Below, piece by piece: positions 1 to 40,434 of a stretch of DNA of 40,434 nucleotides (position 1 is the stretch's first letter; each line of letters begins with the position of its first letter). The translations under genes and the position numbers were made by a program. The notes beneath the pieces are model-generated. The model did not search any database. It was not told the origin of the DNA and worked only from the letters and a program-made list of their open reading frames with translations. Source of the stretch: a virus; IMG/VR virus record IMGVR_UViG_3300047457_000468, positions 1 to 40,434 of that record. One strand, 5' to 3'.

Positions 1-127
1 TGGCCGACCGCACGTCCAGCGGAAGATCGTCATCCGGGCGCGTCTCCGGAGGCTGCCAGTTTGGCAGGGTTGACTGCGCCCGCATCCACACATGTCGCCC
101 GACAAAGCCGTCGGCCACGTCCACCGA
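1..127. repeat. 127-bp exact direct repeat of 38552-38678
   Basis: Bases 1-127 match 38552-38678 exactly; the first mismatch is t at 128 against c at 38679. The match lies inside the primase-helicase reading frame. A contig start that shares one exact block of this size with an internal site is typical of a branch in a k-mer assembly graph, and 127 is a common largest k. It therefore probably marks the closure point of a circular or permuted genome, not a biological terminal repeat. Confidence 0.9.
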
Positions 128-1639
128 TGTCAGCACGCTGTGAAGGCTCTCCGGTGTGGTCGACCCGAGGATCGTCACGACAGGCGCAATCAGGTCCAGT
201 TTGCCGCCGCCCTTCACCAGCGACACCGCCGGGGACCACTTGTCGGTGCCCTTTGTGCTGAGCTCAGTCAGGCTCTGCTTGATGTCCTGCCGATGCGTCG
301 CCGCTCGAGGCCCCATCATGTTCCCGAGCTGCATCCCATACTCGTCCAACACAAGGCACGTCGCAGTGCCAGCCCCGACGGCCTTGCGCACACCGTCGAC
401 GAAGGCCGGACCGCTGCTGAAGCTGTTCGGCCCGCGCAGCGCCGGCCAGCACTCGTCGATGACCCGCGACAGACAGGACTGCGGACGGTTTTTGCCCTCG
501 CCCGACGACGCCATGGAAACGACGTAGAGACTCGACGTCGACCGGCGATACACGAGCCGACGGCCAGCCATCGCCGACCCGAGCGCCAGAAGCGCCGCGA
601 TCGTGAGCCCAGGCTGCGGATGGTCGGCGCCACGGATCACCCACCCACAGAACGTGTCGCAGAGCCCGCCGAGCGCCCGCACGTCGGCCAGCATGCGCCA
701 ACGCGCCGCGTCCTGTTCGGCTGGTGTCGGTCCCTTGGGCTTGGCCTTCTCCGGCGCCATGATCTCCGGCTCCACGACCAGCGCGTTGATCTCGTCGACA
801 TAGTAGCCGCTGTCCGACTGCACGATCGCCTTGTCTGCCGGGCTCCGTGGGTGCTCCGCGCCAGCCTTCAAGCCGCGCTCGATCGTGCTCCGCGACTTGC
901 GATCGCTCTCGCCCTCCCACCCACGGGCCACGCTGTAGAGCTCGTCGGCAGCCACACCGAACGACAGATGCCCGGCGCCGCAGATCTGGCCCAGTTTGAA
1001 CGCAGCCCGCACGAGGGCGTGGTTGCGCCCGCCCTTGCCCGTCCGCGCCACTTCGTCGACTTCCTGCCGCAGCGCCGTCTCTGCCCACGACGTCGCCGTG
1101 AGCGCAAAGGTCTGGCGCGTCAGCGTGATCGCCTGCTGTCTAGGCTTCACCCTGTCCACGATCCACGACGGCAGCGGCGCCGGATCAATGTCGTTCGTCC
1201 AGGCGTAGCCCTTGCCCTCGACGACGCTGGGATACACCACGACATAGCCGCCCTCCCCTCGTGTGTCGGCGTCAGGACTGATCGCATTGGGGCTTGACTT
1301 CGCCGTGTTTGGCAGCTTCAACCCATCCGGCAGGCGGTAGACGTAGTGCCACCCGCCGCCCCTTGTCCGCGCGATCCACGTCTCCGGCAGGCGCGGCATG
1401 ATCTCTGACGACGCCGCGTCAATGTCGACGACGTACACACCGGACACACTGCCCGTCGCAATCGCCACGTTGGCGCCCGGAGTCTTCTCCCACCACGACC
1501 GGATCGTGGCCTCGTCCGTTGTCGCATCCTTGCACCCGGCGCTACCCGCAAAAGGGATCTTCGTGCCGGGGCTGCATGGAAACACCGCAAGCCCGCGCTC
1601 TGCGTACATGAGCGCCGCTTCAAGATTGGTCATCGTCAC
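1..1639 (-). CDS. Primase-polymerase/helicase, first version (C-terminus off the window edge)
   Basis: This is the N-terminal 546 codons of a replication protein with a bifunctional primase-polymerase (prim-pol) domain followed by a DUF3987-type helicase/ATPase domain; it would prime and unwind phage DNA. It is the same protein as the complete gene at 37959-40190, with about two dozen substitutions in the shared part and no indels. Seen here are the DxD metal site near residue 72 (VVDID), the GGGWHYVY motif near 95-101, the ATPase loop SGEGKN near 379-384, and LVLDEYG near 429-435. I took the GTG at 1639 because it matches ATG 40190 in the other copy and follows GAGGTGA; ATG 1633 is the alternative. 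It lies 9 bases after the helicase stop. The frame runs open to base 1. Joined to 37959-38551 it would make exactly 744 codons including the stop, like the other copy, which supports a circular molecule. Confidence 0.9.
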   Translation of the reverse strand, partial: MTMTNLEAALMYAERGLAVFPCSPGTKIPFAGSAGCKDATTDEATIRSWWEKTPGANVAIATGSVSGVYVVDIDAASSEIMPRLPETWIARTRGGGWHYVYRLPDGLKLPNTAKSSPNAISPDADTRGEGGYVVVYPSVVEGKGYAWTNDIDPAPLPSWIVDRVKPRQQAITLTRQTFALTATSWAETALRQEVDEVARTGKGGRNHALVRAAFKLGQICGAGHLSFGVAADELYSVARGWEGESDRKSRSTIERGLKAGAEHPRSPADKAIVQSDSGYYVDEINALVVEPEIMAPEKAKPKGPTPAEQDAARWRMLADVRALGGLCDTFCGWVIRGADHPQPGLTIAALLALGSAMAGRRLVYRRSTSSLYVVSMASSGEGKNRPQSCLSRVIDECWPALRGPNSFSSGPAFVDGVRKAVGAGTATCLVLDEYGMQLGNMMGPRAATHRQDIKQSLTELSTKGTDKWSPAVSLVKGGGKLDLIAPVVTILGSTTPESLHSVLTSVDVADGFVGRHVWMRAQSTLPNWQPPETRPDDDLPLDVRSA

Positions 1640-1648
1640 GTTGTCACC

Positions 1649-3694
1649 TCACCAGGGAAGGTCGTCGTCAGAGGAAAAGATCTGGGGCGTTGTCCACGCG
1701 GGCTGCGCCGCTTCGATGATCTCGCTGCTGTGCGCAAGCCACTTGCTGGACCCGATGTGGTTCCCAAGGCACTCGCTGCACTGCACGAAGTAGAGCCGGC
1801 GCCCGAGGCTGTCCTCTTTCCACGTCACCTGCACATGTGCCGCCTGCGTCGAGCAAACTGCGCACATCTCGCCCAGACGCTCGGCGCACACGCGGTCCGC
1901 TTCGTTCTCGATCAAGCACGCGCCACAGGTGTTGCAGAAGTGCGTGTCAAGCCCATTGGCGATGGTCGGCCTGAACCCAAGCCGCGCGATCGTCTCTTTG
2001 CAGCACGGGGCCATGACAGGACCGCCATCGCCCTCGTCGCCGGGCTCGCGGCGCTCGCCATGATGGATGGCGACGACGCGATCCCACTTGCCTTCCTTCT
2101 CCGTCTCGATCGCCACGACCGGACGCATATGCCCCTCGTCGAGCAGCGCGATCGCGTCGTCGACGCTCTCGGGGACACGACACCCGACGTGTTCCTCCCA
2201 CCACCGCATCGCCTTGCGCCACGCAAAGCCGCCCATCTCGTGCTCGACGCACACCCACTCCGACGCAATCTTGCGCCCGAGCCCCAGCGGCCCACCTGGC
2301 GGGTAGTAGTCCATGCGCAACGTCGGAGGCGCCGTGTCGTCGCCGGTCTTGTAGTGCTTGCGCCACTCGACGGCGCCGACGTTGTGGCGCACAGGCGGGG
2401 CCTTGGGCTTGATCTCCAACGACAGCGCCGGCAGGTTGCTGGCCTTGTCGTTTGCCTTGCGCTCCGGTGCCGGCCATTCGTAGCCGCAGTGTCCACAGAC
2501 CCGCACCGCCGGAGCCTGCTGCGCAAGACACTGCGGGCATGTCTTCGTCGGTGCCTCGCCGTCGCTCTTCTTCCCCTTTGGTTTGATTTTGACGTCGTCG
2601 ATGGGGCCATGCCGCGCGATGTTGCCGCCGTAGTCCAAAAGCAGGCAGTCAGTCTTTCTGTCGGCCAGCCGCATGCCGCGCCCGACCATCTGGACGTAGA
2701 GCGACGGGCTCATGGTCGGCCTGACCAGCGCCAGCACGTCGACGACAGGCGCATCAAAGCCAGTCGTGAGGACGTCGCAGGACGCAAGGCACGCAAGCTG
2801 CCGAGCCTTGAAGCGCCCGATGATCTCGTCCCGCTGGCCCCGCTCCGTCTCGCCGGTGATCACGTCGCAGGACACGCCACGGATCTGCATCTCGTTCCGC
2901 AGCCGCTTTGCATGAGCCACCGACGTCCCGAAAATCATGGCCGACGTTCTCCCGCCATCGAGCGCGCCCTTGACGTCGTCGGCGACGACGCCGTTGATCT
3001 TGTCGACGTCGCACGCAAGCTCAAGGTCGCGTGCCGCAAACTCGCCCATGCGGACCCCGACGTCGGACAGGTCGATCTGCTCGCGGACGTAGCCCGTCAC
3101 GATGGGCGACAGCCACCCGTCACGGATGAGCCGCTTCACGTCGACGTCGTAGGCGACGGCGGTGAAAAGCGCGCTGTCCCCCTCGGTCAAGTAGCCTTGC
3201 CCGAGACGGTATGGGGTCGCTGTGTATCCCAGGATCCGCATGTCCGGGTTGACGCTGCGCAGGTCGGAGATCACGCGCTGGTATGACGTCGTGTCCTCGG
3301 GGCTCAGCAAGTGCGCCTCGTCGATGATCACAACGTCGACGTGCCCAAGCCGAGACGTCGCGCGGACGATGGACTGCACGCCGCAGATCGTGATCTGGTC
3401 GATCTCCTTCCGTCCAAGCCCCGCGCTGTAGACTCCGACCGGCGCCATCGGCCAGATCGACCGCACGGCCTTGGCATCCTGCACGATGAGCTCTGCCCGG
3501 TGGGTGGCGATCACCACGCGGCACCCGAAGTCCTGAACAAGCCGCCGCGTCGTCTCCCCAAGCGTGGGGCTTTTGCCGCTGCCCGTCGGCATCACCACAA
3601 GCGGGCTTGCTGGCTTGTCTGGCGTCGACGGAGCGCGCTCCCAGTAGGAAAACACCGCGTCGACTGCCTCTTGCTGGTAGTCCCTGAGTTTCAT
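1649..3694 (-). CDS. Superfamily 2 DEAH-box helicase with C-terminal zinc-binding modules
   Basis: A 681-residue ATP-dependent DNA helicase or translocase of the UvsW/SSL2/RAD25-like type, likely used in replication fork or recombination intermediate remodelling. Visible motifs are a Q-motif-like RDYQQEAV near residue 4, Walker A MPTGSGKS (35-42), DEAH box in VIIDEAHLL, motif III YTATP, and motif VI QMVGRGMR. A treble-clef-like CPQC...CGHC pair follows the helicase core, and further Cys pairs (CNTC, CAVC) lie near the C-terminus. I chose ATG 3694 (MKLRDYQQ) because AAAGGA precedes it and it begins at the conserved Q-motif; the frame stays open 15 codons upstream into the operator. It heads the minus-strand operon with the primase-helicase and is divergent from the Sak4 gene. 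Confidence 0.88.
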   Translation of the reverse strand: MKLRDYQQEAVDAVFSYWERAPSTPDKPASPLVVMPTGSGKSPTLGETTRRLVQDFGCRVVIATHRAELIVQDAKAVRSIWPMAPVGVYSAGLGRKEIDQITICGVQSIVRATSRLGHVDVVIIDEAHLLSPEDTTSYQRVISDLRSVNPDMRILGYTATPYRLGQGYLTEGDSALFTAVAYDVDVKRLIRDGWLSPIVTGYVREQIDLSDVGVRMGEFAARDLELACDVDKINGVVADDVKGALDGGRTSAMIFGTSVAHAKRLRNEMQIRGVSCDVITGETERGQRDEIIGRFKARQLACLASCDVLTTGFDAPVVDVLALVRPTMSPSLYVQMVGRGMRLADRKTDCLLLDYGGNIARHGPIDDVKIKPKGKKSDGEAPTKTCPQCLAQQAPAVRVCGHCGYEWPAPERKANDKASNLPALSLEIKPKAPPVRHNVGAVEWRKHYKTGDDTAPPTLRMDYYPPGGPLGLGRKIASEWVCVEHEMGGFAWRKAMRWWEEHVGCRVPESVDDAIALLDEGHMRPVVAIETEKEGKWDRVVAIHHGERREPGDEGDGGPVMAPCCKETIARLGFRPTIANGLDTHFCNTCGACLIENEADRVCAERLGEMCAVCSTQAAHVQVTWKEDSLGRRLYFVQCSECLGNHIGSSKWLAHSSEIIEAAQPAWTTPQIFSSDDDLPW

Positions 3695-3717
3695 CCGATC
3701 CTGTCCTTTCCTTTGTG

Positions 3718-3753
3718 CTTGACACCTTCTATCGGTCACCGATAGAAGTCAAG
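3718..3753. promoter_or_regulatory. Symmetric divergent promoter/operator
   Basis: A 21-bp palindrome at 3727-3747 has 10-bp arms (TTCTATCGGT / ACCGATAGAA) around one base. It is flanked by outward inverted CTTGAC (3718-3723) and GTCAAG (3748-3753). TTGACA on the plus strand (3719-3724) and TTGACT on the minus strand can both act as -35 boxes, with ATAGAA or TAGAAG-like -10 boxes formed by the palindrome arms. The site lies between the divergent helicase (start 3694) and Sak4 (start 3771) genes. It looks like a dimeric regulator site that covers both promoters. The small HTH protein at 5071-5322 is a possible binder, which is inference only. Confidence 0.7.
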
Positions 3754-3770
3754 GCACAAGAGGAGAACGC

Positions 3771-4493
3771 ATGCAGATCGTGAAGTTGAAGGAAGCCATC
3801 CGGCCTCACGCACCCAAGGTGCTGGTCTACGGTGACAGCGGCATCGGTAAGACGACGCTGATCGGCAGCCTGCCCGGCAAGGTGCTGATCGTGTCCGCAG
3901 AGTCGGGCCTGCTATCGCTGTCGTTTGCGTCTGGCGACGACCGTTTCGACGTCGTCGAGATTGAGACGGTCGATGACCTGATCGCCGTACACAAGCACCT
4001 GACCGGCAAGTCACACGGCTACGACTGGGTTGCGCTGGACAGCATCTCGGAGATCGCGGAGGTCGTGCTGACCGCCGAGAAGAAGAAGGTCACCGACCCG
4101 CGCCAGGCCTACGGCGCCGTCATCGAGCGCGTCACCGCTGCGATGCGCGCCTTCCGTGACCTGCCCATCGGCGTGTACTTCAGCGCCAAGCTTGCCAAAG
4201 TGAAGGACGACGCCACAGGCCGGATCTCCTACGGAATCAGCATGCCCGGCGCCAAGCTTGGCGACGCTGTCCCGTACCTCTTCGATGAGGTGTTCCGCCT
4301 CGTGTGTGTCGACGAGGTCGACCCCGACGGAAAGCGCGTGCCCGTGCGCTACCTCCAGACATCCGGCGATGCGCGCAGCATCGCCAAAGATCGCAGCGGG
4401 GCGCTTGACCCGCTCGAACCTGCTGACCTCGGCGCCGTGGTGGCGAAGATGGCGGCTCACGCTGGCGCGGCAGTCTCCGCGACGAAGGAGTGA
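3771..4493 (+). CDS. Sak4-like RecA-fold ATPase (phage recombinase)
   Basis: A 240-residue P-loop ATPase of the phage AAA/RecA-core family often called Sak4, which supports single-strand annealing or strand exchange together with an SSB-like partner. Walker A is GDSGIGKT at residues 21-28, a beta strand with an acidic end follows (VLIVSAESG), and a Walker B-like segment is YDWVALDSISEI near 85. The length is normal for the family. ATG 3771 has AGGAG at 3761-3765. It is the first plus-strand gene behind the divergent promoter and its stop overlaps the next gene region (GTGATG). The following DUF669 gene is the usual neighbour of Sak4 in phages, which strengthens the call. Confidence 0.85.
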   Translation: MQIVKLKEAIRPHAPKVLVYGDSGIGKTTLIGSLPGKVLIVSAESGLLSLSFASGDDRFDVVEIETVDDLIAVHKHLTGKSHGYDWVALDSISEIAEVVLTAEKKKVTDPRQAYGAVIERVTAAMRAFRDLPIGVYFSAKLAKVKDDATGRISYGISMPGAKLGDAVPYLFDEVFRLVCVDEVDPDGKRVPVRYLQTSGDARSIAKDRSGALDPLEPADLGAVVAKMAAHAGAAVSATKE

Positions 4494-4498
4494 TGACC

Positions 4499-5017
4499 AT
4501 GTCCGACTGGATGAACGACAACGACCCCCTCGCCCTCGACTTTGACCCCGCCACCGTCGAGCGCCGCCCGTCCAGCTTCGACCCGCTGCCCGCCGGTGAC
4601 TACCCGTTCACCGTCAGCAAGATCGAGGCGAAGAAGACCCGCGACGAGCAGAGCGTGCAGGCCAACGTGGAGTTGACCGTCGACGACGGCGAGCACAAGG
4701 GCCGCAAGGTCTGGACTCGCATCACGCTGCGCACCATCCGCACCGATGAGAAGGGTCAGCAGATGCTCGACATCGGCAAGCGACAGGCCGCCGAGCTTCA
4801 GGACGCCTGCGGCGTGACCGGCATGAGCCTGTCGCCGTGTGTCGGCTGCCAGATCATCGGCAAGTTGAAGGTGCGCCCCGCCGCCAACGGCTACGACGCC
4901 AGCAACGACGTCGTCGCGTTCAAGCCGCGCGCCGGTGTCGCTGCGCCCGTGATCGCTGCGAGCAAGCCCGCTGCACCGCCGACGAGCCGCCCCGGCTTCA
5001 TGACCCGCAAGGCGTGA
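4499..5017 (+). CDS. DUF669-family protein, probable single-strand DNA-binding partner
   Basis: A 172-residue protein resembling the phage DUF669 family, which commonly follows Sak4-type ATPases and is thought to bind single-stranded DNA. Visible are the LPAGDYPFTVSKIEAKKT strand pair, ELTVDDGEHKGRKVWTRITL and an alanine/proline-rich tail before GFMTRKA, a layout like other phage SSBs with a disordered C-terminus. GTG 4490, ATG 4493 and ATG 4499 are all in frame. I prefer 4499 because GAAGGAG ends at 4490, which gives a normal 8-base spacing, whereas ATG 4493 would be too close. It is followed by a terminator hairpin. Confidence 0.75.
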   Translation: MSDWMNDNDPLALDFDPATVERRPSSFDPLPAGDYPFTVSKIEAKKTRDEQSVQANVELTVDDGEHKGRKVWTRITLRTIRTDEKGQQMLDIGKRQAAELQDACGVTGMSLSPCVGCQIIGKLKVRPAANGYDASNDVVAFKPRAGVAAPVIAASKPAAPPTSRPGFMTRKA

Positions 5018-5026
5018 AGCCACATC

Positions 5027-5060
5027 GCCCCGCACGGATCACCGTGCGGGGCTTTGCCTT
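5027..5060 (+). terminator. Terminator-like hairpin after the recombination genes
   Basis: An 11-bp GC-rich stem (5027-5037 with 5042-5052) with an ATCA loop is followed by a short TTTGCCTT tract. The T run is weak, so it may be a leaky terminator or attenuator. It separates the Sak4/DUF669 pair from the HTH gene, whose ribosome site GGAG lies just after it. Confidence 0.55.
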
Positions 5061-5070
5061 GGAGATCTAC

Positions 5071-5322
5071 ATGGCCCGCACCTGGTATCACCCGAAAACC
5101 GGCGCCCGCACCATCCTCGACGGCACCCGCCTGCGCGGCTTGCGCGAAGGCATGGGCATGAGCCTGCCCGACGTGGCCCGCGAGACGCGCTGTAGCGTCG
5201 CCAGCCTGTCAGTCTGGGAGAACGAGGGCGCCTGCCCGTCGGCTGAGTCGATCGCCGCTCTGCGGGCGTTCTACGGCGCTGCGCTTGAGGAGTCCGGCGC
5301 ACTCACGGTGTCGCATGCCTGA
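5071..5322 (+). CDS. Small XRE-like helix-turn-helix DNA-binding protein
   Basis: An 83-residue protein with one HTH_3/XRE-type domain: LRGLREGMGMSLPDVARETRCSV is helix 1-2 and ASLSVWENEGACPS contains the recognition helix and the typical WE turn. It is likely a transcription regulator, and the palindrome at 3727-3747 is a candidate target (inference). ATG 5071 has GGAG at 5061-5064. Its end overlaps the start of the RusA-like gene by 8 bases. Confidence 0.75.
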   Translation: MARTWYHPKTGARTILDGTRLRGLREGMGMSLPDVARETRCSVASLSVWENEGACPSAESIAALRAFYGAALEESGALTVSHA

Positions 5323-5677
5323 CCCCATCCACCTCTACGCGCCGCTCAAACTCGACGCATGGACCAACGTGCGCGGCCACTGGCGCACAACGCAGAAGCG
5401 CAAGGACCGCGAGAAGCAAACGACGTCGTGGCTCCTGCGCTCGCGCGTGCTGCCGGACCTTCCCGTCGTGGTCACCTTCACGCGCATTTCACCGCGCGAC
5501 CTCGACGACGACAACCTGCCGTCGGCCTTCAAGTATGTGCGTGACACCATCGCCGCGCACTACGGAACGCACGATGGAACAAGCGCGCCGATCACCTGGC
5601 GCTACCACCAACGCCGTGCGCGCGCCGACGAGACGGCGCGGTATGGATTCACGATTGAGATTGAGGCCAACAAGTGA
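5315..5677 (+). CDS. RusA-like Holliday junction resolvase
   Basis: A 120-residue protein matching the size of RusA-type endonucleases, which cut four-way DNA junctions made during recombination and before packaging. The signature is RDLDDDNLPSAFKYVRDTIA near residues 62-81, with the clustered acidic residues that bind metal, followed by a short beta tail. The basic WRTTQKRKDREKQ segment near residue 21 is also typical. I chose ATG 5315, which overlaps the HTH stop; the frame extends to TTG 5285 but that start has no support. It couples by GTGA to the exonuclease gene. Confidence 0.8.
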   Translation: MPDPIHLYAPLKLDAWTNVRGHWRTTQKRKDREKQTTSWLLRSRVLPDLPVVVTFTRISPRDLDDDNLPSAFKYVRDTIAAHYGTHDGTSAPITWRYHQRRARADETARYGFTIEIEANK

Positions 5678-6354
5678 TCCTCTACATCGACACCGAAACC
5701 GGCCCGAGCACGCGCCCGGACGTCGTGGCTCATATTGCGCGCAAGCACTTCGACCCCGCCGACCTCGAAGGCAGCGCGAAGGACGCGGCGAAGGCCCTCG
5801 AGAAGACGTCGCTGTCGGGCACCTTCGGCGAGCTCTGGGTCATCTCCTGCGCCACCGACAATGACGAGCCGATCACCTACGTCCGCGATCGCAACGACCC
5901 CGACGGCGAGGGCGCCATGTTGCGCCGGTTTGCGCGCGACATGATCGACCTCGACAAAGACCTCCAGTTCGCGAGGTACCTCGACGCGATCGTGGCTCAC
6001 GGCGCCGACTTTGACCGTGGGATGCTGCGCCAGCGCGCAACGGCGCACGGAATCTATCTGCCCTCGGCGATCACGGCGTGGGGCCTGCGCCCCTGGGACA
6101 GGGCCAATCGGTGGGTCTGCACGATGGAGATGTGGACCGGCGACGCCCGCACCCGCGTGTCGCTCGAGGATCTGGCGCTCGCCCTCGCGGTGGATGCGCC
6201 GGTCAAAGGCGCCGACGGCGTGACCGGCGATCAGGTCTGGGCCTTGATCTGTGCGGGCCACCTCGACCGCGTGGCGTCCTACTGCGCCGACGACGTCCGC
6301 CGCGTGCGTGCGATCTACCAGCGGATCATGGCTGCGCGCCGGCCTGATCTGTAG
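5674..6354 (+). CDS. DnaQ-like 3'-5' exonuclease (DEDD family)
   Basis: A 226-residue exonuclease of the DEDD/DnaQ fold, likely a proofreading or recombination nuclease. Exo I is ILYIDTET at residues 2-9 (Asp and Glu), Exo II is IVAHGADFDRGML near 109-121, and Exo III is ASYCADDVRRVRAIYQ near 200-216. The Y-x(3)-D spacing puts it in the DEDDy group. It starts with GTG 5674, overlapping the RusA stop by four bases. It ends the recombination block; a new promoter follows 50 bases later. Confidence 0.82.
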   Translation: MILYIDTETGPSTRPDVVAHIARKHFDPADLEGSAKDAAKALEKTSLSGTFGELWVISCATDNDEPITYVRDRNDPDGEGAMLRRFARDMIDLDKDLQFARYLDAIVAHGADFDRGMLRQRATAHGIYLPSAITAWGLRPWDRANRWVCTMEMWTGDARTRVSLEDLALALAVDAPVKGADGVTGDQVWALICAGHLDRVASYCADDVRRVRAIYQRIMAARRPDL

Positions 6355-6403
6355 CCTGATCCCGCATCCCAAAGCCACGCCAGCACAATCAACACACGAG
6401 CGC

Positions 6404-6432
6404 TTGACAGCCGCCTAGCGGGTGTGTAGGCT
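6404..6432 (+). promoter_or_regulatory. Sigma-70-like promoter for the accessory early genes
   Basis: A perfect TTGACA (6404-6409) is separated by 17 bp from TAGGCT (6427-6432). It lies in the 124-bp gap between the exonuclease and the next gene, followed by a leader hairpin and GGGAGAGA before ATG 6479. The layout resembles the minus-strand promoter at 37450-37423. Confidence 0.75.
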
Positions 6433-6441
6433 GTGGATGTG

Positions 6442-6459
6442 GCCGGCAGGGGTGCCGGC
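6442..6459 (+). promoter_or_regulatory. 5'-leader hairpin
   Basis: GCCGGCA (6442-6448) pairs with TGCCGGC (6453-6459) around a GGGG loop. It would form in the leader of the transcript from the 6404 promoter. There is no T run, so it is more likely a stability or translation element than a terminator. Confidence 0.5.
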
Positions 6460-6478
6460 ACGAAACAGGGAGAGACAG

Positions 6479-6685
6479 ATGAACACCAACAACACCATCA
6501 CCACGACCGACACCTACATCGCCCGCAAGAGCGGCAAGCGCGTCCGCATCCGTGTGCGCCCGGTCGGCATCAACTTCGGCTGGGTTGGCGAGCTGGTCGC
6601 CCGCAACGGTCGCATCGTCGACGAGACGGACGTGCGCGGCTTCGCCGCTGCCGCGCACGACGCCGCGCTCGCGCTGACCCGCTGA
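6479..6685 (+). CDS. Small early protein, unknown function
   Basis: A 68-residue protein with no family I recognise. After a Thr/Asn-rich start, a basic beta-like segment (YIARKSGKRVRIRVRPVGINFGWVGELVARNG) is followed by an alanine-rich helix. ATG 6479 is well supported by GGGAGAGA and by the strong promoter and leader directly upstream. As the first gene of this early transcript it may act on the host soon after infection, which is inference from position only. Confidence 0.65.
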   Translation: MNTNNTITTTDTYIARKSGKRVRIRVRPVGINFGWVGELVARNGRIVDETDVRGFAAAAHDAALALTR

Positions 6686-6708
6686 CCCACCACCGACAAC
6701 CCACCCAG

Positions 6709-6737
6709 CCACAGCCGGTCTAGAGCCCGGCTTGTGG
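6709..6737 (+). promoter_or_regulatory. Intergenic hairpin before the acidic gene
   Basis: CCACAGCCGG (6709-6718) pairs with CCGGCTTGTGG (6727-6737) with one bulged T and an 8-base loop. No T run follows; the next ribosome site AGGAGAGA starts four bases later. It may be an RNA processing or stability element. Confidence 0.4.
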
Positions 6738-6753
6738 CGTCAGGAGAGACACC

Positions 6754-6954
6754 ATGACCGCATACATCCCCCCCGGCGCCGATCAGTACTGGGAAGACGC
6801 CGTGGACACCACCGACTACCGCGACGACCCGCCGCCCGACGACCACGAGATCACCGACGAGACGGCCGAAGCGTGGGCTGCCGAAATGGGCGAGGACTAC
6901 GACGAAGAGGGCGTCATCGCCGCCCTCGCAGAAATCTACGGGGTGCCGGTGTGA
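6754..6954 (+). CDS. Small acidic protein
   Basis: A 66-residue, strongly acidic protein (about 20 Asp/Glu) with no recognised domain. It has a proline/aspartate-rich middle (DDPPPDDHE) and a C-terminal helix ending in YGVPV. ATG 6754 follows AGGAGAGACACC. Small acidic early phage proteins can be DNA mimics or host-enzyme inhibitors; nothing here proves that. Its stop overlaps the next start (GTGATG). Confidence 0.6.
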   Translation: MTAYIPPGADQYWEDAVDTTDYRDDPPPDDHEITDETAEAWAAEMGEDYDEEGVIAALAEIYGVPV

Positions 6955-7100
6955 TGTGCAAATCCATGCGCAAGGCCATCGTGGCCGAAGCCCGTCGTCG
7001 TCGCCTGCCCGTGTGGGCGCTGCTCATCCTCACCGACACCACGACGTCCATGGAAGACGTCCAGCGCCGGATGGCTGCTATCAGGAGGCCCCATGCGTGA
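6954..7100 (+). CDS. Small basic protein
   Basis: A 48-residue basic protein (MCKSMRKAIVAEARRRRLPVW, then LILTDTTTSMEDVQRRMAAIRR) with no recognised family. ATG 6954 shares one base with the upstream stop and fits the run of coupled small genes. It overlaps the next gene by 8 bases. Support is positional, so moderate. Confidence 0.5.
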   Translation: MCKSMRKAIVAEARRRRLPVWALLILTDTTTSMEDVQRRMAAIRRPHA

Positions 7101-7245
7101 CCCAGACCGCTACCTGCCCGATCCGGGCCTTGAGCCCGCCGAGGAGTGCGAGACGTGCCACCGCGAGGTGTGCCGGTGCGACGAATACGAGTCCGACGAC
7201 GAGCGCGAGGAGCGTGAGGCGTGGGAAGTGGGGTTGCCGCTGTGA
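7093..7245 (+). CDS. Small Cys-cluster protein
   Basis: A 50-residue acidic protein with a CETCHREVCRC cluster in its first half that could hold one zinc ion, followed by a Glu/Asp-rich tail. AGGAGG lies seven bases before ATG 7093, an unusually good ribosome site here. The stop is overlapped by the GTG of the following methyltransferase-like gene. Confidence 0.6.
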   Translation: MRDPDRYLPDPGLEPAEECETCHREVCRCDEYESDDEREEREAWEVGLPL

Positions 7246-7787
7246 GAGTCCTTGTCGCGTGTGAATACAGCGGGCGCGTCCGTGACGCCTTCCGCGCCAG
7301 GGGCCACGACGCCATGTCGTGTGACCTGCTTCCGACCGAGGTCGACGGCCCGCACTACCAGGGCGACGTGTTCGACGTCATCAGCGATGGGTGGGATCTC
7401 ATGATTGCTCACCCGCCGTGCACGCACCTTGCCGTGAGCGGAGCCAGGCACTTCCATCGGAAGCAGGTGGAGCAGGCGCAGGCCCTCGACTTCGTGCGCG
7501 CCCTCATGGACGCGCCGATCGCACGGATCGCCGTCGAGAACCCGATTAGCGTCATCTCGTCGAAGATCCGCAAGCCTGACCAGATCATCCAGCCGTGGAT
7601 GTTCGGCCACGGCGAAACCAAGGCAACGTGCCTATGGCTGAAGAACCTGGCGCCGCTCAAGCCCACCGACATCGTCGACGGGCGCGAGGCCAAGGTACAC
7701 CGCATGCCGCCAGGCCCGAACCGATGGAAAGAGCGATCCCGCACCTACGCCGGGATCGCCGCCGCAATGGCAAACCAGTGGGGCTGA
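7242..7787 (+). CDS. C5-cytosine methyltransferase-like protein, compact phage form
   Basis: A 181-residue protein of a compact phage family with the fold of DNA cytosine-C5 methyltransferases. The start RVLVACEYSGRVRDAFRARGHDA matches the SAM-binding motif I region, AHPPCTHLAVSG carries the catalytic PPC motif, and VENP near residue 101 matches motif VI. It is much shorter than a full enzyme and I see no obvious target recognition domain, so it may modify DNA with a partner or act on something else. GTG 7242 gives the family's usual beginning and overlaps the preceding stop (GTGA). It may protect phage DNA from restriction. Confidence 0.72.
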   Translation: MRVLVACEYSGRVRDAFRARGHDAMSCDLLPTEVDGPHYQGDVFDVISDGWDLMIAHPPCTHLAVSGARHFHRKQVEQAQALDFVRALMDAPIARIAVENPISVISSKIRKPDQIIQPWMFGHGETKATCLWLKNLAPLKPTDIVDGREAKVHRMPPGPNRWKERSRTYAGIAAAMANQWG

Positions 7788-7803
7788 AAGCCCAGGAGAC
7801 ACC

Positions 7804-7986
7804 ATGACCGCCAAGAAGAAGAAGACCGCCAAGACCTACCGCCCCCTCTTCGTGCGCTTGACCACGGAGGAATACGCCGAGCTCGCCGCCTACGCCTCCA
7901 GCGTGGCCGACGAGTCCGGGCGCCCCATGCCGACGTCGACGTGGGCGCGCGTGTGCCTGCTGCGCCGTGCGAGGGGGCAGGCGTGA
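7804..7986 (+). CDS. Small ribbon-helix-helix-like protein
   Basis: A 60-residue protein with a Lys-rich start, a short strand (FVRLTTEEYAEL) and two helices (YAELAAYASSVADESG and STWARVCLLRRARG). That order fits a ribbon-helix-helix or MobC-like DNA-binding fold, but no signature is decisive. ATG 7804 follows AGGAGACACC. The GTG of the next gene overlaps its stop. Confidence 0.55.
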   Translation: MTAKKKKTAKTYRPLFVRLTTEEYAELAAYASSVADESGRPMPTSTWARVCLLRRARGQA

Positions 7987-8144
7987 TCGCCCGCATCCGC
8001 CGGTGGCTTGACTCATGGATGCTCGTCGAGGTCGACGACGTCGTGATCGTGCCCGTCGAGAAGTGGCACCTCATCATCGACGAACGCAACAACCTGCGCG
8101 CCGAGGTCGAGAGACTGCGGCGTCTGGTGAGGGAGGGTGTGTGA
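7983..8144 (+). CDS. Small coiled-coil protein
   Basis: A 53-residue protein. A basic amphipathic helix (RIRRWLDSWML) is followed by an acidic strand and a C-terminal coiled coil (NNLRAEVERLRRLVREGV). No function is recognised. It starts at GTG 7983 in a GTGA overlap, and its TGA is overlapped by ATG 8144. Confidence 0.5.
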   Translation: MIARIRRWLDSWMLVEVDDVVIVPVEKWHLIIDERNNLRAEVERLRRLVREGV

Positions 8145-8863
8145 TGACGAGTCCCATCATCGATCTGCGCCTCGGGCGCTGGCAGGACGTGCTGACTGAC
8201 GTCACGACGTGCGATGCGGTGATCACGGATGTGCCGTACAGCGCCCGCACCGTGAAGGGACACCGAAGCGGCAGAATCAAGCGCGGCGCGGATGGTGCCG
8301 TCATCGGCAAAGGCACGCTGAGGGATGACGCCATCGCCTATGCTGGGCTCACCGAAGACGAGACGCGCGCCGTCGTTCGCTGGTCGATGGAACGCGCCGC
8401 ACGATGGGTGGTTGTCTTCTGCGATCACATCCAATGGGCATGGATGGCTGACGAGGTCGAAAAGGCTAAGTGGATGGGATTCCAGCCTATCCCATGGGTC
8501 AAGAGCGATGGTGGGACGCCGCGCTTCACCGCTGACGGTCCATCGTCGTCGTCGGAGTGGATGCTGATTGCTCGCCCTCGACGACGCCCGATCACGCGCT
8601 ACCGTCCTGGTCACTATGAGACGCCGCCGAACTATGAGCACAGCATCGTCGGAGCCAAGCCCATCGGCCTCATGCGCGCCGTGATCAGGGACTACAGCGA
8701 GCCCGGCGACCTCATCGTTGACCCCTTCTGCGGCTCCGGCACCACCGCACTCGCCGCTGCGATGGAAGGCCGACGGTGCATCACGTCGGAGGAGAAACCC
8801 GAGCACCACGCGATCGCCAAGCGTAGGTTGGAGAAGGGGTATCAGCCGTGCCTGCTGACCTGA
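8144..8863 (+). CDS. DNA amino-methyltransferase (N6-adenine or N4-cytosine)
   Basis: A 239-residue SAM-dependent DNA methyltransferase. The catalytic motif IV is TDVPYSA near residue 27, and the SAM motif I DPFCGSGTTALAA lies near residue 195, C-terminal to motif IV, which is the beta-class order. DVPY replaces the common (D/N)PPY, a variant compatible with activity. The length fits phage orphan enzymes. No partner restriction gene is present, so it most likely protects phage DNA or marks sites for regulation. ATG 8144 shares one base with the preceding stop. Confidence 0.82.
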   Translation: MTSPIIDLRLGRWQDVLTDVTTCDAVITDVPYSARTVKGHRSGRIKRGADGAVIGKGTLRDDAIAYAGLTEDETRAVVRWSMERAARWVVVFCDHIQWAWMADEVEKAKWMGFQPIPWVKSDGGTPRFTADGPSSSSEWMLIARPRRRPITRYRPGHYETPPNYEHSIVGAKPIGLMRAVIRDYSEPGDLIVDPFCGSGTTALAAAMEGRRCITSEEKPEHHAIAKRRLEKGYQPCLLT

Positions 8864-8985
8864 TCCTGCTTGCCATCGTCGGCCTCGTCGGGCTACTGCT
8901 AGCGTCACTGTGCGTCGGATGGGACCGGCGCCGACAACTGGACCGCCAGCACCGTGCGCTGCGGTCTTTCTATGAGAGGGAGTGA
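8848..8985 (+). CDS. Small single-pass membrane protein
   Basis: A 45-residue protein: a hydrophobic segment (LILLAIVGLVGLLLASLCVGW, residues about 5-24) followed by a basic cytoplasmic-type tail (DRRRQLDRQHRALR). It starts at GTG 8848, overlapping the methyltransferase by 16 bases. It could be an accessory membrane protein of infection; the distance from the lysis region argues against it being the main holin. Confidence 0.5.
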   Translation: MPADLILLAIVGLVGLLLASLCVGWDRRRQLDRQHRALRSFYERE

Positions 8986-8989
8986 GAAG

Positions 8990-9955
8990 ATGGTGTCAAC
9001 AAAGACGATCGGTGATTTGATCTGCGTCGTAAACCGTGAGGAATACGAAACCCTCCGCGCCCAACTCGCAGCCGAGAAGGCCCGCTCGGACGACCTCAGC
9101 CGCATGGTGGCGGCGATGGGGACCACCATGCATGACCTGATCATGCTGTCAGCTCCGGGCATGGAGACTCTGCTCGACCTTGCGCGCGACGAGGTGCGAC
9201 GGTGGCTTGATGCCCCCGACGTCGCCGCCGAGCGGGGGAGGTGGGTGAGCGTAGAGGCCAAGGAAAAGATGCGGGAGACGTGGCTTCGGCGCATCAGTGA
9301 TCTCAACAACGAGAAACTCGTCGCCGTCGTCGAACGCGATGGCAGCATCGCCCGCGCGGAGAAGGCGGAGGCGGAGGCGGCGTTCGACCGTCAGTGGGCC
9401 ATGAAGATGGCCAAGGCGATGACCGCCACGGAGTCGGCGAAGAATGCCGCCGAGCGCTCCCGCGACGAGCTGGGCATCCAACTCGCGGCGCAGTCGGAGC
9501 GGCTGCGGCTGGCGATGGCGGTGGTGCAGGCGGTCCGGTCGCTGCCCCCGTATCGCGCGAACATGTCCGACCTCGCTCAGGTGCGCGGAAAGATCGCCGC
9601 CCTCGACGCCGTCCCAGGTGACGCGCTGGCGACCTCGACGAAGGTCGAGACGTACACGGTGGAGCAGATTCGGTCCGCCTTCGCACGGGCTTGCCTCGAC
9701 GAGACGACGCCGTTCTTCCCGCGCTGGCCGGAGATTGCCAACGCCGTCGTCAACGTGCTGGCGACCTCGACGGTGAGCCCGAACTGCCCTCGTCCAATCG
9801 ACTGCGGCCTTGAGGGGCCGCACGCCGCCGACGAGTGTATCGGTCCAGCGCCCGACCACGCCGCCGCCCTCGACCGCGCCCACGAGGCCAGCGGGGTGGC
9901 ACGCTACGAGGCGATCGCGAACAAGCGCAACCCGGGACCGGAAGGGGTGGAGTGA
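8990..9955 (+). CDS. Coiled-coil protein, unknown function
   Basis: A 321-residue protein dominated by helices: YETLRAQLAAEKARSDDLSR near the start and a long charged coiled coil at roughly residues 90-190. The C-terminal part has a small Cys-containing segment (NCPRPIDCGLEGPHAADECI). ATG 8990 follows GGGAGTGAGA. Its opening resembles the helical starts of other phage accessory proteins. No enzyme motif was found. Confidence 0.65.
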   Translation: MVSTKTIGDLICVVNREEYETLRAQLAAEKARSDDLSRMVAAMGTTMHDLIMLSAPGMETLLDLARDEVRRWLDAPDVAAERGRWVSVEAKEKMRETWLRRISDLNNEKLVAVVERDGSIARAEKAEAEAAFDRQWAMKMAKAMTATESAKNAAERSRDELGIQLAAQSERLRLAMAVVQAVRSLPPYRANMSDLAQVRGKIAALDAVPGDALATSTKVETYTVEQIRSAFARACLDETTPFFPRWPEIANAVVNVLATSTVSPNCPRPIDCGLEGPHAADECIGPAPDHAAALDRAHEASGVARYEAIANKRNPGPEGVE

Positions 9956-10389
9956 TGCTGGAAATCATCGAGCAGTTGTCCGGCCAGTCGAGCCCGCGCC
10001 CGTGGTCGATCGTCGCTGGTGAGTCAGGTGAAGGCGTCATCGGCGACGCAAGCGGAGTCGAGATCGCGGGGGCATCCATGGCGGACTGCGCCGTCATCGT
10101 GCGTGCGGTCAACAGCCATGATTGCCTCCGCGCCGACCTCGCCCGCGTCACCGCCGAGCGTGACGAGGCCGACGACGCTCTGGCCGTCGCCGAGAAAGAC
10201 CGCGACGAGGCCCGCGACAGGTGTGCGGTGCTGCTCGCCGAGCGTGACGAGGCGCGGGCAGAGATGGAGGCGATGAGGGAACTGCTTGCTGATTCGTGGC
10301 CCTGCCGATGCGGTCACCCGCTGTGCAAGCGGTGCAAGCATGACGACGAGGTGAGAGACGCCCTGCGCGCGCGAAAGGTGGGTGGGTGA
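9955..10389 (+). CDS. Heptad-repeat protein with C-terminal Cys/His cluster
   Basis: A 144-residue protein. Residues about 55-110 repeat an AERDEA unit (VTAERDEAD, VAEKDRDEARDR, LAERDEARAEME), a regular coiled coil. The end carries CRCGHPLCKRCKH, a likely zinc knuckle. The first 50 residues look like a small beta domain. ATG 9955 shares one base with the upstream stop. The order of globular head, coiled coil and zinc tail suggests an adaptor, but the function is unknown. Confidence 0.6.
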   Translation: MLEIIEQLSGQSSPRPWSIVAGESGEGVIGDASGVEIAGASMADCAVIVRAVNSHDCLRADLARVTAERDEADDALAVAEKDRDEARDRCAVLLAERDEARAEMEAMRELLADSWPCRCGHPLCKRCKHDDEVRDALRARKVGG

Positions 10390-10637
10390 TGATCCTCAAG
10401 TGTGAGACATGCTTTGGCGTCGTCACCAAAGACGCCGAAGGCCTGTGGGAAGGAATCACCCGCGACGACCTCATCCGCCTGGTTGTGGGGATGCAGTGGC
10501 ACACGGCGGTGGCGCTGCTCTACTACGACGCGATCGTCGACGTGCAGGGTGCATCGCTTCACCGTGACGCTGGTGATTTCACCAACACCACACCCGCCTG
10601 CGACATCGTCGACGAGTGGCTGGGGGTGGAGCCATGA
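10389..10637 (+). CDS. Small protein, unknown function
   Basis: An 82-residue protein beginning MILKCETCFGVVTK, with a CxxC pair, then a mainly helical middle (DDLIRLVVGMQWHTAVALLYYDAIVDV) and an acidic end. No family is recognised. ATG 10389 shares one base with the previous stop; its own stop is overlapped by ATG 10634. Confidence 0.55.
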   Translation: MILKCETCFGVVTKDAEGLWEGITRDDLIRLVVGMQWHTAVALLYYDAIVDVQGASLHRDAGDFTNTTPACDIVDEWLGVEP

Positions 10638-11221
10638 CCCGCAAAGGCCACAAACTCGACAAGATCGACGAGCCGCCACCCATCCGCAAGGCCACGACGA
10701 CGAACCCGTGGGCCGGCTACCTGCGCTGCGACGAGTGCGGCGCCGACGCGGGCAAGGTCTGCCGCGACATGGATGACCTGCCGTCCATCGAGGTGTGCGA
10801 GGGACGGCGCTTGTTCCTTGGTGACAGCGCCGACATGACCCGCAGGCCGAAGGGTGACCAGGTGCCACAGGTGCCTGCGCCACCGAAGCCGCCTGCTCCG
10901 AGAAAGCCGCCAACCTACGTCGCTTGCACGAACTGCCACGACCCGATCAAGGTCACCGGCATTGCGTCGAAGAAGGACCACCTCTACTGCGCAAAGCGCG
11001 AGTGTCGTCGAGCCTACGATCGCGAGTGGCAGACGACACACATCGGCCCGCCTGTGCAGCATCGGTGTTGGTGGTGTGGCATCCACCTCTCCCCGGTGGG
11101 CAGACGACGTGAAGCAAAGCGGCCGGTGTGTGACAACAAGGAATGCATCCGCGCCTCTTCAAGGCAATCAGAAGCGGAACGGCGCGAGCGAAAGAAGATC
11201 AGGCGCGGTGTAGAGCCATGA
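10634..11221 (+). CDS. Protein with three Cys-rich zinc-finger-like modules
   Basis: A 195-residue basic protein with three Cys clusters: CDECGADAGKVC near residue 31, CTNCH...CAKREC near 98-119, and CWWCG...CDNKEC near 138-164. A proline-rich linker separates the first from the others and a very basic helix ends the protein. The arrangement suggests a nucleic-acid-binding protein holding up to three zinc ions. The first module resembles the short phage zinc-finger domain that recurs in accessory genes. ATG 10634 overlaps the previous stop by four bases. Confidence 0.6.
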   Translation: MTRKGHKLDKIDEPPPIRKATTTNPWAGYLRCDECGADAGKVCRDMDDLPSIEVCEGRRLFLGDSADMTRRPKGDQVPQVPAPPKPPAPRKPPTYVACTNCHDPIKVTGIASKKDHLYCAKRECRRAYDREWQTTHIGPPVQHRCWWCGIHLSPVGRRREAKRPVCDNKECIRASSRQSEAERRERKKIRRGVEP

Positions 11222-11817
11222 AGCCGATCGCCGCCCTCTTCGTGCAGCGTGATGGCTGCTACTACGGCCTAGAGGGTGTCGACCCGTGGGATGAGGCGCG
11301 GGACGCTCGCCTGTACGATGGTCCGCACCCAGTTGTCGCGCATCCGCCGTGCTCGAGGTGGTGCCGTTTGGCTGGTCTCGTAGAGGCGCGATGGGGTCAC
11401 AAGCGCGGCGATGACGGCGGGTGCTTCGCGTCAGCCTTGGCCAGTGTGCGTCGGTGGGGTGGTGTGCTTGAGCATCCCGCGTATAGCGATGCGTGGGCAG
11501 CTCACGGGCTCACGCCGCCGACGGGCAAGGGATGGCAGGCCGCTGACTTCAGCGGCGGATGGACGTGTCAGGTTGACCAGGGTCGCTATGGACACGTCGC
11601 CCGCAAGTCGACATGGCTTTATGCCGTTCGCTGCGAGTTGCCGTCGCTGGACTGGCGCCCGGTGTTGGGAGAAGGCGCCGTGTCGTGGTGCGGGAACAAG
11701 ACCAAGTCGGGCGGTGAAGAGCGCCCGAGGGTCGGAGCTCGCGCGGGGTCCGCCACGCCGCCAGCATTTCGCGACATCCTGATCACGATGGCCCGCAGCG
11801 TCAGCGATAAACCGTAA
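11218..11817 (+). CDS. Second cytosine methyltransferase-like protein
   Basis: A 199-residue protein with a C5-methyltransferase-like core: VVAHPPCSRWCRLAG near residue 38 carries the PPC motif, and GGVLEHPAYSDAW near 81 corresponds to the motif VI position (ENV/ENP in true enzymes, EHP here). The SAM-binding region is less clear than in the gene at 7242. It belongs to a phage family often annotated as DNA methyltransferase, but activity is uncertain. It is the last plus-strand gene and overlaps the convergent minus-strand peptidase-like gene by 17 bases. Confidence 0.6.
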   Translation: MKPIAALFVQRDGCYYGLEGVDPWDEARDARLYDGPHPVVAHPPCSRWCRLAGLVEARWGHKRGDDGGCFASALASVRRWGGVLEHPAYSDAWAAHGLTPPTGKGWQAADFSGGWTCQVDQGRYGHVARKSTWLYAVRCELPSLDWRPVLGEGAVSWCGNKTKSGGEERPRVGARAGSATPPAFRDILITMARSVSDKP

Positions 11818-12379
11818 CGACCCGCACAAGCTTGTAGTCACGTCGCCGCCTGCCCCACATCACAGCCCCCGCCAGCGTCTCTAGCGAGATACGTTCTCGA
11901 CGAGCGGTGGCGGGGTCGGTCATCCACACGTCGTCACCGTCGACGGCGTAGATGCAGCACCAGTGGTCGGCGATGGGGTCGCCGCCCTTGACCGACGAGT
12001 CGTGGTCGACGGCGCCGAGGCAGACGCCGCCACGGGTGAGGCAGTCGACGAGGGCGCGGCGGAGTGCGTCCGGGTCCGCCACCTTACCCGGCCCATCGAG
12101 GTCAACGCCCACCTCGAGGCCCTGCGCGCGCACGAGCTCGGTCACGACCGCGCCAGACGAACCAGGAGCCCACACGCCATCGCGCGCAAGGCCAGCCGCC
12201 TGCACGTCGAGCGGGGTGGCTCCGGCGCGTTCTCCGAGGATTCTACGGGCCTGAGCGATGCTGGTCACGACACAGCCCACGGCGCCAAAGACGGCGGACC
12301 CTCGCCCGACTGGCATCTTGCCGTGCGGGTGCGCGCCCTGCCACAGGACGGACGTGGGGTCGGGGTAGCCGAGTCTCAA
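11801..12379 (-). CDS. C39-like cysteine peptidase, candidate lysin
   Basis: A 192-residue papain-fold protein like C39-family peptidases. The order of likely catalytic residues is Cys36 in GAVGCVVTS, His139 in ADHWCCIY and Asp155 in WMTDPA, the order and spacing expected for the fold. No ABC transporter or bacteriocin leader is nearby, so it is not a bacteriocin exporter. Its place after two membrane proteins and the patatin gene suggests it is the cell-wall-degrading lysin or a related envelope enzyme (inference). I chose TTG 12379, which overlaps the previous stop (TTGA) and has GGTGGAG upstream; GTG 12436 is in frame but would overlap the preceding gene by 61 bases. Confidence 0.6.
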   Translation of the reverse strand: MRLGYPDPTSVLWQGAHPHGKMPVGRGSAVFGAVGCVVTSIAQARRILGERAGATPLDVQAAGLARDGVWAPGSSGAVVTELVRAQGLEVGVDLDGPGKVADPDALRRALVDCLTRGGVCLGAVDHDSSVKGGDPIADHWCCIYAVDGDDVWMTDPATARRERISLETLAGAVMWGRRRRDYKLVRVVTVYR

Positions 12380-12549
12380 GGCAACCGCTCCACCATCCGC
12401 ACCGTCTCGAACGAGTGGAAAGCCGCCTGTCGACACGCGGCGTCCTCGTCAGTCGCCATCACCACGACGCTGGACCCGTCGTCCCACGTCACGCGGTAGC
12501 GGGTGAGGGTCTGGGAAGAGGCGTGGAAGCCGGTGGGCCATGGTTTCAT
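12376..12549 (-). CDS. Small protein in the lysis operon
   Basis: A 57-residue protein beginning MKPWPTGF, with a beta-like middle (RYRVTWDDGSSVVVMATDEDAACRQAAFHSF) of the kind seen in small phage proteins of unknown role. ATG 12549 overlaps the previous TAA (TAATG), with GCGGGGA upstream; ATG 12558 is possible but too close to that ribosome site. Confidence 0.55.
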   Translation of the reverse strand: MKPWPTGFHASSQTLTRYRVTWDDGSSVVVMATDEDAACRQAAFHSFETVRMVERLP

Positions 12550-12686
12550 TACGCCCATTCCCCGCGTCTGTTGGCTTTGAGATTGCGACGCAGGAGACGG
12601 GTGTGGCCGTACTGCTCAAGGTGGACCGCCACCATCCATCTCGAAAACCGACGCTTGAACCTGCGTGATGATTGAAATGGGCTCAC
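12549..12686 (-). CDS. Very basic small protein
   Basis: A 45-residue protein with about a quarter Arg and Lys (SSRRFKRRFSRW, RLLRRNLKANRR). GTG 12686 forms a GTGA overlap with the preceding gene and has AGGAAGG five bases upstream; the stop TAA overlaps the next ATG. The coupling at both ends is the main support. An RNA- or membrane-binding role is possible but unproven. Confidence 0.45.
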   Translation of the reverse strand: MSPFQSSRRFKRRFSRWMVAVHLEQYGHTRLLRRNLKANRRGEWA

Positions 12687-12928
12687 TTCGGCCTTCCTGA
12701 CACCCTGCTGTCCTTGGCGATCAACAAGCCCGCGCCGCTCGCGAAGCCAGCGACAACCTGCGCCCAATGTTGGACGGCGGGGTCGACGCCAGGAGCGAGC
12801 GCCACGCCCTGCGCCACGGTGGCGATGAGGCCAGCCAGCGTCGTGCGGTACGAGCGCCCGAAGACGCGGGAGAGGAAGCGACCGACGGCGCCGCCGTCGT
12901 CGTGGATGGGGTCGGGTGCGTCGGTCAT
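12683..12928 (-). CDS. Putative holin-like membrane protein
   Basis: An 81-residue protein with one or two hydrophobic stretches: TLAGLIATVAQGVALAPG (about 29-46) and HWAQVVAGFASGAGLLIAKD (about 54-73). The ending AKDSRVSGRPK resembles the C-termini of many small phage membrane proteins found next to lysis genes. It sits in the candidate lysis operon between a membrane-anchored coiled-coil protein and the peptidase-like gene. Holin is the best guess; the hydrophobicity is modest. Confidence 0.5.
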   Translation of the reverse strand: MTDAPDPIHDDGGAVGRFLSRVFGRSYRTTLAGLIATVAQGVALAPGVDPAVQHWAQVVAGFASGAGLLIAKDSRVSGRPK

Positions 12929-13257
12929 GCGTCGTCGTCCTTTCGGTGTCGGCGGTCGGCTGCGATCAGGTCGGCGAGGTGGGCGAACCCCTGCCGCATC
13001 TCGACGAGGATGGCGTCGACCCGTTCGACGGTCGCCAACTTGGAGACGTCCTTTTCGATGGCGTCGACGCGCCCAACGAGGCGCATGTGCTCAGCCCTCG
13101 CTGGCCCATTGAAGGCGTCGGCGACGGCCTCAAACTTGGCGATCGCCTTCGCGTGCTCCGTCTGCTTCGCCTCGACGACAAAGAAGACGCGGCCCGCTCC
13201 AAGGATGACGCCCACCAGCGAGAGCACGGCGAGGGTTGTGGACACGTCGAGAGTCAT
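12925..13257 (-). CDS. Membrane-anchored coiled-coil protein (spanin- or holin-like)
   Basis: A 110-residue protein with an N-terminal transmembrane helix (TTLAVLSLVGVILGAGRVFFVV, residues about 7-28) followed by a long charged coiled coil (residues about 30-100). This is the plan of an inner-membrane spanin (Rz) and of some phage hemolysin-like proteins. No overlapping outer-membrane lipoprotein (Rz1) was found, so the spanin call is tentative. ATG 13257 overlaps the patatin stop. Confidence 0.55.
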   Translation of the reverse strand: MTLDVSTTLAVLSLVGVILGAGRVFFVVEAKQTEHAKAIAKFEAVADAFNGPARAEHMRLVGRVDAIEKDVSKLATVERVDAILVEMRQGFAHLADLIAADRRHRKDDDA

Positions 13258-14126
13258 GGCTCATCACCCTTGCAGGTCGGGCCCCTGCGGGCAAGCCACG
13301 CATCCACCTGTCGGGCGGTGCTGTCGTAGCCCTCGCCCCACTCGCGGTGAACACGGGCGCTGTCCTTGCGGAAGTTCCAGTCGTTGGCGCCGTCCACCTC
13401 GACGTCGCAACCGTCCATGCGGCGGCTCTTCCACGTCGACGCGCCCCACATCAGGCACTGCGGCAACGCGGCGAGGATGCCGGGCACGTCACCAGGACGG
13501 AGCCGGTCGTCGGGGTCGGTGGTGTCGCCGTCGTGCTGGGAGAGACGCAGGCCCACGCGAGGCTCGCGCTTGTGGTCCCAGACGTTGTCCACGGTGTTGT
13601 CGGTGAGGCCGCCATCGCCCCACAGGCGGATGTCCGGCGACAGGTCCGTCCCAAGGCTGGCAATCTGCGCCGCTGGCGTCACGCCGCACATGAAGCTGCA
13701 CGACGCGATGACCGCCTCGCGCACCACGATTCGCGGCGTGCTGGCCTTGCTCAGATACACCGGGCGTCGCCTGTCGAGGTCGGAGACGCACACGACGAGG
13801 CCGGACGTCGCGTCGCCGAGGCGCGCACCCTTGCCGATGTGCCTGTCCAGCGCGTCACCAATGACGTCGAGGGAGAAGATGCCGCCACGGGGCAGGTTGC
13901 CCACCCCGGGCGTCAACGCCTGACCGGACTCGAGGATGTCGACGAGCAGCCCAAGCACCGTCTCGCTGGGCACGCCGAAAGCCTTGCACGTCGCGACGAT
14001 GGCGCCCGCCGATGCGCCGGACCACCCCAGCACGCGACAACGGGCGTCGAGGGCGTCAGCCGCGCCTGCGAGGTAGGTGATCGCGGGTCCGCCGCCGCTG
14101 ATTGAGCCGTAGACGTCAGGGCGCAT
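13254..14126 (-). CDS. Patatin-like phospholipase
   Basis: A 290-residue lipid acyl hydrolase. The oxyanion loop SGGGP is at residues 10-14, the nucleophile elbow GASAG with Ser39 at 37-41, and the second dyad residue Asp171 in WGDGG at 169-173, giving the Ser-Asp dyad of patatins. It would cleave acyl groups from membrane phospholipids. Phage genomes rarely carry patatins. Its place in the candidate lysis operon, directly upstream of two membrane proteins and a peptidase-like gene, suggests a role in membrane rupture or release. ATG 14126 (MRPDVYGS) fits the family's start; the open frame further upstream overlaps the previous gene. Confidence 0.82.
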   Translation of the reverse strand: MRPDVYGSISGGGPAITYLAGAADALDARCRVLGWSGASAGAIVATCKAFGVPSETVLGLLVDILESGQALTPGVGNLPRGGIFSLDVIGDALDRHIGKGARLGDATSGLVVCVSDLDRRRPVYLSKASTPRIVVREAVIASCSFMCGVTPAAQIASLGTDLSPDIRLWGDGGLTDNTVDNVWDHKREPRVGLRLSQHDGDTTDPDDRLRPGDVPGILAALPQCLMWGASTWKSRRMDGCDVEVDGANDWNFRKDSARVHREWGEGYDSTARQVDAWLARRGPTCKGDEP

Positions 14127-14466
14127 CGGGACACGCCTCCCATCCAGGCGGCACGTCGAGGGCCACGCCGAAGTGCAGCGCCCGCGCCTCCTGCGATGGC
14201 GTGGCCGGCGTCGACGCGCACTGGCCCACCTCGACGCCGTCGACGCAGTAGGGGCGCCCCTGCTTGTCGTCGTTGGCGTCGACACACGCGGTGTCACCGT
14301 CGGGGCACCATGCCTGCGCCCACGCCGACCAGTCCGACGCGCACGGTGTGAGCGTCGCCGTGCGGGCTTCACCGGGCACATGCGGCGGTGCGGGTCCGTC
14401 GATTGTGAGGGCGCTGGCGCCGATGATGCCGGCGAGAACGAGAGCGGCGATGGTGCGACGGTCCAT
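14116..14466 (-). CDS. Small exported Cys-containing protein
   Basis: A 116-residue protein with an N-terminal signal-like helix (MDRRTIAALVLAGIIGASALT) and six cysteines after it, suggesting export and disulfide bonds (CASDW, WCPDGDTACVD, YCVDGVEVGQC, ACPD). No lipobox is seen. It lies just after the SGNH esterase gene, whose product and whose neighbour also begin with hydrophobic leaders, so the group may act in the periplasm or at the cell surface. ATG 14466 starts two bases beyond the esterase stop; its end overlaps patatin by 11 bases. Confidence 0.6.
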   Translation of the reverse strand: MDRRTIAALVLAGIIGASALTIDGPAPPHVPGEARTATLTPCASDWSAWAQAWCPDGDTACVDANDDKQGRPYCVDGVEVGQCASTPATPSQEARALHFGVALDVPPGWEACPDAP

Positions 14467-14467
14467 G

Positions 14468-16132
14468 TCAGAGCCCCAGAGCGGTGGCCATTGTGTTGGC
14501 CATGAAGGTGGTTCCGGCCTCGTTGGGGTGCACGCCGTCGCCGATGTCGTAGATGGCGGCGAGATCCTCCGGTGTGCCCGGCTGACCCATGAGGTCGTAC
14601 CAGTTCACGAGCACGTCAACGTTTGCGTCGGCGATGATGCTGTCCTCGAGAAGCAGCAGCTGTGTCTGGTCTGCCGCCGACCACGACGCGGCGTTGCCGA
14701 ATGGCAACGTCGGCATCGCGATCACCTCGACACCACGGGCAGCCGCCTCGCTGTAGATCGTCGACAGCGAGGCAAACGCCGTCGCGGCCGACGTGCCCAC
14801 GGCGATGTCGTTGACGCCGCCCAACACGAAGACCTTGTCAGGCGTACCAGCCGCGCGCCACTGGTCGAGGATCTGTGCGCTCGTGTTCGACGACGCGGCG
14901 CGGTTGGTGAAGTGGACCGTGGCCGGCGCGTCGGCGACGAGCTTTGCGGGCCACGTCGTCACGCCACCGCTGCCAGCCGTGAGGCTGTCACCGACAAAGA
15001 GCCACGTCTCTGTCGACGCGACGAGGTCGCCGCCAGACGCCCACGCCGCGACGGCGTCGTTGATGCCGCGTTGCGTTTCGGTGAGCGCTGACGAGTAGAT
15101 GAGCACGTCGCCGACGTCGCCAATGAAAGCGAACGTGCGCGCGGTGCCTTCGTCGCCGACGGTCAGCGGCGACGTCGGAGCGAAAGCGGAATAGGTGGTT
15201 GCAACGGCAGCGCCGACAGCGGCACCGTCGACAAACTGAAATCCGTCGTTTCCGGTGCTGCCGTCGTCGTCGAGGACAGCGGCCCACATGTGCCATGTCG
15301 CCGCCGTGAAGTCGCCGTTTGCCGACGCCACCGACACAGAAAGCGGAGCGCCGCCTTTGCTGATGGTCCAGCCGACGAAATCGTTGCGGCTCGATGCGCT
15401 GCGGTCGTCGTAGTAGAGCGTGAATCCACGATTGGACGGAGAGCCGCCGGCCGCAGCTGTCGTCAGCACATAGAAGAGCGCATTCGGGTCTGACGACGTC
15501 GTGCGCGCCTCCATCATCACTGTGACGTCGGCGCCGCTATTCATGAACGTCCAATCTGACGCCGTCGACGCCTTGAGCACGTCGCTCCCGTCGAAGCGCA
15601 CACACGGCCCGCCGCCCTGACACGACGTGCGGAACGATGGTTGCGCCGTGCCTGTCGCCTGCGTGATATCGAGCCCCGACGACCCGAGGTTTTCCCACGT
15701 CGCCACGGCAGCAGCGTCGGCGAGGCCGCTGTTGTAGAGGCCGTTCACCGACTGCCGCAGGAAGCACGAGTGCTCGCCGTCGACGTAGAATCCGATCGTC
15801 ACTGTGCCACTCGTCGCGCCGGACTGCGCCACCGTGATCGTCTCGACGCCCTCGCCCGTGGCGTCGGGGTCGACGTCGACGACGCACGACCACGACGCGG
15901 TGCCCGTGCATGCGCCCGAGGCACCCGACGGCGAGGCCGACCACGTCACGGCGCCAGCGCCGGGTGCCGTGCCGGTGAGCGTGTAGTCCGAGCACGTCAC
16001 CGTGCGGGCGTAGGGCATGGCGCTGATGGTGAGGGTGCCGGAGGACCTCATCGGACGCATCGACACATCGCGCATGTCGCCGCCGGGGCGAAGCGCCGTT
16101 GCCGCGAGGATGAGCGCAATGGTGATGTTCAT
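14468..16132 (-). CDS. SGNH/GDSL esterase with lectin-like domain, tail-associated
   Basis: A 554-residue multidomain protein. After a hydrophobic N-terminus comes a beta-rich, Cys-containing region, then a LamG/concanavalin-like domain at roughly residues 115-375 (WENLGSSG, FDGSDVLKAS, WHMWAAVLDDDGS, IGDVGDVLIYSSAL). The C-terminal SGNH hydrolase has VGDSLTAG near 386 (catalytic Ser), GGVNDI near 445 and DGVHPNEAG near 535 (catalytic Asp/His). Phage proteins of this type deacetylate or cleave surface polysaccharides for host recognition. I chose ATG 16132, which overlaps the upstream stop (ATGA). Confidence 0.78.
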   Translation of the reverse strand: MNITIALILAATALRPGGDMRDVSMRPMRSSGTLTISAMPYARTVTCSDYTLTGTAPGAGAVTWSASPSGASGACTGTASWSCVVDVDPDATGEGVETITVAQSGATSGTVTIGFYVDGEHSCFLRQSVNGLYNSGLADAAAVATWENLGSSGLDITQATGTAQPSFRTSCQGGGPCVRFDGSDVLKASTASDWTFMNSGADVTVMMEARTTSSDPNALFYVLTTAAAGGSPSNRGFTLYYDDRSASSRNDFVGWTISKGGAPLSVSVASANGDFTAATWHMWAAVLDDDGSTGNDGFQFVDGAAVGAAVATTYSAFAPTSPLTVGDEGTARTFAFIGDVGDVLIYSSALTETQRGINDAVAAWASGGDLVASTETWLFVGDSLTAGSGGVTTWPAKLVADAPATVHFTNRAASSNTSAQILDQWRAAGTPDKVFVLGGVNDIAVGTSAATAFASLSTIYSEAAARGVEVIAMPTLPFGNAASWSAADQTQLLLLEDSIIADANVDVLVNWYDLMGQPGTPEDLAAIYDIGDGVHPNEAGTTFMANTMATALGL

Positions 16133-16500
16133 CGGCCGCTGTACCCGTTGCCCGCAAGCACGCGGACGTTGCTCGTCGACGACGCCACGACACACCACAT
16201 CGTCTGCACGTCAGCGCAGAAGTTCTGGGGCGCCGCCGTCGACGCCGACGGGAGACGCCAGCCGGTGGAGGTGGTGACGTCAGGCCCACCGATGAACACG
16301 TCGACAGCCTGGTCGTTCTGCACGCACAGCGACCGCGCAGGCGTGGCGACGGAGAGCTCGATCTTCGTCGGCGACGTGCCGCACGCCACCACAGCGGGGC
16401 TGTTGAGCACCGCCATGGCAGGCGAGAGAGCCACCGCGACCGGCGCCGCGATGGCGACGACGAGCACGACGGCAGCGACGATGGGGAGATGCTTCTTCAT
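16129..16500 (-). CDS. Small exported or virion-associated beta protein
   Basis: A 123-residue protein with a clear signal-like start (MKKHLPIVAAVVLVVAIAAPVAVA) and a beta-rich body containing VDVFIGGPDVTTSTGW, a segment common in small phage structural proteins that decorate or cap tail parts. Four cysteines follow the leader. ATG 16500 has GAGG upstream. An export signal on a virion-type protein is odd. Confidence 0.55.
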   Translation of the reverse strand: MKKHLPIVAAVVLVVAIAAPVAVALSPAMAVLNSPAVVACGTSPTKIELSVATPARSLCVQNDQAVDVFIGGPDVTTSTGWRLPSASTAAPQNFCADVQTMWCVVASSTSNVRVLAGNGYSGR

Positions 16501-16512
16501 GCGGGTACCTCA

Positions 16513-17424
16513 TCAGCCGGGAATGAATCCCTTGATTTCGAGCGAAAACGGCGTGTCGATCTGGGCCAGCGCCGCAGGGTCGAAGAACGACAGCCGGAAC
16601 ACAGACGTGGTGGACGACCCATCGAGCCACGCCGATGTCACGCCGTTCAGGTGCGGTTGCGCAAACACCGTGACGTTTGCCAGCGCGTCGACGGGGACCG
16701 TCAGCGTGACATCGTAGATGCCTTGTGCAAACCGCGTGATGCTGGCGACGTTGTAGATGTTGGTGGTCGCCGCCGTCGCCGTCGATGACGTCTGGCGCGC
16801 AAGGGCCAGCGTCATCGTGCGGCGGTTGAGCGACCCGAGGTCAGCGCCGGTCGGCTGCACGTCGTTGCCAAACGCCAGCGTCTCGCAGAGCACGTCGTCG
16901 ATGTGCGCGGTGCGCCACTCACGCGAGGCGCTGCCGAGGTCGTGCGCGTTGGTCGTGTTCGGGATCAGCGACCCCACCACGCGGGCATTCGCGGCGACGT
17001 TGACCAGCACGCCCACGCCAGTGTTGCTGCCGATCGTGAGTTCGGCACCGTCCTGAAGGATGACGTCCGACCCGTTCTGCGCCGTCAGCGACTCACCCGA
17101 CGCCAGCGTGATGGACCCGCCGATGGCAGGCAGGCCCGACGCTGTCGGGAAGGTGAACACCTGCGCGTTGTCGGCATCGTGAACGGCGATCGAATAGTCG
17201 CCACCGATATAGACGTTTGCCGGCGCACCGGACCGCACGATGACGCCAGACGACGTGCGCAGCGGCTGCGATGCGGGGATGGTCAGCGCTTCGTCCCAAT
17301 AAACCGTCTGCGGGTTGGTGACGGCGTTGAGGTTCGGCGAGCCGATGTAGATGAAGCCGCCGTCGATGGGGTCGCCGGCAGCGTCGAGGAAGACGGGAAA
17401 CGGGGGGACGATTGACGCTGTCAC
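16513..17424 (-). CDS. Tailspike-like protein with P22-type head-binding domain
   Basis: A 303-residue tail protein. Residues about 5-95 match the head-binding domain of the P22 tailspike: FPVFLDAAGDPIDGGFIYIG, the PQTVYWDEALTIPASQPLRT stretch and the GGDYSIAVHDADN loop. The remainder is beta-rich and lacks the long parallel beta-helix of the P22 enzyme, so this may be a short spike or an adaptor for other proteins such as the SGNH esterase downstream. GTG 17424 overlaps the previous stop (GTGA). Confidence 0.78.
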   Translation of the reverse strand: MTASIVPPFPVFLDAAGDPIDGGFIYIGSPNLNAVTNPQTVYWDEALTIPASQPLRTSSGVIVRSGAPANVYIGGDYSIAVHDADNAQVFTFPTASGLPAIGGSITLASGESLTAQNGSDVILQDGAELTIGSNTGVGVLVNVAANARVVGSLIPNTTNAHDLGSASREWRTAHIDDVLCETLAFGNDVQPTGADLGSLNRRTMTLALARQTSSTATAATTNIYNVASITRFAQGIYDVTLTVPVDALANVTVFAQPHLNGVTSAWLDGSSTTSVFRLSFFDPAALAQIDTPFSLEIKGFIPG

Positions 17425-19874
17425 TGTCTGGCCTCCTGCTGCCCGGTCTGCATCGCCGCCGTGAGCCACGCTTCAGCGGCCTTCGGCTGACGCGGGAGTC
17501 TGGCAGCTTTCGCGAACTCGCGCCACGCCTGCGACATCGCCACACGGCGCACGCTGGCCGGGCTCGTCTTGGGCTTGGTGGCGGCCTCGATCGCCAGCGT
17601 CTGGAACTCCTCGGACGCGAACAGCTTGCCAGCCTTGGCGATGCCGTCGCGGCTGCCCTTGGCGACAGCGTCGGCCAGCATGGACGCGCCCATGGCCCCC
17701 GCCGGGCCGCTGACGGCACCAGCACCGGCAGCCACCGCGCCGCGCCCGATGGTCGACGACAGGATCTTGCCGATCAGGTTGTCGGCTCCCACCTGGTCAA
17801 GCACCGGCTGGAGGCTCTTGCCGGTGCCATAGACGCCGGCCCGTGCATCGGTGATGCGCTTGGACACCTCGTAGAGGTCGCGCATGACGCGGTCCGACTC
17901 GGGACCGAGCACCTTGACGATCTGCGCGTACACGGGCGCGTTCGCGCGCAAGCCGCGATAGGTCTTCGCCCACTCGGCGAAACCGAAGCGCCCGGCCTCA
18001 GCGCCGCCCTTGGCCCTCGTCACGCTGGCCAGCGCCGTGCCGATCGCCTCGCGCTGGAGGTCCGGCGGAACCACCTTGAGCACCTTGGCGAACGCGGCGC
18101 CGTCACCTGCGGCGGCCTGCTGGATGGACCGCTGGAGCAGGCTGCCGATGCTGCCGTCCACTTCCCTGCCGAAGGCGCCCACGATGCGCTTCTCAAGGCC
18201 CTTCTGCTTGGCGGTCAGCAGGTTCGCCGCGCGCAGCTTGCGCCGCACCTCGCCACCGGCGATGCGTTCGGCGTTCTCGAGCTGATCCTCGGCGAGGGCC
18301 GCATAGAGGCGCTTGGCGTTCGCCGCGTCGATGTTGGCAAAGGCCCCGCTACGGCGCTCGACGGCCTCTCCAAGCTGCGCCTTGAGGCGCTTGAGCGCGC
18401 CATAGCGCACGTCGCCGGCCTTCAGCGACGCCAGAAGCTTGCGCTCCTCGGCGGTCAGTTCCTCGCCGACCTCCTCGGCGATCTTCATCAGCTGGTCGCG
18501 CGTGCGGTTCAGTTGCACCTTGTCGGTGGGCTTGAACGCGGCATCCACGTCGGCGTACAGCTTCGCGGCGTCGTCCTTGAGTGCACCGCGCTGTGACTGC
18601 AACGTCGTCAACACCTTGTCGGAGACGTTGCCCACCGACGGCGCGCCCTCGACGAACGCGGCATCAAACTGTGCAATCGCCTCGTCAGCCTTGTCGACAG
18701 CGCCGCGCACCTGCTGCCTCCACGCGGCCTCGGCTTCGCCGCCGACTTTGGACCGCACCAACCCGATCACGGCGCGGATCTGGTCGTTGTCGGCGAAGAC
18801 GTCGGCTGGCAAGTCCATGCCCAGCCGCTCGGCAGCCGCGCGCGCCTCGGGGTTGATGGCGGCCGCTTCGGCCAGACGCGCCTGCGCCACGGTGCTGCCG
18901 TCGCCGGCCTTGCGCACCAGGTCGCCGAGCTCGGCTTCCGGCATCGGCGCGCCCGGTGCGGGACGCGGGGCAGCGGGCGTGGGCGCCGCCTCGACGGCCT
19001 CGCCGACGGCGCGCACGGCGTCGTCAGCAGCGCCAGCCGCGCCGCGCAAGCCCTGCCGCGCAGCCTGCACCGCCGGCACAAGCCCACCGGTGGCACCAGC
19101 GATCGCCACCTCGGCGGGGTCGAAGCCACCACCCGAGGCCGCCTGCGCGCCCTCGATGCCCGCCTGCGTCAGCGCGTTCGCCGCGACGGCGCGACCCACA
19201 CCAGCGACGCCGCCGGCAGGAAGGAACGCACCACCCTGCGCCACGATGCGCGGGGCATCAGTGAGGCGCAGACCCGGCTGGACGCTGTACGTCTGGCCGT
19301 TCGCCGACGTGAAAAAGGCGTTTCCACGCTCGTCGCGACCGACCTTGAGGTCTGGGAAGTTGGCCTGAAGGATCTGGATCTGTTCTTCGGGCGAGGCCGC
19401 CTGAAGGGACATGCCGCGCACGCCCTGCACGATCTGGCCAACGGGCGTCGCCGACAGCGCCGTCTTGACGCCGCCGGCCACCTGCTCGACGAGGCCCGCG
19501 CCCTGCTGCTGCTGCGGAAGCATCGACGTCAGTTGCTGCCACTCGGGGGACAGCGTGATGTCCGTCGCCGCCTCGGTCGTCGCCGTGCGGCGCTGCGACC
19601 CGGTGACAGCCTCGGCGATGGCACCGGGGATTCCCTTGAGGGTGTCGACGACACCGGGCCCATCCTCGACCGTCGGCGGGGCAAGGTCGGCCATCGTCGG
19701 CTGCGGGGCAGCAACGGCGGGAGCGGGCGCCGCCATGATGGCGTCCCGGAGGTCGCGCGGCGCGACGACGTCGCCGGCCTCGACGCTCGCACGCAACGCG
19801 GCAAGCTGCTCCGGGGGGAGCGTGCCAGCCCGCAGGGCGTCGAACGCGGCGAAGACGTCCATTTCGGGGTTCAC
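17421..19874 (-). CDS. Large DNA-ejection (internal virion) protein
   Basis: An 817-residue Ala- and Glu-rich, mainly helical protein, the largest in the window. It follows two other proteins of the same type, matching the set of three ejection proteins that P22-like phages deliver into the cell during DNA entry. Features are a helical start (FAAFDALRAGTLPPEQLAAL), hydrophobic Gly/Ala-rich stretches near 190-260 and 690-720, and long coiled coils at about 380-560. No transglycosylase motif is evident. The assignment rests on position, size and composition. ATG 19874 overlaps the previous stop. Confidence 0.65.
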   Translation of the reverse strand: MNPEMDVFAAFDALRAGTLPPEQLAALRASVEAGDVVAPRDLRDAIMAAPAPAVAAPQPTMADLAPPTVEDGPGVVDTLKGIPGAIAEAVTGSQRRTATTEAATDITLSPEWQQLTSMLPQQQQGAGLVEQVAGGVKTALSATPVGQIVQGVRGMSLQAASPEEQIQILQANFPDLKVGRDERGNAFFTSANGQTYSVQPGLRLTDAPRIVAQGGAFLPAGGVAGVGRAVAANALTQAGIEGAQAASGGGFDPAEVAIAGATGGLVPAVQAARQGLRGAAGAADDAVRAVGEAVEAAPTPAAPRPAPGAPMPEAELGDLVRKAGDGSTVAQARLAEAAAINPEARAAAERLGMDLPADVFADNDQIRAVIGLVRSKVGGEAEAAWRQQVRGAVDKADEAIAQFDAAFVEGAPSVGNVSDKVLTTLQSQRGALKDDAAKLYADVDAAFKPTDKVQLNRTRDQLMKIAEEVGEELTAEERKLLASLKAGDVRYGALKRLKAQLGEAVERRSGAFANIDAANAKRLYAALAEDQLENAERIAGGEVRRKLRAANLLTAKQKGLEKRIVGAFGREVDGSIGSLLQRSIQQAAAGDGAAFAKVLKVVPPDLQREAIGTALASVTRAKGGAEAGRFGFAEWAKTYRGLRANAPVYAQIVKVLGPESDRVMRDLYEVSKRITDARAGVYGTGKSLQPVLDQVGADNLIGKILSSTIGRGAVAAGAGAVSGPAGAMGASMLADAVAKGSRDGIAKAGKLFASEEFQTLAIEAATKPKTSPASVRRVAMSQAWREFAKAARLPRQPKAAEAWLTAAMQTGQQEARQ

Positions 19875-21277
19875 TGCTGCACCATCCCCGAGGCGCTGCG
19901 ACGGTTGCCAGTGGGTGCCGCCGGTGCGGCGACAGGGGGCGCCTGCGCCGGGGCCGGCACCGCAGACCGCAGGGCGCGACGCTGGAGGGCTTCAAGCACC
20001 TCGCCGTAGGTCGACCCGGCCGGCACCTGCACGCCGTTCACTGTCATGTTCTGGCGCGCCATGCCGACGCCGCCGTTCTGGCTGACGTAGTCGGCCTCGC
20101 CCTTGGCGACCACCTCGGCGAAGCGGTTGATCTTCTCGAGGCCGCGCAGGTACGACGCCACGATCTTCGGGTCGCTCGTGCCGGCCGGCAGGGGCTTGCT
20201 CGCCAGCGCGATGTCGGTGTCCGACGCGGCACCGGGCGGGAGCGACGCCAGAACCTGGCCGGTCTTGATCTCCTCGAACTGCGCCCGCGCCTGCGACACG
20301 GCGTCTTCCATGCCCAGCTCGCGCTTGATGCCCTCGCCGACCATGGCCACGCGACCACCCATGACGCCAGCGGCGGCCATGCCCTCGAACTTCACAGCGA
20401 GTTCGGCAGCCTTCGCCGCCATCGCGTTGGCCTTGACCGCCTTGTCGCTGGCGTCGACGACGCGCTTCTGCGCGGGTTCGGTGAGGTTGACCAACGCGGC
20501 GGCCCGCTCCTGCTGCGCCTTCAACTTGTCGAGGGCCAGCCGTTCGCGGTCGAGGCCGAGGCGCGCCGACTCGATCGCCGTCTGGGCCTTGAGGCGCTTG
20601 GCCTGCTCCTGCGTCAGCCCGATCTCAGCAGCGAGGCGGTCGGCCTCCACCATGGACTGCTGCGCCTTGATCGACGCCTCGGCTGCGGTGCGCTCGGCCT
20701 CCGCGCCCGTCTTGGCGATCTCCCCGCGCGACCTCTCGAACTCCGTCAGACGCTTGCCGGCCTCTGGGTCGATGGCCTCGATGCGCAGCTGGAGCTGCGC
20801 GCGCACAGCGTTCGGGTTGGCCTCAACCTGCTCGGCGAGGCGCCTGAGGGCGTCGGCGTCCTGCTGGCGGCCCGCGTTCTCGTAGGCCGTCGCAGAGCGA
20901 AGGAAGGCATCCTTGGCGCCCTTCACGTCGCCGGACGTGAGGAAGCCCGTCGCCTCCGTCATCTGCGACAGGCGCGTCTTCTTCTCGTCCTCGTTCAACG
21001 ACGTCATGAAGCCGCTGACCTGCTCCTTGAGGCCGGGGTAACGCAGCAGGATGGACCGCGCCCGCTCCGACGACGGGGCCTGCTCCAGCGCGGCGAGCTC
21101 GGCACGCATGGCCGCCTGCTGGGCCATGTCCATCCGCTGCTTCTGCGCGGCCGCCTCGCGCTGCTTCATGACGTCAGCGGCGTCGGTGATCGTGCCGCCG
21201 ATTGCCATGCCCCTGGCGAACTGGCCAAGGTCGATCTGCGTCGGGGCGATGCCGTACTGGATCGGATTGAGAGCCAT
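19871..21277 (-). CDS. Coiled-coil DNA-ejection protein
   Basis: A 468-residue protein with a nearly continuous coiled coil at about residues 40-300 (QKQRMDMAQQAAMRAELAAL and AKTGAEAERTAAEASIKAQQ) and a Pro/Ala-rich C-terminus. The start MALNPIQYGIAPTQIDLGQF is typical of the middle ejection or inner tail protein in P22-like phages. It is coupled to its neighbours on both sides. Confidence 0.65.
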   Translation of the reverse strand: MALNPIQYGIAPTQIDLGQFARGMAIGGTITDAADVMKQREAAAQKQRMDMAQQAAMRAELAALEQAPSSERARSILLRYPGLKEQVSGFMTSLNEDEKKTRLSQMTEATGFLTSGDVKGAKDAFLRSATAYENAGRQQDADALRRLAEQVEANPNAVRAQLQLRIEAIDPEAGKRLTEFERSRGEIAKTGAEAERTAAEASIKAQQSMVEADRLAAEIGLTQEQAKRLKAQTAIESARLGLDRERLALDKLKAQQERAAALVNLTEPAQKRVVDASDKAVKANAMAAKAAELAVKFEGMAAAGVMGGRVAMVGEGIKRELGMEDAVSQARAQFEEIKTGQVLASLPPGAASDTDIALASKPLPAGTSDPKIVASYLRGLEKINRFAEVVAKGEADYVSQNGGVGMARQNMTVNGVQVPAGSTYGEVLEALQRRALRSAVPAPAQAPPVAAPAAPTGNRRSASGMVQQ

Positions 21278-22044
21278 CAGAACGCTCCACCGGTGGCGAG
21301 TTTGCCGGCGATGCCGGCGCCCTGCAACGTGAGGTCAACCGCCTGCTGCTTGCCCGCGTTGCGCGCGGCCTGCTGGCCGAGGATGCCGCCGGCACGGTAC
21401 GCGCCCTGCGACTGCATGAGGTCGGCGAGGCTGCCGCCAATGGCCGCACCCTGCGCAGCCTGACCAGCCGCCGACGCCTGCCCGAGACCCGCCACGCTCC
21501 CGGCAGCGTTCTGGCCTGCAGCCGCGAGGCCGCCGAGGCGCGCGTACTGCTGCTCGATGAGCGACGAGAGCAGCGCCGGGCGGAACTGCGCCAGCGCCGC
21601 CTGCGTGTTGCCGCCGCGCAGACCACCCGTCGCCGAGGCGTTCTGGAGGATGGCGTTTTCGCCCTGCTGGAGCATGGCCGCGAACTGCGGCGACGCCTCA
21701 AGCTGGGCGATCGCCGCCTGCTGGGCCTGCGGTCCGTCGAGGCCCGCCAGCGCGCGCTGCATTCCGACAGCGTCCACGCCAGCGCCCTGAAACGACGCCA
21801 GACCGCCGAGGCCGCCTTGACCCGCCTGCGCGTAGGGCTGGAGGTCCGCACGGCCCTGTGCCTCGGTCTGGCGAAGCTGCTCCATGGCCTTGGCCGTCTC
21901 GGCGATCTGCGCGCGCGACGCCTGATCGATGGCCTTGGCGTTGTCCTCGCCGAGTCCGCCGGTGGCCCAGTTGATGGCAGCGGCACCGCCGCCAAGCAGA
22001 GCCGCATTTGCGCCGACCGTGACGAGGATTCCCACACCAGACAT
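21277..22044 (-). CDS. DNA transfer (ejection) protein, P22 gp7-like position
   Basis: A 255-residue Ala/Gly/Gln-rich protein. It has an N-terminal hydrophobic segment (GILVTVGANAALLGGGAAAINW), a helical linker and then the LQPYAQAGQGGLGGLASF and QQGENAILQNASATGGLRGG segments common to a widespread family of podovirus inner-virion proteins. It is likely delivered with the DNA. I chose ATG 22044, just after the cupin-SET gene. Confidence 0.7.
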   Translation of the reverse strand: MSGVGILVTVGANAALLGGGAAAINWATGGLGEDNAKAIDQASRAQIAETAKAMEQLRQTEAQGRADLQPYAQAGQGGLGGLASFQGAGVDAVGMQRALAGLDGPQAQQAAIAQLEASPQFAAMLQQGENAILQNASATGGLRGGNTQAALAQFRPALLSSLIEQQYARLGGLAAAGQNAAGSVAGLGQASAAGQAAQGAAIGGSLADLMQSQGAYRAGGILGQQAARNAGKQQAVDLTLQGAGIAGKLATGGAF

Positions 22045-22046
22045 GC

Positions 22047-22904
22047 TCAACCTCCGACGTGGATGCCCTGAACTGCCAGCGCCTGCCGGTAGTCGACGGT
22101 GACTTCTTCGCCAGCGTCGCCACCCACGCAACCGGCGATGCGCCGCGTTGCCACAAGCACAATATCACCGTTCGGCGCAAGCACAAAGCGCGCGTTCGGG
22201 TTGCGCGCGTGGTTGGTGTGGCGCCCCAGCGGGGTCCGCTTGTCGCCGACGCGGGCCGGCCCCAGCACCTCGCCAGCCTCGGCAGGGGCCGACAGGAACA
22301 CGCCGCGCCCTTCGATGGGAGACGACCGCACCGTGACCTTGGGCCAGCCAGACGGCATCGGCACCTGGTCACGGTCGTCCAGCGACATGGCGCGCACCTC
22401 GTCAGGCGTCCAGCCAGCTTGCTGGCAGAACAACAGGAAGTCCGCGCGGTCCACTTCGCGCGCCGCCTCGTCGGCTTGCCGGCGTTGCTCTGCGGACATC
22501 GCGAACACCGCCGACTTGTCGAACATCCACGCCTCCAGCGCGTCGACGTCGGTGAGGTCGGTGGCGTAGACGTTCTGCCAGACGCAATCCTCGAGTGTGA
22601 AGGCGACCTTGCGCCCCGGTGGCGCCGTGAAGATGAACGGTGCCCGCAGCACGCGCACACCGCCATCGTCGTCAAGGAGCGCCAGCGAGCCACGGAGGAA
22701 GATGTTCAGGTGCGGATGGCGGTGGTGGTGCCCGACGACGAGCGAGAACGCGGGCAAGAACACCTCACGGATGTAGATGCCCGGACCGAAGTGGTGCACG
22801 ACGGGCGCGTCCCCCTGCGGCGCGCCGATCAACTCCGCCTCGATGCGGTCGGCGACGTGCGGTGACGCCAGCGCCGTCTCGATCGTGCGGGTGAGGTTGG
22901 TCAA
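22047..22904 (-). CDS. Cupin-SET domain protein, candidate lysine methyltransferase
   Basis: A 285-residue two-domain protein. The N-terminal half is cupin-like: VVGHHHRHPHLNIFLRG with a cluster of His ligands, then PPGRKVAF and VWQNVYAT. The C-terminal half has the three SET-domain signatures: SPIEGRGVFLSAP, the RHTNHARNPNA knot motif (canonical NHxxxPN) and GEEVTVDY. SET domains methylate protein lysines using SAM. The target is unknown; a virion protein is plausible from its place among tail genes. TTG 22904 overlaps the previous stop (TTGA) like other junctions here; its ribosome site is weak, and GTG 22949 is an alternative. Confidence 0.72.
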   Translation of the reverse strand: MTNLTRTIETALASPHVADRIEAELIGAPQGDAPVVHHFGPGIYIREVFLPAFSLVVGHHHRHPHLNIFLRGSLALLDDDGGVRVLRAPFIFTAPPGRKVAFTLEDCVWQNVYATDLTDVDALEAWMFDKSAVFAMSAEQRRQADEAAREVDRADFLLFCQQAGWTPDEVRAMSLDDRDQVPMPSGWPKVTVRSSPIEGRGVFLSAPAEAGEVLGPARVGDKRTPLGRHTNHARNPNARFVLAPNGDIVLVATRRIAGCVGGDAGEEVTVDYRQALAVQGIHVGG

Positions 22905-23491
22905 GCTGGCTTCCGCAGGACAATGATCATGTCGTGCACCACGTTCCACATATGAACGCGTCGGCTGGCCTGCACCTCGGGAGCGCGGGCGCCCTCGATG
23001 GGGTCGGTGACGGGGATGCAGGCCTCCGCGACGAAATCACACTGGACGTTGTAGTGGTCGAGCTTGTTCGCGTCGCGCCACGGTTTCATAAGGTAGGAGA
23101 ATGACGCCTCGCAGATGAACCGCCGGTGCGTCGGGTCTTGGAACGCCCGGTGGCTCATGAGGTAGGGGACCACGATCTCGGCCCTTCCGCCAGGCTTCAA
23201 CACGCGATGGATCTCGTCGAAGAACGCGAAGAACAGTTCCTTGCGACCGACGCCCGGCATGGTGCTGACTTCGTTGTTGGCGTCGACGAAGCCCATCGGG
23301 ATGTGCTCGACGAAGTGCGAACACACCACCTCGTCGACGGAGTCGTCAGCCCACGGCCACGGGAACGACAACAAGTCCACCCGGTAATCACCAGTGAAGA
23401 GGTCGACGCCCTGAAAGCCGGGGCGCGGGACCTGCCCGCTGGCGAGGTCAAGGCGCAGGGGAGCGTCGTTGGTCACGGTCACGTCGGTCAT
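22901..23491 (-). CDS. Class I SAM-dependent methyltransferase
   Basis: A 196-residue methyltransferase of the Methyltransf_11 type. Motif I is LRLDLASGQVPRPGFQGVDL near residues 13-32, the acidic post-I region is VDEVVCSHFVEHI, and RVLKPGGRAEIVVPYL near 95-110 is the motif III strand. Small-molecule or glycan methylation is more likely than DNA methylation, since no DNA-specific motif is present. It lies between a glycosyltransferase and the cupin-SET gene with overlapping ends, so the three are co-translated. Confidence 0.78.
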   Translation of the reverse strand: MTDVTVTNDAPLRLDLASGQVPRPGFQGVDLFTGDYRVDLLSFPWPWADDSVDEVVCSHFVEHIPMGFVDANNEVSTMPGVGRKELFFAFFDEIHRVLKPGGRAEIVVPYLMSHRAFQDPTHRRFICEASFSYLMKPWRDANKLDHYNVQCDFVAEACIPVTDPIEGARAPEVQASRRVHMWNVVHDMIIVLRKPA

Positions 23492-24246
23492 CAATACACC
23501 TCACCAGTGCGCACGTCGATGTGTCCCACCTTGACGCGGAAGTCCACAGCGAACCGGCAGCCCTGCCGGACCGCCCGCTCGCAGAAGTTCAGATCCTGTG
23601 TGTACGCCTTTGGCACGCCGTCGACGACGTCGGAAACCGTCACAAACCACGGTGCGGCGACCTTGCGGAACAAGTCCATCTTCCACAAGGCACATCCCAT
23701 CGCGATGCCGTTGACCTCCAGCGTGGTGCCGCGCGTCAGGGCATCGCTGACCACATGCGGGGAGAACGGGGCAAAGTCCAGCACGCCGGTGGCGCGGTAC
23801 GTCTGCGGGTCGCCATAGGCCATCGGGGCGTTGAAATCGCCCTTCGTGAAGTAGATGCCCGACACAGCATCAAAGTCGCCGATCGACTCCAGCAAGCGGA
23901 TGTGCGCGTCTGGCGGTGGCAGGTTGTCGTCCTCAAGGGTGAGGACGTATTCCCACGTCGACAACTGCGGGTCCGCCAAGATGTTCGCGATCATCTTGTT
24001 GTAGGCGGTGCCGACCTCGTCGCCCGCGCACAGAAGGAACGCGCGCGCCTGGTTCATCGGGGCCATGAGCGACTGCCACGCGGCAACTGTCCGGTGGTGA
24101 ATCATGCCCCGCGTCGGGGCGATGACAACGGTACGGCTTGGCTTGTAGGAGCCGCCATGCATGACGTGCACGCGATCGAAGCCAAGGCCAGCCGACGCCA
24201 TCGAGGTCGCGACCTGGGCGACTGGCTGCATTGTGGGTGTGTCCAT
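23491..24246 (-). CDS. Glycosyltransferase, GT-A-like
   Basis: A 251-residue protein with a GT-A-type layout. A Rossmann-like start RTVVIAPTRGMIHHRTVAAW lies near 38-57, the metal/nucleotide-sugar motif TLEDDNLPPPD near 102-112 stands in for DxD, and VNGIAMGCALWKMDLFRKV near 175-193 is followed by an acidic DLNFCERA segment, typical of family 2-like acceptor sites. It may glycosylate a virion protein or a surface glycan. ATG 24246 has GGAGG four bases upstream. Confidence 0.72.
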   Translation of the reverse strand: MDTPTMQPVAQVATSMASAGLGFDRVHVMHGGSYKPSRTVVIAPTRGMIHHRTVAAWQSLMAPMNQARAFLLCAGDEVGTAYNKMIANILADPQLSTWEYVLTLEDDNLPPPDAHIRLLESIGDFDAVSGIYFTKGDFNAPMAYGDPQTYRATGVLDFAPFSPHVVSDALTRGTTLEVNGIAMGCALWKMDLFRKVAAPWFVTVSDVVDGVPKAYTQDLNFCERAVRQGCRFAVDFRVKVGHIDVRTGEVY

Positions 24247-24270
24247 CCATCCTCCAGCACCGACCCTAGG

Positions 24271-26148
24271 TCACGCCGTGACGGACCGCAAGATCACAAT
24301 GGGCCACTGATTCCGTGACGTACCGCCTGTTGCTGTGATGGCGCTGATGTGAATCGACGCCGGTGCCCCGAACTCCATGATATTGGCCGCTGTCACTGTC
24401 GACGAGGCGATTCCGTTGCACTCGCAGTACGCCGGGCCGGTGGTGTTGGAGAACCCAAACCCCTGCGCGGTGAACTGCGAGACTGAGTAGCGCCATGCGT
24501 TCGACATGTTGAAGAGCGCCGACCCCGTCGTGCGGGCGTTGTGGATGTGGGCCAAAAAATACTGACCAGCCGACAGCGACGAGGCCGACGACGATGCGTT
24601 GAAGCTGACGAGGCGCGATCCGCTGATGCTGGCCGATACGTTGCCGCTGATTATCGACGTCGACGCCGCCGTGGACCCAGCAAAGGCCCCGGCCCAGAAG
24701 GACAGCGTCTGCGCCGTGACGCTGGACTGCGAGTGAACCGCGTTGAAGGCGAACTCCGTCAGCAGTGACAGCGTCGATCCGGTGCGGGTGTAGACGCCGT
24801 ACACATGGCGGTTCGTGCCCGATCCCGTGCCTGCCGCCGTGGCGCCTGCGTTGATGACGCCATCCACGGCGTTGAACGTCACCGCCGCCGGGAGCACAAA
24901 CGGCGCAACGTACATCGACAGCGTCGAGCGGAATCCGCCAGCCGTCGTCGTCGAGGCGCCGCTATACATCGTCGACGTGGCCCACGGCCACGGCGTGGCG
25001 GGATGCATGCTGAGTGTGGGCCCACCGCCGCCGCCAGCGTTCACTGACGCCGTCACAACGGAACCGTTGAGCCCAAAGGTCACGCCGTTGAGGTTGGAGA
25101 ACGTGAGAGCAGACAGGTTCTGTGACGTCGTGCCGGCGCTGACGTTGATGTTGGTCAAGCCGTTGTGGCTTGCAAAGAGGCCTTGCGTTCCCGTCGAGAA
25201 GCTGACCCCGTTGCTGTTCGCAAAAGACAGTGTCTGAAACGTCGCCGACCCGTTAGCCGCGCTGAAAGCCTGGTTCGACTGCGACGTCAGACCGTTGTGT
25301 GACACCGTGATGGTGCCGCCACCAAGGCCAAAGGTGATGCCGTTGCTGTTGCTGAAGATGATCGTGCCGGTGGACTGCGTCTGCGTCCCGGCCCCGATGG
25401 CGACGCCACCACCACCGCCAGCACCACCCGAGATAATGATCGCACCGCCGGCAAAGCCCACCGACACGCCGCCAGCACCAGAGATGGTGTGCGCCAGACC
25501 GGTCTGCTGCATCGTCGAGGCATTGGTCGTGTTGCCGGTCGCCGACCAGCGTTGGACTGGCTGGGCGACAACGAGGCCGTTCGTGCCGATGGGCCAAAAG
25601 ACATCGTTGCTAGACCTGAACTGGATGATGTCGCCAACATACGCCGACGACGCGTCGCCAGACACACCGACGGTCGGCTTGGTCTGGTTGAACGACGCCG
25701 TGATCGTCGAGCCAGTCAACCCCCAGTTGAGGTTATCAGAGCCGACATTGCCAAACGCCAGCGCCGACGCTGCGACGTTGGCCGTTGCAACGCTGACGTT
25801 GATAGCGTGTGACGCAACCAACCCGCCCGCAGCCGTCGAAAAGCTCACGCCGTTGGAGTTGACCAGAGACAGCGTCTGAAACGCGCTTGAGCCGTTTGCG
25901 GCGCTCACAGCCTGCCCAGACTGAGAGGTCAGCCCGTTGTGACTCGCCGTCACCGTCTGGCCGTTGGCGCCGAAGGTCACGCCGTTGGCGTTACTGAACA
26001 CCGCCGTGCCCGACGTGATGGCGACGGTGCCCGCCGACAGCGCCACGCCACCACCACCGCCTGCGGGGGCGGTCGCGGTGATCTGCGACCCGGTGCTGCC
26101 GAAAGTGACGTTTCCGCCAGAGCCGAAAGAGAGTGGCGTGTAGCTCAT
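24271..26148 (-). CDS. Repeat-rich tail fibre protein
   Basis: A 625-residue low-charge protein rich in Ser, Ala, Gly, Asn and Thr, typical of a trimeric phage fibre. A unit built on FSNxNGxTFG, ASHNGLTSQS and FQTLSxxNSNGVSFST occurs at about residues 50-115 and again near 262-335, with a shorter copy after it. The C-terminal 220 residues lack the repeat and probably form a receptor-binding tip (TLSMHPATPWPW, then MSNAWRYSVSQFT). ATG 26148 overlaps the preceding stop (ATGA). Confidence 0.75.
   Translation of the reverse strand: MSYTPLSFGSGGNVTFGSTGSQITATAPAGGGGGVALSAGTVAITSGTAVFSNANGVTFGANGQTVTASHNGLTSQSGQAVSAANGSSAFQTLSLVNSNGVSFSTAAGGLVASHAINVSVATANVAASALAFGNVGSDNLNWGLTGSTITASFNQTKPTVGVSGDASSAYVGDIIQFRSSNDVFWPIGTNGLVVAQPVQRWSATGNTTNASTMQQTGLAHTISGAGGVSVGFAGGAIIISGGAGGGGGVAIGAGTQTQSTGTIIFSNSNGITFGLGGGTITVSHNGLTSQSNQAFSAANGSATFQTLSFANSNGVSFSTGTQGLFASHNGLTNINVSAGTTSQNLSALTFSNLNGVTFGLNGSVVTASVNAGGGGGPTLSMHPATPWPWATSTMYSGASTTTAGGFRSTLSMYVAPFVLPAAVTFNAVDGVINAGATAAGTGSGTNRHVYGVYTRTGSTLSLLTEFAFNAVHSQSSVTAQTLSFWAGAFAGSTAASTSIISGNVSASISGSRLVSFNASSSASSLSAGQYFLAHIHNARTTGSALFNMSNAWRYSVSQFTAQGFGFSNTTGPAYCECNGIASSTVTAANIMEFGAPASIHISAITATGGTSRNQWPIVILRSVTA
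25050..26001 (-). repeat. Internal repeats of the fibre gene
   Basis: Diverged direct repeats lie at about 25797-26001 and 25145-25360, with a partial copy at 25050-25110. Protein similarity is clear (SNxNGVTFGxNG, SHNGLTSQS, NSNGVSFST); DNA identity is only moderate, so they are old duplications rather than a recent expansion. Confidence 0.7.
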
Positions 26149-26504
26149 ACGATCCACCACCTCACGCCGTCGCTAACGACAGTCACCGACTGCCCAACAA
26201 GGCCCAGAGCATACGACGCCACGCCGTCGATTGTCTCGCCGTTGGTGGCGGCGACGTCGACAGCGCCAGATGCACCACGCTTGACGGTCAGCATCTGCCC
26301 GACGACGTCCGACGCGCGTGGCAGCGTAGCGGTTCCGCCGCCCGACATGACGACGACGCGGTCCGCTGCCGTCAGCGCCGTCGACGAGGTCGCCACGCGG
26401 ATGGGAACAGCGCCCGCGACAAGCCGCTCAAACACGCGGACCGTAGGCTGGTCGTTGCCGACAGCCCTCACGATCTGCGCGCGCGTGAGACGTAGCGAGT
26501 CCAT
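26145..26504 (-). CDS. Small beta-rich virion protein
   Basis: A 119-residue protein. After a helical start (SLRLTRAQIVRAVG) it has a series of strands ending in TNGETIDGVASYALGLVGQSVTVVSDGVRWWIV, a C-terminal module that also occurs at the ends of phage head-fibre and tail proteins. It lies between the gp10-like protein and the repeat fibre and may be an attachment piece for the fibre. Both ends overlap neighbours. Confidence 0.6.
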   Translation of the reverse strand: MDSLRLTRAQIVRAVGNDQPTVRVFERLVAGAVPIRVATSSTALTAADRVVVMSGGGTATLPRASDVVGQMLTVKRGASGAVDVAATNGETIDGVASYALGLVGQSVTVVSDGVRWWIV

Positions 26505-27907
26505 CAGAACTCCAGAGGTTCGATACGGGCTTCAAGCCGAGCGAAGGACAGGTGCGCCGTCGACGTGCCGCGAAAGCGCTGCGCGCGCCAGTTGCGCATG
26601 GCACCGTTGCGCATCCACCGCAGGCGCTTGGCGCGGTCGCCGATGCCGCCAGCTGCGATCGTGTTGTCCTGCGACCACGTCTCGCCGTCGACGCTGTAGG
26701 ACGTCGACACCGTCGGCGATGCTCCGAGCGTGACACGCCCGGTCAGCGACACCAGTTCAAGCTCGTGCAGGATGGCACCCTTGCTCGCGTTGTAGACGAT
26801 GCCGGTGGAGAACTCCCAGCGCACCTCGCTGCCCCAATGCGCGCCCGTCTCCTGCGTCATGTAGCCGACAGAGAACGACGTCGGGTCAGCCGCCTGCCAC
26901 CGGTTGAAGCACCACACGAAGAAGCGCCCACGGTAGGTGGAGAAGCCCACGAGCGACGACGTCAACGTGAACCACACCGCTTGCCCGAGGGCCTGCGACG
27001 CTGTGCCGTCGAACACCAGCGTGCGATCGGGGAGGTGGATGTAGAGGTGCTGGTGCGCGTTGTCGTTGCGGAACTCGACGACGATCGTGGCCAGCGCTTC
27101 CTCGTTGTACGACGCGAGGATGCGGTCGATCTCGACGGTGCTGATCTTGTTCGCGTTGCCCGCCGCCGCCATGTAGACGCCGGGCGCCTCGTTGCGGCCG
27201 CTGCCGACAAAGGCAATCGTGTCCATGAACACGCACTTGGCGTGCGTGCCAACGGCGCCCTTGGTGATGTGGGCGCCCTCGATGCGCTGGAACGGGAAGC
27301 CCTCGCCCCCGACGTTGTCGAACACCTCGATGGTGAAGCGGTTGAGCGCGTAGAGCTCGTTCCGCAGCACCTCGATGCCCGTGATCGGGTCCGGGTCAAT
27401 CTCGCTACTGCCGTACTTCAGCGGGTTGACGCTGGTCGGGTCGGCGAGTTCCGTGACGACGAGGAAGTCGCCGTCGGTGGTGACGAAGTAGCCGTCGAGC
27501 CAGACCACATCAAGCACGGTGCCGAGGTCGGTGTCCGTCACCTGGGTCAGCGTGGTGCCGTCCCAGTAAAAGAGCGCACCGTCCGACGACACCGCCAAGA
27601 AATCGAAGCCGTAGGCGAACGACACGACACCGGCGCCGCCGACGTCGCCGAGCGTTGTCACGTTGCCGATGTTGTCGACGCTGACCAGCTTGGTGCCCAT
27701 GACTCGGTAGCAGCCACCACGCCACTCGATGCCGCCACGACACACGCCGGGGCCGGTGCCCGTCTGCACCAGACCATCGGCGGGGCGCAGGTAGCCGGCG
27801 CTGATCCCGCTGTCCGTCGGCGTCGGAACGAGGTTCACCGGGTAGGCCAGACGAAAGTCCGGCCCGCCATCGGTGTAGACGCCAGAGAGGATCGGGATCT
27901 GGACCAT
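26504..27907 (-). CDS. P22 gp10-like tail hub / DNA stabilization protein
   Basis: A 467-residue protein, close to the 472 of P22 gp10, which closes the portal channel and forms the tail hub. The N-terminus VYTDGGPDFRLAYPVNLVPTP, then SGYLRPADGLVQTGTGPGVCRGGIEWRGG-like segments, and SVDGETWSQD and LRWMRNGAMRNWRAQRFRG near the C-terminus fit the family. ATG 27907 follows the upstream stop by one base; the frame extends upstream but overlaps the previous gene. Confidence 0.85.
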   Translation of the reverse strand: MVQIPILSGVYTDGGPDFRLAYPVNLVPTPTDSGISAGYLRPADGLVQTGTGPGVCRGGIEWRGGCYRVMGTKLVSVDNIGNVTTLGDVGGAGVVSFAYGFDFLAVSSDGALFYWDGTTLTQVTDTDLGTVLDVVWLDGYFVTTDGDFLVVTELADPTSVNPLKYGSSEIDPDPITGIEVLRNELYALNRFTIEVFDNVGGEGFPFQRIEGAHITKGAVGTHAKCVFMDTIAFVGSGRNEAPGVYMAAAGNANKISTVEIDRILASYNEEALATIVVEFRNDNAHQHLYIHLPDRTLVFDGTASQALGQAVWFTLTSSLVGFSTYRGRFFVWCFNRWQAADPTSFSVGYMTQETGAHWGSEVRWEFSTGIVYNASKGAILHELELVSLTGRVTLGASPTVSTSYSVDGETWSQDNTIAAGGIGDRAKRLRWMRNGAMRNWRAQRFRGTSTAHLSFARLEARIEPLEF

Positions 27908-27908
27908 G

Positions 27909-28910
27909 TCAGGCAATCCGCCAGTTGGTGCCATCGTAGAAGACGACGACGGAGTTGGCGCCACCGCCGGCCACGATGCTGTTCTGCGTCGTCGCGTTGG
28001 CGTTGTTGACGATGGCGATCATGCCGGCCAGCGGGGTCGCCGGAAGCGCGGCAACCGTCGTTACCGTGAGGCGCGGAGCCGTGGCGAACTCCATGCGGTT
28101 CTGGACGTCGACGACGCCACCGGCGATCAGGACGACGTCACCGGTTGCGGTGATGCTGGCGTCCGTCGTGTTGGCCGAGATGGCCACGTTCGCGCCTTGC
28201 AACAGCGCGGCGCCGGTGGAGCCACCGTTGACGCGGACACCGCCAGAGCCCTTGCCGACGACCTGCATCTCAATGTTCGTGTCGCCGCCGGTGGCAGCGA
28301 TCACCACCTCGTTACCCGTCGTCGAGTAGACGAGCGTCGGATAGTTGACGGCGGTGCCGACACCCTCCTGAGCGAACGCCAGCATCGTCTCTCCGTCGCC
28401 GGACAGGATCGAGCCCGTGATCGTGATGTCGCTGAAGGTGTCGATGGACCCCAGCGACTGCGCCACGCACCACCACTTCGTGGCCGACGCCTGATAGCGG
28501 AACTGGGCGAAGCCGTTGGTGCCGAGCGCCGCCGGAGCACCGGCCACCGTGGCGCCGTTGCCGTCGACGGTGAGCGCCGTGACCGCCTGCGACGACGTGA
28601 CGACGATGACCTGACCGTCAAAGCAGTCCTCGTCGGGCGGGAACTGGATGGTGCCGGTGGCGAACGCACCCGTGGGGTTGACGATCATCCAGATAGACGA
28701 CGTCGAGGCGGTCGCCGTCACCGTGAAACCGTTGGACGTCGGCGCAAACGTCTGCGTCTCAAGGTCCGGGTTGGCGAAGTTGGCCTCGATGAACGACAGC
28801 AGCGTCGACAAGGACGCCTTGCGGGCGTCGCCGTCGCTGGCGTCGTAGACGGGGATCTGGTCACCGCTCGCAAGCGACGAGGTGGACGAAAGCTGGTTGA
28901 TCGTCGGCAT
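27909..28910 (-). CDS. Beta-rich virion protein between the gp4-like and gp10-like genes
   Basis: A 333-residue protein beginning MPTINQLSSTSSLASGDQIPVYDASDGDARK, an opening shared by many phage tail and fibre-related proteins. Ser, Thr, Ala and Gly are abundant, and the C-terminal segment (AALPATPLAGMIAIVNNAN, ending FYDGTNWRIA) is a common small beta motif of phage fibres. It is probably a tail or head appendage. In P22 this position is not occupied, so it is an insertion relative to that genome. ATG 28910 overlaps a TAA (TAATG). Confidence 0.65.
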   Translation of the reverse strand: MPTINQLSSTSSLASGDQIPVYDASDGDARKASLSTLLSFIEANFANPDLETQTFAPTSNGFTVTATASTSSIWMIVNPTGAFATGTIQFPPDEDCFDGQVIVVTSSQAVTALTVDGNGATVAGAPAALGTNGFAQFRYQASATKWWCVAQSLGSIDTFSDITITGSILSGDGETMLAFAQEGVGTAVNYPTLVYSTTGNEVVIAATGGDTNIEMQVVGKGSGGVRVNGGSTGAALLQGANVAISANTTDASITATGDVVLIAGGVVDVQNRMEFATAPRLTVTTVAALPATPLAGMIAIVNNANATTQNSIVAGGGANSVVVFYDGTNWRIA

Positions 28911-29389
28911 TACTCGAACTCCAGCGGGCCATCGTCGCCCGCAAGCAATGGGTCAGTCGGCTCAGGCATGAACGGGTCATCATACCGCCAAGGCTTGTTG
29001 CCAGCGCCCGCCGGCATCGTCGCCGGAAGCTGCATCTCCACCGGGCGGACCGCGCGCGCCATGAGGGTGTTGTAGCCCCTGATCGCGCTAGTCTTCGTGC
29101 TCGGCATGGGCTCTTTGCCGTAGCCTGGAGCGATGCGGATGGCGAGGTTCAGAAACACCGCTTCAATGGCGCTGTCGGGAACCTGCGTGTCGGTGTCGAG
29201 GCTCGAAGACGACGGCGTCGACACCAGCGGGTAGCCGATGCGGATGCCGCGCCCGTTCCACTCGGCCATCATGGCGTCGAGGCGACGCAGCGCTGACGCA
29301 AGCTGCGAGGGCTGGACGTCGAAGACGTCCGCGCCGAGTCCGATCTCCTCGAACGCGGCCATCACGAACTGTCGTTTCGTCCAGCCCAT
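28910..29389 (-). CDS. P22 gp4-like tail accessory factor
   Basis: A 159-residue protein, near the 166 of P22 gp4, the first tail factor to bind the portal after packaging. Diagnostic segments are TKRQFVMAAFEEIGLGADVFDV, LASALRRLDAMMAEWNGRGI and IEAVFLNLAIRIAPGYGK. It follows the head genes and precedes the gp10-like gene, as in P22. Confidence 0.85.
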   Translation of the reverse strand: MGWTKRQFVMAAFEEIGLGADVFDVQPSQLASALRRLDAMMAEWNGRGIRIGYPLVSTPSSSSLDTDTQVPDSAIEAVFLNLAIRIAPGYGKEPMPSTKTSAIRGYNTLMARAVRPVEMQLPATMPAGAGNKPWRYDDPFMPEPTDPLLAGDDGPLEFE

Positions 29390-29393
29390 CGGG

Positions 29394-29720
29394 TCACTCC
29401 TTCATGGCGTCGGCGATGGCCTGCGTCAGACGCTTGTCCGACCAGCGGCCGTCCACCTTGATGCCCAACTTCGCGGCCTGCTCCTCGAGTTCGGCGCGGG
29501 TCGGCGGGTCGTCATCGGCAGGCGCAGCAGGTTCGACGCTGGGCGCTTTGAGCAGGCCAGCCGCGCGGGCGCACGCCTCGGGAACGGAATCGCTCCATCC
29601 GGCGGCGTGGGCCTCGTCAAGGGCCTCCTGCGTGCTGACGCCCTTGCTCTCGTAGGTGCGCCCATACTCGCCAGCGTGGGGGCCGGGGCTGCGGTAGACG
29701 ATGGTGGGCAGGTTGCTCAC
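29394..29720 (-). CDS. Small protein with a C-terminal HeH/SAP-like motif
   Basis: A 108-residue protein. The N-terminal part contains [28 protein letters not shown], a segment common to small phage head-associated proteins. The C-terminus [29 protein letters not shown] has the helix-extended-helix/SAP layout that can bind DNA or protein. GTG 29720 overlaps the previous stop (GTGA). It is likely a head completion or DNA-binding accessory, with the function unproven. Confidence 0.6.
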
Positions 29721-29863
29721 TTCTTCTTCCCCTTCTTGGCCTTCGACTTGCCGGCCTTCGACAGCGCGATGGCGACGGCCTGATCCTGCGGCTTGCCCTT
29801 GCTCATCTCCTCCTTGATGTTCTTGGAGATGGTTTTGCGGCTCGAACCCTTCTTCAGCGGCAT
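29717..29863 (-). CDS. Small Lys-rich podovirus protein
   Basis: A 48-residue very basic protein ([20 protein letters not shown], then [19 protein letters not shown]). It belongs to a family of tiny proteins widespread in podoviruses and near head genes; the [12 protein letters not shown] core is characteristic. It may bind DNA in the head, but no role is established that I know of. ATG 29863 is preceded by AGGTGCAAG. The gene is shorter than 60 codons and easily missed. Confidence 0.75.
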
Positions 29864-29874
29864 CTTGCACCTCA

Positions 29875-29911
29875 TGCGAAAGCCCCCGCCAGCTTAGCAC
29901 CGGCGGGGGCT
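29875..29911 (-). terminator. Terminator-like hairpin after the small head protein gene
   Basis: A 10-bp GC-rich stem (29902-29911 with 29881-29890) has an 11-base loop and is followed on the minus strand by TTTCGC. The T run is short, so it may only reduce transcription from the head genes into the tail genes. Confidence 0.5.
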
Positions 29912-29927
29912 GTCGTCACGCGCGGCC

Positions 29928-30545
29928 TCAGGCCACGCGGTAGGTCACGAACGTGTTCGCGGCCGTCTTGCGGGTGCGGAACCGGCCCGAGGTCGAAGCC
30001 GCAACAGCCGCCGCGCCCACGATGGTGTGGTCCGTGGCCGCCGTGACGGTGAAGGCGTTGGCGCCGCCGGTGTTGATCACCGACCACTCCACGCTGTCAC
30101 CGATGGAGAACTCCGCCGAGGCGTCCATGACGGTGCCGGTCGGGATGGTGCCCGCGACGGCAGCCGCCGTGGTCGACGTGACGATGCCGCCGAGGATGGC
30201 AGCAGCCGACACGGCGCCGGTGGTGTTCACGGCGACGGGGTCGCCCTGCACCGGAGCGTTCTTGCGGCCGTCCTTCTTGACGACGGCATCCGTGCCGACC
30301 TCGTAGAGGGCGGGAAACGGGTTGCCGCTGTTGTCGAGGATGACCGTCGCGGCCGCGCTGAAGGCGGACGAGACGTACTCGGTCTGCGCCGGGATCTCCG
30401 AGACGAGACGCGAGACCTCGGGGTAGTTCGGGAAGCCGACGATCTGCTCGAGGGTGCAGGCGCCCGCGCTGAAGATGGCGATCTTGTCGCTCGCAGCGAC
30501 GCTGATCTCGGCCTTGCCGCCGGCGGCAACGATGAGGCTGGACAT
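29928..30545 (-). CDS. Small head protein, possible decoration protein
   Basis: A 205-residue beta-rich protein (SSLIVAAGGKAEISVAASDKIAIF, then VEWSVINTGGANAFTVTAA and FRTRKTAANTFVTYRVA). It lies directly downstream of the coat gene behind a hairpin, the usual place of a head decoration or auxiliary head protein. No fold is certain. ATG 30545 has AGGAG seven bases upstream and is flanked by hairpins on both sides, so it may be expressed at its own level. Confidence 0.6.
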   Translation of the reverse strand: MSSLIVAAGGKAEISVAASDKIAIFSAGACTLEQIVGFPNYPEVSRLVSEIPAQTEYVSSAFSAAATVILDNSGNPFPALYEVGTDAVVKKDGRKNAPVQGDPVAVNTTGAVSAAAILGGIVTSTTAAAVAGTIPTGTVMDASAEFSIGDSVEWSVINTGGANAFTVTAATDHTIVGAAAVAASTSGRFRTRKTAANTFVTYRVA

Positions 30546-30577
30546 TGATGACTCCTGTGAGAACGAGGGGAACGAGG

Positions 30578-30614
30578 GGGAGAAACCGGGGCGCCCCACT
30601 CACGAGGCGCCCCG
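30578..30614 (-). terminator. Hairpin between coat and small head protein genes
   Basis: A 9-bp stem CGGGGCGCC (30587-30595) with GGCGCCCCG (30606-30614) and a 10-base loop is followed on the minus strand by GTTTCTCCC. It is probably a weak terminator or a 3'-end stabiliser for the abundant coat message. Confidence 0.5.
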
Positions 30615-30621
30615 AGGACGT

Positions 30622-31899
30622 TCAGGTCTGGCTGAACATCATGACGCCGGCCATCTCGGGGTCGAGCAGCGTGACGCCGTAGAACACATCGAAGCGGAAC
30701 TTCGTGTTCAGCTGGTCGATGCCGCTCTGCTTCGTCATGACGAGTTCGACGCCCTGATCCGTGCTGCCGCGCATGACGGCGATGCCGCCGTCCGACGGGA
30801 CCACGAGGCGACCGGGCAGGAGTTCGATCGCGCCCTCGACCCAGAACGGGTTGAGGTAGCCGGCCACGGTGTTCTGGAACGTGATGGCAGCGGTGCCGCT
30901 CGTCGCGGTAAGGGTGCAGTTCTGGTACTGCTTCTCAGCCTCGCTGCCGCCCTGGTTCGAGATGATCGGGGGCGTGATCACGAGGTTGTTGCCGCTCACC
31001 GACACGACGCGGAACGTCTTGTTCTGGCCGGTGCTCTGCTTGGTGATCGGGTGGACCGCCTCGCAGTTCGCGATGGTGAACGCATCGCCAGCGCGCACGT
31101 TGGTGCCCGAGGACACCGTGATGGTCTGGAAGCGGTTGTCGACGTTGCTGCGCTGACCGGTCGCGGCGACGCTGGTGGCGGACGGAACGTAGTAGTTCCC
31201 GGCCGCCGCAAGGGTCGACATGGTGATCGCGCTGCCACCGACGGCGAGGGCCGCCGCCTTGCGGTTGGCGTAGTCGAGCTTCCACGTCTGGATGCCCGAC
31301 AACTCGCCGACGTAGGCCTTGCGCAGGGCCTTCACGCTGACCTCGTTGTCGAGGGAGCGAGAAGCCTTGCTCAGGTCGTTCGCCATGGCGTTGTAGTCGC
31401 GGGTCGACAGAGCGAGGTTGCGGCCGTCCATCGGGACGCCGGTCTCGTTCATGATCGCATCGACGGCGGCGACGTCCTCGAAGCCCGAGGCGGCACCGGT
31501 GCGCTTCACGAACATCGAGCCGAGGTTGCTCACGACGTCGAGAACGCTGCGGTTGATGTCGCTGGCGAGTTTCTGACGCGAGCCGTCGCCGAGACGCTTC
31601 TCCTGAAGCGCATCACGCAGCTCAGTGGGGCTCATGAGCCACGCCGAGTGCTTGTTGGTGTCGATGCTGGCGGGCACCGACAGCTGCGTCTTCGAGGTGA
31701 AGTTCGACGACGCATCGAGGCCATCGTAGGACGGCATGATGTAGGGCTTCGGGCGCCAGATCACGTCGCCCGCGCGGGCCATCATGGTCTGGTCGGACCG
31801 GTAGGTCTTGACGAGGCGGCTGATCGCCAGCTCGTCATTGAAGGCGGCGAGGATCTCTTCGAACGCGACGCGCTCTTCCTTGCTGAAGCTGTTGGACAC
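30622..31899 (-). CDS. Major capsid (coat) protein, P22 gp5-like
   Basis: A 425-residue HK97-fold coat protein of the P22 type (P22 gp5 has 430 residues). It follows a scaffold gene and has the expected organisation: a helical N-arm (MSNSFSKEERVAFEEILAAFNDE), the KTYRSDQTMMARAGDVIWRPKPY start of the core, an inserted beta domain near 235-340 (TITVSSGTNVRAGDAFTI, KTFRVVSVSGNNLVI), and a C-terminal DVFYGVTLLDPEMAGVM strand. It starts at GTG 31899; the ribosome site is weak for a major protein, but coupling to the scaffold stop three bases upstream may compensate. Confidence 0.85.
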   Translation of the reverse strand: MSNSFSKEERVAFEEILAAFNDELAISRLVKTYRSDQTMMARAGDVIWRPKPYIMPSYDGLDASSNFTSKTQLSVPASIDTNKHSAWLMSPTELRDALQEKRLGDGSRQKLASDINRSVLDVVSNLGSMFVKRTGAASGFEDVAAVDAIMNETGVPMDGRNLALSTRDYNAMANDLSKASRSLDNEVSVKALRKAYVGELSGIQTWKLDYANRKAAALAVGGSAITMSTLAAAGNYYVPSATSVAATGQRSNVDNRFQTITVSSGTNVRAGDAFTIANCEAVHPITKQSTGQNKTFRVVSVSGNNLVITPPIISNQGGSEAEKQYQNCTLTATSGTAAITFQNTVAGYLNPFWVEGAIELLPGRLVVPSDGGIAVMRGSTDQGVELVMTKQSGIDQLNTKFRFDVFYGVTLLDPEMAGVMMFSQT

Positions 31900-31902
31900 G
31901 GG

Positions 31903-32796
31903 TCACTTGCCTTTCTGCTGCTGTCGCTTGAACGCCACGACCTTGGAATAGTCTCCGGTCTTCTCGGCCTCAGCGCGCAGTCTCTCGAGGGTGCTGTCGA
32001 CGGCACCGGACGAACTTCCGGTGCCGCTGATCTTCTTTTCCGGCGGGGGCGGTGCCTTGGTCTTGCTCGTCATCTTGATCTGGCTCTCCAGCTTGGCGAC
32101 TGCGAACGCGAAGGACACCGGGTCGGTGATGGCAGCCAGTTCTTTGGCCTTGGCGGGCGCCTTTCCGAGTGCCGCGACGACGAGCGCCGCGTTTTCACAG
32201 CCATGGAGCAGGATCGACTGCTGCGTTTGCGACAGCGTGTCCTGCACCACCGATTCGGCCTCGTCGAAGTCGGGGATCGCCAACTTGGCCTTCCCATCGC
32301 TGTAGGCGGACAGCTTGCGCTGCCACGTCTCCTGCTGCTTCTTCGCCTCGGCCTCTGCCCTGGCTTGCGCTTCCTCGATCTTGCGCTTCCGGTCGTGCCA
32401 GTCGAACACCGCGCGCTTGAACTTGTCTTCGTCGTAGTCGACGTCGGCCAGTGTCGGCTCTTTGCCAAGGACCGGAACGGCCTCGGCTGCGGGCTTGACT
32501 GCGGCACGCTCGGCTTCGAGTTCGCGGATGCGACGCTGGGCCTCACGGTGCTGCTTGCGCAGTTCCCTCACCCATTCGGGGGCGGGCTCTGCCTTCGGGG
32601 AAGGCGAATCCCCGATGGAGATCTCCACATCGTCGGCTTCGGGCTGCTTGGCCTCTGCTTCGGTCGCCTGCTGTTCCCCGCCCTCGTTGGGCGTTTCCCC
32701 GTTTTCGCTGGGGGATGGCTCTGTCGGCGTCTCCGCTTCTGGCTGCTGCTCGTCGTCGATCGTCGGGGTCTCCACTTCTGCCGTCTCTGCACTCAT
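31903..32796 (-). CDS. Scaffolding protein
   Basis: A 297-residue protein matching P22 gp8 in size (303) and position between portal and coat. It has an acidic, Glu/Pro/Thr-rich disordered N-terminus (about 1-65), long coiled-coil helices (WVRELRKQHREAQRRIRELE and near 130-160) and a Lys-rich C-terminal helix (VVAFKRQQQKGK), the part that binds coat protein in P22. ATG 32796 has GAGGTGATGG upstream. It would guide procapsid assembly and then leave. Confidence 0.8.
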   Translation of the reverse strand: MSAETAEVETPTIDDEQQPEAETPTEPSPSENGETPNEGGEQQATEAEAKQPEADDVEISIGDSPSPKAEPAPEWVRELRKQHREAQRRIRELEAERAAVKPAAEAVPVLGKEPTLADVDYDEDKFKRAVFDWHDRKRKIEEAQARAEAEAKKQQETWQRKLSAYSDGKAKLAIPDFDEAESVVQDTLSQTQQSILLHGCENAALVVAALGKAPAKAKELAAITDPVSFAFAVAKLESQIKMTSKTKAPPPPEKKISGTGSSSGAVDSTLERLRAEAEKTGDYSKVVAFKRQQQKGK

Positions 32797-32901
32797 CCAT
32801 CACCTCTGTTGCTCGCCCGTGAGGCCGGGCGGGGGCCATGGCCGCAGTATGGCGCGGCGCGGCCACCAGTGCAACACGGTGCATGCAAAGCAATGCAGAG
32901 C

Positions 32902-33066
32902 CTACCGGTCGGGCGAGGAAAGAGCGCCGGCAGGGGAAGTCGGCCCCGCCACCTCGTGACGCACCGTCGCGGTCTCGGCGATCCACTCGGGCAGCACGGC
33001 AACCATCCACGCACCGGCGATGCCGCCCGCCATGAATCCGACTGCGAGGATGATCACGACGTCCAC
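32902..33066 (-). CDS. Small membrane protein between portal and scaffold
   Basis: A 54-residue reading frame with one hydrophobic segment (DVVIILAVGFMAGGIAGAWMVAVL) and a polar tail. GTG 33066 has AGGGTGA upstream; ATG 33033 is an internal alternative. It lies behind a strong terminator, so expression is uncertain. Nothing else explains this gap, but evidence for the gene is modest. Confidence 0.4.
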   Translation of the reverse strand: MDVVIILAVGFMAGGIAGAWMVAVLPEWIAETATVRHEVAGPTSPAGALSSPDR

Positions 33067-33074
33067 GACGTCAC

Positions 33075-33122
33075 CCTACAAAACCGCGCCCCCGGCGTCC
33101 ACACCATGTGGGGCCGGGGGCG
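33075..33122 (-). terminator. Strong intrinsic terminator after the portal gene
   Basis: A 10-bp stem (33113-33122 with 33087-33096) encloses a nested CCACA/TGTGG hairpin (33099-33111) and is followed on the minus strand by GCGGTTTTGTAGG. The inner 13 bases are identical to those of the terminator at 36776-36803. Confidence 0.75.
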
Positions 33123-33155
33123 TTAGCGCGAGCTGTAGATCACGCTGTCGTCAAC

Positions 33156-35192
33156 CTAGCGTCGAGGCGGAAAACCCGCAACACCGCCGGTCGCGCCGTC
33201 CACTTCGGCGACGACTTTCAGCGTCTCGGCCTTCTTCAGTTCGGCATCGGCGCGGATGCGCTCGGCATCGGCCACCGTGCGGACCGTGTCGGCGCGCGCC
33301 TTGGCGGCCTTCGCCGTGGCCTCCTCGGCGAGGCTCTGCGCCAGCACCTGGTTCGGGTCCGGCTGCTGGTTCTGCGCGGCCTGCGCCATGGCTTCGGCTT
33401 CCTCCTCGGTCGGCTTGACGGCGCCCACCTGAAGCAGCTGGCGACGGAAGTAGTCACGTACGTCGCTCAAGCCTTCGCCCTCGAGGTTCGCCAGCGTGAG
33501 CGACATCAGCACCGACTGCGTCGCCGGGTCCTGTGCGAGACCCATCAGCGCCGTTAGGCTGCGCACCGTGGACGACCGCCGCGACTGCGACGAAGGCCCG
33601 ACGTCCACGGCGACATCGAAGTCCATGGCGCTCAGGTCGTTTTCGACCTCCATGGCGCCGTCTTCGTTGATGGTCGGGCGCTTGAGTTCGAGCAGCGCGA
33701 CCTTGCCGTCCGCCGCGATGGTCTTCATCTGGCGGCCTTCCTCGACGTAGACCTCTTTGGCCATCGACAGCCACACCTCGCCGAGGCGCTTGAGCGCACG
33801 CGCGAAGTTGTCGATGTAGATGAACGACTGCATGTCCAGACGCTGCTGGACGAGCTCCACCGTGCGGCCGCTCGTGTTGCTCATGACCTCGTCGGCGCTG
33901 GCGGACTTGCCGAGAATGTCGGCCATGTCCTGCTCCGTGATCTGGAGCGCTGCCGCCATGGCCGGCGGGATGTTCGGCACCTTGGTGTACGCCAGCGGGC
34001 CAGCTGGCACAGCCGCACCATTGGCGTCGGTGATCGGGTTGGTCAGCAGGAACGGGTGGTTCTTGATGTTGTCTTCGGCCCACATCATCTCGTGGCCGCT
34101 CACCTGCTCAGGCGCGAAGATGGGCTTCTCCACCGACGACAGCGCGCTGATCTCGGCCAGCTTAGACAGCTGCATGTTCTTCAAGCGCTGCGCGTCCTTG
34201 GCCAGCCGCACCTGCCCCATGGCGCGTTCGATGCCGTCGACAACCCACCGCTTGCCAAACGTCGGGATCACGGGGATGCACTTGCCGGCGATGTAGCCGC
34301 AGTCCTCAAGGACACCGCCGCCGCTCATGACGTACTTGTGCACCTTGCGGCGCGTCGCCTTCTTCTGCTTGATCTCCTTGGCGCCAGACGCCGCGAGTTC
34401 CTTGCGCAGCTCGCCGTCATCGTCGTCGAGTTCGTCATCGGTGTACCGCTCCTCGCTGCCGTCGAGCAGCTGGAACGTGCGCACCGTCTCCTTGACGTCT
34501 TCGACGCGATAGACCTCGGCGACGTAGACGATGTCGGCCTGATACCAGTCGAACTCTGTCTGCTCGACCTCCTTTGGCCACGAGGCCGGGTCGTCGCCCC
34601 ACTCGGCCTCATAGGCGTCCTTCGTCATCGGGGTCAGGACGTAGCAGGACCGCGCGTCAGCCTTGTCGGCGCGCCGTGAGTTGAGGTCGAAGTAGACCGT
34701 GGTGTCGGCGTCAAAGATGGGCTCGATCTTGATGCGCTGGTGGTCGTTGTCGTCGTCCTCGTCGTCTTCGTAGCAAGCGCGCAGGCGAATGGCGCCCATG
34801 CCACCGCCGACAGCCTCCTCGAAGGCGTTGTCGTAGGCTTCCTGCCCGTTGCTGTCCTCGACGTCCGCGCGGAAAAGGCTCTGCACCTTCTCAGACGCGT
34901 CGTCGTGCTGGCCGTCCTTCGGCCTGAACTTCACATCGATGCGGTTGGCCCGGTACTCGTTGAAGATGCGCAGCACCGACAGGTGAATCTTGTTCACCTC
35001 GAACTTGGGTTTTGACGCGAACTGCTCGGCGAGGGGCCCTTCCCACTGGGCACCGGCGATGCTGTAGAAGCGCCGATCTTGGAGGCACTGCAACCGCTCG
35101 TCACGCGTCGCCGTCGAAATGCGATCGAACTCACGCAGGCACTCGGAGTGGATGCGCTGCAAACGGTAGGACTTGGATTCACGGGGCATCAT
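33156..35192 (-). CDS. Portal protein, P22 gp1-like
   Basis: A 678-residue portal protein (725 in P22), forming the dodecameric DNA channel of the head. Family features are a start with RIHSECLREFDRIS, the wing/stem core with WEGPLAEQFASKPKFEVNKI and YRANRIDVKFRPKDG, an Asp/Glu-rich insertion (CYEDDEDDDNDHQ), GKCIPVIPTFGKRWVVDGIERAMG, and a helical Glu/Ala-rich C-terminal barrel (EATAKAAKARADTVRTVADA). ATG 35192 overlaps the terminase stop (ATGATG); the second ATG at 35189 is equally possible. Confidence 0.87.
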   Translation of the reverse strand: MMPRESKSYRLQRIHSECLREFDRISTATRDERLQCLQDRRFYSIAGAQWEGPLAEQFASKPKFEVNKIHLSVLRIFNEYRANRIDVKFRPKDGQHDDASEKVQSLFRADVEDSNGQEAYDNAFEEAVGGGMGAIRLRACYEDDEDDDNDHQRIKIEPIFDADTTVYFDLNSRRADKADARSCYVLTPMTKDAYEAEWGDDPASWPKEVEQTEFDWYQADIVYVAEVYRVEDVKETVRTFQLLDGSEERYTDDELDDDDGELRKELAASGAKEIKQKKATRRKVHKYVMSGGGVLEDCGYIAGKCIPVIPTFGKRWVVDGIERAMGQVRLAKDAQRLKNMQLSKLAEISALSSVEKPIFAPEQVSGHEMMWAEDNIKNHPFLLTNPITDANGAAVPAGPLAYTKVPNIPPAMAAALQITEQDMADILGKSASADEVMSNTSGRTVELVQQRLDMQSFIYIDNFARALKRLGEVWLSMAKEVYVEEGRQMKTIAADGKVALLELKRPTINEDGAMEVENDLSAMDFDVAVDVGPSSQSRRSSTVRSLTALMGLAQDPATQSVLMSLTLANLEGEGLSDVRDYFRRQLLQVGAVKPTEEEAEAMAQAAQNQQPDPNQVLAQSLAEEATAKAAKARADTVRTVADAERIRADAELKKAETLKVVAEVDGATGGVAGFPPRR

Positions 35193-36403
35193 CGACTCCA
35201 GTGGTGGGCAATCTGAACCGGACGCACACTAGCAGGCTTTTTGGCCGGTGCCCGCCTAGCTGACTCGCAGGCGTAACGCAGTGCGTCAACGACATGGTTA
35301 TGCTTGTCCTCCAGCACCGGAAGGACAGCGCCCGTCAACGGGTCGGTCTTGTAGCTGTAGGTGGTGAGTTCGTCGATGAGATGGCGACATCGCGGATGGA
35401 CAACGATGTCCAACGACCGCAGCCACTCGATGCCATCGTCCACCGACCCCGGACCCTTCGTCGCCGGCATGATCTTCGGGAAGCCATGCGCGCGCATGTG
35501 GGCGATCGTCTCGGGCCTGCTGCTGTCCGCCACAATCGGCCACTTCTCAGCCGCCGGCACCGTGAGGAACAGGTCTGGCGTGTCGACGATGGCGCACCCG
35601 ATAGCGTAGGCCTCGTAATCGACGTAGAGCGTCCGCCCTACGATGTGGCAGCGGACCAACACCGTCGGGTCGACGGCGTAGCCCCAGTCCGCGCCGAAGC
35701 GGTGGTGCGCATCGGCAGGGGCTTCGAACTCCTCCACGTGCCAGTTGCGGAACACGCAGGCCTCGGAGCGCATGAGGTACGCACCGCCCCACACATGCGC
35801 GTAGCGGCCGGGGTCGCGCTTGGCGTCGTAGTCCTTCTCGACGCGCAGGACGTCGGGAAACCACGGGTTGTCTTGCCAGTTGACCTCGCGCAAAACAGTG
35901 CCAGGTGGCGCGGTTTCGCCCCGAAACATGGCGTCCACCGGGTCGGTCGCCGCCTTCGGGTTCCATGTGAAGATGATCTGGCTGCCCGGCTTGCGGATGG
36001 TCGGGATCAGCGTGTCCAGCGACCCTTGCGACACCGTCTGGGCTTCCTCGACCCACACGATGTCGATGCCCTCCATGGACTTGATGCTTTCGATGTTCGA
36101 GCGCAAGCCAGCAAAGATGATCAGGCTGCCGTTGGCGCCCCTGATCTCCGTCTCCAGCGACGTGTAGAAGCTGCCGAGGCCAAGCCGGCTGATCTCGTCG
36201 TCGAGGAGCCGTTTCACGCTGTCCCGGATCGACTTCTGGATCTCGCGGGCACACAGGATGCGCAGGGGCTTCTGCGCTGCACGCAAAAGCAGCGCCGTGG
36301 CGACGCTCCTGCTCTTTGCGCTGCCACGCCCGCCGTGGATGGCGAAGTAGCGTGCGCTTTCATCAAAGAGGCACGAGGCCCAGTCCGGGAGCTGTGCCTT
36401 CAT
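35189..36403 (-). CDS. terL: Terminase large subunit
   Basis: A 404-residue DNA-packaging motor and nuclease of the PBSX/Terminase_3 type. Walker A is GGRGSAKS at residues 24-31, Walker B with its catalytic Glu is IDIVWVEEAQ near 113-122, and the coupling motif is TWNPKA. The RNase H-like nuclease has GADWGYAVDPT near 241, ADSSRPETI near 295 and HNHVVDALRYA near 375. It is shorter than P22 gp2 and of a different family, so the packaging genes and the P22-like head genes come from different sources. ATG 36403 overlaps the small-subunit stop. Confidence 0.9.
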   Translation of the reverse strand: MKAQLPDWASCLFDESARYFAIHGGRGSAKSRSVATALLLRAAQKPLRILCAREIQKSIRDSVKRLLDDEISRLGLGSFYTSLETEIRGANGSLIIFAGLRSNIESIKSMEGIDIVWVEEAQTVSQGSLDTLIPTIRKPGSQIIFTWNPKAATDPVDAMFRGETAPPGTVLREVNWQDNPWFPDVLRVEKDYDAKRDPGRYAHVWGGAYLMRSEACVFRNWHVEEFEAPADAHHRFGADWGYAVDPTVLVRCHIVGRTLYVDYEAYAIGCAIVDTPDLFLTVPAAEKWPIVADSSRPETIAHMRAHGFPKIMPATKGPGSVDDGIEWLRSLDIVVHPRCRHLIDELTTYSYKTDPLTGAVLPVLEDKHNHVVDALRYACESARRAPAKKPASVRPVQIAHHWSR

Positions 36404-36738
36404 GGCTTGATGAACTCGACGCGGATCGCCGCAGCGATTGGGTTGTCCGGGTCACCGGAGATCACGTCCGGCGCCTTGCCGTAGATCCGATCTGCGATGA
36501 TCGCCGCAGCCGCCGTGCGCTCCTTCGGCGAGCTCTCCGAGGCCACCTGCTGCACCGCAGGCAGCACCGTGCCGTCGTCGCTTGGGATGACCTCGCCAGT
36601 TGCCTGTGCGACGAGAACGCGCAACGCGTCGGGGCCCCTCGACTTGAACCAGTCGGGAAGCTTCGGCCGACCCATCGGGTTGGCACTGTTGCCGGGCAGG
36701 AGCCGGCCTTGCGCGTCGCGGGCGGGCTTGTTGTCCAC
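36400..36738 (-). CDS. terS: Terminase small subunit (DUF5681-like)
   Basis: A 112-residue DNA-recognition subunit. The N-terminus DAQGRLLPGNSANPMGRPKLPDWF is the DUF5681 signature found in phage small terminases, followed by helices (PDALRVLVAQATGE, KERTAAAAIIADRIYGKAP). The start is unclear: GTG 36738 and GTG 36747 are in frame, neither has a ribosome site, and the open frame upstream runs through a terminator hairpin. Leaderless translation from a promoter inside the terminator region is possible. It is coupled to TerL by ATGA. Confidence 0.75.
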   Translation of the reverse strand: MDNKPARDAQGRLLPGNSANPMGRPKLPDWFKSRGPDALRVLVAQATGEVIPSDDGTVLPAVQQVASESSPKERTAAAAIIADRIYGKAPDVISGDPDNPIAAAIRVEFIKP

Positions 36739-36763
36739 TTGAAGCACGTTAGCGGAATCATGC

Positions 36764-36803
36764 CAAAAAACAAACCCCCTCAACCACACCATGTGGAGAG
36801 GGG
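36764..36803 (-). terminator. Strong intrinsic terminator upstream of TerS
   Basis: GAGGGG (36798-36803) pairs with CCCCTC (36776-36781) around a nested CCACA/TGTGG hairpin (36784-36796), followed on the minus strand by GGTTTGTTTTTT. It ends the transcript of the two small genes to the right, before the late genes. TTGAGG and CATGAT boxes within the minus-strand sequence could serve a late promoter, but this is weak. Confidence 0.8.
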
Positions 36804-36842
36804 CCTGTCGCGCTGCTGTGCCGCGTGGTCTGTCTACCCGAT

Positions 36843-37034
36843 CTAGCCCTCCGTGTCCACCGGCGCGACGTCCGCCAGCATGGCGCGAAGCGCCGCGTTC
36901 TGCCTCCTCATCGCCTCGTTCTCCGCCCGCAGCGCGTCCAGCGCGTGAGCGTGTTCGTTGGCCTGCCTGTGCCCGGCATCGGCGAGGCGGGCGATCGCAG
37001 CCAGGGCTGCATCCTGAGCGGTCTGGATGTCCAT
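36843..37034 (-). CDS. Small coiled-coil protein
   Basis: A 63-residue helical protein. The second half is a regular coiled coil (HALDALRAENEAMRRQNAALRAML). ATG 37034 has TAGGAGGAGAGA upstream, one of the best ribosome sites in the window. It lies in the transcript of the strong promoter at 37450-37423 and before the terminator at 36764-36803, so it is probably an early gene of unknown function. Confidence 0.65.
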   Translation of the reverse strand: MDIQTAQDAALAAIARLADAGHRQANEHAHALDALRAENEAMRRQNAALRAMLADVAPVDTEG

Positions 37035-37058
37035 GTTGTCTCTCCTCCTACGCCGAAA

Positions 37059-37075
37059 GCCCGGGCTGACCGGGC
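37059..37075 (-). promoter_or_regulatory. Intergenic hairpin
   Basis: GCCCGG (37059-37064) pairs with CCGGGC (37070-37075) around a 5-base loop, with TTTCGG after it on the minus strand. It lies between the two small genes and may be a weak attenuator or processing site. Confidence 0.4.
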
Positions 37076-37103
37076 GATGCGGGGGCAGGTTGTGGGGTGG
37101 TGG

Positions 37104-37382
37104 TCAGACGTTCGCGGCCAGCGCCTTCATCGCAGCCACCGCGTTCTCGGTCATGACCACAACGAACTTGTTCCCGCTGGCTTCGAGGCGGCGGCGAAGA
37201 TCACGCAGGCACTCAAGATCGTTACCGAGGCGGTGGTAGCTGGTCAGGCTGTTGCCATTGAACTTGGTCTGCCACTTCACCCAGAAAGCGTTGTCCTTGA
37301 CGATCACGGTGCGCTGCTCTTCGCAGTCCATGTCGGCGTTGTTCAGGAAGGTCACGCGGATGTTGGCAACTTCGGTGGTCAT
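37104..37382 (-). CDS. Small early protein, unknown function
   Basis: A 92-residue protein. The strands TEVANIRVTFLNNADM and RTVIVKDNAFWVKWQTKFNG are followed by a helix-rich part (ECLRDLRRRLEASGNKFVVVM) and an Ala-rich end. No family is recognised. ATG 37382 has GGGAGAGA four bases upstream and lies about 35 bases after the predicted transcription start of a strong promoter. The same position relative to a promoter and the same ribosome site are found for the gene at 6479. Confidence 0.65.
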   Translation of the reverse strand: MTTEVANIRVTFLNNADMDCEEQRTVIVKDNAFWVKWQTKFNGNSLTSYHRLGNDLECLRDLRRRLEASGNKFVVVMTENAVAAMKALAANV

Positions 37383-37422
37383 CGTTCTCTCCCATCCGGC
37401 AGTCCCATCCGCCGGTGATCCC

Positions 37423-37450
37423 ATTCTACACGCACCGCGTTTCCTGTCAA
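37423..37450 (-). promoter_or_regulatory. Strong sigma-70-like promoter, leftward
   Basis: On the minus strand TTGACA (37450-37445) is 16 bp from TAGAAT (37428-37423), five of six matches in the -10 box. The leader contains a CCGGC/GCCGG inverted repeat and then GGGAGAGA before ATG 37382. Confidence 0.8.
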
Positions 37451-37547
37451 GCGTCTGTGCGTTGTTTGTGTTTTCGGCGCGTTGGGAAGCCGGATCAGGC
37501 AACTCTTCGAAGATTTTGAAGAGTTGGACAGATCACATTGCGCCAAC

Positions 37548-37655
37548 GGATTAGCCCGATTAACCGCGCCGCTACGCAATCCAAACGGCTTTGCAACGCC
37601 GTTTGAGCCAAAAATAACCGCGAAATAACCGCGCGGGATTAGTCCAATTGCGTAG
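37548..37655. repeat. Iteron-like cluster with 24-bp dyad
   Basis: TAACCGCG occurs at 37561-37568, 37615-37622 and 37626-37633; the last two are 11 bp apart, one helical turn. GGATTAG occurs at 37548-37554 and 37636-37642. CTACGCAAT (37572-37580) is inverted as ATTGCGTAG (37647-37655). In the centre, CAAACGGC (37582-37589) and GCCGTTTG (37598-37605) flank the palindrome TTGCAA. Such spaced repeats suggest multiple protein-binding sites. Confidence 0.6.
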
Positions 37656-37690
37656 CCCACAAAACCAGAACCCCGCCAGCGAAGCGGGGT
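37655..37690 (-). terminator. Terminator candidate for the primase-helicase transcript
   Basis: ACCCCGC (37670-37676) pairs with GCGGGGT (37684-37690) around seven bases. On the minus strand it is followed by TCTGGTTTTG. It is the first hairpin with a T-rich tail downstream of the primase-helicase gene. Confidence 0.5.
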
Positions 37691-37717
37691 CCGGCGCATC
37701 CTGTGGGTGCAGGCGCT

Positions 37718-37755
37718 ACACCGCACCGCCCGGGGGAGTGGAGGCGGTGGGGTGT
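37718..37755. repeat. Long imperfect hairpin
   Basis: Thirteen-base arms (37718-37730 and 37743-37755) pair with a single G-G mismatch around a 12-base loop. No T run lies on either side, so it is more likely a structured RNA or a protein site than a terminator. Confidence 0.55.
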
Positions 37756-37815
37756 GATGGCAGGCTAGCAGACCGCCAGCCGCCGGGCAAGAGGCAGGGT
37801 GGGCCCCTTCTTCTT

Positions 37816-37843
37816 ATTAGAGATCTCTAAGAGATCTCCTAAT
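37816..37843. repeat. Double GAGATCTC dyad
   Basis: Two copies of the palindrome GAGATCTC (37820-37827, 37831-37838) are separated by TAA and flanked by ATTA and CTAAT, so the whole block is an almost perfect inverted repeat. It lies next to an AT-rich stretch with TATATATA (37856-37863). It is an operator or origin element candidate. Confidence 0.6.
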
Positions 37844-37905
37844 GAGAAAACTCCTTATATATAGGGGCTTCCGTTCATTTAGATGCTTCTTTCCCAAAAC
37901 GCAGC

Positions 37906-37943
37906 AGCGGGTCCGACATTCGCCGAACCCGCTACCCTTTTTT
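37906..37943 (+). terminator. Plus-strand intrinsic terminator
   Basis: AGCGGGT (37906-37912) pairs with ACCCGCT (37927-37933), followed on the plus strand by ACCC and six T (37938-37943). No plus-strand gene lies upstream within 26 kb, so it either ends an untranslated RNA or blocks transcription entering the primase gene antisense. Confidence 0.6.
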
Positions 37944-37958
37944 CCCGAAGTAAGTATC

Positions 37959-40190
37959 TCAGGTCTGACGCAATGCGTAAATCTCGCGAGGGCGTCCGCC
38001 CGTAGGCTCTTTGTGTACCACGATCGTCCCCTCCGCTTCAAGCCGATCGACAATCTCACCCACCAGACGCGCTGGAAGCGCCCTACAGGCTCGCAGGAGG
38101 TCCGACCTGCCCATGGACCCGCCCGCGCCCCTGATCGCGCCCAGAACGAGGTCACACTGCGCAGCATGGTCATCCCACGAGGCCCGACGGTTTGCAGCCA
38201 GACTGCCGGAGAAGACCCGCGCCGACTCCTCCGCCAGCGCGATCGCCACCCGCGCACACTCGCCCGTCACGACCGGCGCATCAGCCTCCGGCTGCGACAG
38301 CGCCGCAAGAATCATCGCCAGCCTGCCGGCAAACTCTGGCAGACGGGCCAGAACCGCCGGAGGCACGTCCTGCCGCGTGCCCTCGCGCCTGGCCTTGTCC
38401 GCGTCCAGCTTGCACTTCGTCAGCAGATCGCGCGCCGCGTCATCCTCCGGCATCGTGATCGGGTCGTAGAGCCGCAGTTGATCCACGCCCGTGTCGACCG
38501 TCACAGGCAGGGCAAGGTGCCACTGCTCATGCCGATCCCTGACCGCCAGGATGGCCGACCGCACGTCCAGCGGAAGATCGTCATCCGGGCGCGTCTCCGG
38601 AGGCTGCCAGTTTGGCAGGGTTGACTGCGCCCGCATCCACACATGTCGCCCGACAAAGCCGTCGGCCACGTCCACCGACGTCAGCACGCTGTGCAGGCTT
38701 TCCGGGGTCGTGGAGCCAAGCACCGTCACGACCGGCGCGATCAGGTCCAGCTTTCCACCGCCCTTCACCAACGACACCGCCGGGGACCACTTGTCCGTTC
38801 CCTTCGTCGCCAGCTCCGTCAGGGACTGCTTGATGTCCTGCCGATGCGTCGCTGCCCGAGGGCCCATCATATTCCCGAGCTGCATGCCATATTCGTCGAG
38901 GACAAGGCACGTCGCCGTGCCCGCACCGACAGCCTTCCGCACGCCGTCAACAAAGGCAGGCCCGCTGCTAAAGCTGTTGGGCCCGCGCAGCGCCGGCCAG
39001 CACTCGTCGATGACCCTCGACAGGCAGGACTGCGGACGGTTCTTGCCCTCGCCGCTCGAGGCCATCGCCACGACGTAGAGGCTCGACGTCGACCGGCGGT
39101 ACACCAGACGGCGCCCGGCCATGGCCGACCCAAGCGCCAGCAACGCCGCGATGGTCAGTCCAGGCTGTGGATGGTCCGCGCCACGGATCACCCACCCGCA
39201 GAACGTGTCGCACAATCCTCCGAGGGCCCTCACGTCGGCCATCATGCGCCAGCGCGCCGCGTCCTGCTCATCTGGCGTCGGTCCCTTGGGCTTCTCTTTC
39301 TCCGGCGGCATGATCTCCGGCTCGATGGCCAGCGCGTTGATCTCGTCCAGATAGTAGCCGTTGCCAGCCTCGACGATCGCCTTGTCGGCAGGGCTCCGAG
39401 GATGCAGCGCGCCAGCCTTGAGTCCGCGCTCGATGGTCCCCCTCGACTTGCGATCGCTCTCGCCCTCCCACCCGCGCGCCACGCTGTAGAGCTCGTCAGC
39501 CGCCACCGCGAACGACAGATGCCCGGCGCCGCAGATCTGACCCAACTTGAATGCCGCCCGGACCAGCGCATGGTTGCGCCCGCCTTTGCCCGTGCGCGCC
39601 ACCTCGTCGACCTCCTGCCTGAGCGCAGTCTCCGCCCACGACGTCGCCGTCATGGCAAAGGTCTGGCGCGTCAACGTGATTGCATGCTGTCGTGGCCGCA
39701 CGCGCTCCACGATCCACGACGGCAACGGCGCCGGGTCGATGTCGTTCGTCCAGGTGTAGCCCTTGCCCTCGACGACACTGGGATAGACCACGACATAGCC
39801 GCCCTCGCCGCGCGTGTCAGCGTCAGGGCTGATCGCGTTGGGGCTTGACTTCGCCGTGTTGGGCAGGCGCAGCCCATCCGGCAGGCGGTAGACGTAGTGC
39901 CACCCGCCGCCCCGTGTCCGTGCGATCCACGTCTCCGGCAGGCGCGGCATGATCTCCGACGACGCCGCGTCAATGTCGACGACGTACACACCGGACACCG
40001 ACCCCGTCGCAATCGCCACGTTGGCGCCGGGCGTCTTCTCCCACCACGACCGGATCGTGGCATCATCCGTCGTCGCATCCTTGCACCCGGCAGACCCCGC
40101 AAAAGGGATCTTCGTGCCTGGCGAGCAAGGAAACACCGCAAGCCCGCGCTCAGCGTACCAAAGAGCCGCATCGAGGTTGGTCATCGTCAT
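37959..40190 (-). CDS. Primase-polymerase/helicase, complete version
   Basis: A 743-residue replication protein. Residues about 5-165 form a bifunctional prim-pol domain: DAALWYAERGLAVFPCSPGTK at the start, metal-binding D72 and D74 in VVDID, and H98 in GGGWHYVY. Residues about 195-262 (GRNHALVRAAFKLGQICGAG) form a helical primase-associated segment. From about 320 follows a DUF3987-type helicase with SSGEGKN at 378-384 and LVLDEYG at 429-435. The P-loop ends in GKN where Ser or Thr is usual, in both versions of the gene. ATG 40190 overlaps the stop of the preceding gene (ATGA); ATG 40184 is an alternative. From 38552 rightwards it is colinear with 1-1639. Confidence 0.9.
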   Translation of the reverse strand: MTMTNLDAALWYAERGLAVFPCSPGTKIPFAGSAGCKDATTDDATIRSWWEKTPGANVAIATGSVSGVYVVDIDAASSEIMPRLPETWIARTRGGGWHYVYRLPDGLRLPNTAKSSPNAISPDADTRGEGGYVVVYPSVVEGKGYTWTNDIDPAPLPSWIVERVRPRQHAITLTRQTFAMTATSWAETALRQEVDEVARTGKGGRNHALVRAAFKLGQICGAGHLSFAVAADELYSVARGWEGESDRKSRGTIERGLKAGALHPRSPADKAIVEAGNGYYLDEINALAIEPEIMPPEKEKPKGPTPDEQDAARWRMMADVRALGGLCDTFCGWVIRGADHPQPGLTIAALLALGSAMAGRRLVYRRSTSSLYVVAMASSGEGKNRPQSCLSRVIDECWPALRGPNSFSSGPAFVDGVRKAVGAGTATCLVLDEYGMQLGNMMGPRAATHRQDIKQSLTELATKGTDKWSPAVSLVKGGGKLDLIAPVVTVLGSTTPESLHSVLTSVDVADGFVGRHVWMRAQSTLPNWQPPETRPDDDLPLDVRSAILAVRDRHEQWHLALPVTVDTGVDQLRLYDPITMPEDDAARDLLTKCKLDADKARREGTRQDVPPAVLARLPEFAGRLAMILAALSQPEADAPVVTGECARVAIALAEESARVFSGSLAANRRASWDDHAAQCDLVLGAIRGAGGSMGRSDLLRACRALPARLVGEIVDRLEAEGTIVVHKEPTGGRPREIYALRQT
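38552..38678. repeat. Second copy of the 127-bp exact repeat
   Basis: Identical to 1-127. To the right the two sequences diverge but stay in register up to 40190 (equivalent to 1639) and become unrelated upstream of the gene start. It is the probable joining point of the circular map. Confidence 0.9.
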
Positions 40191-40423
40191 CGTTTGATCT
40201 CTCCCGTCCTGAACCCACGCAAAAAATCTTCAAAGCTACAGAGGCCAAAGGCGCCAGCGTCATAGGCGGCGCGCAAGGCAATCTCTACCTCGTCGATCGT
40301 GACCGTCGTCCGGCGCAGCGACTGCTTCTGCTTGTGCATGTGCATTCGCGCCTCGACTTCAGTTCTTGTGACACCCCAAAACTCGCGCCGCCGTCCGGTG
40401 TCGTCTGGCGCCGTGCGAGCCAC
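40187..40423 (-). CDS. Small protein upstream of the second primase version
   Basis: A 78-codon frame ending at 40187 with an ATGA overlap into the primase-helicase gene. The start is uncertain because GTG 40423 lies 11 bases from the window end and the frame is open beyond it. The N-terminal half is basic (RRREFWGVTRTEVEARMHMHK) and the C-terminal half helical and acidic (DEVEIALRAAYDAGAFGLCSFEDFLRGFRTG). No family is recognised. It stands where the other version of this locus has the superfamily 2 helicase. Confidence 0.55.
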   Translation of the reverse strand: MARTAPDDTGRRREFWGVTRTEVEARMHMHKQKQSLRRTTVTIDEVEIALRAAYDAGAFGLCSFEDFLRGFRTGEIKR

Positions 40424-40434
40424 CCACTTCCCAT

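Follow-up and report, generated by a model that had tools for sequence, protein, structure and literature searches.

Glycosyltransferase and methyltransferase genes that belong with a repeat fibre lie beside a separate cupin-SET core gene in a P22-like podovirus

Three enzyme genes lie between a repeat fibre gene and the DNA ejection genes of a P22-like podovirus. Two of them, encoding a GT-A glycosyltransferase (GT) and a class I SAM-dependent methyltransferase (MT), are part of a widespread unit together with the repeat fibre gene that precedes them; no description of this unit was found in the literature. The third gene, a fusion of a cupin and a SET domain (cupin-SET), belongs to the core genes of P22-like podoviruses and is separate from the GT and the MT. 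It is fairly probable that two independent systems stand side by side here, a mobile fibre-GT-MT modification module and the separate cupin-SET gene. An even chance is given to the more specific reading, according to which the module glycosylates and methylates its own host-binding fibre in phages of varied genome sizes, and cupin-SET is, separately, a lysine methyltransferase that has a minimal SET domain and either takes part in virion assembly or is ejected.

The window, i.e. the whole stretch of DNA that was analysed, is a complete IMG/VR record of 40,434 bases. Its phage was recognised as a P22-like podovirus by the portal, the major head protein, Ad3 and Hc3. In bacterial genomes only 5 MAG contigs were matched, mostly of phage size, so that no reliable host could be named. 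The genes of the region are given below in the order of transcription.

26504..27964, minus strand: Hc3, P22 gp10-like protein for head closure and stabilisation of packaged DNA (PF11134, 9e-41; phrog_578, 3e-101)
26145..26504, minus strand: 119-aa protein upstream of the fibre, its start resembling the N-termini of fibres in other loci
24271..26160, minus strand: repeat fibre, 629 aa, with a shaft of SNSNGVTFGLNG-type repeats and a head domain at the C-terminus
23491..24246, minus strand: GT, GT-A glycosyltransferase, 251 aa (PHROG glycosyltransferase match; AlphaFold2 fold)
22901..23494, minus strand: MT, class I SAM-dependent methyltransferase, 197 aa (Methyltransf_11 above cut-off)
22047..22904, minus strand: cupin-SET fusion, 285 aa (phrog_34170, 9e-74; AlphaFold2 model)
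21277..22044, minus strand: ejA, gp7-like DNA ejection protein (phrog_598 DNA ejection, 1e-21)
19871..21277, minus strand: ejB, second protein of the ejection block at the position of P22 gp20 (assigned by position; syntenic in relatives)
17421..19874, minus strand: ejC, gp16-like DNA transfer protein (phrog_6704, 4e-36; phrog_770, 1e-4)

The 119-aa protein is probably a tail-anchoring N-terminal piece, as judged from its sequence. GT and MT, and likewise MT and cupin-SET, overlap by 4 nt. An earlier note on this DNA had described three enzyme genes with overlapping ends between the repeat fibre and the ejection genes, namely a GT-A-like glycosyltransferase, a class I methyltransferase and a cupin-SET fusion carrying three SET motifs. 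Coordinates and overlaps agree with this description, and all three assignments were borne out. For cupin-SET a longer frame of 300 aa starts at 22949; the alignments of its homologues begin at about the TTG at 22904, which supports the start chosen in the earlier note. All three are genuine, undisrupted genes, and purifying selection on them is strong. Compared with the closest relative (L002), dN/dS is 0.10 for GT, 0.13 for MT and 0.14 for cupin-SET, by which chance is excluded for all three. The repeat fibre diverges faster than the three enzymes, with a dN/dS of 0.38.

The GT gave no match in Pfam and was recognised by a PHROG glycosyltransferase family (2.9e-8). Its AlphaFold2 model (pLDDT 90.1) shows a GT-A Rossmann-like fold. 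Using Foldseek, the closest structure was STIV A197, followed by the protein glycosyltransferases LH3, COLGALT1 (acting on collagen) and polypeptide GalNAc-T2. With LH3, COLGALT1 and the polypeptide GalNAc-transferases, the nearest solved folds, the phage GT shares the GT-A fold with an acidic metal-binding motif. These enzymes are eukaryotic, however, with an identity of about 10-15%, and the phage GT lacks their lectin or hydroxylase domains. Across 51 relatives the residues E105-x-D107, D113, T216-Q217-D218 and G241-H242 are invariant; E105-x-D107, D113, D218 and H242 include a DxD-type metal/nucleotide motif and a catalytic acidic residue. All active-site residues are retained in GTs down to 29% identity. 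For MT, Pfam Methyltransf_11 was found with E=1.2e-5 and 26.3 bits, over the curated cut-off of 21.2 bits, and E63, H64, R97, P110 and H123 are invariant in 59 relatives.

Among 50,697 phage records the GT family hardly occurs, yet it has at least 544 matches in IMG/VR when searched with the GT alignment. In the phage records, the window GT found 41 weak or partial matches, mostly from mycobacteriophages, and a diverse GT query found three uncultured records at 1e-8. Plasmids searched with the GT gave no match. Genes for sugar-nucleotide epimerases or dehydratases were found at 8 GT loci; at the inspected ones they separate GT from MT, which supports sugar chemistry at GT loci. Such genes are located at L277:13041-14081, L309:14575-15585, L295:13774-14820 and L241:12707-13963.

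The repeat fibre itself (24271-26160) has no match in Pfam or PHROG, and a tblastn search of INPHARED retrieved no cultured phage carrying it, where the low-complexity filter of BLAST may hide one. For fibre, GT and MT together INPHARED likewise yielded no cultured phage, the uncultured circular genome MW202524 coming nearest. The motif occurs 5 times in the window and 7-20 times in relatives. For the survey, a protein was counted as a repeat fibre if it contained at least three N-x-[VI]-[STN]-[FW]-[GS] repeats. Among the 237 loci first surveyed, such proteins were found only at GT-bearing loci. Two further GT loci (L083 and L098) stay below this number of repeats, and their fibre has the same C-terminal head domain. 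As a control, 227 cupin loci have neither the fibre nor the GT.

When IMG/VR was searched with the fibre repeat, 69 fibre loci were found among the matches listed, 52 of them with GT and 49 with GT and MT. Where at least 2 kb of downstream sequence was present, 49/51 of the listed fibre loci carry both enzymes. The two exceptions are weak: L243 has no GT beside the fibre, but its contig is also listed as L338, where a GT is present at another place, and the stored sequence of L260 ends 6 kb past the fibre. The GT is on the same strand as the fibre in 51/52 loci, with a median gap of 141 nt between fibre and GT and of 8 nt between GT and MT. In the reciprocal search with the GT alignment, the 80 loci among the matches listed contained the MT in 77/80 and the repeat fibre in 48/80 cases. 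GT is hence encoded together with a virion structural gene across lineages, as seen at the fibre loci, and with MT, as seen at the GT loci. Of the listed GT loci with more than 6 kb upstream, 54/68 have the repeat fibre or the head domain; the other 14/68 have long upstream flanks with neither of them. A converged profile of the C-terminal head matched 101 loci, 95 of which carry the GT (among the matches listed). The 6 head-domain loci without GT were found by the fibre query and have little or incomplete downstream sequence. The head profile gave no match to cupin loci without a repeat fibre. All survey counts are best matches among those listed and describe the retrieved loci, some of which repeat one contig, not the frequencies in nature. 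The GT, MT and head profiles were iterated on retrieved loci, and the earlier loci without fibre gave no GT match at 1e-4. The contigs of these loci vary in length between a few kb and more than 250 kb. Together with the GT identities down to 29%, this means that fibre, GT and MT are not the property of one phage clade. A description of a fibre-dedicated GT-MT module was not found in our literature search.

We infer that a fibre-dedicated glycosylation and methylation module is the best reading of GT and MT. The fibre of the module is defined by the SNGVTFG repeats and/or the shared C-terminal head, and is the proposed substrate of both enzymes. Late in infection, the GT would add a sugar to Ser, Thr or Asn side chains of the fibre, either in the repeat shaft or in the C-terminal head. 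The MT might add a methyl cap, either to the sugar or to the fibre. Such a decorated host-binding fibre could differ in receptor binding, stability or recognition.

The cupin-SET protein consists of a cupin (about residues 18-131), a helical linker (about 132-180) and a SET domain (about 188-280). The AlphaFold2 model of 22047-22904 (mean pLDDT 94.3) has matches to cupins when compared with the PDB and to SET domains when compared with the viral library. The cupin part has a double-stranded beta-helix fold (Foldseek E 5e-6 to TM1459, and further matches to other cupins). By our reading its motif 1, G-H-x-H/Q-x3-H, is TM1459-like; the His of motif 2 is absent. Against Pfam SET the window protein scores 21.6 bits, just under the cut-off of 22.4. 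In the family (n=67), 61 members match Pfam SET and 7 match Cupin_2, and the family profile matches MLL-type SET domains at 3e-9. All three SET motifs are conserved in 64 distinct sequences down to 25-40% identity: G214 and G216 of the SAM-binding GxG are invariant, the NHxxxPN pseudoknot motif is kept at 100% for N246 and H247 and at 98% for P251 and N252, and the catalytic GEExxxDY at 100% for E282 and Y287 and at 97% for D286. The SET-I subdomain is missing. Only 7 residues lie between GxG and NH, compared with 42 in MLL1 in the profile alignment, i.e. about 35 fewer. The signatures and the SET fold are shared with SET lysine methyltransferases like MLL/KMT2 and vSET of PBCV-1. Unlike these, the phage domain has no SET-I, carries a GCxGG loop before GEE, is fused to a cupin and is encoded in a phage virion operon. 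The conserved GCxGG insertion is located just before GEExxxDY (22047-22343 in the window); L067 and cellular SET domains do not have it. Standalone relatives of the phage SET domain were not found among the 80 best matches, which included one split and possibly frameshifted copy (L108). Cupin-SET is an uncharacterised family (phrog_34170) with known folds, and our literature search retrieved no paper on a phage family combining cupin and SET.

Among the matches listed in the survey of IMG/VR, 154 were distinct fusions of cupin and SET, and 16 were entries with the cupin alone. Their loci share one order: Hc3 comes first, followed by one or more variable genes for a fibre or needle, often by the gene of a protein of about 111 aa, and then by cupin-SET, ejA, ejB and ejC. 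A gene matching the ejA profile directly follows cupin-SET in 130/146 loci with at least 400 nt downstream, with a median overlap of 4 nt. Several of the 16 non-matching loci are divergent phages, and in one of the misses (PH1) the annotation there reads 'DNA ejection'. Cupin-SET thus sits at the position of P22 gene 14. P22 gp14 (DUF2824) is likewise encoded between needle or fibre and gp7, but it has no detectable sequence relation to cupin-SET and neither a cupin nor a SET domain by Pfam. Homology to gp14 was rejected, as PF11039 hits P22 gp14 at 6e-53 and does not hit the window protein. Shewanella phage X14 and Thalassomonas phage BA3 have cupin-only homologues at this place in the gene order, annotated as 'short tail fiber protein', a label for which no experiment was found. 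The proteins named 'short tail fiber protein' or 'tail fiber adhesin' (phrog_12032, phrog_24280) from phages of marine gammaproteobacteria have a homologous cupin in the same position. They differ in having no SET domain, and their fibre label is an annotation. Among cultured phages, Rhodoferax phage P26218 carries the full fusion. In L065 (9989-10489), a cupin 64% identical to that of the window has lost the SET domain, showing that SET is dispensable even among close relatives.

Since the cupin persists alone in the same position in phages of Vibrio, Shewanella and Thalassomonas, the cupin part may well have a conserved function, which would be in the virion or in assembly. The SET part would be an active lysine methyltransferase, with a partner from virion assembly or one that is ejected as its substrate. 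No lysine whose conservation is confined to phages with SET was found in ejA, ejB, ejC, Hc3 or the neighbour of about 111 aa, so the ejection proteins are unsupported as a fixed-site target of SET. The earlier note had suggested that the three enzymes modify tail or ejection proteins. Virion modification is plausible, and for GT and MT the genetic linkage points to the fibre. Modification of the ejection proteins by SET is possible, gene adjacency being its one positive support.

The further suggestion of the earlier note, that GT, MT and cupin-SET form one virion-modification system, is not supported, and we regard it as very improbable. The genes are contiguous and overlapping in the window, L002 and L102, which speaks for a common system in these lineages. 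These are, however, the only three lineages in which GT and MT stand beside cupin-SET (3/154 among the matches listed), and exactly those with the SNGVTFG-repeat fibre. The other 151/154 listed cupin-SET loci have no GT and MT, and GT-MT pairs are found away from cupin-SET in dozens of loci of unrelated phages, following the fibre. The three genes therefore do not stay together in other phages; independent movement, named in the earlier note as the outcome that would speak against the idea, is what was found for the three-gene grouping. As a general rule the one-system reading is contradicted, and a coupling confined to the window, L002 and L102 might exist. The main rival for GT and MT is a different one. 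Instead of the fibre, the enzymes could act on a host glycan or on another phage protein. In the host-glycan version they modify the surface glycan recognised by the fibre, similar to seroconversion, and thereby block re-adsorption or superinfection. The linkage to the fibre head would then reflect a common receptor, and is equally expected in this case; phage genes modifying the O-antigen (gtr) are known, e.g. in P22. We consider this version unlikely, as the GT is soluble and, at 251 aa, a small GT-A protein with no membrane region in the model, no GtrA- or GtrC-like partner was seen at the inspected GT loci, the gene lies inside the late structural operon and the nearest solved folds include protein glycosyltransferases.

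For cupin-SET two other explanations were weighed, each with a low but appreciable probability. The protein could be ejected together with the gp7-, gp20- and gp16-like proteins and methylate host proteins early in infection. Its place directly upstream of ejA, with the 4-nt overlap, and the missing conserved lysine in the neighbouring virion proteins are in line with ejection; against it stand the lack of a signal or of packaging evidence and the annotation of cupin-only versions as short tail fibre or structural protein, given by similarity only. Alternatively, the SET domain might be a structural relic with a beta-clip fold, its methyltransferase activity lost or never present. The domain is only about 93 residues long without SET-I, and cupin-only relatives, even L065, dispense with it. 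The invariance of GxG, NH, E and Y, with PN and D nearly so, is unexpected for a relic; a dN/dS of 0.14-0.19 also speaks against this reading.

The widespread fibre-GT-MT unit suggests that chemical decoration of host-binding fibres takes place in many uncultured phages. If this is true, receptor-binding fibres are commonly decorated by covalent modification in such phages, and this decoration is predictable from sequence. It would bear on host range, receptor recognition and the expression and engineering of fibres, and a fibre made without GT and MT may be inactive. Cupin-SET would be a widespread phage SET lysine methyltransferase without SET-I, tied to the genome-ejection machinery. The latter can be tested in the cultured Rhodoferax phage P26218.

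The fibre module would be a form of virion glycosylation, for which the nearest precedent is that of mycobacteriophages (Freeman 2023, as cited in PMC11256854 and PMC12619734). Che8 and Rita belong to this precedent, and in phages of cluster J, e.g. Redno2, a GT of the same broad family occurs with an MT and other GTs, adjoining the capsid gene; glycans on the virion were shown for other mycobacteriophages. They were located on capsid and tail-tube proteins, whereas the unit described here consists of two enzymes that go with a single fibre architecture, in phages that are unrelated and for the most part uncultured. In Redno2 (L387, NC_022066.1, 8021-13507) a distant GT relative, a kinase, an MT and further GTs are encoded directly behind the major capsid gene. 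This arrangement follows the same logic as the fibre module, with the capsid in place of the fibre.

A conserved protein of about 111 aa with the motif CKTIIDKFTVTN is encoded just upstream of cupin or cupin-SET in about 88/154 loci, e.g. L005:5114-5449 and L013:9499-9834. No counterpart of it was detected in the window, in which its place is taken by GT and MT.
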